Shown here: positions 1-64,000 of the stretch, piece after piece
How positions within the stretch are numbered: position 1 is the stretch's first letter
Layout of the letters: each line of letters starts with the position of its first letter
NCBI RefSeq assembly: GCF_007997305.1
Contig: NZ_VORZ01000001.1
Location: 1,240,001-1,304,000, forward strand
Length of the DNA stretch: 64,000 nucleotides
Direction: 5' to 3'
From: Psychrobacter frigidicola
GTDB taxonomy: Bacteria > Pseudomonadota > Gammaproteobacteria > Pseudomonadales > Moraxellaceae
The notes under the pieces: generated by a model
Databases searched by the model: none
Seen by the model: the letters and a program-made list of their open reading frames with translations, nothing else
Told to the model about the DNA's origin: nothing
Program-made: the position numbers and the translations under genes

Positions 1-268
1 AAACTTCTCTAAGCTCATAAGGTTTTAATTATACTTGTGATGATAGCTTTTATATTCAAGTCGCTGAAATTATTAAGCATACAACCGTATTTGCGTATAG
101 GCGGCGTTGGTTGTCTTAAAGACGATATATGAAACAGCGACGTTACAATAACTGAGTGGCCACTCTATACTGCATCAGTATTTTAAAAATCGCTGGTCCA
201 TTCGTCGATAGATTAACTTTTTTGGTTCTCTCTTAGCAAATTATTAAGCGCATTAAGGTAAACCCACT
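1..268. other. Leading non-coding sequence
   Basis: No gene recognised in the first 268 bases; presumably the promoter region of the phospholipase D gene. No clear promoter pattern identified. Confidence 0.4.
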
Positions 269-1966
269 ATGTCAATATTTAATATAGATTCAAGCAACCT
301 ATTGCTGAGTCTGACGCTTGGGCTATCTTTAAGTCTGGGTGCGTGTCAAAGCTTGCCCAAACAGCCGCACTTGCCTGCAAGCCAGCAGCTATCAGCCAGA
401 GTCAACGCCTTATACCAACAAGGCAATAGTGAAAACGTACAACCTGATGGTGCAAAAATAAGCAGCAAATCCAACCAAAGTGAAGAAAAAACTCAACAGC
501 AAGCACAGATTGGCCGCTCTACTATTAATTTAGTCGCTGCTATTAGCGAGCAAAATGAGGTTCATCCCGATTTATCTGGCTACCATCCCATTGTAACGGG
601 TGCGAATGCGTTTGCCTCGCGTAGTATTTTAACGGGAATGGCAACCAAAAACATTGATGCGCAATATTATATTTGGCATGATGACCAAGCAGGACAACTG
701 CTACTCAAAGACTTATGGGAAGCGGCTGAGCGCGGCGTTATTGTACGTTTATTACTCGATGATTTTAATAATACGGCCCAGTTTGATCAGCATTTAGTAC
801 GTTTTTCCCGTCATCCTAATATTGCGGTACGGATTATCAATCCCTTGATGCACCGTAAATTTCAGGCGCTGAACTTTGTCACTGGACTGCCGCGCATCAA
901 TCGGCGTATGCACAATAAAAGTATGACCTTTGATAAGCAAATTACCATTATTGGTGGGCGTAATATCGGAGATGAATATCTCAGCAACAGTCAAAACAGT
1001 CAGTTTGCTGATCTCGATGTGCTGCTTATCGGCAAGGTGGTGGCAGATATCGATAACAGTTTTACCAGTTATTGGTCAGCGCCCATATCGTTTGATATTG
1101 AAACCTTAGCGACGCTAGATAAAGGCACGACGACAGACTTTTTACAAGGCTTAGACAAGCTTGATGAAAATGAGAAAAATAATACGCGTACTAGCTTAGC
1201 CGTTTATAAATCAGCTATTGAAGACTCGTCTATTGATTCCGATTTGCTCAATAAAAGCGTGCCCTTTCGTTGGACAGACATGCAATTTTTAAGCGATGAT
1301 GTGGGTAAGTTAACCAAAAGCGTCTCAGCCCAAACCAATTTGGTCCAACAGTTGCGCACGCTACTGGGTAGCCCCTCTAAGCAGTTAACTATCATTTCTT
1401 CCTACTTTGTACCGACCAAAGACGGGGTAGATACGTTGGTACAATTGGCAGATTCGGGTATCGATATTAAAATTTTGACCAATTCATTTGATGCTACCGA
1501 CGTCACCGCCGTACATTCCGGCTACAGTCAATGGCGGCCTAAAATGCTGCGCGCCGGTATCAAAATTTATGAGTTAAAATCAACCGCTAGTGAAGAGAAG
1601 CGTGAAAATAAACTTTGGAAAGCGCGTAGCCAGTCCTCAACCAGCTTGCATGCTAAAACCTTTGCCGTTGATGACCACCAAGTTTTTGTCGGCTCCTATA
1701 ATGTCGATCCGCGCTCTGCTAATATCAATACTGAAATGGGTGTCATTATTAACGATGATCAATTGGCACAGCAGTTACATGAAGCGCTGAGTGATGATTT
1801 GTTAAACCAAGCGTACGAAGTCAAGTTGAACGAGAACGGACGCTTAGAGTGGCATACAGTTGAAAATGGTCGAAAGGTTATTTACACATCTGAGCCCAAA
1901 GTTGATACGGTTGATCACGTTTGGCTCACGATTATGTCGTGGCTACCCATTGACTGGTTACTTTAG
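269..1966 (+). CDS. Phospholipase D family lipoprotein (cardiolipin synthase-like)
   Basis: A 565-residue protein with two HKD phosphodiesterase motifs that define the phospholipase D superfamily. The first is H215, K217, D222 and the second H461, K463, D468. The N-terminus has a hydrophobic signal with an LGAC lipobox (Cys26), so it is probably a membrane-anchored lipoprotein. Known relatives transfer or hydrolyse phosphatidyl groups, including cardiolipin synthesis from phosphatidylglycerol; the exact substrate here is not visible. Residues 30-80 are a Gln/Ser-rich linker. A strong terminator follows at 2027, so it appears to be a single-gene unit. The ATG at 269 is preceded by an AAGG ribosome-binding site. 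The family call is secure; the specific activity is inference. Confidence 0.88.
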   Translation: MSIFNIDSSNLLLSLTLGLSLSLGACQSLPKQPHLPASQQLSARVNALYQQGNSENVQPDGAKISSKSNQSEEKTQQQAQIGRSTINLVAAISEQNEVHPDLSGYHPIVTGANAFASRSILTGMATKNIDAQYYIWHDDQAGQLLLKDLWEAAERGVIVRLLLDDFNNTAQFDQHLVRFSRHPNIAVRIINPLMHRKFQALNFVTGLPRINRRMHNKSMTFDKQITIIGGRNIGDEYLSNSQNSQFADLDVLLIGKVVADIDNSFTSYWSAPISFDIETLATLDKGTTTDFLQGLDKLDENEKNNTRTSLAVYKSAIEDSSIDSDLLNKSVPFRWTDMQFLSDDVGKLTKSVSAQTNLVQQLRTLLGSPSKQLTIISSYFVPTKDGVDTLVQLADSGIDIKILTNSFDATDVTAVHSGYSQWRPKMLRAGIKIYELKSTASEEKRENKLWKARSQSSTSLHAKTFAVDDHQVFVGSYNVDPRSANINTEMGVIINDDQLAQQLHEALSDDLLNQAYEVKLNENGRLEWHTVENGRKVIYTSEPKVDTVDHVWLTIMSWLPIDWLL

Positions 1967-2026
1967 TGACTACAATGATATAATTTTTGCGTCTTAATGA
2001 GTCTTTGGCTTTTTAATTAATAACTC

Positions 2027-2065
2027 GGTAAATCATCATAGCAACGTGATGATTTACCGCTTTTT
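2027..2065 (+). terminator. Intrinsic terminator after the phospholipase D gene
   Basis: Perfect 12-bp inverted repeat GGTAAATCATCA / TGATGATTTACC with an 8-nt loop, followed by GC and a T run. Confidence 0.85.
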
Positions 2066-2144
2066 ATGGTGGACAGTAATCTCATAATCTACTTTATTAT
2101 GATTATTTTCACCATCATTTTGATATGTGGATACGTGATCTATT

Positions 2145-3446
2145 ATGCCCTCTCGTTCTGAATATGAGCTCATGTCTTCAAAAGACAAAAACATGGTGTT
2201 ATTTGTCTGTTTTAGTAGCGCTGTCGCGTTTTTTGATTTTTTGATTTATTTGTATATGGCAGATATTATCTCCTCTACGTTTTTTCCGACCAATATCGAT
2301 CCACTAGTGACTAAACTACAAGGGTTCGGGCTATTTGCTGTCGGTTATTTAGCGCGTCCGCTTGGTGGGTTACTTCTCGGGCGATACGGTGATATTAAAG
2401 GTCGCAAGCCAGTGCTTTTATTCAGCATGCTCATTACCGCATTCAGCATGCTAGCGATGGCGTGTTTGCCGACTTACGCTCAATGGGGACTGATTGCGCC
2501 CGTCTTGTTTATTTTGCTACGGCTGATACAAGGTATGGCATTTGGAGTTTATGTGCCGCTGGCGTGGATATTTATCGCTGAGCACGTTCCGCGCCAATAT
2601 CTCTCGCTGGGCTGTAGCTATGTAACGGCCAGTTTTTTCGTAGGGGTATTGTTTTCTAATGCTTTTTTTATGTGGCTGAATGGCACTATGACGCCTGAGC
2701 AGCTCATCACTAATGGCTGGCGTTTACCGTTTATGGTAGGTGCAGTACTGAGTTTTTTACCGCTGTTAGCATGGCGCTTTATCAATGAGTCGCCGTTCTT
2801 TGTGGAACTACGTGACGTCAAGCCGGAAAAACATACCAATCAGCCTTTTACCCTATTGTTTAAACATTGTCGACACTCCCTATTTATCGGCTTAATGTTA
2901 ACGCTAATTATCTCCAGTATCACTACGGTCATCGTATTATTGTTACCGGAATTGGTTGAGCTGCGTTTTGCGGTAGACACGGATTTGTTTGGTTTTTCGC
3001 ATAGCCTTGGCATTGTCTTTATGATTTTTGGCTGTATCTTTTATGGAATACTGTCTAATTATCAAAATTTTGGTAAAATTTTGATAATAGGTTCGGTATT
3101 ATTAATCATTCAGACATTTGTCTTTTATTATCACTTAGAAGCAGGTGGTGACTACATCTTGATTATGTATGCCCTACTCGGATTCTTTTCAGGTATTGTT
3201 GGCATGATACCTGCTATCTTTGTGCAGCTCTTTCCGACCAATGTCCGACTGACAGGTATGGCGCTCTCTTATAGTGTGATGTACGGTATTGTTGGCGGAC
3301 TGGTACCGTTTGGACTCGGTTATGCGACGTTGTATATCAGCTTCTCACCGGCATTATATATCGCGTTTATTGGCTTTATTGGCGTGATAATGGGCCTATA
3401 TTTTTATCGTTTACCTGCATTTGGAAAAATCGATAGCATTATTTAA
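2145..3446 (+). CDS. MFS transporter, metabolite:H+ symporter type
   Basis: A 433-residue, very hydrophobic protein with about twelve predicted membrane segments. The cytoplasmic loop between helices 2 and 3 carries the MFS signature around residues 82-90 (GRYGDIKGRK). The ARPLGG stretch before it is typical of the metabolite:H+ symporter branch that includes ProP and citrate or alpha-ketoglutarate permeases. It should sit in the inner membrane and import a small organic solute with protons; the substrate cannot be read from sequence. An alternative start is the ATG at 2172; neither start has a convincing ribosome-binding site. It lies between a terminator and dusA and seems independent. Confidence 0.8.
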   Translation: MPSRSEYELMSSKDKNMVLFVCFSSAVAFFDFLIYLYMADIISSTFFPTNIDPLVTKLQGFGLFAVGYLARPLGGLLLGRYGDIKGRKPVLLFSMLITAFSMLAMACLPTYAQWGLIAPVLFILLRLIQGMAFGVYVPLAWIFIAEHVPRQYLSLGCSYVTASFFVGVLFSNAFFMWLNGTMTPEQLITNGWRLPFMVGAVLSFLPLLAWRFINESPFFVELRDVKPEKHTNQPFTLLFKHCRHSLFIGLMLTLIISSITTVIVLLLPELVELRFAVDTDLFGFSHSLGIVFMIFGCIFYGILSNYQNFGKILIIGSVLLIIQTFVFYYHLEAGGDYILIMYALLGFFSGIVGMIPAIFVQLFPTNVRLTGMALSYSVMYGIVGGLVPFGLGYATLYISFSPALYIAFIGFIGVIMGLYFYRLPAFGKIDSII

Positions 3447-3558
3447 TGTAAGTTAAATTATTGAGCATTAATTAAGGGTCAAGATTTTAAATAACAACAT
3501 TAAACTATACAAAGCTGAGTTCTTAAAAAACAAGTTATCTAAAAAAAGGCAGTAAATA

Positions 3559-4533
3559 ATGATGGTTGATATGACCAAGAAGCGGCTTTCAGTAGCACCG
3601 ATGATTGACTGGACAACGACAGACTATCGTTATTTTGCCCGGTTATTTAATCCAAATGTGTATTTATATACTGAGATGATCAGTACTGGCGCGCTATTAC
3701 ATGGTAACCGTGCACGCCACTTGCGCTTTGACAATAGCGAACATCCCATTGTCTTACAGCTGGGCGGTGCTGATATCAGTGAGATGACCCAATGTGCTGA
3801 ATTTGCGCAGCAGCATGGTTATGATGAGGTCAATATTAATGTTGGTTGCCCATCCGACCGCGTGCAGCATAATAAAATCGGTGCCTGCTTAATGGTTGAG
3901 CCTGATACGGTTGCAAAACTGGTCAAGCATATGCAAGCAGCGGTTGATATTCCAGTAACGGTTAAGCATCGTATCGGTATTGATGATTTTGACAGTTATG
4001 ACTTTATGAGCCAATTTGTACAGACCGTAGCTGATGGCGGGTGCACGCGCTTTATTGTTCATGCGCGTACGGCGTGGCTGCAAGGTCTTAGCCCTAAACA
4101 AAATCGCGAGATTCCACCGCTACGTTATGAGGACGTGTATCGATTAAAGCAGGACTTCCCAGAGCTTATTATTGAGATTAATGGGGGTATTGAGTCGATA
4201 GAAGACATCCAAAATCACTTGCAACATATCGATGGCGTGATGATTGGCCGTGCGTTTTATCACAATCCTTACCTGTTAGCAGAAGCTAATATTTTGTGGA
4301 ATCAGCCCATTCCAAAACGCTCAGAGATTTTAGCGCAATTGTATCCTCATCTGCATCAGCAAGTTAACCAAGGTGAGCCGCTGTCTACGATGACACGACA
4401 TTATTTAGGATTGTTTCAAGGCCTAAGTGGCGCACGCAAATGGCGGCAAGCGTTGAGCGGCAAGCCGCATTTGACAGTTGCAGATATAGAGCAAGCAGCG
4501 TTTGAGGTGTTGGCGTTAAATCCTGATGCTTAG
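3559..4533 (+). CDS. dusA: tRNA-dihydrouridine(20/20a) synthase DusA
   Basis: A 324-residue flavoprotein of the Dus family. It reduces specific uridines in the tRNA D-loop using FMN and NADPH. The N-terminus (LSVAPMIDWTTTDYR) and the catalytic-Cys region (NVGCPSDRVQ, near residue 99) match the DusA subgroup, as do KHRIGID and the phosphate-binding INGGI and GVMIGRAFY stretches of the TIM barrel. Length is normal for DusA. An AAAGGCAG ribosome-binding site lies upstream; ATG codons at 3559 and 3562 are both possible. It converges on the CPBP protease gene with only about 36 bp between them and no obvious terminator. Confidence 0.93.
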   Translation: MMVDMTKKRLSVAPMIDWTTTDYRYFARLFNPNVYLYTEMISTGALLHGNRARHLRFDNSEHPIVLQLGGADISEMTQCAEFAQQHGYDEVNINVGCPSDRVQHNKIGACLMVEPDTVAKLVKHMQAAVDIPVTVKHRIGIDDFDSYDFMSQFVQTVADGGCTRFIVHARTAWLQGLSPKQNREIPPLRYEDVYRLKQDFPELIIEINGGIESIEDIQNHLQHIDGVMIGRAFYHNPYLLAEANILWNQPIPKRSEILAQLYPHLHQQVNQGEPLSTMTRHYLGLFQGLSGARKWRQALSGKPHLTVADIEQAAFEVLALNPDA

Positions 4534-4569
4534 TATCAGGAAGCTGGTTTAGAAAACTAATTTAACAGG

Positions 4570-5385
4570 TCAAGCAACTTGTGATAAATACTGCCACATT
4601 GCCACGCCATTATTGAGAATGTGCAGTAATATAGGCAGTAATAACGATCCAGACTTGATGCGAGCATAGCAAAATATTAGCGCCAACACGACGATGGTGC
4701 TGATCTCATATAGACCGTATTGCAAGTGAATGATAGCAAAAATAATACTGGTTACGATACTAGCAATGACTGCGCCGCGCTGCGCTGACCTCTCGTTTAT
4801 ATACGGACTTGAAAACTGCTCAGCAATAGCAGACCATAGCAACCCTCGAAAGACCAACTCTTCATATATTGGCGCGATGATAACCAACGCCAATATAAGC
4901 AGCCACACTGAGCTGACCGACTGATATAACGGGTCAACGAAAGCAGATGGGTTGGCATCTAACCAATAAGTCAGTGCCTGACTGCCAATCATAAATACGA
5001 TTAGTATGCCTAATAGTGCCATACCAGTTGCTAGCGAAAACTGGTTGAGTGCCAAATATCGCCGCACCTCACCGCCTTTTAAACGAATAATCATGATGCT
5101 AACTAGCATCAATATGACGCAGCTAATAATTATAGAGACGCTTACGATGGTACCGTCACTACTACCCAAAAAGAAAATGTCACCGACTGTTGAGCTATTA
5201 GCGGCCGGTAATAGTACCTTGCCAGCCAAATAAACACCTATTAACTGACTAACGAAGAATGCAACAACCATCCCTATAATAAGCGCCAGCGTACCCAAAC
5301 GCGAAAATAAAGGCCGTCTCTTAGGCTGATTAATAGCTAATACGTTTGAAGGTGGCATTTGGTTTAGCATAGCGTGGTGGCTCAA
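4570..5385 (-). CDS. CPBP family intramembrane metalloprotease
   Basis: A 271-residue membrane protein with about seven or eight hydrophobic segments. It has the CPBP (Abi/CAAX protease-like) signature: E175-E176...R180 in an EELVFRG motif, His220 in the next helix, and a final HILNNG motif. In characterised relatives these residues form the membrane-embedded metalloprotease site. Bacterial members are mostly of unknown substrate; roles in prenylated-peptide processing or self-immunity are known only for some. No bacteriocin genes lie beside it, so such a role is not supported here. Met6 is a possible alternative start. Confidence 0.82.
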   Translation of the reverse strand: MSHHAMLNQMPPSNVLAINQPKRRPLFSRLGTLALIIGMVVAFFVSQLIGVYLAGKVLLPAANSSTVGDIFFLGSSDGTIVSVSIIISCVILMLVSIMIIRLKGGEVRRYLALNQFSLATGMALLGILIVFMIGSQALTYWLDANPSAFVDPLYQSVSSVWLLILALVIIAPIYEELVFRGLLWSAIAEQFSSPYINERSAQRGAVIASIVTSIIFAIIHLQYGLYEISTIVVLALIFCYARIKSGSLLLPILLHILNNGVAMWQYLSQVA

Positions 5386-5448
5386 AATGGCGGCAAGATA
5401 TGTTTAACTCGTGTTTTAAAAACAACCATGATTATTCATGATCCAATT

Positions 5449-6330
5449 TTAAAGTTGCTGGGCAATTAGGTTCAATACTCGTGCTGATACTGACTCTGGA
5501 TGCTCAAGTGGAAACATATGACCGCCTGTATGGGTTTCATACTTGATACCCAAACGCGCATTGATTTGTTGCGGAAAACGCTGTTTTAAAAACACACTGT
5601 CTTCGCCAATAACCAAGGTTACAGGCAACTTAGGCGCACGGTTCGGTACTAGCCAATACCAAGACGGATTGGTACGGAATACCGCGACCTCATTAACCTT
5701 AGGAATTGCTAACGTCACTTTACCATCTGCGCGCTCATGTAAAGCGTGCTTGATATAACCCTGAAAACTACGCTCATCAAAATGTTTAAAAAACCCTTTA
5801 TGGCGCAGCTTATCATAGGCATCCTCGCGACTGTCCCAAACATCACGGCGGTATTTAGAGATACCTGCAGGCGACAGCTTATCCATTAAGCGATTGTTCA
5901 TCAGCGGCAGACGGTCAGCCGTCTTAGCTAAATGCCATAGCAAACTGGTCTTACCGTAAATCCAAGGGGGATCGAGCAATACGGCTTGGCTAAAATACTG
6001 AGGCGCACGATATAACGCCTGTAGGGTACACATGGCACCCAATGAATGTCCAACGGCTACCACTTGCGCGACGCCGTGCTGCTGACAAGTACGCTCTACA
6101 CTGTCGATTATTTGCTGCGTTAAACTGCGCCAGTGATTATCAACCGGATAATCAGGGTTGCCGCCCAACATCGGAATAGCTTCTATAGTAAAAAGCTCTG
6201 CTAAACTCGCAAAAAAATCCTCATAGACCGCGCTTGGCATCCCATTGGCATGAGCGAAATGTATCACAGGTTTTTGGGTTTTTTGGGATACAGGCAGCGA
6301 CGAAAAAGTTTGCGAATTGATAACACTCAT
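5449..6330 (-). CDS. Alpha/beta hydrolase
   Basis: A 293-residue cytoplasmic protein with the alpha/beta-hydrolase nucleophile elbow GHSLGAM (Ser near residue 96), an HANGMPS oxyanion-type stretch near residue 27 and a late GGHMFPLEHP segment that supplies the catalytic His. The reaction is probably ester or thioester hydrolysis, but the substrate cannot be inferred. It reads in the same direction as the CPBP gene downstream, 63 bp apart. The terminator at 6383-6422 separates it from the S49 protease gene upstream, so it is likely to have its own promoter. Confidence 0.8.
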   Translation of the reverse strand: MSVINSQTFSSLPVSQKTQKPVIHFAHANGMPSAVYEDFFASLAELFTIEAIPMLGGNPDYPVDNHWRSLTQQIIDSVERTCQQHGVAQVVAVGHSLGAMCTLQALYRAPQYFSQAVLLDPPWIYGKTSLLWHLAKTADRLPLMNNRLMDKLSPAGISKYRRDVWDSREDAYDKLRHKGFFKHFDERSFQGYIKHALHERADGKVTLAIPKVNEVAVFRTNPSWYWLVPNRAPKLPVTLVIGEDSVFLKQRFPQQINARLGIKYETHTGGHMFPLEHPESVSARVLNLIAQQL

Positions 6331-6382
6331 GGCTTATTCTCACGGGTTTTGATTGACACTTATTGAAACAAATTAACAGATA

Positions 6383-6422
6383 ATAAAAAATAAGACTGAG
6401 CCATTATGCAGGACTCAGTCTT
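6383..6422 (-). terminator. Intrinsic terminator of the S49 peptidase gene
   Basis: On the minus strand AAGACTGAG pairs with CTCAGTCTT across a 13-nt loop. It is followed by a T-rich tract (TATTTTTTATTA), just downstream of the gene ending at 6467. Confidence 0.8.
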
Positions 6423-6466
6423 TGTGATAACGTTATTAAGCAGCTACTAAATTGAAAGCTCTAAGG

Positions 6467-7528
6467 CTAGCGCATCTGCGAGTTGCTGTCTTCTTGTGGT
6501 AATAAATCAAGATTGATACTTGAGCCAATACCTGCACCCATTTTAACAGCAAAGCGGTCCATAAAGAACTGGAACGGATCCATCGGCGTATAGTTCACTA
6601 CTGTTTTAAGTTTGAGTTGCTTCTCTAAACTGGCAATACTGCCCGTTTTATCCGCTAAACCTAAGGCAATTGACTGCTCTCCTGTCCAGAATAAACCTGT
6701 GAACAGTTTATTTTCTTCTGGGTTTTTGAGACGGTCGCCGCGACCTTGCTTCACCGCATTAATAAAGTGCTTATGAGTATTGGCCAGCACTTTTTCAACA
6801 TGTTGCTCTTCATAATCCGTTAGCGGACGCGTCAAGCTTAAGATATCTTTATACTCACCAGCGGTAATGGTACGGTCTTTCACGCCCACTTTATCCATCA
6901 GCCCTTCGATGTTATAGCTTGGCATAATGACACCAATAGAGCCGACCAAGCTTGATGGATTAACATAAATCTCGTCAGCTGCAGACGCAATATAATAAGC
7001 GCCAGAAGCACCAATATCACCAATAACCGCATAGAGCTTTTTATCAGGATATTTTTTGCGCAAATCCATCATCGTCTGCCAGATTTCATCCGACTGCACA
7101 GGCGAGCCACCCGGTGAATTAATATCTAGGGCTACCGCTTTGGAATTGCTATTTTCAAAGGCACGAGTCAGCGCTTTACTGACATCATAAGCATTGGCTT
7201 TGTCACTATTACTGATCGTACCTTGTAGCTCAACCACCGCTAAATGTGGTTTACTGGTATCGATACCTTCTAAGCCCGCCGGAGTCTTGCTCGTACAACC
7301 GCGACCCAAAGCCAACACGATGAATAAAAGATAACCGAAAGTCAGCAATTTAAAAAAGATACTCCAACGCCGCGCTCGACGCTGCTCTACCACACTGGCT
7401 AATAGAGTGTTTTCGATCAGTCGCCATTCTTGTCCACTTGGCTGGCTTGGTGGCAGCGGTTGTATTGGCGCTGGCTGGTTTGACGAATTATCAGAGCGTT
7501 TATTAGGGTCTGGTGGCCAGTTGGGCAT
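6467..7528 (-). CDS. S49 family serine peptidase (signal peptide peptidase SppA-like)
   Basis: A 353-residue protein: a Pro/Gln-rich cytoplasmic head (1-40), one membrane anchor (about 55-78) and a periplasmic S49/Clp-fold protease domain. The nucleophile is Ser175 in DIGASGAYYIAS and the general base is probably Lys227 in AGEYKD, the Ser-Lys dyad of the short SppA/SohB class. SppA enzymes degrade cleaved signal peptides and other membrane-released peptides. The INSPGG motif (137-142) is the family oxyanion region. It has its own terminator downstream (6383-6422). Assignment to SppA rather than SohB is uncertain. Confidence 0.88.
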   Translation of the reverse strand: MPNWPPDPNKRSDNSSNQPAPIQPLPPSQPSGQEWRLIENTLLASVVEQRRARRWSIFFKLLTFGYLLFIVLALGRGCTSKTPAGLEGIDTSKPHLAVVELQGTISNSDKANAYDVSKALTRAFENSNSKAVALDINSPGGSPVQSDEIWQTMMDLRKKYPDKKLYAVIGDIGASGAYYIASAADEIYVNPSSLVGSIGVIMPSYNIEGLMDKVGVKDRTITAGEYKDILSLTRPLTDYEEQHVEKVLANTHKHFINAVKQGRGDRLKNPEENKLFTGLFWTGEQSIALGLADKTGSIASLEKQLKLKTVVNYTPMDPFQFFMDRFAVKMGAGIGSSINLDLLPQEDSNSQMR

Positions 7529-7729
7529 ATAACTTCCTAAGTTAGAAACAATCTAAAACAATAAAAAAGAACATATAAAAAATAAATACAGCAAGAAAAC
7601 TCCCCTTCTCACCGTAATATCTATTTAAATTCGTTAGCTGCTAAGTATGGTGGTATTTCAGTTAGGGTTCAATAGTAGAAGCCCATAAACTATGAAATGA
7701 AATGGTTTTTCTAGATTATTTTCATCTAT

Positions 7730-10700
7730 TCAATCAACTTGAGTTTCAGTCCCAAGGGACAACGCAGCTTCTAAAGGTTCGTTATCATAAGTTATGACCT
7801 CATCTGTATGCTGCGCCGTTAATATATCAGCAGATACCTGCGATGCGCTATGACTTAACCACATTGTTGAATTATCCAAACCACTATTAATGGCAAATGG
7901 CTTCGCTTCACATAACAATGACCACAACTCCCAAACACGAGGATGAGTGCTAGCATCAAGAATAAGGCGCGATTGAGAGGATTTGGTTGGTTGATTGATT
8001 TGTCGATTTTCTAGTCTTGCTGCCTTTAAAGTTTTATTTATACTTGCTTTTGGTGGCGTGATGGACGACTCTAATTTTTGAGCAGTCAACTTTGCAGACT
8101 GCTGCGGATTAGTGGCATTATATTGTACAACCTGTATGAGTGAACGGCTGTCAATAGCCAGTGCGCAATCCCAAACGCTGTTATCGTCGATGGTAGGCCA
8201 GCCGGTTACGGCTTCTAGTGTTAAGTCGCCGCTTGGCAGCTGCCACGTTTTACCTAACTCGCAGCGTTGCGCACTTATTAAGGTTTTAGTTTTAGATGGG
8301 TTGTTAGTTAGGTAAGTTTGCTGCCGTGTTGACCAACGTTCACTACGTCCCGCCTGCCAATAGCGACTGACTGGCATGCTTTGGACTAATTGTGCCACCG
8401 TCATTGGCAACAGCTCAGGTGACAAGGCTATACTTTTTTCTTTAGATTTTTTATTTGGCAAGCTATTGGCTAAAGGGCTGGTCAATGTCGCTACGCTGGT
8501 CTGTACCACAATACCTTCTAAACGACTAACAGATAAGGTACGAAGCTGCTGCTCTAGCGTCGCAGATAACTGTTCAGCTGTTAACGAGCTTGGCATAGTG
8601 CGCGTACCATTTGGACGATGATCTGCTAAGAATAACCAGCTAACACTACCTGACACGAGTGAACTCTCAAGTTCATTCTCTTTATTAAGCTTACCATTAC
8701 CATTACTAATTTCGTCATTATTAATAGGATACTGTAGTAAAGCAGCGGTTACATAACGGTCGCCTGTAGGCAGAACATATAACGTGGGTGTCAGTGTCAA
8801 CGCTTGCTGATTGGCATAAATCGTCATCATCAGTAGCATTAAAGGAGGTAATACTAACCAGCGACTGATAAGTCCACGCGGTAGCAACCACGGCAGCATG
8901 ACTAATAGTGCCATTAGTAATATGCCTGTATTAATAGGCGTATACAGCCATGCGCCTTTGAGCGCGGGTAGCGCTGTCAGCCACGCCATTAATTCATGCA
9001 AGTTGGCAACGATAGTACTCACCACGGCCCAAATACTATCAGCGACTGGTGGTAATATTAAATAACAAAGTCCAGCCAGCAAATTCAGCGGCACAATCAC
9101 CCAGCCAAACAAACCAATGGCAAATAGATTAATCACCAGACCCCATAATGAGACCTTACCAAACAACAATAAACTGACGGGTAATAACGCTATAAATAAC
9201 CAACATTGCAGCTTGAATATCCTTTTGAACAGTAACCACAGCTTTTTGTGAGGCAAGTTGGATTTTTCACTAATAAAATCCTGAGGTTGCTGCCAATCTC
9301 TAGAAACGTTTTTATTCTGTAATTGTAACGAATCATCATATTTTAGCAGGAGCGCCACAGCGATAAAGGACAACCAGTAGCCTGCTTGCCATAATACATA
9401 AGGGTCAAACCATGCCATCAATATGGCTAGCGCCAATAATACTCGTATCGTACTAATTGGTAATAAGGTCAACCTTACCAATCCTATCGCCAGTAGCATC
9501 CACGCTGTTCGCGCTGCCGGCACATCAAACCCTGTAAATAAGGCATATATAAAAGCCGCGCCAATCATCACCCACCAGCGTACTTGCCAACGCGGGATAG
9601 TCCGATATAGTAATGACCATTTCCTATCAATCAATAGCGTGACTAAACCTGCCAGCACAATGGCTAAAAACAGTACATGGGTACCAGAAATAGCTAGCAA
9701 ATGCGAGATTCCAGACAGCTGATATAAGTCTTTAGTGTCATGATTGATAAGACTGCGGTCGCCGGTTAACAAGCTCAGCGTTACCGCATTAGCTTGCTGC
9801 TGGGCATCAGGTTGCCGCGCCCACTCTCGATAAAAATGCTGACGTAGTTGCCAGCGCCCTTGGTCAATAGTGACCCGCAAACGCTGTAAATAAGAGTCTG
9901 AGGACGTCATCATCATCATCGACGAATTAGTGGTGGTGTTAATTGGAGAGCCGGTTGCGATTACATTGGCCACACCATCAATATGACGCGCACGCAACCA
10001 GCGATAACTGTCAAAGCCTGACGAATTATTAATAACTTCTTGTGATGTTTTTAGCGGCGCAAGCGTTAGGGTCATCAATAACTGATCACCCGGTTTCAAA
10101 TTATTTAAACCGGTAAGTTTAGTATCATTTTTATTATGTTTAGGATAGGCATTGAGTAAAATGCGATATTGTTTGTCTTCATTCTTATTTTTTACTAGGC
10201 TAGTTTGAGTTTGCGCAGCCACATACTTATCCGTAGCCACATTTAAATCTTGTGCCGTCAAGTCCGAAACCAAAGGCGAAATCGACCGTAATAGGGCTAC
10301 TTGCCGATAGCCACTATTGGTTTCAGGGTCATAAACGCTGTCGCTAATACCTTCGATAGTTACCCAAGCTTGTACACGCATGGTCTCAGTAATTTTCGCA
10401 GCTTCTGCCTGCTGATGCTGGCTCAATGCTTGCCATGCACTACCTATAAGCAACATGATAATTAGTAGCGCTATAAGCAAATAATGGACGATCTTTAGGG
10501 GGAAATGAAAAATAGATGAGGTGTGGCGAGAAACAGTAGAGCTGGCAGGGATATAAGACAATGCTCTACGCTGAGTAATCATTATTAAGACAATGGCGAC
10601 AATAATAAGGATAAGCGGCACAAGCGAAAAAGCACTCATGCTGACCAGTAAATCACTGTCTGGTAATCCTACACTAGTGGCGACTGCCAACGCGCCTATC

Positions 10701-10744
10701 ATAATAATTATTATGAGAGTACCAATCAACCCGTACACCAGCAC
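7730..10744 (-). CDS. comEC: ComEC/Rec2 family DNA-uptake channel
   Basis: A large (1004-residue) polytopic membrane protein, the inner-membrane channel that passes single-stranded DNA into the cytoplasm during natural transformation. Order: N-terminal membrane helices (1-110), a soluble OB-like region (about 125-300), the competence domain with the hallmark GISHLLAISGTHV (about residues 345-360) followed by many helices to about 640, then a soluble C-terminal region (650-1004). That C-terminal part sits where other ComEC proteins have a metallo-beta-lactamase nuclease-like domain. The HxHxDH metal motif is not visible, so the domain is degenerate or replaced. It is also rich in Ser/Asn/Lys low-complexity stretches. 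The gene is transcribed alone, divergently from the DUF2062 gene. Confidence 0.85.
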   Translation of the reverse strand: MLVYGLIGTLIIIIMIGALAVATSVGLPDSDLLVSMSAFSLVPLILIIVAIVLIMITQRRALSYIPASSTVSRHTSSIFHFPLKIVHYLLIALLIIMLLIGSAWQALSQHQQAEAAKITETMRVQAWVTIEGISDSVYDPETNSGYRQVALLRSISPLVSDLTAQDLNVATDKYVAAQTQTSLVKNKNEDKQYRILLNAYPKHNKNDTKLTGLNNLKPGDQLLMTLTLAPLKTSQEVINNSSGFDSYRWLRARHIDGVANVIATGSPINTTTNSSMMMMTSSDSYLQRLRVTIDQGRWQLRQHFYREWARQPDAQQQANAVTLSLLTGDRSLINHDTKDLYQLSGISHLLAISGTHVLFLAIVLAGLVTLLIDRKWSLLYRTIPRWQVRWWVMIGAAFIYALFTGFDVPAARTAWMLLAIGLVRLTLLPISTIRVLLALAILMAWFDPYVLWQAGYWLSFIAVALLLKYDDSLQLQNKNVSRDWQQPQDFISEKSNLPHKKLWLLFKRIFKLQCWLFIALLPVSLLLFGKVSLWGLVINLFAIGLFGWVIVPLNLLAGLCYLILPPVADSIWAVVSTIVANLHELMAWLTALPALKGAWLYTPINTGILLMALLVMLPWLLPRGLISRWLVLPPLMLLMMTIYANQQALTLTPTLYVLPTGDRYVTAALLQYPINNDEISNGNGKLNKENELESSLVSGSVSWLFLADHRPNGTRTMPSSLTAEQLSATLEQQLRTLSVSRLEGIVVQTSVATLTSPLANSLPNKKSKEKSIALSPELLPMTVAQLVQSMPVSRYWQAGRSERWSTRQQTYLTNNPSKTKTLISAQRCELGKTWQLPSGDLTLEAVTGWPTIDDNSVWDCALAIDSRSLIQVVQYNATNPQQSAKLTAQKLESSITPPKASINKTLKAARLENRQINQPTKSSQSRLILDASTHPRVWELWSLLCEAKPFAINSGLDNSTMWLSHSASQVSADILTAQHTDEVITYDNEPLEAALSLGTETQVD

Positions 10745-11059
10745 TCCTTGCTTGATGGTCTAAAATATGATGCTTTAAAGGCTCAATAATAGTTATTCTT
10801 AATCATGTACTCTCATTAAAATGAGCGTAATGATATTTTTAAAAATGACTGTTGTAATGTTAGCCCACATTACGCCTAGCAATAGCATTCGTCATTAGAT
10901 TACCCTATACTAAATAAATATTATGTGGCATCAATAAGCATTGATTTTGTCGCATGTTACCCCTCTATTATCGATAATAATATCACTGACAATATAGTTT
11001 GGATACTAGCCACTGGCGTCATGCTGAGCGAATTGTATCCAAAGAGTAAAGGCGAGCCT
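10745..11059. other. Intergenic region between divergent comEC and DUF2062 genes
   Basis: AT-rich; must contain both promoters. An in-frame GTG at 10925 and an ATG at 11021 could extend the DUF2062 protein upstream, but neither has a ribosome-binding site. No RNA gene or repeat seen. Confidence 0.5.
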
Positions 11060-11638
11060 GTGCCCAAAAAAACACTTAAAAACCTCCTACCCACACCCGA
11101 AAAAATATTAGAAAGTCGCTCTTTAAAGCTATTGGCGCCACTTCTAGCCGATCCACGTTTGTGGCAATTTAATCGTCATAGCTTGAATAAGGCGGTTTAT
11201 ATCGGCGTGCTCAGCGCATTTTTTCCGCTCCCAGGACAGATGTTACTGGCGTTAATCGGTGCGCTTATTTTTCGAGCTAATGTCCCGATGGCGCTTGGAT
11301 TAACGTGGATCACTAACCCAGTTACTACCCTACCCGTCTTTTATGCAGCCTACTATGTGGGCGCTAAGATTCTCGATGTGCCAATGATTAGTTTGCGACT
11401 GATCGGCAGGATGATATCTGACTTTAGCTTATGGATATTAGCAGAAGGTGCCAATCCATTTATTACCTATCGTGGTACGGTCTCGTTATCAGCGTTTTGT
11501 TTGGGTCTAATAATACTGGCAATCATTACCAGTATTATTAGCGGATTAGCATTTAAAGTAATTTGGCGTTATAAAACGATTATCAGTTGGCAAAAACGTC
11601 AGCAAGAGGCTACTAAAAAACCACCTAAGCAGCTATAA
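11060..11638 (+). CDS. DUF2062 domain-containing membrane protein
   Basis: A DUF2062 protein of about 192 residues with two or three hydrophobic segments. The conserved family core is present: a lysine-rich LPTPEKI start, LADPRLWQFNR, then IGVLSAFFPLPGQ and the TWITNPVTTLPVFYAAYYVG helix. I chose the GTG at 11060 because AAAGGCGAG lies just upstream and the protein then begins M-P-K-K, matching the usual family N-terminus. The longer in-frame starts at 10925 and 11021 lack a ribosome-binding site. Function is unknown; it is predicted to be an inner-membrane protein. It converges on lolD with about 64 bp between them. Confidence 0.8.
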   Translation: MPKKTLKNLLPTPEKILESRSLKLLAPLLADPRLWQFNRHSLNKAVYIGVLSAFFPLPGQMLLALIGALIFRANVPMALGLTWITNPVTTLPVFYAAYYVGAKILDVPMISLRLIGRMISDFSLWILAEGANPFITYRGTVSLSAFCLGLIILAIITSIISGLAFKVIWRYKTIISWQKRQQEATKKPPKQL

Positions 11639-11702
11639 GGCACATGAGTTTCAATAAACAAATTGACGGCTTCAACACCACTCAATTAAAGCCAGCGATT
11701 TA

Positions 11703-12383
11703 TTAATAGGTTTCCCAATGTCCATTACGTAGCAACAGTTGCCGATCAGCAAGTGCCGCCAAATTACGATCATGGGTGACCATCAATAACGCAGTTTGCA
11801 TGGTACTCTGTAACTCTGAGAGCAATCCAAAGACACTTTGCGCGTTATCATAGTCTAAGTTACCCGTTGGTTCATCCGCTAAAATCAGCGACGGCTTCGT
11901 CACCAACGCACGGGCAATCGCTACCCGTTGACGCTCACCGCCTGATAATTCGCCCGGTCTGTGGTCTAAGCGATGACCCAAGCCTACATTCTCCAGCAGC
12001 TCAATCGCTTGCTTACGGGCATCCGTTGTAGATACTTTCGGACGCATCAATAGTGGCATAGCAACATTTTCTACCGCTGTAAATTCTGCTAACAGATGAT
12101 GGAACTGATAAATAAATCCTAAGTACTGATTGCGCATCGCCCCGCGTTCAGTTTCATTCATATGATTCAGACACTTGCCATGTAGCCATACCTCACCACT
12201 AGTAGGTGTATCAAGACCGCCCAGCAAATGTAGCAAAGTACTTTTGCCCGAGCCGCTCGTACCAACAATAGCAATGCGCTCACCTGCATTGACCGTCATA
12301 TCTAGACCAGTTAATACCTGTGTACGTACCGCCCCTTCATCATATATCTTACTAATATTGCTCGCCTCTAAGATGGCAGACAT
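11703..12383 (-). CDS. lolD: Lipoprotein-releasing ABC transporter ATP-binding protein LolD
   Basis: A 226-residue ABC ATPase: Walker [10 protein letters not shown] (41-49), Q-loop [10 protein letters not shown], signature LSGGERQ, Walker [10 protein letters not shown] and the H-loop His in VTHDR. The FYQFHHLL segment and overall length match LolD. With the adjacent permease it energises release of mature lipoproteins from the inner membrane to LolA in the periplasm. It is the downstream gene of a two-gene operon, 86 bp after the permease gene, and has a good AAGGAAG ribosome-binding site. Confidence 0.93.
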
Positions 12384-12469
12384 AGCGCTTCCTTTATTCG
12401 TATTTCATAACCGCTATTCGATAACAGCTAATTTAAAAAGTCACAACCCTGAGCTAAATAAACAATTAT

Positions 12470-13708
12470 TTACTCATAGCGTAAGGTCTGGGCTGGCTGG
12501 ATTTTGGCTGCTCGGCGGGCTGGATAAATAGTTGCCAAAAAACTTAAGATGAAAGAGGCACCCGTAATCAACACCACATCAACCAAGCGTAACTGCGATG
12601 GCAGATAATTAATGAAATAAGCATCAAATAAATTCAGACCAAAGCTTTGGTTAATCCATCCTAAAATATCACTAATAGTTAGCGCAAATATGACGCCCAA
12701 TATCGTACCAGCGATAGTACCAATAAAACCAATGACCACCCCTTGAACCATAAATATTTGCGTAATCAAGCGTGGAGAGGCACCAAAAGTTTTTAAGATG
12801 GCAATATCTGCTTTTTTATCGGTAACTAGCATTACTAAGCTTGAGACAATATTGAAGGCAGCGACCAAAATAATCAGAAACAACAGCAAGCCAACCATCG
12901 CTTTTTCCATTTGTATTGCGCCAAATAGGTTGCCATGAGTTTGCGTCCAGTCGTTCGGATACAAATAGTCGGGCGCAATTGCCGCCGCTTTTTGTGCTGC
13001 AATCGGCGCAGTAAAGATATCATTAAGTTTCAGGCGAATGCCTTGCGCTCCTTCCGGCAGACGCAGTAATTTAGCGGCATCTTCCATTGGAATAAAGGCC
13101 ATCAAGCTGTCAACTTCTGGGCTGATACTAAAAATACCGGTTAAGGTAAAACGCTTAAAGCGCGGTATCACGCCGGCAGGTGACGGCGACGCTTCCGGCA
13201 GCACTAACGTTACTTTATCACCAATGGTTAACCCAAGTGACTGCACCATCTCCTCACCAAGCACAATGCTGAAATCACCGCTTTTTAGCGTATCAATACT
13301 GCCTTCAGTCATATGGTCATTAATAATTGAGACTTTCTTTTCATATTCAGGCTCGATACCAGTGACCATAATTCCGGCTACTTGACCGTTTGACGTCAAC
13401 ATACCTTGCAGCTGGATGAAAGGAGCAACGGCCGCCACTTCTGGATCTTCTTCTTTGATTCGATCAGCCAACTGTTTCCAGTCGCCAATGACCTCAGCAG
13501 CACTCACCGTCGCTTGCGGTACCATACCTAAAATACGAGTTTTCAGCTCGCGATCAAAACCATTCATCACAGATAAAACCGTGATTAATACCGCAACCCC
13601 AAGGGTCAAACCTATCATCGAAATCAGCGATATAAAAGAGATAAAGCGGTTACTGCGCTCTGCTCGAGTGTACCGTAGACCAATAAACAACGCTAAAGGA
13701 CGAAACAT
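12470..13708 (-). CDS. lolC: Lipoprotein-releasing ABC transporter permease (LolC/LolE family)
   Basis: About 412 residues: one N-terminal membrane helix (ISLISMIGLTLGVAVLITVL), a large periplasmic MacB-like core and three C-terminal helices, the standard LolC/E arrangement. The start MFRPLALFIGLRYTRA at 13708 matches the family N-terminus; the in-frame ATG at 13768 would add 20 unlikely residues. Only one permease gene is visible next to lolD. The complex may therefore use a single LolF-type homodimer, as reported for several Moraxellaceae relatives, or a second permease may lie elsewhere. The role is extraction of outer-membrane lipoproteins for LolA. Confidence 0.9.
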   Translation of the reverse strand: MFRPLALFIGLRYTRAERSNRFISFISLISMIGLTLGVAVLITVLSVMNGFDRELKTRILGMVPQATVSAAEVIGDWKQLADRIKEEDPEVAAVAPFIQLQGMLTSNGQVAGIMVTGIEPEYEKKVSIINDHMTEGSIDTLKSGDFSIVLGEEMVQSLGLTIGDKVTLVLPEASPSPAGVIPRFKRFTLTGIFSISPEVDSLMAFIPMEDAAKLLRLPEGAQGIRLKLNDIFTAPIAAQKAAAIAPDYLYPNDWTQTHGNLFGAIQMEKAMVGLLLFLIILVAAFNIVSSLVMLVTDKKADIAILKTFGASPRLITQIFMVQGVVIGFIGTIAGTILGVIFALTISDILGWINQSFGLNLFDAYFINYLPSQLRLVDVVLITGASFILSFLATIYPARRAAKIQPAQTLRYE

Positions 13709-14146
13709 ATTCAAACTCTTTATCTTATCTATGCAACCCTTTATATAGGCCATCAAGCCATCGGGCACATAAATATGGTTTTAGACAGCAACACTACATT
13801 ACTAACTCTTTACATAGTTGGTAATGTAGCTGGACTGGCAAAAGGAAGATAGTTTGACACAATTTATCTAACATGTGCCATTCATTAATAAGAACTGCAC
13901 GTATTTTCTAATAAAACGCTCTGCTGTGTTATTATTTTTTTATGTGGGGCTTGCTATTAGTTACTTCAATACCTATATATTATAGGCTAGGGACAATTGT
14001 CATTAACCCACCCTTGTCGTTTGCTGACCCTTTATTGTTAATGCTGTTATTTATTATAGACCAATCGTTTTCATACATTGGCTGTCATATAAGCATTGAC
14101 AGTTTAGCCTCCAAACCTCATAGCTGACTTAATTTTGAGTATCTTC
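13709..14146. other. Intergenic region between lolC and the 14147 gene
   Basis: A divergent promoter region of about 440 bp. It contains the inverted repeat at 13794-13829. A 61-codon open frame at 13942-14127 has no ribosome-binding site or recognisable motif and is probably not a gene. Confidence 0.4.
13794..13829. repeat. Long imperfect inverted repeat upstream of lolC
   Basis: CTACATTACTAACT and AGTTGGTAATGTAG form a 14-bp stem with one G-T wobble and an 8-nt loop. No T tract follows on either strand, so it is unlikely to be a terminator. It lies about 90 bp before the lolC start and could be an operator or an mRNA-leader hairpin. Confidence 0.6.
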
Positions 14147-15112
14147 ATGGCCATTAATTATCAATATAAAAATATACAAGCTCCTACTAAAGTCACGTTA
14201 ACCGACGAGCAAACTGCTGGTCATGCTGATCATTGGCGCATTTTAACCGACGATATGAGTCATGATGTGCCGCAGTGGTTACAACAAATGATTGAAAAGG
14301 CGGCAATGCCCAAAGGTCTCAATGGCAATGTGAGCTCGAAAGACAATCGTATATTGCTATCAGAAGACCAGCCCTGCCATATCAATCAGGTCCTCGCGAT
14401 GAAAGATGGCAAGCCAGAATGTTTCATTAACGCCTATCCCTGTGTCAACGGCCCTTATGGTCTGAACTGCCGCATTGAACGTGTGATTGTTAATGAAAAT
14501 ACTCATGATGCGGTACTACGATTACGCACGACTGATGGCAGCATTATTTATGCTTTTGATCAGCTTTATACGGCGAATCAGCATTTATACCAACAAAATA
14601 CCCCTTACTTTGTGAACTTTAGCGCATGGGCGCATGAGATTACTAACAGTGAGCAAAATGAAGTCATCATGGTTGAGGACGTCGAGGCCATTCGTTATCA
14701 TCGCGCCTTCAACGATATTGTCGCGGCTAATGATGGTAAAGTGCCAAATGATCTCCAAGAACAGATTAAAGACTGGCAACCAACCACTAAAGAGCAGATG
14801 GAGCCAGTAGAAATTAATTTAGGTGATATGTGTGCCTATTTATTCGGCGATACCTTAGGCCAAGAAGATGAAGCATGGTGTCAAGGGCAAGTATTAGGCA
14901 AACAAGAAACATTGTTTAATGGCAAACCTATCATTTTATTTGACGTTGTGATATTGCGTGAGCAAGACACCACTCCATTCGTAGTGCGGATGGGTGCAAT
15001 GAGTACAGCAGGTACTAAAGCCATTCAAGTCAATGACTATGTCCAAGCTAATATTTGGCTACAGGCAGCCATTTATAAAGAAAATCAGACTGCAGTACCA
15101 TCGGAAGATTAG
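14147..15112 (+). CDS. Conserved-looking hypothetical protein, 321 residues
   Basis: A soluble protein of about 321 residues without signal peptide or membrane segments. I do not recognise a family. The start at 14147 (MAINYQYKN) or 14135 is possible. Two halves look alike in layout: a Cys-containing beta-rich segment ending in PYFVNFSAWAHEI (around residue 155) and another ending in DYVQANIWLQAAIY (around residue 310). This hints at a duplicated small beta-barrel module. Acidic composition and lack of a secretion signal suggest a cytoplasmic protein. It stands alone between a promoter region and the bidirectional terminator at 15189. Normal codon use suggests a real gene. Confidence 0.7.
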   Translation: MAINYQYKNIQAPTKVTLTDEQTAGHADHWRILTDDMSHDVPQWLQQMIEKAAMPKGLNGNVSSKDNRILLSEDQPCHINQVLAMKDGKPECFINAYPCVNGPYGLNCRIERVIVNENTHDAVLRLRTTDGSIIYAFDQLYTANQHLYQQNTPYFVNFSAWAHEITNSEQNEVIMVEDVEAIRYHRAFNDIVAANDGKVPNDLQEQIKDWQPTTKEQMEPVEINLGDMCAYLFGDTLGQEDEAWCQGQVLGKQETLFNGKPIILFDVVILREQDTTPFVVRMGAMSTAGTKAIQVNDYVQANIWLQAAIYKENQTAVPSED

Positions 15113-15188
15113 CCAAAAGCCAGCTAATATAAATACCTTTATAACTGAATAATCAACGCAGTTTTAAAATTAAATCACTTCAAACCTG

Positions 15189-15219
15189 AAAAAGCCCCTA
15201 ATACAATTAGGGGCTTTTT
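15189..15219. terminator. Bidirectional intrinsic terminator
   Basis: AAAAAGCCCCTAAT / ATTAGGGGCTTTTT, a perfect 14-bp stem with a 3-nt loop. It serves the forward gene ending at 15112 and the reverse SCP2 gene ending at 15259. Confidence 0.92.
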
Positions 15220-15258
15220 ACTACGCTATCGTGAATAGGCAATACCTCTTTAAGCGTA

Positions 15259-15648
15259 TTAAGCCATAGTCGTCTCTGAACGAATACGTTTGAACAGCTC
15301 TTTTTGCTCTGGGCTTGGGCGTGCGGTCTGTAGCGCCATGAGCTGTGACATATCACCCTCAACGCGAATCTGACCACCCATAAAGGCACCCATAATCTCG
15401 TTCATATCAAAATCAGTGATTATAGATTGCAAGGTCTCACGATCAAGCAGCAACGTAGTAGTCGCATTACTATTCAAGTCACGATGTAACAAACCGTCTG
15501 AAAAGTTTGCTTGGATATTTTGCTCGCCATCAGCAACCTTTAAGTTGATGACCATATCAGCCAATGCAGGTGGTAAATTCAGCTCACCAGCTTCCTTACC
15601 AAATTCTGCAACTTGCTCGAACCATTCGTCTGTTAGAAAAACTGCCAT
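15259..15648 (-). CDS. SCP2 sterol-binding domain-containing protein
   Basis: A 129-residue protein that is almost entirely an SCP2-like domain: an N-terminal helix (DEWFEQVAEFGKEAG), a beta-rich middle (VINLKVADGEQNIQANFSDG) and the helix DFDMNEIMGAFMGGQIRVEGDMSQLMAL that is diagnostic of the fold. SCP2 domains bind hydrophobic ligands such as lipids or acyl-CoA; small bacterial members are mostly uncharacterised. A good AAGGATAA ribosome-binding site precedes the ATG at 15648. Alone in its unit, with a bidirectional terminator downstream. Confidence 0.85.
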   Translation of the reverse strand: MAVFLTDEWFEQVAEFGKEAGELNLPPALADMVINLKVADGEQNIQANFSDGLLHRDLNSNATTTLLLDRETLQSIITDFDMNEIMGAFMGGQIRVEGDMSQLMALQTARPSPEQKELFKRIRSETTMA

Positions 15649-16833
15649 ATTATTATCCTTGGTGATTATTAATCATAATGCATACCCCTATGGTAAGTGG
15701 CGGCATCAATGTTGTTATCACTATTATTAAAAGAATTACTATTTAAAAGTATGTGAACATTCTCTGCTGGAAATAGTATAAAAATCAGCGAGCAATGTTG
15801 GCGAGCCTTATTATGGCGCTGTTTCAAAATAAGTAAAACCCAAAACAACCAGTACTTGCGAAATTGTAACAAATTTTCATATTTAGACTACCTATAAGAA
15901 AGTTTCTTCAGGCAATTAATATCTTCTGTTAAAGATTGTGCTTAGCGTAATATCTCTTTGTTAGAGCAATCCCTTGTTTATTGTATTGATATGTCAGTAT
16001 TTTTTGTTATGATAAGTGCCGTTAGCCTCTCTTATGCTTAGAAACTTATAGATATATGAGCGTATAAAAACAATAACTATGCCACATCAACGTGATCTAA
16101 TCATTTTTGTCTTAACATCTACCCCTTATAAGCGTATTATGAGTTAATAATAGTGTTAACATTATGTTAGTAAGTTATATTACTGAAACCATAATTAGCA
16201 GATTAATAGTGTTAAGTGCTTTTAGCGCGTATTACCTTTATATAAGATGTATATTTTTTATATTCACAACAAATTTAAGAGTTTACAACTGATTTTTTAC
16301 GCTATGAGTAAAGGTTGTAGACCCCATTAATTACCAAAGAGTTTGTATTTTGGCGCATAGTTCTGATGATATTTGCTTAATATTGCGTTACAATACCTTA
16401 AACAGAGTCGGTAGTTTTAACTAAACATTACGTAAACATGCTTTTTGTCAGTCGCTGCTAACATAACTTTATGATTAACGAACAATATGGTCAATCAAAT
16501 AGATGTTAGTCCTTAAGGTCTTATATGAGTATGAATACACATTCAGTACTTGGAGACGGCGCATTTCCTTATTAACCTTAACGATGTATTAATTATCCAA
16601 TTCCCGTTTAGCAGTAAGCGCCGTGCTGGTTTAGCGCAGTGGACTCATCTGCAATAGCTGATAATCAGCGACAACCTAAACTGATAGTTAATAAACCGTT
16701 ACGATGATAAGCAATTTGGACAGTAGTATGTGCCACGGTCGTGAGATGACACTCTTGTTCGAGAGTTGTAGCATAGATATCGTGGGGATTTAGTTAATTC
16801 TGTTGATAATTCGGGCTGTAAAGGAATCATCCA
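15649..16833. other. 1.2-kb intergenic region upstream of ccoN
   Basis: No convincing gene. It is AT-rich with stop codons in all frames; a 67-codon open frame on the minus strand (15669-15872) has no supporting signal. An 11-bp direct repeat AATAGTGTTAA occurs at 16149-16159 and 16205-16215. A canonical FNR/ANR box (TTGAT-N4-ATCAA), expected before a cbb3 oxidase operon, was not found by eye. It probably holds the ccoN promoter and a long leader; a small RNA cannot be excluded. Confidence 0.5.
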
Positions 16834-18315
16834 ATGAGTTTACAAAACACAGCAGTCGCCCCTGTCGACCGTGAGTATGAAATCACTATCATACGATTTT
16901 TTACGATTATGGCGGTAGTATGGGGCATCGTCGGCATGGGTCTTGGTGTGTTCATTGCTTCGCAATTGGCATGGCCAGCACTTAATTTTGATATTGCATG
17001 GTTATCGTTTGGTCGTCTCAGACCATTGCATACTAATGCTGTTATTTTTGCGTTCGGTGGTTCTGCCCTGTTCGCAACGTCTTACTATATCGTTCAGCGT
17101 ACCTGTAAAACGAGGTTATTTGCGCCTTACTTAGCATGGTTTACCTTTTGGGGCTGGCAGGCAGTTATCGTTTCAGCCGTAATCACGCTTCCTTTAGGTT
17201 TAACCTCGACCAAAGAATATGCTGAGCTTGAATGGCCGATCGATATTTTGATTGCTTTGGTATGGATTTCTTATGCCATTGTGTTCTTCGGTACACTCAT
17301 CAAGCGTAAAACATCTCATATCTATGTCGCTAACTGGTTCTTTGCGGCCTTTATTATTACGATTGCTTTACTACATATCGTCAATAGTATGGCAATTCCT
17401 GTTAGTGCATTTAAGTCTTACTCTCTATTTGGCGGTGCAACTGATGCGATGGTGCAGTGGTGGTACGGACATAACGCAGTAGGCTTTTATCTAACGGCAG
17501 CGTTCTTAGGGATGATGTATTACTTTGTCCCAGTACAGATTGGTCGTCCCATCTATTCTTACCGTCTGTCTATCGTTCACTTTTGGGCATTGATTGCTTC
17601 TTATATGTGGGCAGGTGGTCACCATCTGCATTATTCAGCGCTTCCAGATTGGACGCAGTCTCTAGCAATGGTGTTCTCTATTATCCTATTCGCGCCATCT
17701 TGGGGCGGTATGATTAACGGTGTTCTTACCTTATCAGGTAGCTGGGATAAGCTGCGTACTGACCCGATTATTCGCTTTATGATTGTGGCATTATCATTCT
17801 ATGCAATGTCGACGTTCGAAGGCCCAATGATGTCAATCAAAACGGTCAACGCACTGTCTCATAATACAGATTGGACAGTTGGTCACGTACACTCAGGTGC
17901 ACTTGGCTGGGTTGGTATGATTACCATTGGTTCGCTATATGTACTGTTACCACGTATCTATAATAAACCAAAAATGTATTCCATCAGCTTGATTACAACG
18001 CATTTCTGGTTGGCAACTGCGGGTACCATCTTTTATATCGTATCAATGTGGATCTCAGGTATTGGCCAGGGCATGATGTGGCTAGCTACAAACCCTGATG
18101 GTACCTTAGTATATAGCTTCGTTGATACCGTTGAGTTCTCGCATTTCCCATATATTGGTCGTGCGTTTGGTGGTTTGCTTTATGTATCAGGTATGTTCGT
18201 TATGGCATATAACGTTTATAAAACGCTCAAAATGCCAGAAGGTAAGCCTGTAAATATTGCTGATCCAACTGATCATGAACCTAGTGTCGATCAAATCTCG
18301 ACAGCTAAAGTATAA
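16834..18315 (+). CDS. ccoN: cbb3-type cytochrome c oxidase subunit I
   Basis: A 493-residue catalytic subunit with about twelve helices. It contains low-spin heme b and the heme b3-CuB site where O2 is reduced. Visible His ligands: [25 protein letters not shown], the [13 protein letters not shown]uB pair and [14 protein letters not shown]. The Tyr of YGHNAVGFY is the cross-linked-tyrosine position expected in cbb3 enzymes. It is the first gene of ccoNOQP, with an AAAGGAA ribosome-binding site, 9 bp before ccoO. The high-affinity oxidase supports respiration at low oxygen. Confidence 0.97.
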
Positions 18316-18324
18316 GGAACGATC

Positions 18325-18963
18325 ATGGCTGGTACACCGCATGAAATTATTGAAAAAAATACAGGCTTGTTGGTCATCGGTATCGTTATCGCTATTAGCT
18401 TTGCAACCCTCGTTGAGATTGTCCCGCTGATATACGATCAAAAAGGTCCTGAAGAAGGTGGGGTGAACGCTCCCCTACCTGCTATGGAACCTTGGACCGC
18501 GCTTGAGTTTGAAGGTCGTGATATCTATATCCGTGAAGGTTGTCACGTTTGTCACACTCAGATGGTTCGCCCTCTGCGCGCAGAAGTAGAGCGTTATGGA
18601 CCGTACTCGCGTGCTGCTGAGTCCACGTGGGATCATCCATTTTTATGGGGATCTAAGCGTACTGGACCTGATCTAGCCCGGGTTGGTGGACGTTACTCTG
18701 AAGACTGGCAAAAGCAACATCTCATTAACCCACGGTCATTAGTACCTGAGTCGGTGATGCCCGGTTTCCCTTGGCTTGCTAAGAATGAAGTCAATGGCTC
18801 AAACATACAGACCAAAATGCGTCTATTCCGGGACCGTTTTGGGGTGCCTTACACTGAAGAAGATATTGACGGCGCTCCTGATGCTGTTCTAGGCGCAACT
18901 GAACTTGATGCTTTGGTTGCCTATCTTCAACAGCTAGGTACTGCAATGGAAGGACAGCGCTAA
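18325..18963 (+). CDS. ccoO: cbb3-type cytochrome c oxidase subunit II (mono-heme c)
   Basis: A 212-residue membrane-anchored cytochrome c: one N-terminal helix (about 13-37) and a periplasmic domain with the heme c motif CHVCH and a distal Met ligand, probably in [11 protein letters not shown]. It receives electrons from CcoP and passes them to CcoN. It overlaps ccoQ by one base (TAATG junction), consistent with translational coupling. Ribosome-binding site TAAGGAA. Confidence 0.96.
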
Positions 18964-19145
18964 TGGGTATTGGTGAATTACAAACAATTGCGACCGTTTC
19001 TGCCTTTGTGGCCTTCGTAGGCGTTGCATGGTGGGCGTATTCGCCAAAAAACAAAAAACGCTTCGAAGAAGATGCACAACTTGCGCTTGATGACGAGGAT
19101 ATAGAGACCTTGTCTGACGAGCAGCGCAATAAGGACGAACGATGA
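18963..19145 (+). CDS. ccoQ: cbb3-type oxidase subunit IV
   Basis: A 60-residue single-helix protein (helix about 5-26) followed by a charged tail, typical of CcoQ, which stabilises the assembled complex. It overlaps ccoO by one base and ccoP by four (ATGA), as expected for the third gene of ccoNOQP. Confidence 0.88.
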   Translation: MGIGELQTIATVSAFVAFVGVAWWAYSPKNKKRFEEDAQLALDDEDIETLSDEQRNKDER

Positions 19146-20293
19146 CATTTTTTTGGAGTACTTGGATTACCGTACTAAGTTTCATGTGTTGGGCGGGTAT
19201 CCTTGGTGTCTTACTAATGGTATTAAAATATAAACCAGAAGTAGAAGAAGACGGCACAACAGGTCATGACTATGACGGTATCCGAGAATACGATAAGCCG
19301 CTGCCTAAATGGTGGTTGGTGATATTTTTTGGCTCAATTATTTGGGGCATTGCTTATTGGATATTTTTCCCGGCTGTGTTTCCAAAACACTGGGATGGTA
19401 TCGCAACCGTAGAAATTGATGGCAAAACGGTACCTTGGACCTCTCACAATGAGTTAAATAGTGATCTAGAAAGTAATAATAAAGTATTCACTGATAACTT
19501 TGAAAAAAGCATTTTGGCAAACGCGGACGCAAGCGGTGCTACTAAGACCTTAGCAAGCTTAGCTGAAATGCAAGCAACCATGCGTCGTAGTGAGTCACCT
19601 CCTGCAGATTTGCAAACTCAGATTGATGAGAAAACCGCAGAACTTGCTCCTTACATCGAAAAGCTTGCTGAAAACCCGAATGCATTAAAAGTCGGTAGCC
19701 GTTTGTTCTTACAGAACTGTTCGGTGTGTCATGGCTCTAACGCTAAAGGCGCAACTGGCTATCCTAACTTGACTGATAACGACTGGCTATATGGTGGAGA
19801 AGCAACTAATCTTTTAACCACGCTACATAAAGGTAGGGTTGGGGGTATGCCAGCATGGCGTGATCAAATCGGTGAAGATGGTGTGCGAGCAGCATCAGAG
19901 TACGTTTTATCATTATCTACTAATAATGGCGATAAAAATAATGGTGAGCTTGACAAAAATTTAGTCGCGCAAGGCGGACCTATCTTTCAGCAGAATTGTG
20001 CACTGTGCCACGATAAAGATGGTAAAGGTATGATTTCAGCAGGTGCGCCAAACTTAACTGATAATATCTGGCTATATGGTGGCGAACGCGAAACAGTACG
20101 TAATACTTTACGTTACGGTAGAGCCGGTGTTATGCCTGAATGGGAAACTAAGTTAGGTAACGAGCGTATTATGTTGGTTGTAGCTTATGTTTACTCATTA
20201 TCAGACCGAGGTGCTCAAACAGCTAATGCTTCAATACCTGCAAATACTACTGCACCAAAAGCAGCAGCACCTGCAGCGACTCCTGCTACTTAA
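19142..20293 (+). CDS. ccoP: cbb3-type cytochrome c oxidase subunit III (di-heme c)
   Basis: A 383-residue di-heme cytochrome. Two N-terminal helices (about 5-28 and 56-78) anchor two tandem cytochrome c domains, with heme motifs CSVCH (near residue 198) and CALCH (near 285). Each is followed by a PNLTDN-W-YGG repeat. It takes electrons from soluble or membrane cytochromes and passes them to CcoO. The last 25 residues are an Ala/Pro/Thr-rich tail beyond the normal family end. A strong terminator at 20352 closes the ccoNOQP unit. Confidence 0.96.
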   Translation: MTFFWSTWITVLSFMCWAGILGVLLMVLKYKPEVEEDGTTGHDYDGIREYDKPLPKWWLVIFFGSIIWGIAYWIFFPAVFPKHWDGIATVEIDGKTVPWTSHNELNSDLESNNKVFTDNFEKSILANADASGATKTLASLAEMQATMRRSESPPADLQTQIDEKTAELAPYIEKLAENPNALKVGSRLFLQNCSVCHGSNAKGATGYPNLTDNDWLYGGEATNLLTTLHKGRVGGMPAWRDQIGEDGVRAASEYVLSLSTNNGDKNNGELDKNLVAQGGPIFQQNCALCHDKDGKGMISAGAPNLTDNIWLYGGERETVRNTLRYGRAGVMPEWETKLGNERIMLVVAYVYSLSDRGAQTANASIPANTTAPKAAAPAATPAT

Positions 20294-20351
20294 TAAGTCT
20301 GTAGTTCATTACGACTTAGTAAATAGCTGAATCATAGGATATTACAATTTA

Positions 20352-20387
20352 AAAAAAGGAGAGCTGTCATTACAGTTCTCCTTTTTT
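20352..20387 (+). terminator. Terminator of the ccoNOQP operon
   Basis: GGAGAGCTGT / ACAGTTCTCC stem (10 bp, one G-T pair, CATT loop), flanked by A7 and T6 runs. It lies just before the IS insertion. Confidence 0.88.
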
Positions 20388-20405
20388 ATTTAAAAAAACT
20401 CGCTT

Positions 20406-21269
20406 AGGGGCTGTATAGAATTCAAATCAGCGGCAGCCAAATAAAGACACAAGCTAGAATAACAGCAGCCTCATAACTGTCTTTGAGCTTATCATAGCGT
20501 GTGGCAATGCCTCTGAAGTGTTTTAACCTAGCAAAGGCGTTTTCTACCAAGTGGCGACAGCGATATAAATACCAATCTAGCGTATCATTGTTGCTTTTTG
20601 AATTTGACTTAACCGGTATGACTGATTCAGCACCGTGTTCAAAGATACACTCTCTGATATTGCTACTGTCATAGCCTCTATCTGCGACAACCGCCTTAGT
20701 CTCTTTTTTAATGGTACTTTTAATCAGCCTGTTAGCCATTTTAGAATCATGTACCTGTCCTCCTGTCAGCTCAACATGGACAGGATTACCACAGGCATCG
20801 ACCATTAGATGCAACTTGCTACTATTACCAGCAACGCTGGTGCCGATGGCTTCATCACAACCGCTGGCAGCGCCTATACTGTGCTGATGTGCTTTTACCA
20901 CGCTACCATCTATAAATAACCATTCGCTATCATAGTCTGCGGTCACTATAGTCATCAGTTGCTGCCATTTACCCGTTTTACGCCAATAGCGGTATTGGTG
21001 ATATATAGCAGACCACTTGCCAAAATAGGCAGGTAAATCTCGCCAAGGACAGCCAATACGGATGCGGTACAGCATCGCTTCAACGGTTCGTCTTAGATTG
21101 GGCTTGTTATATATGTTGATTTGTCGCAATATATAAAACAGCTTTTTCCATTGTTCATCAGTGAGCATGGTACGAGTCATAAGTGACGCCTTTTCTCTTT
21201 GTTGTGGTAAACAAGAGTGTAAGGCGTTGCTTATTTTTTTCAACTATTTCCCAATTCTATACAGCCCCT
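20406..21269 (-). mobile_element. Complete IS5-family insertion sequence
   Basis: An element of about 864 bp. Its 17-bp terminal inverted repeats AGGGGCTGTATAGAATT are perfect at 20406-20422 and, inverted, at 21253-21269. A single intact DDE transposase lies between them, its stop codon touching the left repeat. The flanks (CGCTT before, GGTGT after) show no clear target-site duplication, so exact ends may shift by a base or two. It sits between the ccoP terminator and ccoG and disrupts no gene. IR sequence and transposase suggest the IS427-like subgroup. Confidence 0.9.
20422..21180 (-). CDS. IS5 family transposase
   Basis: About 253 residues from the ATG at 21180 (MTRTMLTDEQWKKLF); an in-frame ATG at 21243 would extend it into less typical sequence. 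The N-terminal DUF4096-like region (CPWRDLPAYFGKW) is followed by the RNase-H-like catalytic core. The DDE residues appear in WLFIDGSVVKAHQH, VVADRGYDS and HLVENAFARLKHFRGIATRYDK. No frameshift or stop interrupts it, so it may be active. It catalyses cut-and-paste style movement of its own element. Confidence 0.92.
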   Translation of the reverse strand: MTRTMLTDEQWKKLFYILRQINIYNKPNLRRTVEAMLYRIRIGCPWRDLPAYFGKWSAIYHQYRYWRKTGKWQQLMTIVTADYDSEWLFIDGSVVKAHQHSIGAASGCDEAIGTSVAGNSSKLHLMVDACGNPVHVELTGGQVHDSKMANRLIKSTIKKETKAVVADRGYDSSNIRECIFEHGAESVIPVKSNSKSNNDTLDWYLYRCRHLVENAFARLKHFRGIATRYDKLKDSYEAAVILACVFIWLPLI

Positions 21270-21602
21270 GGTGTTCTTAGGTAAATATTCATACTTTTTA
21301 AATAGTAATACGTAGATGTTAGACGGAATAGAGGCTAGCTATCGCTATTTATATTCATATAATGATTGTTTTTCTAGATTATCACCCCACTTATGTGAAA
21401 GCGAATGCTAAAATGATGACCACTAAAACCAGTTATTTATAATCGCTCATTCAGTAGTTGGAACCATATTGGTATTTATTATGTACAAGAATTCCACTAC
21501 TTACTGACATTGATAACAGCGTAACCTCCCGCCTCTTATTTTTACAATAAGTGATTGTTACCCATGCCAGCAGACTGATTCTTTTTTTAAAGAGGCAAGT
21601 TT
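21270..21602. other. Region between the IS and ccoG
   Basis: No gene. A TATAAT at 21358-21363 without a good -35 could be part of the ccoG promoter. ccoG needs its own promoter because ccoNOQP ends in a terminator. The AAAGAGGCAAG ribosome-binding site of ccoG is at the right end. Confidence 0.4.
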
Positions 21603-23012
21603 ATGTCAGCACCACAACCTAATCGAATTCCTGTTATTGAAGTCGACCTTAACGCCACCAAAAAACGTATTCATCCTAGATTCATCACAGGATTTTATCA
21701 AAATATCCGTGTTATCAGTATGTATGCATTTTTGGCATTGTTTCTGATTTTACCGTGGCTGCGCTATAACGGTCGGCAGGCAATTTGGTTTGATGTTCCA
21801 TCTCAGCATTACTATATTTTTGGTATGACCTTCTTAACCCAAGATTTTTACTTTATTGCAGCATTTGCGCTTATTGCCGCCTTCACCTTATTCATGGTGA
21901 CCGTATATGCGGGGCGGGTGTGGTGCGGCTATGCGTGTCCACAAACGATTTGGACGCATATGTTCCAATACGTTGAGAAATTGGTGATTGGCGACCGTAA
22001 TAAGCGTATTAAGTTCGATAAACAGCCGATGAGCGCTAATAAAGCTTTTAAGCGCTTTTTAGTTTATTTTATTTGGTTCATATTCTCGATGATTACGGCC
22101 ACTACGTTCGTCAGTTATGTATCGGGCACAGATACCATATACCAAAGTTGGCAGATGATAGGATTTATTCCGTTTCCTGATTGGTCAACGTGGATATGGG
22201 TTGCAGTGTTTATTTTTGCTTTTTCTACTTATGTGAATGCGGGCTATATGCGTGAACAGATGTGTATTCAAATCTGTCCCTATGGCCGTTTCCAGAGTGT
22301 GATGTTTGATAAAGATACCCTTGTCGTGTCTTATGATTATGACCGCGGTGAGCCTCGCGGTGCTCGTAAAAAAGGCACCCACCCTGATAACTTAGGTGAT
22401 TGTATAGAATGTCAGATGTGCGTACAGGTCTGCCCTACTGGAATCGACATTCGAGATGGTCTGCAAGTGGCCTGTATTCAGTGCGCTGCCTGTGTCGATG
22501 CCTGTAATGAGATTATGGATAAAGTTGGCTATCCACGTGGTCTAATTCGTTATACCACAGAGCGGCAATTGGCTGAAAAAGAAGCTACTCGCGTACTCAG
22601 CCCGCGTTTATTTGCTTATCTAACCTTACTTGCGGTGTTATGCGGTGGTGTTATATACGCCTTGGCTGATCGTGTACCGTTAGAGATTGATATACGCCGT
22701 GACCGTAACCAGCTGTCATCAACCAATGCTCAAGGTATGATCGAAAACAGCTATGTCGTTAAGCTCACCAATAAAACTCAGGAAGCACACACTTATAAAA
22801 TCACTTTAGCGGCACAAGATGGCTTGAGCTTACAACTGCGTTTCAACGATGTACCCTTAGATCCTGGTGAAAGCTTCGATATGTCAGTAAGTATTCAAGG
22901 TGACCCCGCAGTTATTACGGAAGTACAGACACCCGTTACGTTAAATGTAGTGAGTGAAGATGGTAAATACAAAGTGAGTAAGCAAAATATCTTTACTACT
23001 CAAGGTCAATAG
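21603..23012 (+). CDS. ccoG: Cytochrome c oxidase accessory protein CcoG (polyferredoxin)
   Basis: A 469-residue membrane protein with about five helices and two [4Fe-4S]-type Cys clusters in CIECQMCVQVCP and CIQCAACVDACN (about residues 267-301). Two further Cys-Pro motifs are CGYACPQTIW and CIQICPYGR. The C-terminal 120 residues form an Ig-like periplasmic domain. CcoG (RdxA/FixG) is an assembly factor for cbb3 oxidase, reported to act in copper reduction for CuB insertion. It lies downstream of ccoNOQP but is separated by a terminator and an IS; ccoH follows after about 196 bp. Confidence 0.95.
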   Translation: MSAPQPNRIPVIEVDLNATKKRIHPRFITGFYQNIRVISMYAFLALFLILPWLRYNGRQAIWFDVPSQHYYIFGMTFLTQDFYFIAAFALIAAFTLFMVTVYAGRVWCGYACPQTIWTHMFQYVEKLVIGDRNKRIKFDKQPMSANKAFKRFLVYFIWFIFSMITATTFVSYVSGTDTIYQSWQMIGFIPFPDWSTWIWVAVFIFAFSTYVNAGYMREQMCIQICPYGRFQSVMFDKDTLVVSYDYDRGEPRGARKKGTHPDNLGDCIECQMCVQVCPTGIDIRDGLQVACIQCAACVDACNEIMDKVGYPRGLIRYTTERQLAEKEATRVLSPRLFAYLTLLAVLCGGVIYALADRVPLEIDIRRDRNQLSSTNAQGMIENSYVVKLTNKTQEAHTYKITLAAQDGLSLQLRFNDVPLDPGESFDMSVSIQGDPAVITEVQTPVTLNVVSEDGKYKVSKQNIFTTQGQ

Positions 23013-23208
23013 GTGCTTAAAGAACATAACTCCTTTAAAACAGATCAGCTTTCTGTTAAGTGTTTGTTTATCAGACACTTAGCAGATGCAGTCCCTCACA
23101 AATCAAGCTATACTGACTATGATTATTAATTATCATTGAACGAGCAGCATTTGGCGGCTAAGTTTATAAGTTGATACATTAAATAGATGTTTAATAAATA
23201 GGTATTTT

Positions 23209-23796
23209 ATGTCGACCCCAACTCAATCCCCAGACTTTAAACAACAAGACAGTCAACCATGGTATAAAAACTACATGGTAGTCGTTTTTGTTATTGGTAT
23301 GCCAGCTTTTGTAGTGATTGCTTGCATTTGGTTTGTATATTACTCTTACCAAATCCGTGATAGCGTGGTGCGTGATGACTGGTATATGGATGGTAAGACG
23401 CTATATCACGATGTGGGACGCGATAAGCTGACCTATGATTTAGACTTACATGGTAAAATGCAGTTTTCAGATAAGGGAGATATTACTTTTTATCTGAACT
23501 ATCCTGAGCAAAGCTTACAAACCGGTAAGCTGCTTAATGGCGAAGCTCTGACCTACCCTGATACGCTAGACTTATCTATCTCACACGCGACCGATATCAA
23601 AAAAGATCGTGACGTGACACTGCAGCACCAAAGTGGCAATAAATATAGTGCACAAGTTGATTTAGATAATGTCAAAGGTAAATATTATTTACAAGTTAGC
23701 CATGACGGTAAAGATGATTGGCGCATGCAAGACGTGGCGAAATTACCGCGTCCAGAGGTAAGCTTTAATCCGCTACCCGTATTTGCTAAAAGTTAG
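23209..23796 (+). CDS. ccoH: FixH family protein (CcoH), cbb3 oxidase assembly
   Basis: A 195-residue protein with one N-terminal membrane helix (about 24-46: YMVVVFVIGMPAFVVIACIW) and a periplasmic beta-rich FixH domain. The cytoplasmic-side WYKNYMV and the YYSYQIRDSVVRDDWYMDGK segment after the helix are typical of CcoH. It assists maturation of the cbb3 complex. The usual next genes, ccoI (Cu-ATPase) and ccoS, do not follow; a bidirectional terminator and the reverse-strand ttcA lie downstream instead. Confidence 0.88.
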   Translation: MSTPTQSPDFKQQDSQPWYKNYMVVVFVIGMPAFVVIACIWFVYYSYQIRDSVVRDDWYMDGKTLYHDVGRDKLTYDLDLHGKMQFSDKGDITFYLNYPEQSLQTGKLLNGEALTYPDTLDLSISHATDIKKDRDVTLQHQSGNKYSAQVDLDNVKGKYYLQVSHDGKDDWRMQDVAKLPRPEVSFNPLPVFAKS

Positions 23797-23878
23797 CCAC
23801 TTATTTAAAAAACTAAATTGAAATATTAAGGCCAACGTACTGCAAGAACTTGATTTACTCATCAGAATTGAAAGATAG

Positions 23879-23911
23879 AAAAACCCGGCTATTCATTAGC
23901 TGGGTTTTTTT
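23879..23911. terminator. Bidirectional terminator between ccoH and ttcA
   Basis: AAAAACCCGGCTA / TAGCTGGGTTTTT, a 13-bp stem with one wobble, 5-nt loop and T runs on both strands. Confidence 0.9.
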
Positions 23912-23947
23912 ATCTCAGTTTTGTGCTAGCCAGTTGGCTTTATATGT

Positions 23948-25117
23948 TTATATAGCTGGATTGACTGTCGGAATCTTTTGTTTCTGACAGATGTTACTAT
24001 CAACTGGTTGGGTATTTTTTGAGGAAGTTTTATCGGCAGACTTTGGGTTATTTGGATTAAAGGTTTGGGTTTTTGGTGCAACCGGCAACCCAATCTCAGC
24101 TAGGCTATCCACTTGCCCTGCTTGGATATTATTACCTTCAAATAAACGCGCGTTATCATTACGCTCAAGGCTCAGACGTTCAAAGTCGAATAGCTCTCTA
24201 TCAGCTAATTGCGAAGGAGCAACATTTTGCATGGCTTTGAAAATAGACGCCAAACGCTGCGGATGGGCATCATCCCACTCGCGCAACATATCATTAATAA
24301 TGGCACGCTGCAGATTGGTTTGGCTACCACACAGATTGCATGGAATAATCGGAAAGTCTTTTAAACGCGCATACTCGATAATATCTTTTTCTTCAACATA
24401 GGCCAATGGGCGAATAAGCATGTTTTGTTTGTCATCACTCAGTAGCTTCGGTGGCATAGATTTTAGTGAGCCGCCATGGAATAGATTAAGAAAGAACGTT
24501 GCTAACATGTCATCACGATGATGACCAAGCGCAACTTTAGTAGCACCAATTTGTTTAGCAAACCCATATAACGAGCCACGGCGCAAACGCGAACAGGCAG
24601 AACAATAGGTCTTACCTTCTGGCACCACGCTTTTAACAATACTATAAGTGTCTTTTTCTAATATATAGTGCGCAATGCCTTGTGCATTTAGGTAATTAGG
24701 TAGTACATCTTCTGGATAGTCAGGCTGCTTTTGATCCAAGTTAACAGCGACCACGTCAAAATGAATCGGGGCAATGCGTTTTAATAACAGCAAAATATCA
24801 AGTAAGGTATAGCTGTCTTTGCCACCTGAAACACAGACCATCACTACATCGCCCTCTTCGATCATATTAAAATCACGAATCGCCCATGATACTTGTCTAC
24901 GCAGCTTTTTTTGTAATTTACGAAAGTGGGCGGAATCTGTGGCTACTGGCTGAGTAACGAAGAGCTCATCACTATGAACAGTATCGCTATCGTGCGCAGT
25001 ATTTTCTTCAGCACTATTATCGATGCTATCCTGTTCCCAGCCATTATAATTGGTGCTCACAGCATCAGTGTTAGCTTGAGATGTGAGCGTTGGCGTAAAT
25101 AAGGTAGCAGCAGTCAT
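23948..25117 (-). CDS. ttcA: tRNA 2-thiocytidine(32) synthetase TtcA
   Basis: A 389-residue PP-loop ATPase. The SGGKDS motif is at 97-102, and the paired Cys motifs CSAC (in [15 protein letters not shown]) and CNLC (in [11 protein letters not shown]) define TtcA. It uses an Fe-S cluster to thiolate cytidine 32 in some tRNAs. Compared with the roughly 311-residue E. coli enzyme, it has an acidic N-terminal extension of about 60 residues and a low-complexity C-terminal tail of about 60 residues. Single-gene unit; its start region faces queC. Confidence 0.93.
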
Positions 25118-25427
25118 AAATTACTCGATGTTTATAAATTAATAGTTTTGCAATAAGATTTCGCAGCAAAAAGCTTAGCGCTGCGTAGTTATGAAATACA
25201 ACCGTATTAGCAATAATCTTAAAAATGATAGCAATTATAACAAAAACTGCTAATAGTTTGAAAAGAGGCTACTAACTTTAAGCATCAAAGGTAACGCCAA
25301 AAAAGATAGCGCTAAATACTATTTTATTAAATTGTATTGACGATATCCAAAGCCATGGTTCTGTAATAGGACTAATTTTGCTAAAATAGCGCATTACCAT
25401 TTATTCATAATAATTAAAGACCTAACT
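25118..25427. other. Divergent promoter region ttcA/queC
   Basis: 310 bp, AT-rich. Contains the likely queC promoter described separately. No riboswitch-like conserved structure was recognised upstream of queC. Confidence 0.4.
25359..25387 (+). promoter_or_regulatory. Putative sigma-70 promoter of queC
   Basis: TTCTGT at 25359-25364, 17-bp spacer, TAAAAT at 25382-25387 with an extended -10 TG two bases upstream (TGCTAAAAT). Suitable distance to the queC ATG at 25428. Sequence-pattern inference only. Confidence 0.5.
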
Positions 25428-26177
25428 ATGACAAACATTAAGCTTAATAACCCGACCGAAAAAACCCAAAATGCCGTCGTGCTACTCTCAGGTGGCCTCG
25501 ACTCTGTAACTTGTCTTTATTGGGCAAAAGCACGTTATGCTACCGTTACTGCGCTGAGTTTTGACTACGGACAGCGCCACAATAGTGAACTTGTAGCGGC
25601 TAAGACGATTGCTGAATTGGCCGGTGTCAATCATCGTATTATTGATATCGATATTGCCCAGCTGGGCGGCTCATCACTCACTGACCATAGTATGATTGTC
25701 CCTGATGGTGATGCTGATAAATTTCCTAATAAAAAACATGATGTAATTGATAACGATGCCATTCCGAACACCTACGTACCAGCGCGTAATACGATATTTT
25801 TATCTTATGCCTTGGCAGTCGCTGAAGTGACTGATGCCAATCATATCGTCATCGGGGTGAGCTCGGTTGATTATTCTGGTTATCCTGATTGTCGCCCAGA
25901 ATATATTGCAGCTTTCGAACATATGGCGAATCTAGCGACAAAAGCAGGCGTTACCGGTCATCATCTCAGTATCCAAACGCCATTGCAACAATTGTCTAAA
26001 GCACAAACCATCGAGCTTGGTCTATCGTTGGGCGTGGATTACGGTCAGACTATCTCCTGCTATCAAGCTGACAGCCATGGCCTTGCGTGCGGCGTATGTG
26101 ACAGCTGTGCGCTACGACGTCAAGGATTTGCTCAAGTAGGCATCGCTGACCCTACTCACTATCAATCACAGCCATAA
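25428..26177 (+). CDS. queC: 7-cyano-7-deazaguanine synthase QueC
   Basis: A 249-residue ATP-dependent enzyme that converts carboxy-deazaguanine to preQ0 in the queuosine pathway. The PP-loop SGGLDS is at 21-26; the FDYGQRH and PARNTIFLSYAL segments are family hallmarks. The C-terminal zinc site is CYQ...CGVCDSCALRRQGF. A queE gene for the preceding step lies in the same window at 59208, about 33 kb away, so the pathway genes are dispersed. Length is slightly over the family norm because of a loop around residues 85-110. Confidence 0.95.
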   Translation: MTNIKLNNPTEKTQNAVVLLSGGLDSVTCLYWAKARYATVTALSFDYGQRHNSELVAAKTIAELAGVNHRIIDIDIAQLGGSSLTDHSMIVPDGDADKFPNKKHDVIDNDAIPNTYVPARNTIFLSYALAVAEVTDANHIVIGVSSVDYSGYPDCRPEYIAAFEHMANLATKAGVTGHHLSIQTPLQQLSKAQTIELGLSLGVDYGQTISCYQADSHGLACGVCDSCALRRQGFAQVGIADPTHYQSQP

Positions 26178-26404
26178 GTTGATCTTAAATTAGTATAAAA
26201 TAGGGTATAAAGTGTAAATAAGGCAGCGATTATAAACACATGCGTAACATATAATTGCATCAATACAGCATGTGCATAGTATTTTTTGCCAAAAATAGTT
26301 GTTATGGTAAGCAAGTTTATATTTATAATCACTTGTTATATTTTTAGTCCCTAGTTTTTATTATGATTTTAATGGATTTTTTAACACCCCTTGAGAGGAT
26401 ATTT

Positions 26405-26734
26405 ATGAAGCTATTGCAACTCCTACCCCTAGCATTTATTGGTTTTATTGCCATGCCACAAGCCAATGCATTGGATATCAAACAAGACAATATTAATAAC
26501 TGTGTTAATGGCGCCGTGAAGTTTAAAGTCGCTGACAAAAGCACTGCCACCAAACTTTGTAAATGTACCATCGATGTCCGTAGCAAAATGACTATTGGTC
26601 AAATGTGGGAAATCGAGAGTTACGCGCAAAGCAAAAAAGACCCATCCACTTTGCCTTACGTAAAGAAATTGCAGAAAGACTTACAACAATGCACAACAGG
26701 CTTAGATTTAAAACAGCCACAAAAACCAGCTTAA
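26405..26734 (+). CDS. Small secreted Cys-containing hypothetical protein
   Basis: 109 residues. The start at 26405 has a GAGAGGAT ribosome-binding site and gives a clear Sec signal peptide (KLLQLLPLAFIGFIAMPQANA-type; cleavage after ANA near residue 22). An upstream in-frame ATG at 26363 would bury the signal. The mature part of about 87 residues has four Cys (NNCVN, LCKCT, QQC), so disulfides are likely in the periplasm. Family not recognised. It is a single-gene unit with a terminator at 26765. Confidence 0.75.
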   Translation: MKLLQLLPLAFIGFIAMPQANALDIKQDNINNCVNGAVKFKVADKSTATKLCKCTIDVRSKMTIGQMWEIESYAQSKKDPSTLPYVKKLQKDLQQCTTGLDLKQPQKPA

Positions 26735-26764
26735 ACAACTCGTTAAATAAGTATCGTATAACCT

Positions 26765-26793
26765 AAAAGACTGGCAATTGTCAGTCTTTTTTT
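26765..26793 (+). terminator. Intrinsic terminator
   Basis: AAAAGACTG / CAGTCTTTT stem with loop GCAATTGT, then T7 overall; downstream of the small secreted protein gene. Confidence 0.85.
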
Positions 26794-26919
26794 GGCTAAC
26801 AGTTGCCAATAAACCGCCAAAATGTCAGACTGATACCTGCCTACAATTTATCTACTTACCTAAACATAGCCCTTAATTAAGACTCACTATAAAGCCTCAA
26901 AACTAAAAAGGAATTTATA

Positions 26920-27417
26920 ATGGCTAAGCCCACTGCCGAAGTGATAGTGCTACCGGACTTTCCAGTAACGATAGTACGTGAGCTGGATGGTCACTTTATT
27001 CATGATGATATTAGTCTAACCGAGCTGATTGAACATACAGATAAAGGTCTTATCCTCTACTTTTATCCAAAAGACGATACCCCAGGTTGTACGACACAAG
27101 CGACTGAGTTTACTAATAATATTAATGCTTTTGATACTTTAGGCTACGATATCATTGGTGTCTCTCGCGATAGCGTTGACTCTCATGAAAAGTTCATTGA
27201 TAAATATGACCTACAGATTCCACTTATCAGTGATAGTGATGAAAAATTATGTCAGTACTTCGATGTCATTAAAGAAAAAAACATGTATGGCAAAATTTCA
27301 CTAGGTTTAGTGCGCTCAGTATTCGTATTCGATAAAGAAGGCACTTTAACTCATGCCCAGCGTAATTTACGTGCCGCAGGTTATACTGATCGTTTACTTG
27401 ATACCTTAGCGCCATAA
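26920..27417 (+). CDS. bcp: BCP/PrxQ-type peroxiredoxin
   Basis: A 165-residue thioredoxin-fold peroxiredoxin. The peroxidatic Cys57 lies in YPKDDTPGCTTQATEF. It reduces H2O2 and organic peroxides using a thiol donor. The resolving Cys that E. coli BCP has five residues later is replaced by Thr62; the only other Cys is in KLCQYFDV. The enzyme probably follows a 1-Cys or atypical mechanism. An AAAAAGGAA ribosome-binding site precedes the ATG. The dihydrolipoyl-dehydrogenase-like gene follows after 61 bp without a terminator, so the two may be co-transcribed. Confidence 0.92.
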   Translation: MAKPTAEVIVLPDFPVTIVRELDGHFIHDDISLTELIEHTDKGLILYFYPKDDTPGCTTQATEFTNNINAFDTLGYDIIGVSRDSVDSHEKFIDKYDLQIPLISDSDEKLCQYFDVIKEKNMYGKISLGLVRSVFVFDKEGTLTHAQRNLRAAGYTDRLLDTLAP

Positions 27418-27478
27418 TAATTGTTTGCTAACGAATTAAATACTAATAACAATAACGCACTTAATACTTGAGAATAAT

Positions 27479-28981
27479 ATGAATCACTCCTCTGATAACA
27501 TTACTGAGAATGCTACTAATAACATAACTCGTCACGTAGAAGTTGCTGTGATTGGAGCAGGCACTGCTGGCCAAAATGCTTTTCGCGCTGCTAGGAGAAC
27601 CACTAAAAATATCGTTATTATTAACGACGGATTTTGGACAACGACTTGTGCCACTATCGGCTGTATGCCAAGTAAACTATTGATTGCAGCGGCTAGTCGT
27701 GCTCATGATGCCCAGCATTCTGATCAGTTTGGTATTCATGCTGATGTCCAAATAGACGGCAAGCAAGTAATGGCGCGGGTACAAGCGGAACGTGATTTTT
27801 TTGCGAATAGTGTAAAAAAACAAGTGGATAGCTGGCCCGAGCATAAAAAAATATCAGGACGCGCTCATATCAACAAAGACGGCCTCATTGAAGTTAATAA
27901 TGAGCTCATCAAAGCGGATAAAATTATTGTTGCGACCGGCAGCTCACCTTTTATTCCAGAGGGTTGGACCGATAAGCTTGGCGACACCTTACTAACTAGC
28001 GATAATATTTTTGAATTATCAGATTTACCGACGTCGATGGCCGTCATCGGTGCCGGTTCAGTTGGCTTAGAGATGGCGCAATCTATGGCGCGCTTGGGTG
28101 TGAATGTCACTTTATTCAACCGTGAAAATCGTGTTGCCAGTCTACAAGATGACGATATCAATAAAAAGGCTATTGACTGCTTGGCTCGTGGACTAACTAT
28201 GAAGCTAAAGAGCAAAGTCGAAGATGTTGGTACTTGTTCAGATGACAAGACAATAGAAAACAAAAAATCAGTGGCATTTATTAAATATAAAGACCGTGAG
28301 GGTCAAGTACAAGAATGGCAAGGCGAATATGTATTGGTTGCGACAGGCCGACGTAATAATATCGAGCAGTTGGGCATTGAGAATCTAGACGTTGAGCTAG
28401 ATGATAAAAATCGTCCAAAAAACCTAGATATTAACACCGGACAAATTGGCGATCTTGAAGTATATATTATTGGTGATGCCAATGCTCATATCCCATTACT
28501 GCATGTCGCTAGTGATGAAGGTTTTAGTGCCGGCAGCTCGGTTTGTCCTAATAATACCGATGCTAACTTGCGTCCGCCTTCCATTCCTTTATCTATTGTA
28601 TTCTGTGAACCTCAAATTGCTAATATCGGTATGACGCTACCAGAAGTTAAAGATTCAGGACTAAACTATGTCATCGGTAAGGTCAGCTTTGATACTCAAG
28701 GACGTAGCCGGGTAATGGGTGTCAACTGTGGTCTACTACATATCTATAGCTGCAAAGAAACGGATAAAATATTAGGCGCCAGTATGGTTGGCCCAGACGC
28801 CGAATATATTGCTCATATATTGGCAGTCGCCATTACTAATGATTTGTGCATTAAAGAGTTGCTTGATACCCCTTTTTATCATCCCACTATCGTTGAGGGG
28901 CTACGTACTGCGCTACGTGATGTACAAGATAAAATGTCTATCCCGTATCAAGCTCAACTGACACAGGAAGATGATTTTTAA
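27479..28981 (+). CDS. Dihydrolipoyl dehydrogenase-like flavoprotein disulfide reductase
   Basis: A 500-residue class I pyridine-nucleotide-disulfide oxidoreductase. FAD-binding GAGTAG (26-31) comes first, then the redox-active CATIGC disulfide (Cys57, Cys62). The NAD(P)-binding GAGSVGLEMA follows near residue 191, then ATGRRNN, an IIGDAN FAD contact and a dimerisation domain with the active-site His in FYHPTIVEGL. It resembles Lpd-type enzymes but is not beside any 2-oxoacid dehydrogenase or lipoyl protein gene. It sits instead after a peroxiredoxin, so it could supply reducing power to thiol metabolism. The physiological disulfide partner is unknown. Confidence 0.85.
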   Translation: MNHSSDNITENATNNITRHVEVAVIGAGTAGQNAFRAARRTTKNIVIINDGFWTTTCATIGCMPSKLLIAAASRAHDAQHSDQFGIHADVQIDGKQVMARVQAERDFFANSVKKQVDSWPEHKKISGRAHINKDGLIEVNNELIKADKIIVATGSSPFIPEGWTDKLGDTLLTSDNIFELSDLPTSMAVIGAGSVGLEMAQSMARLGVNVTLFNRENRVASLQDDDINKKAIDCLARGLTMKLKSKVEDVGTCSDDKTIENKKSVAFIKYKDREGQVQEWQGEYVLVATGRRNNIEQLGIENLDVELDDKNRPKNLDINTGQIGDLEVYIIGDANAHIPLLHVASDEGFSAGSSVCPNNTDANLRPPSIPLSIVFCEPQIANIGMTLPEVKDSGLNYVIGKVSFDTQGRSRVMGVNCGLLHIYSCKETDKILGASMVGPDAEYIAHILAVAITNDLCIKELLDTPFYHPTIVEGLRTALRDVQDKMSIPYQAQLTQEDDF

Positions 28982-29041
28982 GCGACGGCTCAGTTAGACT
29001 TTTAAAGTATAATAAATACTAAAACCCCCACGGATGAGACA

Positions 29042-30241
29042 ATGGCAATCGCTGGTATTACTGATTTTTTTCAAGAAATTGCGCGTGATTTGTATTCCAG
29101 CTTATATCTTGCCATAGGTGGCTCCTTAGAAGAGGATTCACGCGATTGGTCTTCTCACGCGGTAGAACTGGTCAGCACTGGCATTAAAATCCTAATACTG
29201 CTTGTGGTATTGGGGTTTTTCTACTGGCTTGCTATTTACCTGCTCAAACATAATAGAGCCCGTATACGCCTCAACGACCGACGCACCAAAATTGCGCGTT
29301 CCGCGCTGCGTTATATGTGGGTGGTGGCGAGCCTCCTTGCCATTATGAGTCAAATTTACTTTGAACCGAGTACGGTAAAAGCCACTGCCAAAGCCTGTAT
29401 TTGGGCGGGTATATACTATGTGCTATGGACGTCATCAGGACATATTATCCATAAAGTGCTGGTACATTACGGTCTCAATGCCTCAATTGAGCAACTGCTA
29501 CAAAACATGTTTTCGGTCCTTATTTTAGTCTTTGGGCTTGCCAGCGTCATGGCGCAGTTTGGCTTTGATATTGTCTCTTTAGTGGCAGGTTTGGGGATTG
29601 TCGGTTTGGCTGTAGGTTTTGCAGCCCAGTCAACGCTCGCTAACTTTATCGCGGGTATTACTATTTTAATCGAGCAGTCCTTTCAAGTTGGCGACTGGAT
29701 TAATATTAATGATAATGAAGGGCGTGTGGTGCTCATATCGCTACGGACGACTCATGTTTTGACTCGTGATAATATTACGGTGATTATTCCTAATTCTACA
29801 GTTGCATCTGCTGAGGTGACCAACATAACCTCAAAAAACTTTATTCGCTTTGATGTACGAGTACGTATTGCCTTTGAAGATGATATTGATACAGCACGGA
29901 AGGAGATTTTACAGGTACTCATCGATACTGACGTAGTATTAAAACGTCCTGAAACCTCAGCAACAGTGGCAGAGATTGGTGAATATGGGGTTTTTTTTAT
30001 TGTTCGCTTTTGGGTCAAGCCGGCATCCGTTGCTCGTATGCCTAAAATTAAAGAAGGCTTACAAGAAGATATTAAGCGTGCCTTTGATGCCGCTAATATC
30101 TCTACTCCCTACCCACATATGCGCCTACTGATGCCAAAAGATGTGGACTACCCTATTCCCACTAAGCCATTTGCAACTACCACGCAAATAGTGACGGAAG
30201 ACAGTTCATTAAAACCATCCTTGGTTAAAAGTCCTGAATAG
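29042..30241 (+). CDS. MscS family mechanosensitive ion channel
   Basis: A 399-residue inner-membrane channel: membrane helices at about 44-66, 85-105, 115-135 and 155-180, then the pore helix TM3 with the Gly/Ala-rich VAGLGIVGLAVGFAAQ motif. The cytoplasmic MscS beta domain follows (FQVGDWININDNEGRVVLISLRTT, then NSTVASAEVTNIT). MscS channels open under hypo-osmotic shock to release solutes. Small-conductance type by length, though with one or two extra N-terminal helices and a longer N-terminus than E. coli MscS. Good GGATGAGA ribosome-binding site; 60 bp after the preceding reductase gene. Confidence 0.92.
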   Translation: MAIAGITDFFQEIARDLYSSLYLAIGGSLEEDSRDWSSHAVELVSTGIKILILLVVLGFFYWLAIYLLKHNRARIRLNDRRTKIARSALRYMWVVASLLAIMSQIYFEPSTVKATAKACIWAGIYYVLWTSSGHIIHKVLVHYGLNASIEQLLQNMFSVLILVFGLASVMAQFGFDIVSLVAGLGIVGLAVGFAAQSTLANFIAGITILIEQSFQVGDWININDNEGRVVLISLRTTHVLTRDNITVIIPNSTVASAEVTNITSKNFIRFDVRVRIAFEDDIDTARKEILQVLIDTDVVLKRPETSATVAEIGEYGVFFIVRFWVKPASVARMPKIKEGLQEDIKRAFDAANISTPYPHMRLLMPKDVDYPIPTKPFATTTQIVTEDSSLKPSLVKSPE

Positions 30242-30446
30242 CTGATTAATTAAAAGACTTTAACTCTGTCGTTTATAAATCCTAAGAGTCTCTCACTTAT
30301 CTTCAATAAATCCTGGTTGTCAGATTCTTAACTATAATGGATATTAAGGGCAATGATTCTCACTTTCGCTAGCTGTTATTTTTGTATAATTTCCACTGAG
30401 CACCACATTATAAACCCCAGTGCGATAAACCTTATGCTTTGAACTA

Positions 30447-30455
30447 TGGTAAAAT
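30447..30455 (+). promoter_or_regulatory. Putative extended -10 promoter element of rlmKL
   Basis: TGGTAAAAT, an extended -10 pattern, 66 bp before the rlmKL start; no strong -35 is visible. Confidence 0.35.
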
Positions 30456-30520
30456 CACCGGTTGAACTTCCTATTTTATTATTTGCTCAGCCCATTTAGC
30501 CCCAGCCCACAGGTATCCGT

Positions 30521-32806
30521 ATGACCGAACAAACCGCGCCCCCATCTTCATTAGCATTAACGCTCGACCTTATTATCACCTGTGCCGATGGGCTGGAAGT
30601 ACCGTTACAGACTGAGCTGACCAGTTTCGGTATTGAGAGTGAAATTAAAAGTACGGGACGGCTAACCGCTACAGGCTCGCTACGTGACTTATATACTATT
30701 TGTCTATGGTCGCGAGTGGCATCGCGCGTATTGATGCTCATCAAACGCAAAAACATCAATGCCGAATACGATATTGCCGAGCAGCTTTATGGCTTGGCAA
30801 AGTCGGTTAACTGGACAGAGCAGTTTAATTTAGAACAAACTTTTGCCATTCGTTTGTCTGTTGATAAGCGCGTGGCGGTCAGTCAACAGTTCGCCATGCT
30901 ACGTATTAAAGACGCGATTGCCGATACCTTTAATGAGGCCTATGACAGCCGCCCGAACGTGGACAGTAAAAATCCAGATTTTGCGATTTTTGCAACGGTT
31001 AATGATAAGCAAGCAGAGTTATACCTAGATTTATCAGGTACCAGCTTACATCGCCGTGGTTATCGTGTGGCAATGACCGATGCGCCTTTAAAAGAAAATC
31101 TAGCGGCTGCCCTTCTGTATAGTGCCGGCTGGCATAAGAAAAATGCGGAAGGTGATGCGCCTTACTACAATGCTTTAATCGACCCAATGTGTGGTTCAGG
31201 GACGTTTCTCATCGAAGCCTTGCTCATGCATTGTGATTATGCGGTCGGTATTGACAAAGCGGCCAATCAATTTGGCTTTTATCAATGGCAGCATCATGAT
31301 GAAACCCTGTGGCTCTCGATGATTAATGATGCGCAGACACGTTTCCGTGAGGCGTTAGCCATTGCTTGTGAGCAACCCGATACCCTACCCCTTATTTTAG
31401 GGTTTGATGCGGATAGTGGTGCTATTTTAGCGACAGAAAAGAATTTAATCGCTGCTGGTTTACATGACTTATTACCCCTGATTAATCTTGAAACCCGTGC
31501 CCTTGACCAACTGAATAACCGTTTACGTCCGATGGTTAATGACGGCAGATTGAGCAACCCGCTGATTATCACTAATCCGCCATATGGTGAGCGTTTGGGT
31601 GATGAAGAGATGATTAAGCCGCTGTATCAAGCGATCGGGCTTATTCTACAAGATAGCTTTGCCGGTAGTGGTATCACGCCAATGCTTGGTATATTAGCGT
31701 CGCACGTTGAACAAGTGGACATTTTACCGATTAAAGAGCCAAAAACCTTGCGTTGCCATAATGGTGCTATCACGGTTTATTTCCGTTACGGCACCCTCAT
31801 TGCTGGGAAAGTGGGTTATTTAATGAGTCAGTTTGAAAAGCGTGAAATTGTTTCTGGAGAAGGGCAAGATTTTATCAATCGCTTGCAAAAAAATCTTGGT
31901 CGCCTTAAAAAACAAGCCAGTAAAGAAAATGTCAGCAATTTGCGTGTTTATAATGCTGACTTACCTGACTTTAAGGTTGCTATCGACTTATATGGCGATT
32001 ATGTGCACGTACAAGAATATGCGCCACCGAAAACCATTCCACCTGAAACTGCTAAAAAGCGCTTTAATCTGGCGCTTATGGGTATCCGTGAAGTCTTTGG
32101 TATTAACCGTGAACAGATCTTTATCAAAACCCGCGCCCGTCAGTCTGGTAATGACCAATATAGCAAACAAGGCAATACTGAAAAGCGTGGTAAGTTTTAT
32201 ATCGCCCGTGAAGACGGCGCTTATTTTTACGTTAACTTTACCGATTATCTTGATACGGGTCTGTTCATTGACCATCGTAATATGCGTGCGCGTATCAAAG
32301 CCAATAGTAAAGGCAAAGCGGTACTTAATTTATTTGCTTATACCTGTACGGCTAGTGTGCATGCGGCATTGGCTGGTGCTAAGAAAGTCACCAGTGTTGA
32401 TTTATCACAGAATTATTTGGATTGGGGTAAGCAAAACTTTGCGCTCAATGGTCTAAATGTTAGTGGTAATAAGTATCACTTTGTCGCTGCTGATATTTTT
32501 GAGTGGATTAAAGACAATACTGAGCAATTCGATATTATCTTTATTGATCCGCCGACTTTTTCAAACTCGAAAAAGTTCCAAGGAACCTTTGATGTCCAGC
32601 GTGATCATACCGCGCTCATCAATCGTGCGATGAATCGCTTAACCGCTGATGGTGTACTGTATTTTTCAAATAACTTTACCCGTTTTGAGCTAGATGAACA
32701 GCTAACCGAGCGCTATGACGTTATCGATATTACACCACAGACCATTGGCTTTGATTTTGATGTTAAAAAACCGATTCATCAAAGTTTTGAGATTCGTCAT
32801 CGTTAA
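30521..32806 (+). CDS. rlmL: Bifunctional 23S rRNA methyltransferase RlmKL (m2G2445 / m7G2069)
   Basis: A 761-residue fusion. An N-terminal THUMP domain (about 12-165) leads into the RlmL methyltransferase with catalytic motif NPPYGERLG at 352-360. The RlmK half follows, with FAYTCTASVHAALAGAK as the SAM site and DPPTFSNSKK at 676-685. It makes m2G2445 and m7G2069 in 23S rRNA in gammaproteobacteria. Length is close to the roughly 702-residue E. coli enzyme with a few extra loops. It stands alone and ends in a strong terminator at 32893. Confidence 0.95.
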   Translation: MTEQTAPPSSLALTLDLIITCADGLEVPLQTELTSFGIESEIKSTGRLTATGSLRDLYTICLWSRVASRVLMLIKRKNINAEYDIAEQLYGLAKSVNWTEQFNLEQTFAIRLSVDKRVAVSQQFAMLRIKDAIADTFNEAYDSRPNVDSKNPDFAIFATVNDKQAELYLDLSGTSLHRRGYRVAMTDAPLKENLAAALLYSAGWHKKNAEGDAPYYNALIDPMCGSGTFLIEALLMHCDYAVGIDKAANQFGFYQWQHHDETLWLSMINDAQTRFREALAIACEQPDTLPLILGFDADSGAILATEKNLIAAGLHDLLPLINLETRALDQLNNRLRPMVNDGRLSNPLIITNPPYGERLGDEEMIKPLYQAIGLILQDSFAGSGITPMLGILASHVEQVDILPIKEPKTLRCHNGAITVYFRYGTLIAGKVGYLMSQFEKREIVSGEGQDFINRLQKNLGRLKKQASKENVSNLRVYNADLPDFKVAIDLYGDYVHVQEYAPPKTIPPETAKKRFNLALMGIREVFGINREQIFIKTRARQSGNDQYSKQGNTEKRGKFYIAREDGAYFYVNFTDYLDTGLFIDHRNMRARIKANSKGKAVLNLFAYTCTASVHAALAGAKKVTSVDLSQNYLDWGKQNFALNGLNVSGNKYHFVAADIFEWIKDNTEQFDIIFIDPPTFSNSKKFQGTFDVQRDHTALINRAMNRLTADGVLYFSNNFTRFELDEQLTERYDVIDITPQTIGFDFDVKKPIHQSFEIRHR

Positions 32807-32892
32807 ATTTACTGAACGTTAAAGATTGAATTTCGTCTAGTTTAAAAGCGCTTATTTTGTATTAAATACGTCAAACACTGATTTAAAACAAT

Positions 32893-32926
32893 AATGACTC
32901 AATCGGCTTTGATTGGGTCATTTTTT
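32893..32926 (+). terminator. Terminator after rlmKL
   Basis: AATGACTCAATC / GATTGGGTCATT stem (12 bp, one wobble), 6-nt loop, T6. It separates rlmKL from the Ter cluster. Confidence 0.88.
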
Positions 32927-33002
32927 GTTGTTATGATAGAGTGTTACTGAGTAATCGTTTTCATATCACGGTTTATTTCATTCTAATAACAAGGACAATC
33001 CC

Positions 33003-33578
33003 ATGGCTTTATCACTTAATAAAGGCGGTAACTTATCGCTAACTAAAACAGACCCGAACTTAACCAAACTCGTTATTGGTTTAGGCTGGGATGAGCGTGC
33101 CACCTCAGGTGCTGAATTTGATCTTGATGCCAGTATATTTTTACTCAGCACTGCCGGTAAAGTACGCGGCGACCACGACTTTATCTTTTATAACCAGCTT
33201 AAATCAGATAACGGCGCGGTTGAACATACTGGTGATAACCGTACTGGCGAGGGCGACGGTGATGATGAAGCGGTTAAAGTAAACCTCACTCAAGTTCCTG
33301 CTGATGTCGATAAAATTGTTATCACGGTCACTATTCATGATGCCACTGCCCGTAGCCAAAACTTTGGTCAAGTTGCCAACGCTTTTATCCGCGTCGTTAA
33401 TGAAGAAACTGGTGTAGAAGTGGTACGTTTTGACTTAGCAGAAGACTATTCTGTAGAAACAGCGATGGTATTTGGCGAAGTCTATCGTCATAACGGCGAG
33501 TGGAAATTCCGCGCAGTCGGTCAAGGTTATTCAGGCGGCCTGCAAGCAATGTGTCAGCAATATGGTGTGAATATCTAA
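33003..33578 (+). CDS. TerD family protein (first copy)
   Basis: A 191-residue single TerD domain. It has the typical start [13 protein letters not shown], the GLGWDERA motif, FDLDAS (39-44) and the Ca2+-binding acidic loop [12 protein letters not shown] at 78-89, then the late [21 protein letters not shown]. TerD proteins are cytoplasmic, bind calcium and act in the Ter membrane-linked stress complex against tellurite, phage or other envelope stress. It is the first gene of the Ter cluster and is closed by a terminator at 33697. Ribosome-binding site AAGGACA. It is close to the copy at 35263 even at nucleotide level in the acidic loop. Confidence 0.93.
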
Positions 33579-33696
33579 GTTGCGCCTTATGTTTTTATTA
33601 GGTCTAAAAAGTAAAGCTCATCTGGTTGCAAAATAGTCACAATTCGCTATAGCAAAACGATTAATAATGCTTTATGTTTCATTTAAAATTATGCAT

Positions 33697-33726
33697 AAAA
33701 AAGTGGCTAGCAATAGCCGCTTTTTT
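33697..33726 (+). terminator. Terminator after the first terD gene
   Basis: AAAAAAGTGGCTA / TAGCCGCTTTTTT stem with a 4-nt loop. Its position rules out an upstream start for the DUF475 gene. Confidence 0.9.
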
Positions 33727-33783
33727 ATGGTCTATATCTCTAGTAGATCGACTTTAGCTTTACGCAACCAGACAGGATATGTC

Positions 33784-34845
33784 ATGAGACATTTTTATTT
33801 AGACTTCATCTTCACAGCTATCGCTTTAATGGTAGCCGCGTGGTGGGGTTATTCACATAGTGGTATGGGCGGGATGATATCCACGCTGTCTATTACCGCT
33901 ATTTTGGCCGTGATGGAGATTTCGTTATCGTTTGATAACGCGGTGGTCAACGCCTCAGTGCTCAAACACTGGGACGAATTTTGGAAAAAGATTTTCTTAA
34001 CCGTTGGTATTTTGGTTGCGGTATTTGGTATGCGCTTGGTATTCCCCATTGTCATCGTCGCGGTTACCGCAGACCTTGGTATGATGGAAGTAATCAACTT
34101 AGCCTTAAACGATCCCAAAGAATACTCAGCAAGACTCTTGGCGCATCATGCTGAGATTTCAGCCTTTGGTGGTATGTTCTTATTACTCGTGTTCTTAAAC
34201 TTCTTATTTGATGATAAAGAAGTGCATTGGTTTGACTGGTTGGAGAGCCGCTTAGCAAAATTTGGACAAGTGAATGCTATGAGTGTGTTTGTAGCACTCG
34301 CAGTCTTGATGGTGTCATTAACTTGGGTCAATGACGCACAAGACTCTGCAGTGTTAATCGCTGGCGTCTGGGGTATTTTGATTTACTTAGGCGTACAGGT
34401 CGTATCAGGTATGCTTGAAGGCAACATGGAAGAGGATGAAGAAGAAGGCAATAGCTCTGGTGCCTCAGCAGGTAGTGCCATTATGAAAGGCGGTATTATC
34501 GGTTTCTTATATCTTGAAGTTCTCGATGCCTCGTTCAGTTTTGATGGTGTGATTGGCGCGTTTGCTATTACGAATGACGTCATTGTCATTATGCTAGGTC
34601 TAGCCATTGGTGCGATGTTTGTACGTTCTATGACTATCTTCTTAGTGGACAAAGGCACGCTTGATGAGTTCATTTATCTCGAGCACGGCGCTCACTATGC
34701 GATTGGTGCATTAGCAATTATCATGCTGTTATCAATGAAATTCCAAGTCCCAGAGCTGGTTACTGGTCTGGTCGGTATCGCCTTTATTGGTTGGGCATTG
34801 TTAGCGTCAATAAAGCATCGCAAAAACGAAGCCAAACTCACTTAG
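33784..34845 (+). CDS. DUF475 (TerC-like) integral membrane protein
   Basis: About 353 residues from the ATG at 33784, which has an ACAGGATAT ribosome-binding site; in-frame codons upstream run through a terminator. It has about nine membrane helices. The TerC/DUF475 signature is present as EISLSFDNAVVNASV near the start and EVLDASFSFDGVIGAFAIT in the second half. These paired acidic FDN / FDG motifs are the presumed metal-binding residues. TerC-type proteins are the membrane partners of TerD-family proteins and are implicated in metal homeostasis and resistance. The gene sits between two terD copies and ends at a strong terminator (34904). Confidence 0.9.
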   Translation: MRHFYLDFIFTAIALMVAAWWGYSHSGMGGMISTLSITAILAVMEISLSFDNAVVNASVLKHWDEFWKKIFLTVGILVAVFGMRLVFPIVIVAVTADLGMMEVINLALNDPKEYSARLLAHHAEISAFGGMFLLLVFLNFLFDDKEVHWFDWLESRLAKFGQVNAMSVFVALAVLMVSLTWVNDAQDSAVLIAGVWGILIYLGVQVVSGMLEGNMEEDEEEGNSSGASAGSAIMKGGIIGFLYLEVLDASFSFDGVIGAFAITNDVIVIMLGLAIGAMFVRSMTIFLVDKGTLDEFIYLEHGAHYAIGALAIIMLLSMKFQVPELVTGLVGIAFIGWALLASIKHRKNEAKLT

Positions 34846-35262
34846 CAATAAGTTAAAAACTTAGCGTTGCATAGCAGTACCTAAAGTACATTGTTAATAC
34901 TCTCAGGTTATACCAAACATCTTGGTATAACCTGTTTTCATTTCTAAAGACTCACTCACATAGTCTTTAGCCTAAAATGAATTGTATAGCTTTACCTTGT
35001 TTATTAGTGCATAAACTGTTAAAAAACTATCAGCTACACAAGGTTATTATGTTAGTTGGTAAGCGCACAAAATTCGCCTTGCTTAGTCAGTAACTGCTTA
35101 GTATAGTAAAACGTAATGATATACAGGACGTGGCTTAGCATTAGTATAGTATTTTTTAATACCGCTCTGTTTAACATAGCGTTAAGCCATATTATTTTTT
35201 AGCGTAACTTCTATTCTATCAAAAAATAAAATCACTTAATGAATAAACCAAAGGACACTTAC
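34846..35262. other. Intergenic region before the second terD gene
   Basis: 417 bp. Apart from the terminator at 34904-34939 it is AT-rich and should hold the promoter of the second terD gene. No other structure recognised. Confidence 0.4.
34904..34939 (+). terminator. Terminator after the DUF475 gene
   Basis: Perfect 13-bp stem CAGGTTATACCAA / TTGGTATAACCTG, 5-nt loop, then TTTTC. Confidence 0.85.
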
Positions 35263-35838
35263 ATGGCTATTAGCTTAACAAAAGGCGGCAACGTCAACTT
35301 ATCAAAAGAAGCCCCTGGTCTAACTAACATTACTGTTGGTCTTGGCTGGGATCCACGTGCGACTGACGGTCAAGATTTTGACTTAGATGCTATTGGCTTT
35401 TTGGTTGATGAATCTGGTAAAGTCCGTAACGATCAAGACTTTATCTTTTTTAATAACTTAAAGTCAGATAACGGTGCAGTTGAGCATACTGGCGATAACC
35501 GTACAGGCGAAGGCGACGGTGATGATGAAGCCATCAAAGTAAATCTAGCTAACATTCCAGCTGATGTTAGTAAAGTTGCTCTATGTGCCATTATTTATGA
35601 AGGCCAAGCCCGTAACCAAAACTTCGGTCAAGTTGGTGATGCTTATATTCGTGTTGTTAATGATACTGGCGCAGCTGAAATTGCCCGTTATGACCTATCA
35701 GAAGACGGCAGCACTGAAACTGCAATGATTTTTGGCGAGCTATATCGTCATAACAGCGATTGGAAATTCCGCGCGGTTGGTCAAGGCTTTAGTGGCGGTC
35801 TAGGCCCATTAGCCTCATCTTATGGCGTTAATGTTTAA
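35263..35838 (+). CDS. TerD family protein (second copy)
   Basis: 191 residues from the ATG at 35263 ([15 protein letters not shown]) with an AAAGGACA ribosome-binding site; an upstream in-frame ATG at 35239 is less likely. Same length as the first copy and alignable without gaps: [26 protein letters not shown] at 78-89, [21 protein letters not shown]. The intact acidic loop suggests calcium binding. It is closer to the classic TerD/TerE form ([20 protein letters not shown]). It ends at a long hairpin and is followed by the AIM24-like gene. Confidence 0.94.
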
Positions 35839-35867
35839 GTTTAAAAGCTAAATCAGTAAATGCAAAC

Positions 35868-35908
35868 AAAGCCATCAAGTGTGCCCTAATATCACATTTG
35901 ATGGCTTT
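35868..35908 (+). terminator. Hairpin, probable terminator after second terD
   Basis: AAAGCCATCAAGTGTG / CACATTTGATGGCTTT, a 16-bp stem with one wobble. The T run is short (TTT then AAAAG), so termination may be partial and allow read-through to the AIM24-like gene. Confidence 0.65.
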
Positions 35909-36003
35909 AAAAGTAATTGGCTAGCGAAAACCTATTTTCATATAGATATATAAAAAATACTGTTAAAAATACCTTAAAGCATTGATATAAGGATTTGCAC
36001 TCT

Positions 36004-36756
36004 ATGGCCGCAACATTTAGCTTAATCGGTACGATTGAACCGTTCTTACATTGCAACCTCAAAAAAGGCGATTCGATCTATTGTGAAGCCAATGCGATGG
36101 TGATGATGGAATCTAACCTTGAGCTTAAAGGTAAGTTGCAAGGAGGTCTTGTGCAGTCATTAATGCGGCGCTTTGCTAATGATGAATCCTTATTCCAGCA
36201 ACAAATTGAAGCCGTTAATGGCGAAGGTGATTGCCTTCTTGCGCCCACCCTCGATGGCGATATGCAAATAATCAATGTCGGTGCGCAGCAATATACCTTG
36301 AGTGATGGGGCATTTGTCGCGGCACAAACTGGCGTCGATATTAAAGCCAAAATTCAGCGTAATTTAGGCGGTGCTATCTTCGGTGATACCGGCGGCTTTA
36401 TGGTGATGCAAACCCATGGTCACGGCCAAGTAGTCGTATCAGGCTTTGGCTCCCTGTTTGAGATTGACGTGACGCCAGGTAAAGATGTCATTATTGATAA
36501 CGGTCATGTGGTCTGCTGGGACTCAAATTTGGATTATAAACTGTCCGTCGCTACCAGTAAGAAAAAAGGCTTTATGGGCAACATTATCAACTCCGTCACT
36601 AGTGGCGAAGGTATGGTCTTGAACTTCTCTGGTAATGGCAAAGTTATCATCTGTTCGCGTAACCGTGACAGCTATCAAGGCTGGCTGCAAAGCATCTTAG
36701 GCACCAGCTCTGGCGGACGCGGCGGTAGCAATGGCTTTATGGGTAATATCTTATAG
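36004..36756 (+). CDS. AIM24/TIGR00266 family protein
   Basis: 250 residues from the ATG at 36004 with an AAGGATTTGC ribosome-binding site. The fold is a beta-rich AIM24-like domain: DSIYCEANAMVMMESNLELKGKL, then FGDTGGFMVMQTHGHGQVVVSGFG and VIIDNGHVVCWDSNLDYKL. The family's biochemical role is unknown; members are often found beside TerD genes. The C-terminus is Gly/Ser-rich and carries two short hydrophobic segments, KKGFMGNII and NGFMGNIL. These resemble a KKG-LG-LF loop in the third TerD protein and in the TerA-like protein. The protein is predicted to be cytoplasmic or membrane-associated. Confidence 0.85.
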   Translation: MAATFSLIGTIEPFLHCNLKKGDSIYCEANAMVMMESNLELKGKLQGGLVQSLMRRFANDESLFQQQIEAVNGEGDCLLAPTLDGDMQIINVGAQQYTLSDGAFVAAQTGVDIKAKIQRNLGGAIFGDTGGFMVMQTHGHGQVVVSGFGSLFEIDVTPGKDVIIDNGHVVCWDSNLDYKLSVATSKKKGFMGNIINSVTSGEGMVLNFSGNGKVIICSRNRDSYQGWLQSILGTSSGGRGGSNGFMGNIL

Positions 36757-36888
36757 AGTGCATTTTTAAAGTCTCTCAAAAGCAAAATTTATAACCCTCT
36801 ATTCTTATTTAGCTGTTTTTGTTAAGAATAATTTTATTTATTGAAATTTACTCTCAACTTTTTTAATAACGATTACAAGGATTATTAT

Positions 36889-37497
36889 ATGGCTATCAGT
36901 CTACAAAAAGGACAAAAAATATCCTTAAATAAAGAAGCGGGTGGGACACTAACCCAAGTTAAATTAGGTTTAGGCTGGGACGTGGCTCAAGCCCCACAAG
37001 AGAAAAAAGGCGGCTTCTTAGGTAAGTTATTTGGTGGCGGTAGCGGCGGCGATTCTATTGACTTAGATGCCTCGTGCATTATGTTTGATAGTAATAAAAA
37101 GGCAGTCGATGCCATTTGGTTCAGTCAATTGCAATCAAAAGATGGTAGTATTCTTCATACGGGCGATAACCGTACTGGCGATGGTGATGGTGACGATGAA
37201 GTCATCAATGTTGACCTATCAAAAGTGCCTGCCAATGTGGTCTCACTGGTCTTTACCGTTAATAGCTTTACCGGTCAGACGTTTGAAACTGTAGAAAATG
37301 CATTTTGTCGTATCGTTAATGCCAATAACAATACTGAAGTAGCGCGCTACAACTTATCGTCACAAGGCACGCATACAGCAATGATTATGGCAAAAGTTTA
37401 TCGCCATAATGATGAATGGAAAATGCATGCGATTGGCGAAACTGCCTCTGGTCGTACTTTCCATGACCTGATGCCAGCTATCACTCCGCATGCGTAG
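36889..37497 (+). CDS. TerD family protein, TerZ-like (third copy)
   Basis: 202 residues from the ATG at 36889 (MAISLQKGQKISLNK) with an AAGGATTAT ribosome-binding site; an in-frame ATG at 36841 is not supported. It differs from the other two copies by a Gly-rich insertion, KKGGFLGKLFGGGSGG (about 39-54), between GLGWD and IDLDAS, typical of TerZ-like members. The acidic loop DNRTGDGDGDDE (93-104) is intact. The C-terminus diverges (KMHAIGETASGRTFHDL). It is the last forward gene of the first half of the Ter cluster, followed by a bidirectional terminator. Confidence 0.92.
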   Translation: MAISLQKGQKISLNKEAGGTLTQVKLGLGWDVAQAPQEKKGGFLGKLFGGGSGGDSIDLDASCIMFDSNKKAVDAIWFSQLQSKDGSILHTGDNRTGDGDGDDEVINVDLSKVPANVVSLVFTVNSFTGQTFETVENAFCRIVNANNNTEVARYNLSSQGTHTAMIMAKVYRHNDEWKMHAIGETASGRTFHDLMPAITPHA

Positions 37498-37574
37498 TTG
37501 AGTTAAGAATCTGATAACTGATATTTAGTACTTAATTATTAGTTATCACTAGAAGTGTTCGAGCACTCCAAAGT

Positions 37575-37630
37575 AATCGGCCCCTCTACCTATTATTAAT
37601 AAAGTAATAGATAAGGGGGCCGATTTTTTT
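37575..37630. terminator. Bidirectional terminator between terD-3 and terA-like genes
   Basis: AATCGGCCCC / GGGGCCGATT outer stem with an inner CTATTA / TAATAG stem, A-rich and T-rich flanks (T7 on the plus strand). Confidence 0.82.
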
Positions 37631-37664
37631 AGTTTCAATTTGAGTTTTAATGCGTAACTGAAAT

Positions 37665-38900
37665 CTATTTCCTACCCTTTTTCCAGCTAAAGCCCCAATT
37701 AAAGGCTTTATCCATTTCTTGATGGCCTTTAAAATATTGATTGATACGCTCAACGTTGATACTGCCTTGCTGATTGACCAAACGCGCAATCGCACACATT
37801 GGCATATTGCCAGCGCCTTCTGTCAGATGCGTCTCAATCGGTGGCTGCTCAGGGGCATGGATAGTGACTACCCCATCTGTTTGTGCCCAGTTGGGAGCGC
37901 CTTCGTAGATGAAAGCAAAGATAAATACTTCCTCAATCTGTGCCCACTGCTGACCGTTAATATCGAGCCACTCGCCACCAGAGGTTTGACCCGTTCTATC
38001 ATCAGCACGCAGACAAACATAAGGCGCTGATTGCAAACTACCAAAGCGGTTACCCAAAGCCTGAATGAGAGTTTTTTCACCATTTTTGAGATGAATCATC
38101 GCCCCAACATCCAGATCAATCCCGCTAGCACCATGTTGCTTAAATAAATCCCCCAACAAGCCTTTTTTGGGGGCTTGCTTGTCTATATTCGGACGTTGAT
38201 TCCAGTTAAGATTCACAGATATTTTACCAAAATCATCACGTTTGGTTAAATTTATACTGGACTGATTTTTGGTTAAGGTAATTTTACTTAAATTGACTGA
38301 CGGTTTAGTGGCGTTATTGGTATTAGGAATTGGTGGCGGCGTGCTTACTCTCTGCGTGTTAAGCGGTTTTTGAGCATTAATAGGCTGAGCTTGAGCAGGT
38401 GCTTCATCAGCAATCTCAACCCCGAAATGCTCGGACAATGGCTTAAGACCACCATTAAATCCTTGAGCAATAAAACGAAACTTCCAACTGCCCTGCCGAC
38501 GATAACATTCTGCCAAAATAATTGCTTTCTCAGAACGACCCGTCGCATTGAGCTGACAAGTAAGTACCACTTGGCTGCCTTGTAATACTTGAATATCAAC
38601 ATCACCAATTTGTGCCAATGTTTGAGCACTGGAAAAAGCCAATGCTATTTTGTCGATGTTCGCTGGTTGGGCGGGTAAATTAATATCAAAAAAACCATCG
38701 CTATCATGTCCGCGAAAGCTAACGCTGTTATCATCGCTGCTTTTTTGACCATAGAAAATCATATCGCCGTCACCGCGTACTTTACCATCGGGGGTCAAAC
38801 GGTACGCCGCACAGTCGATAGAGTTTTGACTGAGGATGCGCACGCTAATATTGTCATTGGGCAGTGGCGCATTGGCACCGGCAATTAAGGTTTGGCTCAT
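37665..38900 (-). CDS. TerA-like protein with two TerD-type domains
   Basis: About 411 residues. The first TerD-like domain (about 15-160) contains YRLTPDGKVRGDGDMIFYGQ and SWKFRFIAQGFNGGLKPLSEHFG. A Pro/Asn linker (about 165-205) leads to the second (about 206-400), which has KKGLLGDLFKQHG, IDLDVGAM, DDRTGQTSGGEW and the TerA-type C-terminus FNWGFSWKKGRK. The long GDGDDE calcium motif of single-domain TerD proteins is replaced in both domains, so calcium binding may be weakened or altered. The gene is on the opposite strand to the rest of the cluster and diverges from the ATP-grasp operon. ATG at 38900 has better spacing from AAGGATAC than the ATG at 38903. Confidence 0.88.
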   Translation of the reverse strand: MSQTLIAGANAPLPNDNISVRILSQNSIDCAAYRLTPDGKVRGDGDMIFYGQKSSDDNSVSFRGHDSDGFFDINLPAQPANIDKIALAFSSAQTLAQIGDVDIQVLQGSQVVLTCQLNATGRSEKAIILAECYRRQGSWKFRFIAQGFNGGLKPLSEHFGVEIADEAPAQAQPINAQKPLNTQRVSTPPPIPNTNNATKPSVNLSKITLTKNQSSINLTKRDDFGKISVNLNWNQRPNIDKQAPKKGLLGDLFKQHGASGIDLDVGAMIHLKNGEKTLIQALGNRFGSLQSAPYVCLRADDRTGQTSGGEWLDINGQQWAQIEEVFIFAFIYEGAPNWAQTDGVVTIHAPEQPPIETHLTEGAGNMPMCAIARLVNQQGSINVERINQYFKGHQEMDKAFNWGFSWKKGRK

Positions 38901-39128
38901 CATGTATCCTTAGAATAGTTGTGATTAATTCTTATCACTATTTGGTTATTGTTATTTGCTTATCAGTATTTGATTATTGCTATTTTGCCTCTGGCTTATA
39001 GTAGCATGAATATGCTGGGTTATTAATGAGCGCCTATTTTCAAAACTGGCTATTAAATATAGTAAATAAAGGCTCAACTATTGCACAGCCCTGTTTTGCT
39101 ATCGTCATATGTATATAATGGCGGTGAC
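38901..39128. promoter_or_regulatory. Divergent regulatory region of the Ter cluster
   Basis: The 228-bp gap between the terA-like gene (reverse) and the ATP-grasp operon (forward). It must contain promoters for both. It is AT-rich with repeated TTATTnnT(A/T)TTTG-like stretches around 38940-38985; no clear operator was identified. Confidence 0.4.
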
Positions 39129-40319
39129 ATGAGAAACACTAACCAAAGCGCTGAGAAAACCATGGATAACACTATTGATTGCCGTACTAACGAGACGAAT
39201 AACTATAGTAACGAGACCGACAATAATAATTTACCAACAGCCGTTTGGTTGGCTGAAGGGCAGTCAAGCCAGCGTGATATGCTTGCCAGTTTACAGACGT
39301 TAAAAACTAAAACTGACTTGCCCTTTATAGTTATCGCCTCTCATCGCCAAAGTCGGCCTGAGATTTTTGAATGTGCAGATAAGGTATTTTTTGAGCCTAC
39401 TTCTAACCTTAAGGACAGCAAAGAGGAACTGCTAGCTGAGACAATGCCGCGCTGGCAGTTTGTATTAGAAGAAGCTAAAAAAAATAACGTGAAGGTATTA
39501 CTTACTGGTCGTAACGGTATCGACTACGAGGCGCAGCGTGAGCAGTTTAGCGCTGCCGGTATTCGCCTATTAACAGGCGCAACTAGTGTATCGGCATTAG
39601 AGATGATTGATGATAAGTTTGCCTTTATGCAGCATTGTCAGGCGTATGATATTCCGGTGGCAGACGCGTGGCGTTTTGATAATAGTGACGAGCTGCAGGC
39701 TTTATTGGCTGAGCATGATCACCAGCCATTGTGTGTTAAGCCGGTGACGGGTATCTTTGCGCAGGGGTTTTGGCGTTTGGATACGGGCAAAGCTGATGAT
39801 GAGCAATACGATAGCTTTGAGCATTTATACTTTACCGAAGATAAAAAAATCACCACTGCGCAGTTTATGAGCGCCTATAACCATAGCCAGATGACAAAAG
39901 AGCAGCCGATTCCGATGTTACTAATGCCATATCTAGCAGGGCAAGAATATTCTATCGATGTGGTATGCGAATATGGCGAAGTATTGGCAGCGGTTACCCG
40001 TCATAAAACTGGCAAGATTCAACATATAGGCTACGATGAATCAGTCATAGCGGTAGTTATACCGCTAATTAAAGCGTTCGGCTGTGATGGTATTGTTAGC
40101 GTACAGACTAAGGCTGACGATGATGGTCAGCATCGAGTACTAGAGATTAATAGTCGCCCATCAGGGGGAATTAGCTATACCGCGCATAGTGGTTTGGATT
40201 TGACCCAAGTAGGATTTGCTTATTGGCTGGGCTTAACTGACAAACCCAACTTAGAGAATGTCGCTAAGCAAATTACTCCATGCCAAGTACGGTCAATTAT
40301 GATGAGTGTGAAGCTCTAA
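39129..40319 (+). CDS. ATP-grasp protein of the Ter biosynthetic module
   Basis: About 396 residues (start at 39129; a TTG at 39081 could extend it). After an Asn/Thr-rich disordered head of about 35 residues comes a pre-ATP-grasp Rossmann-like region (AVWLAEGQSSQRDMLASL; PFIVIASHRQSRPEIFECADKVFFEP). The ATP-grasp fold follows (DDKFAFMQHCQAYDIPVADAW, CVKPVTGIFAQGFWRL, LLMPYLAGQEYSIDVVCEYG, VLEINSRPSGGISYT). The EINSRPSGG motif supplies Mg-ATP ligands. ATP-grasp enzymes make carboxylate-amine or similar bonds; in Ter systems this enzyme is predicted to act on a nucleoside-like metabolite. First gene of the seven-gene forward operon, 29 bp before the NYN gene. Confidence 0.85.
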   Translation: MRNTNQSAEKTMDNTIDCRTNETNNYSNETDNNNLPTAVWLAEGQSSQRDMLASLQTLKTKTDLPFIVIASHRQSRPEIFECADKVFFEPTSNLKDSKEELLAETMPRWQFVLEEAKKNNVKVLLTGRNGIDYEAQREQFSAAGIRLLTGATSVSALEMIDDKFAFMQHCQAYDIPVADAWRFDNSDELQALLAEHDHQPLCVKPVTGIFAQGFWRLDTGKADDEQYDSFEHLYFTEDKKITTAQFMSAYNHSQMTKEQPIPMLLMPYLAGQEYSIDVVCEYGEVLAAVTRHKTGKIQHIGYDESVIAVVIPLIKAFGCDGIVSVQTKADDDGQHRVLEINSRPSGGISYTAHSGLDLTQVGFAYWLGLTDKPNLENVAKQITPCQVRSIMMSVKL

Positions 40320-40348
40320 TAAAACACCAATTGTTTTAAGGAAGAATA

Positions 40349-41692
40349 ATGTCAGCTAAGCTCAACAACATTGCGGTGCTTATCGATGCCGATAATGCCT
40401 CGGCCAATAGTATTGGCCAAGTGTTACAAGAAATTGGAAAACTGGGTCATATTAGCTGCAAAAAAATCTATGGTGATTGGGGCAATGCCCATATCCAAAG
40501 CTGGCAAGAAGCGCTATTAAAATACGCCATCGACCCTATGCAACATTTTGCCTACGTCAAAGGTAAAAACGCTACCGATATCGGTATGGTCATCGAAGCC
40601 ATGGATTTGCTATATAGCGGCGCTTACGATGGTTTTTGCCTGATTTCCAGTGACAGCGACTTTACCTCACTGGCATTGCGCATCCGTAAAAACCATATCA
40701 AGGTTTTTGGCTTTGGTAAACGTCATACTGTCGGCGCTTTTACGCAGGCTTGTGATCGATTTTTTTATGTAGAAGACTTATTACCTGTGCCAAGTCATTC
40801 TACTATAGCAACACCTTCATTAAATCAGCTTGCAAACAAGGCAGCAAGCGATACCGTAACGCCTTGGACGACCAAGCAACTACAATCGCAAACGCACTTA
40901 ATAAATACTTTAAATAATATTATTAAAGACGACCCTAACGCCCATAATGGTTGGTCAAACTTATCACATCTGGCAGGTCAACTGAGTAAGAATCATGACC
41001 ATATCAAACTCAGTAAATATGGTTATGAGAAATTCTCTACTTTTATTACCGCGCTGCGTCTATACGATATAAGACGGCAGAATAATGGCTTTTGGGCCAA
41101 AATAAAGTCTCAGAACCCACCAACTAGTAATAGAAGAGTCGTTGCAAACAAGCCAGTGATTAAACAAACATTAGCCAATGTAGACTCAACTCTGTTCGCT
41201 GCGACTCCTATTGTTATTAAAATAATAGCAGCGTCCACTATTGATGCGGTTTTGTTTAGGGTAGATGCTAATAAAAAGGTACGTGGCGATGAAGACATGA
41301 TATTTTATGGCCAAACTCACAGTGAAGATGGGACAATAAAATTAGACCAGCAGCTTGATGACAGTGAATCACTGTCCGAATTTAGTTGTGACTTAAGTAA
41401 GCAACCTGCTGCGATTGAGCAACTCACGTTTACCTTGTCTAGTGAGTTACTCGACAGTTTGTCTTTATATCTAGGTCAAATATCTGTTGAGTTAAATATT
41501 ACAGACACACAAAGCAACATCGTATTATTCTCAGGCGAATTTGACTTACAGAATAAGACCAGTAAGAGTTTACTGCTATTTACTTTAACCCGAGCTGGTA
41601 ATCAGTGGCAGTTTGCGCCAAAGCATCAAAGTATAGACGGCAATCTGCGCTACCTTTGCGAAAAATATGGAGTAGAACTAAGCGATGACTGA
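40349..41692 (+). CDS. NYN-domain nuclease fused to OST-HTH and a C-terminal TerD-like domain
   Basis: A 447-residue three-domain protein. Residues 5-145 are a NYN (PIN-like) RNase domain with acidic residues D13 and D15 (LIDADN), D77 (KNATDIGMVIEAM) and D102/D104 (ISSDSDFTSLA). Residues about 172-255 match an OST-HTH/LOTUS RNA-binding domain (IIKDDPNAHNGWSNLSHLAGQL, YGYEKFSTFITAL). Residues about 288-447 are TerD-like (FRVDANKKVRGDEDMIFYGQ, ending IDGNLRYLCEKYGVELSD). They resemble the N-terminal domain of the neighbouring TerA-like protein but lack the GDGDDE calcium loop. A soluble RNase tethered to the Ter complex is the natural inference. It overlaps the next gene by 8 bp. Confidence 0.85.
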   Translation: MSAKLNNIAVLIDADNASANSIGQVLQEIGKLGHISCKKIYGDWGNAHIQSWQEALLKYAIDPMQHFAYVKGKNATDIGMVIEAMDLLYSGAYDGFCLISSDSDFTSLALRIRKNHIKVFGFGKRHTVGAFTQACDRFFYVEDLLPVPSHSTIATPSLNQLANKAASDTVTPWTTKQLQSQTHLINTLNNIIKDDPNAHNGWSNLSHLAGQLSKNHDHIKLSKYGYEKFSTFITALRLYDIRRQNNGFWAKIKSQNPPTSNRRVVANKPVIKQTLANVDSTLFAATPIVIKIIAASTIDAVLFRVDANKKVRGDEDMIFYGQTHSEDGTIKLDQQLDDSESLSEFSCDLSKQPAAIEQLTFTLSSELLDSLSLYLGQISVELNITDTQSNIVLFSGEFDLQNKTSKSLLLFTLTRAGNQWQFAPKHQSIDGNLRYLCEKYGVELSDD

Positions 41693-42992
41693 GACTAACA
41701 ATACAAGCACAACTAATAACATCCATAAACGCATCATCAGCCTACCGCGTGGCGAACTTGCCTTAACGTATCAGATAAATGACAATACTGACAATCAGCC
41801 TTATCAATTAGAAGATTTACTTGGGTTTGCTCAACGTATCAATCCCAAACGCGCCTTTCTGTTTGTCTCCAAAGTTTTAGGACGCCATATTCCCGTTGCG
41901 CCGACTGTCATGCGTAGTGCTTTTACTGATTTAGCAACCTTAGTACCTGATGATTTGCCTGAACCTATCTTAGTGATTGGCATGGCAGAAACCGCAGTTG
42001 GGCTATCCGCTGGCGTCCATCAAGCCCTACAAACACGCTATCCGAATGCTTTATTACTCAACTCTACTCGCCATGCCCAGCACGATGCTGCTAACTATAA
42101 TAATGACAATCACGATGCTAATGAAAGCCATACTAATAACAATGAAGCTTTGCTAACAACTTTTAGTGAAGACCACAGTCATGCCAGCCAGCATTTAATT
42201 TATCAAAGTAGTAATGAGACCACACAAGCGCAATTGGTTGCCAGTAAAACGCTCATTATGGTTGATGATGAAGCCTCAACTGGCAATACTTGTATGAACG
42301 TGGTCACTGCTTTGCGTGACGCTGGATTGTCACATTTAAAGCAAGTCCATCTCACTACTTTGGTTGATTGGTCATTAGGTCAACCGGGTTTAGATGGCAT
42401 GCTGGCTGAGCGCTTACCCGACATTGACTTTCATCGTCATCATTTATTGTCGGGCGCGTGGCAATGGACAGATGCCCCCAATCCTGAGCCGATTACTATG
42501 CCTTCGGTCGATACCACAGCGGCAGGTTCGCAGCCCATTTTACCAACGGGCAGTTGGGGACGCTTTCCGACCCTTGATAGTACCAACGGCCTTAACGATT
42601 ATCTAATGCAATTTCAAACAGTGTTTGCAGTCTTTAATCAGCAAGCTACTTTTGACCACGCTAAACTACCGAAGAAAATATTAGTATTGGGCAGTAATGA
42701 GTTTGTCTGGTTACCTTTTTTATTGGCGGAATGGCTAGAAAGTCAAAATTCAGATACCGCAGCAATCGTTAAGTTTAGCGCCCTCACCCGCTCACCGATT
42801 GCGCTTGGCGGCGCGATTACCACCATGCTCAACTTTAGCGATAATTATGGCCTGGGCATGACTAACTTTGCTTATAATGTCAATCCTGAGGATTGGGACT
42901 TGATAGTTCTTTGCATAGAGACGCCAGCGGCTAGTATTGACGCGATGTGGGCAGCGTTGGATAATGTGTTGGTGGTTGGTGCTGATAACTAA
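41685..42992 (+). CDS. Phosphoribosyltransferase with TRSP domain (PRTase_2-TRSP)
   Basis: A 435-residue protein. The N-terminal phosphoribosyltransferase-like domain (about 10-250) has the PRPP-binding loop TLIMVDDEASTGNT (about 187-200) and a preceding VIGMAETAVGLSAGV loop. The C-terminal TRSP domain (about 285-435) includes the T-R-S-P-I segment ALTRSPIALGGAI that names it. A His/Asn-rich low-complexity insertion occupies about 131-152. In Ter systems this enzyme is predicted to build a ribosylated nucleoside-like metabolite. It starts within the end of the NYN gene (8-bp overlap), indicating translational coupling; 86 bp separate it from the AT-rich membrane gene. Confidence 0.88.
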   Translation: MTETNNTSTTNNIHKRIISLPRGELALTYQINDNTDNQPYQLEDLLGFAQRINPKRAFLFVSKVLGRHIPVAPTVMRSAFTDLATLVPDDLPEPILVIGMAETAVGLSAGVHQALQTRYPNALLLNSTRHAQHDAANYNNDNHDANESHTNNNEALLTTFSEDHSHASQHLIYQSSNETTQAQLVASKTLIMVDDEASTGNTCMNVVTALRDAGLSHLKQVHLTTLVDWSLGQPGLDGMLAERLPDIDFHRHHLLSGAWQWTDAPNPEPITMPSVDTTAAGSQPILPTGSWGRFPTLDSTNGLNDYLMQFQTVFAVFNQQATFDHAKLPKKILVLGSNEFVWLPFLLAEWLESQNSDTAAIVKFSALTRSPIALGGAITTMLNFSDNYGLGMTNFAYNVNPEDWDLIVLCIETPAASIDAMWAALDNVLVVGADN

Positions 42993-43078
42993 ATTTGTGA
43001 GTTGAATAGGGGGGTTATGCATTGCTAAACGCATCCTACAAGGCTAATGCTGTTTTTAAAAAGGTATGAGAGAGAATA

Positions 43079-43765
43079 ATGAAAATACTGGATAAAGAAT
43101 ATTCATACTTTGATATTTTGCATCAAGCACTTACCTTTCCTGAAGCCGTTGAAGTCGTAGTTATTATTTTTATAATAGTAATCCCACTCTCTCTTAAATT
43201 CTTAAGTATGTTACAAACTAGTAGAATTAGTAAAAGTGACAAGCAGTTTGACACTCTAATGAGAATAATTGAAGATGAAAGCTTTACTGAAAAATTAAAG
43301 TCTGCTCCTTTCCTAGTTAAACAACTAACATTCGAAAATTTTTATTCTTTAAGAAACTATCAGACAACAGAGATTGAGTTTCTCTTAGAACAGAGTTGTT
43401 TACCTTTAGATCTAAACCAAATAGACACTCTTAAAAAAGGGAAAGTTTTATTGTTCTGTAATAATAAATATCAATTAAATATGAACTGGCTGCATAGATT
43501 TTGGTCAAAAAAAATTATCTGGAAGGGTATTTTAATTGGATTCATATTTTTATTTATTTCAGTTATAGCATTGTTACTAATTCAAAATTTTGCATCATAT
43601 ACTCTAATATATATTCTAGCGCTGATAGGTTTTGTAACTATTGAATTTAATCTAATATTTAAGCACGAAGCTATAAAAACTTATTCGAAGGAAGAATTCG
43701 CTATCCAATCATTAATAGAAAAAAGTGAATTGTTTGAAAACAATCAAGGTACTAATAACACATGA
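43079..43765 (+). CDS. AT-rich hypothetical membrane protein inside the Ter operon
   Basis: A 228-residue protein I do not recognise. One hydrophobic segment is at about 24-45 (VEVVVIIFIIVIPLSLKFL) and two adjacent ones at about 148-170 and 173-193. Between them lies a soluble Lys/Glu-rich region of about 100 residues (DEKFTEKL-like helices, FLLEQSCLPLDL); a short charged tail follows. Base composition is very different from its neighbours: sample lines 43441-43560 have 27 G+C of 120, against 29 of 60 in the next gene at 44041-44100. This suggests recent acquisition. It has a GAGAGAG ribosome-binding site and its stop overlaps the HAD start (ATGA), so it is integrated into the operon. Confidence 0.75.
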   Translation: MKILDKEYSYFDILHQALTFPEAVEVVVIIFIIVIPLSLKFLSMLQTSRISKSDKQFDTLMRIIEDESFTEKLKSAPFLVKQLTFENFYSLRNYQTTEIEFLLEQSCLPLDLNQIDTLKKGKVLLFCNNKYQLNMNWLHRFWSKKIIWKGILIGFIFLFISVIALLLIQNFASYTLIYILALIGFVTIEFNLIFKHEAIKTYSKEEFAIQSLIEKSELFENNQGTNNT

Positions 43766-44598
43766 CCATCCCATTCTTTCAACCAAACTCAGACATTCTC
43801 AAACCCTACGCACTAATGGATTTAGACGATACCCTATTCCAAACCAAGCGGAAGATAGATGCTTGGGATTTAGCAACTGCTGAAGCTGAAAACTTAGTTT
43901 GCGCCACGGTAAACAAACAGAATGAGCTATTAAGCTTTATGACTCAGCGTCAAGCCGTGTTTTTTAATTGGTTACTAGCCAGTACTGAGCTAATAGCGGT
44001 GACTGCTCGTGATACGACAGAGATTAAGAGGGTTCTATTACCGTTTGACAGTTGGCAGGTATTAACTCACGGCGCCGTAATTATAATGCCCGATGGCAAA
44101 AAACTTAACGACTGGCAGCAGCATATTTATAAGCAGCTTGCGCCATTACAAGATAGGCTAAACCAACTTACTGGATTGATTAATAATTATTATGAAAACT
44201 CTAATAACGATTTAGTATTTACCCCGCATATTGATAGTTTTAATGATGGGTGTAATGCTAAAGTGCTAAATATTTATTTAGCGATTAAACACGCGCAAAA
44301 AGACCATCAAGCCCTAGCCGACTTAGCACAGCAACTACCAACATTAATAGCAGACTTCGATAAGCACTTTTATGTGCATGTGAATGCTAATAATTTAGCT
44401 ATCCTGCCCCATAGCATTCATAAACGCCATGCTGTGCAATTTCTGTTAGATAAATGCTTAGACAAGCAGCGCCCTAGTTTTGGGTTTGGGGACAGTTTGG
44501 CAGACTTACCCTTTCTGCAACTATTGGACTGGTATGGCATGCCCAATCACGGTCAGCTACACTCGACGCTACCAGCGCAACGTCACTCTCAACTATAG
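43762..44598 (+). CDS. HAD family hydrolase of the Ter module
   Basis: A 278-residue haloacid-dehalogenase-fold phosphatase. Motif I is MDLDDTLFQTK with nucleophile D20 and acid/base D22; motif II is AVTARDTTEI; motif IV is FGFGDSLADLPFL near residue 243. A sugar-phosphatase-like cap lies between. In Ter systems the HAD enzyme is predicted to dephosphorylate the nucleoside-like product. The ATG overlaps the stop of the membrane protein gene by four bases and the StiP-like gene starts 2 bp after its stop, so expression is tightly coupled. Confidence 0.87.
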   Translation: MTIPFFQPNSDILKPYALMDLDDTLFQTKRKIDAWDLATAEAENLVCATVNKQNELLSFMTQRQAVFFNWLLASTELIAVTARDTTEIKRVLLPFDSWQVLTHGAVIIMPDGKKLNDWQQHIYKQLAPLQDRLNQLTGLINNYYENSNNDLVFTPHIDSFNDGCNAKVLNIYLAIKHAQKDHQALADLAQQLPTLIADFDKHFYVHVNANNLAILPHSIHKRHAVQFLLDKCLDKQRPSFGFGDSLADLPFLQLLDWYGMPNHGQLHSTLPAQRHSQL

Positions 44599-44600
44599 AC

Positions 44601-45833
44601 ATGGCAATTATAATTAGCGCGAATAACTCTACTATGACGATAAAACCATTTAATAAAACAGCTGTAAATTTAAACAATATTGACTTAGCAAGCTACGGCT
44701 CAGGCAGTTATCTAGCCAGCGATGTCACGGTGCTATTAGATATCGTTGATAAAGACGCGGTGACTGATGTGCCGGTCAGCCAAAAAGAAGCCCTTATTCA
44801 AAGTGGTCAGCGTCATTATTCAGATATGCTTACCTTGGAGCAAGCACCGAGCGCCATGCATGAGCAGCTATATAGGCAAGCGTTGGAACAAGGCACGCAA
44901 CGCAACGCTACTGATGTCGCTAATCTTGCTTATACTTTGCAGCATATTTTTCAGAGCAGCGTCAATAATGATGAGCAACCGTTAATATTGGTGAGCTTAG
45001 TACGCGCAGGCTTGCCCATTGGAGTATTGCTGCAACGGGCTTTAGCGGATAGTGATAGCTCTTATTCTTTGCCAAGTAAGCATTACGGCATGAGCATTAT
45101 TCGTGACCGTGGTTTAGATGCAGTCGCTTTGCAACTTCTGTTAGAGACTTATCCAAACAGCCCAATAGTATTTATTGATGGCTGGACGGGAAAAGGGGCA
45201 ATTTATCAAGAATTAGCAACGAGCCTTGCAGAATTTAATCATCCCGACCACCCAAATTTTACCAATATCTTTCATCAAGGGATGGATGTGATTCCGCTGC
45301 TTACTCTTGCTGATCCAGCAGACGTGGCTTGGCTTGCTGCCAGTGAAGAGGATTGGCTCATTCCTTCAGGATTACTCAATAGTACGGTATCGGGATTGAT
45401 ATCACGAAGCCTATATACCGCGCCGCAATCGGGTCTACATCGCAGTATTTTTTATGATGATTTAATTACGTTTGATCATAGCCTTGCGTTTATCGATTGT
45501 ATTGACATGGCTAGGAAGCAATTGAATACGCCGCCACAGCTGTTACCGACTTTTGAGCAGCCGCGTTATAAGACTAAAGCCATTATCGATATGCTGGCAA
45601 TGCGTTATCAAATTACTAATCGCAACCGTATTAAGCCAACTATTGCTGAAGCAACACGAGCGATATTGCGCCGAGATCCTGAGTGTGTTTTGCTAGCCAC
45701 TTCTGATCATCCAGATACGGCGTTGTTACGTCATTTATGTACCGATAGAGATATTAATGTTGTGGTATTAGGTGCTAAAATACTCCCTTATCAAGCGGTT
45801 ACTCTTATTAAACAGCGCGCCTCCCAAGAATAA
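44601..45833 (+). CDS. StiP / PRTase-like protein with C-terminal PELOTA-type domain
   Basis: A 410-residue protein. Residues about 25-325 match the family now labelled StiP (earlier PRTase_1). It has SYGSGSYLASDVTVLLDI, LILVSLVRAGLPIG (128-141), GMSIIRDRGLDAVAL and the PRPP-loop-like FIDGWTGKGA (191-200). Residues about 345-405 form a PELOTA-like RNA-binding domain (ECVLLATSDHPDTALLRHLC, VVVLGAKILP). The motifs favour a phosphoribosyltransferase-type fold; the cysteine-protease label of the family rests on a characterised relative and may not apply. It starts 2 bp after the HAD stop; Met13 at 44637 is an alternative start. Confidence 0.83.
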   Translation: MAIIISANNSTMTIKPFNKTAVNLNNIDLASYGSGSYLASDVTVLLDIVDKDAVTDVPVSQKEALIQSGQRHYSDMLTLEQAPSAMHEQLYRQALEQGTQRNATDVANLAYTLQHIFQSSVNNDEQPLILVSLVRAGLPIGVLLQRALADSDSSYSLPSKHYGMSIIRDRGLDAVALQLLLETYPNSPIVFIDGWTGKGAIYQELATSLAEFNHPDHPNFTNIFHQGMDVIPLLTLADPADVAWLAASEEDWLIPSGLLNSTVSGLISRSLYTAPQSGLHRSIFYDDLITFDHSLAFIDCIDMARKQLNTPPQLLPTFEQPRYKTKAIIDMLAMRYQITNRNRIKPTIAEATRAILRRDPECVLLATSDHPDTALLRHLCTDRDINVVVLGAKILPYQAVTLIKQRASQE

Positions 45834-45902
45834 AAGCTTATATAAGTAAGGCTTAGATAAGTAAGGCACGACTCTATTTTTACTCTTTATTCATCACTAT
45901 GT

Positions 45903-46964
45903 ATGACACCTATTATGCCAGATAAGCCAGCCAGTCCTTATAGTAATACCCAGTCCTACGTACACCTCATTACTGAGCGTCATGCCATGGTCAAACCGCA
46001 TACTTATCACCCTTATCAGCTGGGCGCAAGTCTCTACATGCCCGCCACACGGCAGGATATTTGGCAAGTGATTAAGCGCGAAAAACTACCGACGATTAAT
46101 AGTATTATTATTTGTCTAGAAGATGCCGTCAGCCACAATGATGTGGCGCTAGCGTTAACGCGATTGCAGGCATTGCTCAATACGTGGGCAACTCATGTCA
46201 ATAGCATCAATGCGCCCTCCAATCCAGCGGCAGAACAAACGCAACAACCGACGCGTCCGCTAGTATTTGTGCGTCCTCGTAATCCAATGATGTTACAACA
46301 ATTGGCAGATTTTGAGCATATCAATCTACTTGACGGCTTTGTCATGCCCAAAGTCGATATGTACAGTTTATCCAATTGGCGTATGGCCTGTCAGAGCCTA
46401 GAGACCGACCAGCTATTGATGCCAACGTTAGAGACCGCTGCTCTATTTAATCCGCATCACAATCAAGAGCTTGCCATCGCTTTTAAAGAAGCCTTTAGTC
46501 AGCCTATGTTTGCGCTCCGTATTGGCGGCAATGATTTATTTGCAGCCCTGCGTCTGCGTCGTCCTAAAGACAGCATTGTCTATGACACCCCTATTGGCAC
46601 ACTCGCTTATCAGCTGCTCGGCTGCTTTGTACCTCACGGCTTTTATTTAACCGCACCAGTCTTTGAATATTTGGATCAGCCGACACTATTGATGCAAGAA
46701 CTGACCCGTGATGTCAGCTTGGGATTAGTTGGTAAAACCGTCATTCATCCAAGCCAAATTGCCTTGGTTCAACAAGCTTACTGCGTCCCTCTGAGTATCC
46801 TTGATGAAGCACAGGCAATATTGCACAGCGAAGCCAAAGCCGTGTTTAAATATAACAATACCATGCTCGAGCCTGCCACTCATCGCTCTTGGGCACAAGA
46901 AGTGGTCAATCGCGCAGCAGTATTTGGCACAATTAATGATGGCAATATGGACTATGCACCGTAA
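45903..46964 (+). CDS. HpcH/HpaI aldolase / citrate lyase beta-like protein
   Basis: A 353-residue TIM-barrel protein of the CitE/HpcH superfamily: LGASLYMPATRQDIW near the start, IIICLEDAVSHNDV with the metal-site acidic pair, VFVRPRNP, DGFVMPKVD, LMPTLETA, RIGGNDLFAALRLRRP and KTVIHPSQIALVQQAYCV. Such enzymes cleave or form C-C bonds of acyl-CoA or keto-acid substrates with a divalent metal. In Ter systems it is predicted to be part of the metabolite pathway. Last gene of the operon, 69 bp after the StiP-like gene, closed by a terminator. ATG at 45915 is an alternative start. Confidence 0.86.
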   Translation: MTPIMPDKPASPYSNTQSYVHLITERHAMVKPHTYHPYQLGASLYMPATRQDIWQVIKREKLPTINSIIICLEDAVSHNDVALALTRLQALLNTWATHVNSINAPSNPAAEQTQQPTRPLVFVRPRNPMMLQQLADFEHINLLDGFVMPKVDMYSLSNWRMACQSLETDQLLMPTLETAALFNPHHNQELAIAFKEAFSQPMFALRIGGNDLFAALRLRRPKDSIVYDTPIGTLAYQLLGCFVPHGFYLTAPVFEYLDQPTLLMQELTRDVSLGLVGKTVIHPSQIALVQQAYCVPLSILDEAQAILHSEAKAVFKYNNTMLEPATHRSWAQEVVNRAAVFGTINDGNMDYAP

Positions 46965-47012
46965 TTGTAGAGTGCAAACTATGAATAATTTATATTAAAA
47001 ATAATTCATACT

Positions 47013-47048
47013 AAAAAGCCGCTATCATTCATCTGATAACGGCTTTTT
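47013..47048. terminator. Bidirectional terminator closing the Ter operon
   Basis: AAAAAGCCGCTATCA / TGATAACGGCTTTTTT stem with one mismatch and a TTCATC loop. It serves the CitE-like gene and the convergent hydrolase gene. Confidence 0.88.
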
Positions 47049-47065
47049 TAACAGCTGATTTAAAA

Positions 47066-47878
47066 CTAAATACAGCATTCTAAGAAATGACTTATAACGG
47101 TATTAACCTGCTCTGGCTCCTCGATTGTTGGGGTATGCCCCGCCCCTTTAAAGACCGCTAGCTTCGAGCCTTTAATTGCAAAATGCATACGCTCAGATTG
47201 AGGATAAGGCGTCGCTGCATCCTCATCACCGACTATAATAAGCGTCGGCGCAGTAATATCGCTCAGTTGCTCATATATTCCTTTACGTTCAATCACACCC
47301 ATCGTCGCCTTAGTAACCCCCACTTTATGATTGCCTTGTAGTTGCGCCAGCCCTTGTAGACAGGCCTCTCGACGCGTTTTATCGTGCAAAAAGCGCTTGC
47401 CAAACATAATAGGGAGCACTTTTTTACTAACCCGCTTCATACCTAACCAGCGAATAGCAGTCAGAAGTTTACGATACTCTGGAACCATCTTTGGGTCTTC
47501 AGGATCAGCAGAGGTAGCTAGCAAAATGAGTGACAGCAAGCGTTCAGGATGATTGATAGCAATACGCTGCGCCACAAAACCACCCATAGACAAGCCTACA
47601 AAGTGACACTGATCAATATTCAGCGCAGTCAATAACGCAATCGTATCCTCAGTTAAAGTGTCCATATCATAGCCGGACTTAGTAATTTGCGACTGCCCTT
47701 GCCCGCGGAAGTCAAAAGCAATACAACGGTATTTATCTTGGAAGTGCGCGACCTGCTTATCATACATCTGCGTACTCCACAGCAACCCATGCGCAAATAC
47801 CATCACCGGCTTACCTGTATCCTCAGGCGCACTGTCTTCATAATAAATATTGGCATCATTAATCTGAATATGAGGCAT
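47066..47878 (-). CDS. Alpha/beta hydrolase (enol-lactonase-like)
   Basis: About 270 residues from the ATG at 47878, which follows a near-perfect AAGGAGGT ribosome-binding site; the longer frame to 47944 is unlikely. It has the VFAHGLLWSTQMYD oxyanion region, nucleophile elbow GLSMGGF (Ser near residue 97), late Asp in VGDEDAATPY and catalytic His in GAGHTPTIEEPE. The layout is that of PcaD-like 3-oxoadipate enol-lactonases and related esterases, but no protocatechuate genes lie nearby, so the substrate is unknown. It converges on the Ter operon. Confidence 0.82.
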   Translation of the reverse strand: MPHIQINDANIYYEDSAPEDTGKPVMVFAHGLLWSTQMYDKQVAHFQDKYRCIAFDFRGQGQSQITKSGYDMDTLTEDTIALLTALNIDQCHFVGLSMGGFVAQRIAINHPERLLSLILLATSADPEDPKMVPEYRKLLTAIRWLGMKRVSKKVLPIMFGKRFLHDKTRREACLQGLAQLQGNHKVGVTKATMGVIERKGIYEQLSDITAPTLIIVGDEDAATPYPQSERMHFAIKGSKLAVFKGAGHTPTIEEPEQVNTVISHFLECCI

Positions 47879-48145
47879 AACTACCTCCTTATCTAAGTAC
47901 GAATTTATACAAACTACTATAAACATATCAACGAGCAGACCCATGTTGCGCGTTATATGCTTTTAGCATAAATCACAAGGTATGGCTTGCATAGTGTTAT
48001 TTTAAAAGTATTCTGCTTCACAACAATCTATGATAGTAAGATGTCATGTAAACGCGTCTTTAGCACCTACAATAATGTCTTTTAGAATGGTATTGAGCTG
48101 CTATAGTCATTGCTAGTAAATCATAATACTTATAAGGAACTTATC

Positions 48146-48943
48146 ATGTCGCACCCTTTAGTCGACTATCAAACCGAACAGCATATCGCCACTATTACCA
48201 TGAATGACCCTAAAACGCTAAACGCCTTTAGCACGTCACTCAAAAATGCCATGATGGATGCCCTAAATCAAGCGGATGCTGATTACGAGGTACGGGTGAT
48301 AGTCTTACAAGGGGCAGGCAATCATTTCTCAAGTGGCGGTCACATCGGTGAGATGTTAGAGAACGGCATGGACAGTGACGCTTTAGCCGATAAAATCAAT
48401 TTTATGGTGTCTGAGGTTGCCGAAATTAGCTTAAAACTGCGCAATATTCATAAGCCTATTATTGCCAAATTAGAAGGCGCAGTTGCTGGAGCTGGTATGA
48501 ATCTGGCGCTGACTTGTGACTTTCGTGTTGCTGCTGACAATGCAAAATTTGTGCAGGCCTTTGTGAATATAGGTCTGATTCCAGATGCTGGCGGAATTTA
48601 CTTGCTTAATAAACTCGTTGGCGTGGCAAAAACGACTGAACTGGTCATGCTTGGTGATAAATTAAAAGCGGAAGATATGGCGCGTTTGAATTTAGTAAAT
48701 GAAGTCGTTAGCGCGGAAGAGCTTGATGCAAGTGTCTTGGCATTAGCGACTCGTCTCAGTCAATTACCCGCAAAGGCATTGGCATCGATGAAGCATATGA
48801 TTAATGTTCATGCTTATATGGGACTGAATGAAGCGTTGGATATGGAAGTCGACCAGCAAACGATGATGGCAAGAACGGATGATTTTAAAGAAGGAATTAC
48901 CGCGTTTATGGAAAAGCGACAGCCGGTTTATGAGGGGAAGTAA
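48146..48943 (+). CDS. Enoyl-CoA hydratase/isomerase family protein
   Basis: About 265 residues from the ATG at 48146 with an AAGGAAC ribosome-binding site. A crotonase fold: the oxyanion loops are GNHFSSGGHIGEM and KLEGAVAGAGMNLALTCDFRVAA, then FVNIGLIPDAGGIYLL. Glu residues at the classical hydratase positions are not obvious: the first is replaced in the GGHIGEML region and the second is Asp in IPDAGG. It may therefore be an isomerase-like or other crotonase (PaaG-like) rather than a simple hydratase. Substrate should be an acyl-CoA. Single gene with its own promoter region. Confidence 0.85.
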   Translation: MSHPLVDYQTEQHIATITMNDPKTLNAFSTSLKNAMMDALNQADADYEVRVIVLQGAGNHFSSGGHIGEMLENGMDSDALADKINFMVSEVAEISLKLRNIHKPIIAKLEGAVAGAGMNLALTCDFRVAADNAKFVQAFVNIGLIPDAGGIYLLNKLVGVAKTTELVMLGDKLKAEDMARLNLVNEVVSAEELDASVLALATRLSQLPAKALASMKHMINVHAYMGLNEALDMEVDQQTMMARTDDFKEGITAFMEKRQPVYEGK

Positions 48944-49014
48944 CAGTAGATTGAAATATTAAAAAAGTATACTCATCATAATTTTGTAACTCTTATATAT
49001 AACTGAGGTTATTA

Positions 49015-49413
49015 ATGAAAAAGTCTCTCATGTTCTTTTCTGTGTTATTAATGGCATCAACAGCCATAGCTGACTCTTTCTGGGATCATAATGGTTCGAC
49101 AATGCGTCTACAAGATTACGGTAATAAACGCGTTTTCACTTATGAATATCCTTCAGTAAAAATGCAAAAAGCAGGCGTTCATCAAGGTGATGTCTTATTT
49201 AACGGTTTTAAGAAAGGAGATAAGTACTACGGTACGGCACGCGTATTCTCAAAGTATTGTGATGACAGCCTACCTTATAAAGTCAATGGTAACGTGTACA
49301 GCGGACCCAAAGTGGTGTTAATCGGCACACGTGATAGCTATAGTGCAGGCTGTATTCCGAATGGCAGAAAGGTCACAGATAAGTTGGTCTTCACCTATAT
49401 AAGCTCGGAATAA
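49015..49413 (+). CDS. Small secreted hypothetical protein
   Basis: A 132-residue protein with a clear Sec signal peptide (KKSLMFFSVLLMASTAIA, cleavage near residue 19). The mature part of about 113 residues contains two Cys (SKYCDDSLP, SAGCIPNG) likely to form a disulfide. It is beta-rich with a stretch DSFWDHNGSTMRLQDYGNKRV. I do not recognise a named family, though short periplasmic proteins of this pattern are common in Moraxellaceae. Followed by a long hairpin at 49433. Confidence 0.72.
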   Translation: MKKSLMFFSVLLMASTAIADSFWDHNGSTMRLQDYGNKRVFTYEYPSVKMQKAGVHQGDVLFNGFKKGDKYYGTARVFSKYCDDSLPYKVNGNVYSGPKVVLIGTRDSYSAGCIPNGRKVTDKLVFTYISSE

Positions 49414-49432
49414 GTGAGCGTATCTACAATAA

Positions 49433-49474
49433 GCTATGGTAACCAATTAGCTCTTAAAATAATTGCCATAGCTC
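49433..49474. terminator. Hairpin, possible terminator
   Basis: AGCTATGG / CCATAGCT outer arms plus inner CAATTA / TAATTG arms. Only a weak T-rich tract follows, so termination is uncertain. Confidence 0.5.
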
Positions 49475-49547
49475 ATTTCATAAAATACTTTTTAGCATAA
49501 ATTCTTGCTACGATTTTAAAGAAAACTTATTCTTATAAAACTTAGCC

Positions 49548-49976
49548 TTACTTTGCCGGAAGTCCCCAGCGATTGGTCTCAGGTTTGGTATCACTAGCCA
49601 AAAATATTACCAATATAATAGAACCTATCAATGGCACAATGGATATTAAAAACCACCATCCTGAACGGCTGGTATCATGTAATCTGCGTATAGCAACTGC
49701 AATACTAGGCAAAAATAGACCAAGTCCTACTACTGCATAAAACAGCCCCATTTCTGAGCCAAATACTATTGAATCTAAAATCATAGCAATGATCATTAAA
49801 ATAGACTGCACCAATACAAAATACCAATACTCTTTGCGACGGGCGCGACCAGAAAAAGTGGCATAGTTTCTCAGTCCTTTTTTGAACCAATCAATCATAC
49901 CGTAATTTGATTCAACACCATGACTATTTGCATCCGTAGTATTTGGTAATGGTGGAGGCGTTACTTTATTCAGCAT
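49548..49976 (-). CDS. DUF805 domain-containing membrane protein
   Basis: 142 residues: a Pro/Thr N-terminal head, a conserved WFKKGLRNYATFSGRARRKEYWYF amphipathic segment (about 30-53) and three or four membrane helices. The DUF805 signature RRLHDTSRSGWWFLISIVPLIGSIILVIFLA lies near the C-terminus. Members are small inner-membrane proteins of unknown function. Ribosome-binding site AAGGAAAAT. It is in the same orientation as acnB, which lies upstream of it and ends at a terminator. Confidence 0.88.
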   Translation of the reverse strand: MLNKVTPPPLPNTTDANSHGVESNYGMIDWFKKGLRNYATFSGRARRKEYWYFVLVQSILMIIAMILDSIVFGSEMGLFYAVVGLGLFLPSIAVAIRRLHDTSRSGWWFLISIVPLIGSIILVIFLASDTKPETNRWGLPAK

Positions 49977-50152
49977 ATTTTTATTTTCCTTGGATTTTTT
50001 ATTTGTAGCCTCTAGAGTTACATTAAAGAATTAAAGAATTAAAGAACTTCAGTTTATATATGACACATGTGAAAGTACTTATTGATGCACCTTATAAATT
50101 ATAAGATATTATTCAATAAAAGTTTATTAAAATCTTAATCTATAATAAATAC

Positions 50153-50186
50153 AAAAAACCCCGCATCATAACGATACGGGGTTTTT
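50153..50186 (-). terminator. Terminator of acnB
   Basis: CCCCG...CGGGG stem with inner ATC/GAT pairs, flanked by A6 and T5. On the minus strand it lies about 40 bp past the acnB stop. Confidence 0.88.
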
Positions 50187-50227
50187 GCTTTTCAGTTTCT
50201 AACTTTTAGAAACACTTTACAGTAAAA

Positions 50228-52831
50228 CTAAGCCAACTGAGCAACGTTAATTTTATCCGCTTCGTTAGTATAGGTTTCCATACGGTCGAAGTTCATGTAT
50301 TTATACACCTCTTCCCCCATGCTATCGAGCATGCCAGCATACTGCTGATACTCTTCATTGGTTGGTAATCTACCCAACACGGCCGCAACAGAAGCCAGTT
50401 CAGCAGAGGCTAGATAAACATCAGCACCTTGACCCAAACGGTTCGGGAAGTTACGGGTTGAAGTCGATACCGCAGTAGAGTTCGGTGCGATACGCGCCTG
50501 ATTACCCATACATAATGAACAACCTGGCATTTCAGTACGAGCGCCGGCTTGTGCATAGATATTATAGTAGCCTTCTTCCATCAATTGACGCGCATCCATT
50601 TTAGTTGGTGGCGCAATCCATAGACGGGTTTTCAAGCTACCTGCTGGGACGTCTTGTAACAGTTTACCAGCGGCACGGAAGTGACCGATGTTGGTCATAC
50701 ATGAACCAATAAATACCTCATCAATGGTGTCACCGGCAACATCTGCCAAGGTTTTTGCATCGTCTGGATCATTCGGGCAGCAAAGAATCGGCTCTTTGAT
50801 TTCAGACATGTCGATGACCATATCGATGGTATATTCTGCATCTTCGTCAGCGCGCAATAGGCTTGGATTAGCCAACCACTCTTGCATGCCTTCAATACGA
50901 CGGCTAATCGTACGTGCATCGCCGTAACCTTCTGAAATCATCCATTTTAATAAGGTGATATTAGACGTTAGGTATTCTGTTACTGATTTCTCAGACAAGG
51001 TAATCGTACAACCAGCCGCACTACGCTCAGCAGAAGCATCAGACAATTCAAACGCTTGCTCAGCAGTTAAATCTTCTAGACCTTCAATCTCAAGAATACG
51101 TCCGTTAAACTCGTTGATTTTACCTTTCTTATCAACGGTCAACAGACCTTCTTTAATCGCTTGATAAGGAATCGCGTGTACTAAGTCACGTAAGGTAATA
51201 CCTTTTTGACGCTCACCGATGAAGCGAACACGGACAGATTCAGGCATATCAAGTGGCATAACACCAGTCGCCGCAGCAAATGCGACTAAACCAGAACCCG
51301 CTGGGAATGAGATGCCAATTGGGAAACGGGTATGCGAGTCACCACCAGTACCAACTGTATCTGGAAGTAGCATACGGTTCAACCATGAGTGAATAATGCC
51401 GTCACCTGGACGTAAGCTTACACCGCCGCGGTTCATGATAAAGTCAGGTAGTGTATGCTGAGTTTCGATATCAACTGGCTTTGGATAAGCGGCGGTATGA
51501 CAGAAGGACTGCAATACTAGATCTGATTGGAAACCTAGGCAGGCTAAGTCTTTTAACTCATCACGGGTCATTGGACCAGTCGTATCTTGCGAGCCAACTG
51601 TGGTGATTTTAGGTTCGCAATACATACCCGGACGTACGCCTGCTAGACCACATGCTTTACCGACCATTTTTTGCGCTAAGGTAAAGCCTTTACCGGTATC
51701 GGTTGGCTCTTCTGGCTTAGCAAAGATATCAGAATGACCGAGACCCATATATTCACGAGCACGATTGGTCAAACCACGACCAACAATTAACGGAATACGA
51801 CCACCGGCACGGACTTCATCCAGTAGTGTTGGTGAGTTTAGTTTAAACGTTGATAGCACTTCTTCAGAATCATGCTTAGTAATTTTGCCTTCATATGGAT
51901 AGATATCGAATACATCACCCATATTTAAATTATCAACGTTTACTTTTTCAATTGGCAATGCGCCTGAGTCTTCCATAGTATTAAAGAAGATAGGGGCAAT
52001 ATTGTTACCCAATACCAGACCGCCACCACGTTTATTTGGCACGTTAGGGATATCATCACCCATTAACCATAATACTGAGTTGGTTGCTGATTTTCGGCTA
52101 GAGCCGGTACCAACCACGTCACCAACATAAGCCAATTGATGGCCTTTTTCTTTTAATTCTTCAATTTGTTTCATTGGGCCAATAATACCTTCATCGTCAG
52201 CAGTGATGCCGTCGCGAGAGTTTTTATGCATGGCTAATGAATGTAATGGAATATCAGGACGGCTCCACGCATCTTGCGCAGGCGACAGGTCGTCGGTATT
52301 GGTTTCGCCGCTGACTTTAAATGTAGTATAAGTTGATTTCTTTGGTACTTCAGCGCGGTTCGTAAACCATTCAGCATCTGCCCAAGATTGAATGACTTCT
52401 TTAGCGATGGCATTACCCGCTTCTGCTTTTTCAGTCACATCATGGAAGGCATCAAATACTAATAACGTTTTCTTTAGCGCTTCGGCTGCGTCTTGTGCTA
52501 CTTCGGCATCGTCTAGTGCAGCAACTAATGGCTGAACGTTATAGCCACCTTGCATGGTACCTAAAATTTGAACGGCTTTTTGCTTACTGATTAATGACGA
52601 CTGTGCCTCACCTTTAACAATAGCGGCTAAAAAGGCCGCTTTCACGTAGGCAGCTTGGTCAACACCGGCAGGAATACGGTTCTCAAGCAAATCTACCAAG
52701 AACGCATCTTCACCCGCTGGTGGGTTTTTAAGCAGTTCAACCAATTCGGCTACTTGATACTCATTAAGAGGAAGGGGTACAGTTCCTAGCTCGGCACGTT
52801 CTGCGACATGTTTACGATAAACTTCTAACAC
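50228..52831 (-). CDS. acnB: Bifunctional aconitate hydratase 2 / 2-methylisocitrate dehydratase
   Basis: About 867 residues. It isomerises citrate to isocitrate in the TCA cycle, and can hydrate 2-methyl-cis-aconitate. The AcnB-specific N-terminal HEAT-like domain precedes a swivel domain ([15 protein letters not shown]) and the catalytic core with [4Fe-4S] Cys in IGSCMTN and [13 protein letters not shown] place the start at the GTG at 52831. The protein then begins M-L-E-V-Y-R-K, like E. coli AcnB, and a GAGG lies 9 nt upstream. The ATG at 52840 would have no space for a ribosome-binding site. Single-gene unit with terminator at 50153. Confidence 0.96.
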
Positions 52832-53651
52832 AATAGTCATCCTCGTCGGTTAAGTGGTTAGCACATTATGGGGGGGTAGTCAGAATGACCGCCTGCATTG
52901 ATGCACCAATTTGGATATTTATGCCTACTAATATAGCGTATAACAGTCAAAATGTTAATGACCCTACTGTGAAATGACCCCCATAGCCAACATTTATTAT
53001 AAAAATGGGAGGTATTTTGCAACGTGGATTAGAGTGCCTGAACTTTTAGTTATCATTGACAATTAATAAAACTACCGAAGACACTGAGTTAATTTTCCCG
53101 TGTTTTCTGCCCTATTTTCTGTTAGATTGTAAGGCAACCAGCAAACCAATACGCCTTAATGGCATCGCTACGGCATCATGGACTGTGCACTTGTAGTGGT
53201 TATCAAGTTAACTTTATGGTAATAGTTTTTATCATAAGATTATTCTCCATAGCTTTGATACCTTTAAACTTGCTTTAGTGCCTTTAAGATGAAGAAGAAA
53301 TCAGTCCAAAAACAGACAATTACTTTCTATATTTAATATCATTACTGAGTGTTGCTCATCTCATTTTTTCGTTAGACGCGGCCTAATACTGATAGCACTT
53401 TCAACATTAACTAGATTGTGCAAACCTTAGATATTTTCTCATTTAAATCGCCTTTACCTAGTAAATATTGTGTAGACAAACACATTTTGCGTCTTGCCCG
53501 CATGTTCGCCTGATAATTATTATTGCTGGATGAAAAACCGCATAACTTTTGCTATAATCGTCGTATTAAATCTACCTTTCACTGTCATTGAATAACAAAC
53601 AAACCCCTTATCTTATAAAGACTTAGGATTATGAAGGTTTAGGATAACTCT
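52832..53651. other. 820-bp divergent intergenic region acnB/lipA
   Basis: No gene supported on either strand. It should contain the acnB promoter near the left end and the lipA promoter near the right end (see 53550). The middle part is unremarkable AT-rich sequence; an unannotated small RNA cannot be excluded. Confidence 0.45.
53550..53558 (+). promoter_or_regulatory. Extended -10 promoter element of lipA
   Basis: TGCTATAAT, a consensus -10 with extended TG, 94 bp before the lipA ATG. No good -35 at 17 bp; TTGCTG at 53523-53528 is 24 bp away, as can occur with extended -10 promoters. Confidence 0.5.
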
Positions 53652-54698
53652 ATGAGCTCATTAGCAGTACAAACCTACGTCCCGGCTGCCAAAGCCAAAC
53701 CAAAAAAAGCTATCCAAGGTGAAAAATTACGCGGCTACGATAAAGTTGCGCGTATCCCAATTAAAGTAATCCCCACGATTGAAGCAAAGAAAAAGCCAGA
53801 CTGGATTCGGGTTAAATTATCTTCACCTGCAGAAGTGGCGCGTATTAAAGCGAAGCTACGTGAGCAAAAGCTGTATACCGTCTGTGAAGAAGCTGCATGC
53901 CCAAACTTAGCACAGTGCTTCTCTGATGGTACGGCGACCTTTATGATTATGGGTGACATTTGTACCCGTCGCTGCCCGTTCTGTGATGTGGGACATGGTC
54001 GCCCTAATGAGTTAGATAAGGATGAGCCGCGCCATACCGCTGAAACTATTTTGGGTCTAGAGCTTAAATATGCGGTAATTACCTCAGTTGACCGTGATGA
54101 TTTAAAAGACGGCGGCGCAATGCATTTCGTTGAAGTATTGAATGAATCACGTGCGCTGAGCCCAAATTGCTTAATCGAAATCTTAGTGCCTGATTTCCGT
54201 GGCCGTATGGATATCGCCTTAGATTTATTAGCCGAAACCGCGCCGGATGTGTTCAACCATAATATCGAAACGGTGCCACGTTTGTATAAAGCGTTCCGCC
54301 CTGGTTCTGATTACCAGCATTCTTTAGACTTGCTGAAAATTTATAAGGAACGTCGTCCTGATATCGCTACCAAATGTGGCTTTATGGTAGGTTTGGGTGA
54401 GACTGAAGAAGAAATCTATACCTTACTTGATGATTTGAAAGCGCATGATGTCGATATGATTACGGTCGGTCAATATTTGCAACCCAGCAAGAATCATGCG
54501 CCCGTTGATCGGTATGTCCATCCTGACGAATTCGAGCGCTATATGGAATATGGCAAAAAGATTGGCTTTTTTAATATTTGGGCAGGTCCAATGGTACGCT
54601 CGAGCTATTTTGCCGACCGTCAATTCTATGGCGAAGATTGCCCAGCGCCTATCCGTAGTCAAAAAGCACTCATTGCTGAAGGTAAGCTTGGTTGTTAG
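53652..54698 (+). CDS. lipA: Lipoyl synthase
   Basis: A 348-residue radical-SAM enzyme that inserts two sulfurs into octanoylated lipoyl domains. The auxiliary cluster Cys are C78, C83, C89 ([12 protein letters not shown]). The radical-SAM cluster Cys are C104, C108, C111 (CTRRCPFC). The C-terminal RSSY motif that ligates the auxiliary cluster is present (MVRSSYFAD). Normal length. lipB is not adjacent. Own terminator at 54754. Confidence 0.97.
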
Positions 54699-55098
54699 AA
54701 ACAGTATGGGATTTTTATAAATTACCGCAGTTAATTACCAGTAATTAACTATTAAAAAAAGAGGTCAGACATGGCCTCTTTTTTTATTTTTATTTTTAAG
54801 TAGAAAGTTGATTAAAACTGCTTTTTATTAATGATTTATATAGTCGTTCATTTTGGTTACTGAATCCTAAGTAATTCAATACTAAATAATTCAATACCAA
54901 GCACCCACCTACTTATTTTAATCACGAAATTATGGCCAACGCTGCATTATATAATAATAAAAGAAATAGCATTGACCCTACAAAGCTTTGTGGTTAAATT
55001 GGTTACAGCAATAACTTAGCAAATAACGACTTTGCTTTAAAAGCAGCAATCAAAAAAATAGCGTTATTTTTAATTGTAAAATTTTGAGGATATATTCA
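54699..55098. other. Intergenic region lipA to amidohydrolase gene
   Basis: 400 bp. Holds the lipA terminator and short AT-rich near-repeats (CTAAGTAATTCAATAC / CTAAATAATTCAATAC around 54869-54897). The promoter of the amidohydrolase gene should be here. No gene seen. Confidence 0.45.
54754..54785 (+). terminator. Terminator of lipA
   Basis: AAAAAAAGAGG / CCTCTTTTTTT stem with a 10-nt loop. Confidence 0.85.
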
Positions 55099-56862
55099 AT
55101 GACTAACCCAATAACAATATCCACCTTAATTAAACCGACTTTATTAAGTTTGGGTCTAATGAGTATTGTGGCCTGTACTGCTATGCAGACCAATAACGCC
55201 AGCAAGGTCACAGAAGTTGGCGATGCGGCTACTGTTTATTACAACGGTAATATCATCACTATGGAGGGTAATGAACCGCAGATGGTTGAAGCCTTAGTCA
55301 CCCAAGCAGGTAAAATAGCTTACGTTGGCAGTCTAAACGCAGCGCAATCAAAATATAAAAATGCCGCGCAGGTAGATTTAAAAAACCAAACGTTGCTACC
55401 GGGTTTTATCGATCCGCACAGTCATTTTGATATGGTGTCGAATACGATGGGTCAAGTGAATCTAAACCCTTCCCCTATTGGTAACGTCGATAGTATTAAG
55501 CAAATGTTGCAAGCTTTAAAAGCCTATAAACAAGATAATAATATCGCGGATGGTGAGTGGATATACGGTTGGGGTTATGATGAGACTCAGCTGGCTGAGG
55601 GCAAACACCCAACCAAAGAGGATATCGATAAAGTATTACCGAACAATCCGGTATATCTGCAACATACCAGTGGTCATATGGGCGTTGCCAATACCAAAGG
55701 CCTAGCAGCTATGAAAGTAACGGCGGCTACTAAAGCGCCTGCTGGTGGTAATATTGCACGGGTTAAAGGCTCTAATGAGCCAACGGGTTTAGTACAAGAA
55801 ACCGCGATGTACCCTTTTGTGCGCAAAATGCTAGAGGTACTCGACCCCAATCAAGCCAAATTCTTTGAGCAGACCCAAGATTATTATGCTGAGCATGGTT
55901 TGACCACTGCGCATAATGGCTCGACTGCCCGTGATACTATTCAGTTTTTTCAAAAGCAAGCCGATGCCGGTAAGCTCAAAATTGACTTAGTGGCGCTGGC
56001 AGGTGTTAGCGATTTAGACGAGAATTTAGCGGACAAAGACTTTGTATGGAAAACCTATCAAAACGGTTTTAAAGTTCAAGGCACCAAGATCGTCGCTGAT
56101 GGGTCACCGCAGGGTAAAACCGCTTATTTCAGTCAGCCTTACCTCACCCCAGTTGATGATTGCAAAAAAGACTGCCGAGGTCTGCCAAGCGTCAGTCAGG
56201 ATGAGCTCAACGAGATGTTCGTAAAAGCTTACGCCCGTGACAATCAACTATTTATCCATAATAATGGCGATGGTGCTACCGATATGATTATCAAGGCGCA
56301 CGAATACGCGGTGAAAAAAACCGGACAAGCTGCGGACAAAGACCGCCGTACTATTCCTATTCATGCCCAATTTGTACGTTTTGATCAATTACAAGCATTT
56401 AAAAAGTATAACATGCACCCCTCGTTTTTTACCAACCATGCCTATTTTTGGGGTGATGTACACGTCAAGAATCTAGGCGAAAAACGGGCCAACTTCTTAA
56501 GCCCCATTGTAACCGCCGATAAAATGGGCTTAAAATATACTAACCATTCCGATGATACAGTAACCCCTGTAGATCCAATGTTCACAGTATGGTCAGCAGT
56601 TAATCGTACCTCGCGCTCAGGTAAAACAATTGGTAAAGATGAGCGTGCTAGCCCCTATCAAGCGCTTAAAGCCATTACCACCAATGCCGCTTATGAGTAC
56701 TTTGAAGAGGACAGTAAAGGGTCGTTAACCTCAGGCAAATTGGCTGATTTGGTCATTTTAGATGCTAACCCGCTAACGATCACGCCTAATAAGCTCAAAG
56801 ATATTAAGGTAGTAAAAACTATTAAAGCAGGCAAAACGATTTATCAGCGCCCAGCACAATAA
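55099..56862 (+). CDS. Amidohydrolase family lipoprotein (YtcJ-like)
   Basis: About 587 residues from the ATG at 55099 with a GAGGA ribosome-binding site. The N-terminal signal ends in a lipobox (SIVAC, Cys near residue 27), so it should be lipid-anchored in the cell envelope. The amidohydrolase 3 core begins with the composite beta domain (TVYYNGNIITMEGNEPQMVEALV) and the metal-site DPHSHFD. It continues through NNGDGATDMIIKAHEY and TNHSDDTVTPVDPM to the closing SLTSGKLADLVILDANPLT. Such YtcJ-like enzymes hydrolyse amide or cyclic C-N bonds; substrate unknown. 49 bp precede the lipase gene with no terminator, suggesting co-transcription. Confidence 0.86.
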   Translation: MTNPITISTLIKPTLLSLGLMSIVACTAMQTNNASKVTEVGDAATVYYNGNIITMEGNEPQMVEALVTQAGKIAYVGSLNAAQSKYKNAAQVDLKNQTLLPGFIDPHSHFDMVSNTMGQVNLNPSPIGNVDSIKQMLQALKAYKQDNNIADGEWIYGWGYDETQLAEGKHPTKEDIDKVLPNNPVYLQHTSGHMGVANTKGLAAMKVTAATKAPAGGNIARVKGSNEPTGLVQETAMYPFVRKMLEVLDPNQAKFFEQTQDYYAEHGLTTAHNGSTARDTIQFFQKQADAGKLKIDLVALAGVSDLDENLADKDFVWKTYQNGFKVQGTKIVADGSPQGKTAYFSQPYLTPVDDCKKDCRGLPSVSQDELNEMFVKAYARDNQLFIHNNGDGATDMIIKAHEYAVKKTGQAADKDRRTIPIHAQFVRFDQLQAFKKYNMHPSFFTNHAYFWGDVHVKNLGEKRANFLSPIVTADKMGLKYTNHSDDTVTPVDPMFTVWSAVNRTSRSGKTIGKDERASPYQALKAITTNAAYEYFEEDSKGSLTSGKLADLVILDANPLTITPNKLKDIKVVKTIKAGKTIYQRPAQ

Positions 56863-56911
56863 TGAATAACTTGCCTTGAACTTCTAAAACTTTTAACTTA
56901 AGGAACCGCTT

Positions 56912-57853
56912 ATGAGTAACCCTGAGAACATTACCTCCTCCGATAATACTCATTATTTGCACCATACATTTTTTGAGCCAGCTGATACCCAAAAGGGCAG
57001 CGCAGTCAAAGCAACCTTGCTCATTGTGCATGGTATGGCAGAGCACAGCGGTCGTTACGCTGATTTTGCGCAGTTTTTAGCGAATCATGGCATTGCGGTA
57101 GCGACTTACGATCAACTCGGGCACGGACAGACGATTAAAGCGCCTGATGAGTTAGGGTTTTTTGGTAATGAACATCCCGTACAGTCGTTGTTAAAAGACG
57201 TCATTATCATGTCGGATGCTTTAAAAGCGCGTCACTCTGAGGTGCCACACTTTATATTAGGGCACTCAATGGGCTCATTTATTGTGCGTACCGTACTTAA
57301 GCATCATGCTCAAGAGTTCACAGGGGCTATTCTGATGGGCACAGCAGACGCTAATCCATTGGTTAAAATGGTACTACCAATCAATAAAATGTTAGCAAAA
57401 GCCGCTCCTAAAAAGACCAATACCGTATTTGCTGATACGATGAATAAAGTACTTAATGCCAAGCTTGATAACCGTATCTCGTCCTCCGAGTTTGCATGGT
57501 TGAGTGAAGACACTGCTAACATTGAAGCCTATGAAGCGGATCCATTGGCTGGTTTTACCTTTACTAACAATGGTTTTTTGACATTGTTTACGCTCATGCA
57601 AGCGGGTCTGCATAAAGGGTGGGCATCAACTATTACTAAGAGCTTCCCAATGCTGTTTGTCAGCGGCGAGAATGACCCCATCGGTAATATGGGCCATGGT
57701 GTTCGAAATATCATCAGTAACTTACATAAGCAAAAATTCAGCAAGGTTGACGCGCGCTTATACCCCAATATGCGCCACGAAATATTACATGAGCAGCATC
57801 CTAGCGTGGTCTATTACGATATTTTAAACTGGATAAGAACGTTGAGCGTTTAA
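56912..57853 (+). CDS. Alpha/beta hydrolase, monoacylglycerol lipase-like
   Basis: A 313-residue serine hydrolase of the lysophospholipase/monoacylglycerol lipase group (Hydrolase_4). It has VHGMAEHSGRYADFAQFLANHG (the diagnostic HGxxEHSGRY), YDQLGHGQT, nucleophile elbow GHSMGSF (Ser near residue 117), Asp in SGENDPIGNMG and His in YPNMRHEILHE. It probably cleaves monoacylglycerol or lysophospholipid esters. Ribosome-binding site AAGGAACC. Likely second gene of a pair with the amidohydrolase. Confidence 0.87.
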   Translation: MSNPENITSSDNTHYLHHTFFEPADTQKGSAVKATLLIVHGMAEHSGRYADFAQFLANHGIAVATYDQLGHGQTIKAPDELGFFGNEHPVQSLLKDVIIMSDALKARHSEVPHFILGHSMGSFIVRTVLKHHAQEFTGAILMGTADANPLVKMVLPINKMLAKAAPKKTNTVFADTMNKVLNAKLDNRISSSEFAWLSEDTANIEAYEADPLAGFTFTNNGFLTLFTLMQAGLHKGWASTITKSFPMLFVSGENDPIGNMGHGVRNIISNLHKQKFSKVDARLYPNMRHEILHEQHPSVVYYDILNWIRTLSV

Positions 57854-58028
57854 TAGGTTGAATTGTTAATAAAAACTGTAGTTTGCTAATTTAGCAAAAA
57901 TACGACAGGCAACTCTTTAGCTTAAGTACTTTAGTCTAATTAAGAATTATATAACGCACGCGTTAAATGTAGATAAGAAGCAGTTTTTCTCACTTTTCTC
58001 TCACTATAAATCATCTTTAGGAGTTTTT

Positions 58029-58850
58029 ATGTCACTACAACAAGCTATCGAACAAGCCTTTGAGAATCGTAACGAATATAGCCCCAGTACCATGCCACAA
58101 GACGTCCGTGATGCTATCGAGCAAGTACTTGAGCAACTTGACAACGGCAGTCTGCGTGTCGCTGAAAAGAAAGATGGCGAATGGGTTGTTAATCAATGGG
58201 CAAAAAAAGCAGTACTATTATCGTTCCGTCTCAATGATAACTACATCATGTCAGCTGGCGAGCACGTGCAGTTTTATGACAGGGTACCGACTAAATTTGC
58301 TGATTGGAGCGAAGCACAGTTTAAAGAAGCGGGCGTTCGTGTTGTGCCTCCTGCTATCGCGCGTAAAGGCTCATATATCGCAGCGGGTGCGGTGTTAATG
58401 CCATCTTATGTCAACATTGGTGCTTATATCGATCAAGGTGCGATGATAGATACTTGGGCTACAGTCGGTTCATGCGCTCAAATTGGTAAAAACGTGCATC
58501 TATCAGGTGGCGTTGGTATCGGTGGTGTACTTGAACCATTGCAGGCCAATCCAACTATTATTGAAGACAACTGCTTCATCGGTGCGCGCTCTGAAATCGT
58601 TGAAGGCGTTATCGTTGAAGAAGGCGCGGTTATCTCAATGGGTGTCTACATCGGTCAATCAACCCGTATTTATGACCGCGAAACAGGCGAGATTCATCGT
58701 GGCCGTGTACCAGCCGGATCAGTAGTAATACCGGGTTCACTACCTTCTGAAGATGGTACGCATAGCTTATACGCCGCCATCATTGTAAAAAAAGTAGATG
58801 CACAAACGCGTGCGAAAACAGCGGTTAATGAGTTACTACGTTTAGACTAA
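58029..58850 (+). CDS. dapD: 2,3,4,5-tetrahydropyridine-2,6-dicarboxylate N-succinyltransferase
   Basis: A 273-residue left-handed beta-helix acyltransferase of the succinylase branch of lysine and diaminopimelate synthesis. An N-terminal helical domain precedes hexapeptide repeats: [34 protein letters not shown] and [26 protein letters not shown] are DapD signatures. Length matches E. coli DapD (274). TTTAGGAG ribosome-binding site. Terminator at 58891. Confidence 0.97.
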
Positions 58851-59207
58851 ACCTTGTTACTGCCTTAATAATTGTATTGGTCAAAATCAAGATGCTGAAG
58901 ATAAACTTCAGTGTCTTTTTTACAGCTTAATATAGCCGCTTAAGCTATAATCTATGAGCTATAATTTATCGTAATATTCTAATACCTTATCTAATACTGC
59001 AACTGATCGCTATCTAAACTAATGACTGCCCTTTTTTGCACCTATCTTGTGCCAAGTTTTATACTTGCCAGCTATCGTGTGCCTTATTTTTATCTTGTTT
59101 GATAACCGTGTTTTAACTGCTTTTTCAAGTTGGTATTATTCTTACCACCTCTGCTTTTGTAAAACGTTTGACCACGCTATCAACCCCTTATCTTATTTGA
59201 AATTTTT
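58851..59207. other. Intergenic region dapD to queE
   Basis: 357 bp with the dapD terminator and an imperfect 30-bp tandem repeat (59042-59071 and 59072-59101, both beginning CTATC-TGTGCC). No gene seen; queE promoter expected here. Confidence 0.45.
58891..58922 (+). terminator. Terminator of dapD
   Basis: GATGCTGAAG / CTTCAGTGTC stem (two G-T wobbles), 5-nt loop, T6. Confidence 0.85.
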
Positions 59208-59930
59208 ATGAGTGAGCTATCGCTACGTACCTCCGCCATCCCCGTCACTGACCCTGAAGCGGGTTTACGCATGACTGAGATTTTTTATTCCCTACAAGGG
59301 GAAGCTTTGACCTCAGGCTTGCCGACAATATTTGTCCGCTTAACTGGCTGTCCGCTACGCTGTGTGTATTGCGATACGGAATATGCCTTTAGCGGCGGCG
59401 AGCGTCAATCGCTAGAGACGATCATGGCTACGATTGGTAGCTATCCTTGCAAGCGTGTTTGTATCACTGGCGGTGAGCCATTAGCGCAGCCCAATGCCAT
59501 TGAGCTCATCAAGCGCTTGCTGGCAGACGACTATGAGATATCACTTGAGACTGCAGGGGCGCTATCGGTACAAAATGTCCCGCCAGCCGTTAGTAAAGTG
59601 ATGGATCTTAAAACCCCAAGCTCAGGTGAGTCGGCTAAAAACTTATGGTCAAACCTTGACTACCTCACCCAGCATGATCAGCTTAAATTCGTGATTATGA
59701 ACCGTGCTGATTACGACTGGGCTAAAGCCAAACTGTTTGAGTATAAACTAGATAAATTAGTTGGAACTGTGTGGTTTTCGCCGATGTTTAATGTGGCTGA
59801 GAATGACAGCAGCCCAGATGTACCCGAATTAGCGCGTGAGTTGGCTGAATGGATGTTGGCCGATGCTTTACCAGTACGCTTTCAATTGCAACTGCATAAA
59901 ATTATCTGGGCGGATGCCAAAGGTAAATAA
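59208..59930 (+). CDS. queE: 7-carboxy-7-deazaguanine synthase QueE
   Basis: A 240-residue radical-SAM enzyme that makes the 7-deazaguanine core (CDG) for queuosine. The cluster Cys are C48, C52, C55 (CPLRCVYC); the substrate-binding EIFYSLQGEA start and VCITGGEPLAQ loop are typical. It acts one step before QueC (25428) in the pathway. The C-terminal LPVRFQLQLHKIIW matches the gammaproteobacterial type. Weak ribosome-binding site. Terminator at 59936. Confidence 0.95.
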   Translation: MSELSLRTSAIPVTDPEAGLRMTEIFYSLQGEALTSGLPTIFVRLTGCPLRCVYCDTEYAFSGGERQSLETIMATIGSYPCKRVCITGGEPLAQPNAIELIKRLLADDYEISLETAGALSVQNVPPAVSKVMDLKTPSSGESAKNLWSNLDYLTQHDQLKFVIMNRADYDWAKAKLFEYKLDKLVGTVWFSPMFNVAENDSSPDVPELARELAEWMLADALPVRFQLQLHKIIWADAKGK

Positions 59931-59935
59931 GCAAG

Positions 59936-59966
59936 GCAAGCTATCAGTTTTGAATAGCTTGCTTTT
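59936..59966 (+). terminator. Terminator of queE
   Basis: GCAAGCTAT / ATAGCTTGC perfect 9-bp stem, 9-nt loop, then TTTT. Confidence 0.78.
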
Positions 59967-60046
59967 GAACCGCCTGTTTCTGAATAGTCTACTGCGCGTA
60001 ACTAAAGAAAGTCATCGTCAAAGTTAGAAAGTGCAAGGATGCAACC

Positions 60047-61141
60047 ATGGTCAAACTAATTTTATTAGGCTTGTTAGCGGGCGCGCTATTTAGCTCAACC
60101 TTTATCTTGAACGAGCTAATGAGTTCTGCTGGTGGCGATTGGTTTTGGTCAGCAAGCCTACGTTATATTTTTATGTGGCTGATGATTACCATGATTATCA
60201 CCATGCAACATGGCTTTGGGCGCATTAAAGAATTAGCTATTATCTTCCGTAATAACTGGGGCTTTTGGTGTATCACCGGTAGCATTGGTTTTGGGGTGTT
60301 TTATACCGGTATTTGTTATGCTGGCGACCACGTTGCTGGCTGGGTAGTAGCTGCCACCTTTATGTTTACGGTAGTAACTAGCCTGCTAGTATTGTTAGCT
60401 TTTGGGCAACGTTTTGACAAAAAATTCATCGTCTATGCGTTATTAGTATTTCTTGGTGTAGTCTTGGTCAATGTCAGTGAAGGCTTACGCGCCTCAACTA
60501 TAGAGGCGACACCTATGGCTGAGATGCTGCTATATGGCGCATTGCCGGCCTTAATTGCTGCCTTTAGTTACCCTATTGGCAATCAGCTGGTTTGGCAAGT
60601 CTCGTATAATTCACGCAAGCATACAGCAGCGCTGCGTAAAGCACGCGAAAGTAATGTTCATAAAAACAGTGCTCAACCACTTACGACAGAAGCGCCCCCT
60701 ATATCTCCAGCCACCACTGCTGAAAAGACACCGCCCAAATCTATGCTACAAAACCTAATTGCCCGTATTCCAGCAATTGAGACTGAGCTACTACAAAATG
60801 CCTTTAATAAAGTTTGGCTAATGACTCTTGGTAGTTTGCCATTTTGGTTAATTTTAGGCATTATAGTGCGTCCTGAAGCTCCTGCTACCTCGCAGATATT
60901 CAATACTTTATTGGTGGCTTTATTAGCTGGAGTTGGGGCAACCAGTATCTTTTTATATGCCCGTGAACGCGCTGAGACTTCAAGCGAAGTCGCCGGTGTT
61001 GATTCAACTCAGGCTAGTGAAGTCATATTTGCGCTAATTGGTGGTATATTATTACTGGGCAATGCTCTGCCATCAGCGATGGGGCTAGTGGGTATTGGGC
61101 TAATTATGCTGGGGCTGGTCTTGTTTGCTAAAGACGGCTGA
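60047..61141 (+). CDS. DMT superfamily transporter (EmrE-like multidrug resistance family)
   Basis: A 364-residue membrane protein with about ten helices in two halves, split by a hydrophilic loop of about 50 residues (residues about 190-240, Lys/Pro/Thr-rich). The N-terminal half (LILLGLLAGALFSSTFILNELMSSAGGDWFWSASLRYIFM) matches the putative multidrug resistance efflux transporter family of the DMT clan. Direction and substrate are unknown. Good AAGGA ribosome-binding site. A TRIC-type channel gene follows after about 72 bp. Confidence 0.82.
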   Translation: MVKLILLGLLAGALFSSTFILNELMSSAGGDWFWSASLRYIFMWLMITMIITMQHGFGRIKELAIIFRNNWGFWCITGSIGFGVFYTGICYAGDHVAGWVVAATFMFTVVTSLLVLLAFGQRFDKKFIVYALLVFLGVVLVNVSEGLRASTIEATPMAEMLLYGALPALIAAFSYPIGNQLVWQVSYNSRKHTAALRKARESNVHKNSAQPLTTEAPPISPATTAEKTPPKSMLQNLIARIPAIETELLQNAFNKVWLMTLGSLPFWLILGIIVRPEAPATSQIFNTLLVALLAGVGATSIFLYARERAETSSEVAGVDSTQASEVIFALIGGILLLGNALPSAMGLVGIGLIMLGLVLFAKDG

Positions 61142-61213
61142 GACTAAGGAAAAATCTGTTTTATTAGTATTCAAATAAAGCTCTTTTAGTCAGTCGTTAT
61201 TAGGGATACGACC

Positions 61214-61849
61214 ATGTTCACTGCTTTTATTTTCCCTGATATTTTACTGTATATCTTAGACATGATTGGCATTGTTGCCTGTGCTATCGCGGGTACTTTG
61301 CTCGCGCAGCATAAAGGCTTTGATATTGCTGGCTGCATTTTAGTAGCAATGGTCAATGCCATTGGCGGCGGTACACTGCGTGATATGGCGTTAGATCGCC
61401 ATCCGCTATTTTGGATGACTGACCTCAATTATTTAATCGTTATTACCGTCACCTCCCTTATTCTACAAATATTTGCTAATCTTTATCATAAAATCGATAA
61501 CGCGTTAAAGCTGTTCGATGCGATTGGGCTCGCCGCCTTTAGCGTCATCGGTTTTAACGTGGCGCTCGATCAAGGTATGTTGCCGGTGATCGCCATTATG
61601 ATGGGTGTATGGACGGCGATTATCGGCGGCTTATTGCGCGATATTATCTGTAATGAGATACCACTATTGCTCCAACGTGAGATTTATATCTCTGCCAGTA
61701 TCGTAGGCTCAGTGACGTATTTACTACTTGAGCATTGGGGCATGCCTGCACGACTGAATGAATTTATTATGCTTAGCGTCATCTTTGCAGTGCGGATGTT
61801 GGCACTGCGCTTTGATTGGCATCTTCCCTCCATTCGCCTGGTTGGCTAA
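61214..61849 (+). CDS. TRIC-type cation channel family protein (YicG/UPF0126), copy 1
   Basis: A 211-residue, seven-helix membrane protein of the prokaryotic TRIC (UPF0126) family. Two repeated half-units each contain the glycine-rich motif: GCILVAMVNAIGGGTLRDMALDRHPLFWM and GVWTAIIGGLLRDIICNEIPLLLQREIY. Structurally studied TRIC homologues form trimeric monovalent cation channels. TAGGGA ribosome-binding site. A second copy follows only 39 bp downstream, in the same direction. Confidence 0.9.
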   Translation: MFTAFIFPDILLYILDMIGIVACAIAGTLLAQHKGFDIAGCILVAMVNAIGGGTLRDMALDRHPLFWMTDLNYLIVITVTSLILQIFANLYHKIDNALKLFDAIGLAAFSVIGFNVALDQGMLPVIAIMMGVWTAIIGGLLRDIICNEIPLLLQREIYISASIVGSVTYLLLEHWGMPARLNEFIMLSVIFAVRMLALRFDWHLPSIRLVG

Positions 61850-61888
61850 CTTCTTAGCCGCTTGCGTGAATTTTTTATGTGAAACTTT

Positions 61889-62710
61889 ATGATCAGTATT
61901 ATCAGTGTCAATCTGTATGCGTGGCTGAATGCCTGTTGTATGACCCTATTTGGCAAATCTTTCGACCTGCTATTTTCGCCTACCTTCGCTACCCTCAGTG
62001 CGGCCGCTCCGTCTACTTCTATCACCCCAATCGCCCATGCTCCGGCGGCCCTCACTCCTGAGTTTGTGACGCGATTTGAGCCCACCTCGTTTATGTTTTG
62101 GCTTGAGATGTTTGGTATTTTTGCCTGTAGCATATCGGGAACCGTGTTGGCCAAGCATAAAAACTTTGATGTGTTTGGCTGCATTTTAGTGGCGATGATT
62201 GCTGCCATTAGTGGCCCGACAGCGCGTGACATTATTCTTGATCGCTATCCGCTGTTTTGGATGGTAAATATGAATTACCTGCTAATTATCACTATATCCT
62301 CCGTTGGGTTTCAGATGTTTTGTAACCCAAAAGCGCGGCATGTGGATGGCTTATTAAAGCTATTCGATGGCTTGGCGTTGGCGATTTTTACCTTGATTGG
62401 CATACAAGTGGCGCAAGAAATGGGCGCTAATATCCCCATCTGTATCTTGCTTGGGGTACTAAATATTCTGTTTGGTGGGGTCATACGCGATATGCTGTGT
62501 AATGAGATTCCATTAGTATTGCAGCGCGAGATTTATGTCACTGCAGCAATTATTGGCGGCGTGTTGTACTTTGCATTAGAGGGTATGGGTGTGACCTCTT
62601 GGATAAAAGAGTCGTGTACGCTGATGACGATTTTTGTGATTCGTATGCTAGCGGTGCGCTATGATTGGCATTTTCCAGACATTGGACTAATGAAAAAACA
62701 TTCGCTTTAA
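61889..62710 (+). CDS. TRIC-type cation channel family protein, copy 2 with N-terminal extension
   Basis: A 273-residue paralogue of the preceding gene. The TRIC core (about residues 70-270) carries GCILVAMIAAISGPTARDIILDRYPLFWM and GVLNILFGGVIRDMLCNEIPLVLQREIY. The first motif has SGPTARD in place of GGGTLRD, a change in the pore-lining glycine motif. An extra N-terminal segment of about 65 residues contains a hydrophobic stretch and an Ala/Pro/Thr-rich part. Internal starts are possible but no better ribosome-binding site was seen. Ends at a bidirectional terminator. Confidence 0.85.
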   Translation: MISIISVNLYAWLNACCMTLFGKSFDLLFSPTFATLSAAAPSTSITPIAHAPAALTPEFVTRFEPTSFMFWLEMFGIFACSISGTVLAKHKNFDVFGCILVAMIAAISGPTARDIILDRYPLFWMVNMNYLLIITISSVGFQMFCNPKARHVDGLLKLFDGLALAIFTLIGIQVAQEMGANIPICILLGVLNILFGGVIRDMLCNEIPLVLQREIYVTAAIIGGVLYFALEGMGVTSWIKESCTLMTIFVIRMLAVRYDWHFPDIGLMKKHSL

Positions 62711-62732
62711 CCATTCAAAGAAGATAAGAATC

Positions 62733-62772
62733 AAAAAAAGGGCATTAACCCTAATGATTGACGCCCCTTTTT
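62733..62772. terminator. Bidirectional terminator between TRIC-2 and recJ
   Basis: AAAAAGGG-GC type stem: AAAAAAAGGGC and GCCCCTTTTT across about 19 nt, with A and T runs on both sides. Shared by the convergent TRIC-2 and recJ genes. Confidence 0.72.
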
Positions 62773-62817
62773 ATATCAAAATTTATGATTAGTGCTTTTG
62801 AAATTCATAATTTTAAA

Positions 62818-64000
62818 CTAGATAATTACCGCTAAGTCTTTAACCATCAACTGTAAGCTTTTTTTACCATTCCACTCATTAATAGCAAGCTCAAATAATA
62901 AGTGGACCTTCTCAGCTCGATAATCCCACTCGCTGCTATCAAAGTTAAAATAAATCGCCTCAATCGGATATTGTACGTCTGGATAACGCAGTGATAGTTT
63001 TAGATGCTTGTCTTTTAACACTTTAAAGCTCAACACTTCAAACACCCCATCGAATATCGGCGGTGCAAAGCCGTGTCCCCAAATACTGGCCTCTGCTAAA
63101 TTCTCAACAAACCATAAGCTAAAATCATCGGCTTGCAGTGTACCATCGGTATATTTTTGCTCAGCGAATACGCTATCATCAAGCTCATCTAACACATCAT
63201 TAAAAGCAGTAACAAAACCCTCAAAGTTACTACGTTTAATAGTCAAGCCTGCGGCCATCGCATGCCCACCAAAATGGCTGATTAAATTAGGGTGCTGTTC
63301 TGCCACTTGCTCAATCGCATCGCGAATGTGCACCCCAGCTATCGAGCGGGCTGAACCTTTAATCGCATCATCACCATTTGTACGTTCCATATCGGCAGGC
63401 GCGAAGACAATACTAGGACGATAATAACTTTCTTTTAAGCGGCCAGCGACAATACCAATAACGCCCTGATGCCAGTTGTCTTGATAAAGAACAATACTAC
63501 GCTGGTCATTATTATTAGTAACTGGGTTTTTTTCAGCCTTTTTAGTAATGATAATATCATTACTATCATCATTATTATGGCTATCGTTACTGTCTTCACT
63601 ATTGCTGCCATCAGACTCATCATCAGCGTTTAAACTTTCTACAATACTATCGGCTTGAGTGCGCATCTCGCCTTCGACTTGTCGGCGGTTACGATTGAGC
63701 TGTTCAAGCTCGTGCGCTAAGCGTTGCGCGGTAGGCCAATCTTCAGTCAATAAGCATTCAATACCGATACGCATATTGTCCATACGCCCAGCCGCATTAA
63801 TACGTGGCCCCAATACAAAACCAAAATCTTGCGCATGCAATTTTTTGGGGTCGCGCCCTGCTTGCTCAAGCAGCGCTAAAATCCCCATACAGCAGCGCCC
63901 TTGTCGAATAGCAGCTAGCCCATGATGTACAAGAATACGATTGTTTTTATCCAATATACCAACGTCTGCAATCGTACCCAGCGCTACTAAGTCTAAATAT
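62818..64000 (-). CDS. recJ: Single-stranded-DNA-specific exonuclease RecJ (C-terminal part, cut by window edge)
   Basis: The last ~394 residues of RecJ; the gene starts beyond position 64000. Visible: YLDLVALGTIADVGIL at the edge, GFVLGPRINAAGRM, the DHHA1-domain WHQGVIGIVAGRLKE and GSARSIAGVHIRDA...SHFGGHAMAAGLTI, then the C-terminal OB domain. RecJ is a 5'-3' exonuclease in recombination and mismatch repair. The catalytic DHH residues lie mostly outside the window. A Ser/Asn/Asp-rich insertion encoded by 63502-63630 (about 43 residues) sits just before the DHHA1 domain and is absent from E. coli RecJ. Confidence 0.95.
   Translation of the reverse strand, partial: YLDLVALGTIADVGILDKNNRILVHHGLAAIRQGRCCMGILALLEQAGRDPKKLHAQDFGFVLGPRINAAGRMDNMRIGIECLLTEDWPTAQRLAHELEQLNRNRRQVEGEMRTQADSIVESLNADDESDGSNSEDSNDSHNNDDSNDIIITKKAEKNPVTNNNDQRSIVLYQDNWHQGVIGIVAGRLKESYYRPSIVFAPADMERTNGDDAIKGSARSIAGVHIRDAIEQVAEQHPNLISHFGGHAMAAGLTIKRSNFEGFVTAFNDVLDELDDSVFAEQKYTDGTLQADDFSLWFVENLAEASIWGHGFAPPIFDGVFEVLSFKVLKDKHLKLSLRYPDVQYPIEAIYFNFDSSEWDYRAEKVHLLFELAINEWNGKKSLQLMVKDLAVII

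Follow-up and report, generated by a model that had tools for sequence, protein, structure and literature searches.

We observe that one gene of the ter operon of Psychrobacter frigidicola joins an NYN putative ribonuclease domain, an OST-HTH domain and a TerD domain in a single protein, and from its place inside the operon RNA cutting may be under the direction of the Ter system. The gene (P0001; 447 aa; 40349..41692, + strand) runs from ATG to TGA, begins AAGGAAGAATAATG, and lies in a window of 64,000 nucleotides, the whole stretch of DNA analysed, to which coordinates refer unless a locus is named. Our best explanation, which we regard as evenly balanced, is that the fusion is a ribonuclease effector recruited by the Ter system. 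The NYN domain would cut single-stranded RNA, the OST-HTH domain would hold it, and the TerA-N-like TerD domain would dock the protein to the Ter complex, whereby RNA cutting would be localised or switched on upon the Ter stress response. An enzyme fused to a TerD-type domain would then occur in at least two versions at a single operon slot, a trypsin-like protease being the second.

Domains and fold of the fusion protein

A first-pass annotation had claimed a NYN/PIN-like RNase with LIDADN, ATDIGM and SSDSDF motifs, an OST-HTH/LOTUS-like middle region and a TerA-like C-terminal region, and had proposed profile searches and structure prediction. All three motifs are present, and the three segments each exceed the curated Pfam cut-off. 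NYN (PF01936) covers residues 7-141 (40367..40771, +; E 7.9e-36, 124.2 bits versus a cut-off of 24.2), the putatively RNA-binding OST-HTH/LOTUS domain (PF12872) residues 181-247 (40889..41089, +; E 1.1e-8, 35.2 bits versus 23.8), and TerD (PF02342), of TerA-N type, residues 297-440 (41237..41668, +; E 5.1e-19, 68.9 bits versus 25.3; profile positions 40-187 of 187). NCBIfam returned a sub-threshold NYN match and nothing else. When the fusion was searched against its own genome, the best non-self match was TerA (E 2.1e-17, 29% over residues 242-447), and no second NYN protein was matched. Fusion residues 310-322, KVRGDEDMIFYGQ (41276-41314), have as their counterpart in the TerA ORF (37665-38903, -) the stretch KVRGDGDMIFYGQ. 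Chance likeness of the fusion domains or of the TerA stretch is excluded because of the E-values obtained.

The AlphaFold2 model of the fusion, built from 25 sequences, has a mean pLDDT of 76.5 and a pTM of 0.43. The three domains lie mostly at pLDDT 60-95, with OST below TerD, and values under 50 occur in the linkers (residues 147-169 and 255-279) and at NYN residues 68-71. In Foldseek searches of the PDB, the NYN part of this predicted model matches the MARF1 NYN domain 5yaa_C (TMt 0.80, E 2.2e-6), and its matches to MARF1 entries 5yaa and 6fdl (TMt 0.75-0.80) point to a PIN-like fold. The TerD part matches 3ibz (TMt 0.72, E 2.6e-11) and 2kxt (TMt 0.70), and the TerD assignment of the C-terminal residues, which the annotation had offered as a test of its claim, is therefore found by profile and by fold.

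A catalytic Asp cluster had also been claimed. The motif aspartates are D13 in LIDADN, D77 in ATDIGM and D102 and D104 in SSDSDF; by sequence these four are the catalytic-type aspartates of NYN. In mouse MARF1, four Asp residues are described as required in the available part of PMC10226599. D13, D15, D43, D77, D102 and D104 are invariant in 18/18 aligned NYN genes of the operon slot described below, a comparison without L044 in which the window gene is included and L036 is added from beyond the sample. The D43 position is Asn in stand-alone NYN-OST relatives. The residues of the claimed cluster are thus present and invariant, and the cluster is assigned from sequence and not from its geometry.

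Canonical TerD carries an acidic GDNxTGxGxGDDE stretch that has a role in calcium binding. This stretch is absent from the fused TerD, where the aligned residues are DQQLDDSESLSE, so direct metal sensing by the fused domain is doubtful, and a better guess is that it docks to a protein or takes another ligand. Lacking the acidic stretch, the domain is classed as TerA-N-like, not as canonical calcium-binding TerD. The TerD part (residues 281-447) carries VRGDEDMIFYGQ.

The ter operon and the slot before PRTase_2

The Ter core and an ATP-grasp gene lie upstream of the fusion. The core comprises TerD (33003..33578, +; Pfam TerD 2.1e-87), a membrane protein that we take to be TerC-like (33667..34845, +; NCBIfam NF010614 of the PRK14013 family at 2.5e-187, above cut-off, and TIGR03716 of the YkoY family at 1.2e-11, below cut-off), a TerD paralogue (35239..35838, +; Pfam TerD 2.6e-84), an AIM24 protein (35995..36756, +; Pfam AIM24 2.2e-54), a further TerD paralogue with the working label TerZ or TerD3 (36841..37497, +; Pfam TerD 1.3e-56), and the TerA-like protein (37665..38903, -; Pfam TerD 5.9e-28), which has two TerD stretches, the N-terminal one being nearest the fused TerD. 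The ATP-grasp gene follows (39081..40319, +; Pfam ATPgrasp_Ter 6.4e-33). Downstream of the fusion are a PRTase_2-TRSP phosphoribosyltransferase (41685..42992, +; Pfam PRTase_2 2.9e-49, TRSP 1.6e-16), an ORF for a 228-aa protein in which hydrophobic stretches are visible by eye (43079..43765, +), a HAD-superfamily phosphatase (43762..44598, +; Pfam Hydrolase_3 8.7e-7), a StiP-PELOTA protein (44601..45833, +; Pfam StiP 2.8e-78, PELOTA_1 2.7e-22) and a CitE-like C-C bond lyase (45903..46964, +; Pfam C-C_Bond_Lyase 7.9e-98). The ATP-grasp, PRTase_2-TRSP, HAD, StiP-PELOTA and lyase genes adjoin the ter genes and constitute the Ter biosynthetic module. The 228-aa protein has no match in Pfam, NCBIfam or PADLOC; a relative is present in L064, L110, L120 and L129, and not every fetched stretch extends that far.

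The ATP-grasp gene and the fusion are separated by 29 nt (taking the first possible start), and the first possible start of PRTase_2 overlaps the 3′ end of the fusion by 8 nt; these genes are therefore very likely co-transcribed and perhaps translationally coupled. Promoter and terminator sites were no commoner than in shuffled sequence and were set aside for that reason. Additionally, PADLOC 2023 returned no family at E<=0.001 for the fusion, TerA, ATP-grasp, PRTase, 228-aa, HAD, StiP or lyase genes of the window. The first-pass ideas that stress sensing could trigger RNA cleavage, and that this could be an anti-phage or dormancy response, are weaker than that annotation suggested.

We sampled 100 genomes of the genus and found PRTase_2 in 93, from which 92 operons were read, the window included; G062 was excluded since its contig begins 1.4 kb before PRTase_2, and the census covers genes of at least 120 aa. 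The ATP-grasp gene is absent from the fetched stretch in 9/92 operons. An NYN gene lies directly before PRTase_2 in 18/92, in every case on the PRTase_2 strand and as the last gene listed before it. Eight of these genes have an intact fused TerD, four a degenerate TerD and five no TerD (L043, L060 and L130-L132), and in the remaining one, L044, which is counted among the 18, the NYN part is concealed by an assembly gap. NYN, OST-HTH and TerD are each above the Pfam cut-off in 8/8 intact genes (G021 scanned as L008). The degenerate TerD domains fall below it (L041 at 21.9 bits, L042 at 24.5, L045 at 16.8) or give no match (the copy in G027). The first possible PRTase start overlaps the fusion stop in 8/8 intact fusions, and this overlap is absent in all five TerD-less forms. 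The first-pass proposal of an RNase physically tethered to Ter is thus strengthened by the operon place, by the single-origin TerA-N-like module and by the protease fusion in the same slot, but it does not hold as a fixed trait: with TerD degenerate or missing in 9/18 slot genes, the tether is dispensable.

Slot genes have one or two OST domains. The window OST is similar to the second OST in L042, L045 and L019, whereas in L012, L013 and L043 it is the first that it resembles; the two OST-HTH kinds stand in opposite order in these two sets, as if the domains had been swapped.

Position in the operon could also point to a pathway enzyme, whose nuclease would free nucleotides or modified bases from RNA to feed the ATP-grasp, PRTase, HAD and StiP-PELOTA enzymes while TerD assembled the pathway. 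The fusion is flanked by the ATP-grasp gene and by the PRTase gene, which it overlaps, and the operon also encodes a PELOTA RNA-binding domain. However, 74/92 PRTase_2 operons do without a fusion-type gene, and a genome of a second genus (G907, discussed below) has the fusion and no PRTase_2 match, and we consider this role quite improbable.

The same slot holds a second kind of enzyme fusion. A fusion of a TerD-like domain with a trypsin-like protease is intact in 56/92 Psychrobacter operons; one copy (L034:8693-9925, +), from P. fozii, which has the NYN fusion as well, gives Trypsin_2 at 7e-22, and the TerD domains of the two scanned Psychrobacter copies fall just below the Pfam cut-off (25.2 bits in L034 and 24.5 in the other, versus 25.3). 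The TerD-protease gene is also found before PRTase_2 in two genomes of another family (L134, L135), and the copy of a third genome in the class (L149:1626-2843, -) matches well in both parts (Trypsin_2 1e-29, TerD 3e-26). In PADLOC, the protease part has a match to the model RT-Protease_XI (9e-18). In the TerD-protease structure model, pLDDT is about 80 for the TerD part and about 27 for the protease part, and only the N-terminus of the model was used because the protease part is poorly modelled. In our reading the slot accommodates effector enzymes tethered to Ter, and the NYN fusion would be the RNase version of these. An obligate protease-RNase pair was rejected: the protease is present in 13/18 operons with an NYN gene versus 43/74 without, which is no excess (Fisher p = 0.30).

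Two Psychrobacter genomes outside the count show further arrangements. One (G944) has both the fusion and the TerD-protease, and in the other (G955, locus L157) an opposite-strand L-PSP-type gene intervenes between an NYN-OST-OST gene and PRTase_2. Unrelated genes also occupy the slot, including DnaJ-like, MHYT, MFS transporter, L-PSP-type, Mrr-type endonuclease and transposase genes (1-3 copies scanned of each). Among them is a 357-aa protein directly before PRTase_2 (L054:6957-8027) whose C-terminal stretch is DnaJ-like at a score slightly short of the Pfam cut-off; 357-aa slot genes also occur in L088, L089, L093, L097, L102, L104 and L125, the scan being of the L054 copy only. In one operon that also carries NYN-OST, the ATP-grasp and TerD-protease genes are separated by an Mrr-type restriction endonuclease gene of opposite orientation (L060:6351-7526, -).

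Constraint, descent and reach of the fusion

Eight full-length fusions (28 pairs, 14-19 unsaturated) give median pairwise dN/dS values of about 0.03 in NYN, 0.17 in OST and 0.11 in TerD, with 1.2 and 0.65 in the linkers. These ratios are rough because synonymous sites are close to saturated (mean pS 0.68-0.69). Non-synonymous divergence in the same fusions is 0.057 for NYN, 0.255 for OST, 0.248 for TerD and 0.563 and 0.465 for the linkers. The NYN and TerD end domains look to be under purifying selection. This bears on the idea that the TerD tail is a decaying, functionless relic of a TerA duplication. Such decay would agree with the degenerate (4/18) and absent (5/18) TerD domains of the slot genes and with disrupted frames in 2/3 genomes of the second genus. 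It fits poorly with the low TerD ratio in the eight intact copies, with retention of VRGDxDMxFYGQ in 9/9 aligned fusions (the 8 intact ones and L036) and with a model in which most of the TerD domain is of high confidence, and we find it distinctly unlikely.

The descent of the fused TerD was followed in two trees. In a 93-domain TerD-family tree, made by a quick method and having several long branches, the fused TerDs form one group (99) beside the Psychrobacter TerA N-terminal domains (93), and 15/17 TerA N-terminal domains group with the protease and fusion domains (98). The nearness of fused TerD to TerA-N is weak in the second tree (74/75), and altogether the case for the TerA N-terminal domain as nearest relative is moderate. 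In this second tree the fused TerDs from Psychrobacter make one clade (100/100) with those from another genus of Moraxellaceae, by which the fused TerD has a single origin common to the two genera.

This second genus (code g472) emerged from a search of 199 Moraxellaceae genomes, which gave three two-piece matches in it; 3/22 of its genomes carry the NYN-TerD gene, and confinement of the fusion to Psychrobacter is thereby ruled out. The survey of the fusion proposed at the outset accordingly places it in two Moraxellaceae genera with one shared TerD origin. The copy in G907 is intact (521 aa), with NYN, two OST-HTH stretches and TerD above the Pfam cut-off, and this genome, 99% complete in 110 contigs, has no PRTase_2 match. 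The other two frames are disrupted (L153:802-2175, -, and L154:637-2112, -): the NYN start is missing from the frame in G865, and two stops interrupt the gene in G928. Both of these genomes have a PRTase_2 match on another contig. In 3/3 genomes the NYN-TerD gene directly follows the TerD-trypsin gene in the ter cluster.

In wider samples, NYN-OST matches were found in 87 further genomes of a 369-genome class sample (E<=1e-20) and in 91 further genomes of a 398-genome phylum sample (E<=1e-40), and in none of them does a match reach into TerD. Long NYN proteins were also rejected as hidden fusions, as 13/13 of these matches with an open frame of at least 400 aa have no TerD match (12 by Pfam, 13 by phmmer). 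We found no NYN-TerD fusion outside the two Moraxellaceae genera in these partial samples, in which a divergent TerD could fall below the thresholds. In nine phylum loci (L168-L172, L174 and L178-L180), NYN(-OST) proteins have long extra N- or C-terminal parts in which Pfam finds no match.

Mobile origins were likewise rejected. None of 2722 matching plasmid records covers 80% of the query in a single place, a fused copy is present in 0/8 phage matches, and 0/67 pattern matches in viral contigs were confirmed, the patterns being two short peptides. Such peptide-pattern scans of genome collections detect close relatives only.

In the NYN tree, the slot NYN genes cluster with moderate support (90/79) apart from eight other NYN proteins; the deepest slot gene, L132, has no TerD, the remainder group at 80/85, and the second genus is outside the tree. 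It is possible, though unlikely, that NYN-OST is an ordinary RNA-decay or processing enzyme, or trims the Ter operon mRNA, and that its TerD tail does no more than hold it close to its transcript or partners, without any role as an effector. NYN-OST without TerD is common in the class and phylum samples, these stand-alone proteins may be such enzymes, TerD-less forms make up 5/18 genes of the slot itself, and the PRTase_2 overlap would suit autoregulation by trimming. Yet the slot genes stand apart in the NYN tree, and the fused TerD is constrained and has survived in two genera.

Weighing the effector reading against known systems

Recruitment of the fusion by Ter as a ribonuclease effector is favoured by the three domains, the fold matches, the invariant aspartates, the constraint, the slot position, the one TerD clade and the protease counterpart. 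Counted against it are the loss or degeneration of TerD in 9/18 slot genes, the presence of the gene in only 18/92 operons, the disrupted frames (2/3) in the second genus, the nil association with the protease, the lack of a PADLOC match, the missing acidic stretch, the PRTase_2 overlap missing from TerD-less forms and the intervening L-PSP-type gene in L157. Minority presence, TerD loss, disrupted frames and the lack of protease association fit an accessory, exchangeable effector, and equally an accessory RNA-processing gene.

Anantharaman, Iyer and Aravind reportedly described a Ter system with a nucleoside-type biosynthetic module in 2012. The window shares with such a system the TerD paralogues and the TerC-like, AIM24, ATP-grasp, PRTase_2-TRSP, HAD, StiP-PELOTA and C-C lyase proteins, but adds the NYN-OST-TerD gene between ATP-grasp and PRTase. 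This gene is not mentioned for Ter systems in the available parts of PMC7824862, PMC7159879 and PMC5822837. The available part of PMC3710099 names NYN and TerD without joining them, and links TerD operons with HEPN proteins instead. Our literature search found no report joining NYN with TerD; the 2012 Ter paper lay beyond its reach and may already picture the fusion. As far as the available parts of these sources go, the mechanism of the Ter proteins remains to be elucidated and terB is reported absent in a Psychrobacter (PMC5822837). A natural nuclease-Ter fusion may thus give a direct handle on this unsettled mechanism, and the protease fusion in the same slot a second, independent one. Should the RNase activity prove genuine and dependent on the Ter operon, Ter output could be read as RNA cleavage.

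The closest functional parallels are the eukaryotic endoribonucleases MARF1 and DNE1, which share with the fusion an NYN domain with catalytic-type aspartates and one or more LOTUS domains, and in the case of MARF1 the NYN fold. In the accessible portions of the sources, the MARF1 NYN domain cuts single-stranded RNA and a pocket mutation abolishes cutting (PMC6294520), RNA binding is reported for the MARF1 LOTUS domain, and DNE1 consists of NYN and two LOTUS domains (PMC10226599), which is the build of most TerD-less slot forms. In contrast to these enzymes, the fusion comes from bacteria, its LOTUS domains number one or two and it ends in a TerD tail, and its partners would be Ter proteins where theirs are decapping factors. 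Stand-alone bacterial NYN-OST proteins share the core (35-43% identity, among the best matches listed outside the genus) but are without TerD.

Other domains are joined to TerD elsewhere too, as fusions with Virul_Fac, FGE-sulfatase, trypsin and vWA domains were seen. The TerD-trypsin-like protease shares a TerD-type domain joined to an enzyme and the same operon slot, but the enzyme is a protease and its TerD is N-terminal. TerF-like (TerD-vWA), TerD-FGE-sulfatase and TerD-Virul_Fac proteins also have TerD fused to another domain, but no nuclease domain was matched in the scanned copies, and by domain content the new part among the TerD fusions scanned is the nuclease-type domain.

Ter operons have been proposed, from comparative genomics, to make a nucleoside-type signal that TerD domains would sense or bind (PMC7824862, PMC7159879, available parts). 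It is conceivable, but rather unlikely, that a nucleoside-like alarm molecule made by ATP-grasp, PRTase, HAD and StiP binds the TerA-N-like domain (or a Ter protein) and switches on the fused protease and/or RNase, and so serves immunity or dormancy by a CBASS-like logic. In CBASS an operon-made nucleotide signal activates an effector, whereas for TerD a nucleotide-type signal is only proposed, in the available parts of the same two sources. If true, this would be an unrecognised signal-and-effector system whose signal and sensor differ from those of CBASS. Its trigger would be stress or phage attack, and its effectors would be interchangeable, with the protease in some strains, the RNase in others and both in some.

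Further TerD-domain genes were seen away from the operon described here. In another family of the class, two genomes carry TerD-Virul_Fac genes (L142:2-3028, -, and L143:220-3567, -) and one carries a TerD-FGE-sulfatase gene (L144:1246-2706, +). The P. frigidicola genome itself encodes, outside the window and far from the ter cluster, a TerD-domain protein (L147:2146-2787, at about 1029645-1030286 of contig C1; E 9.4e-14) whose gene adjoins that of a WYL-domain protein.
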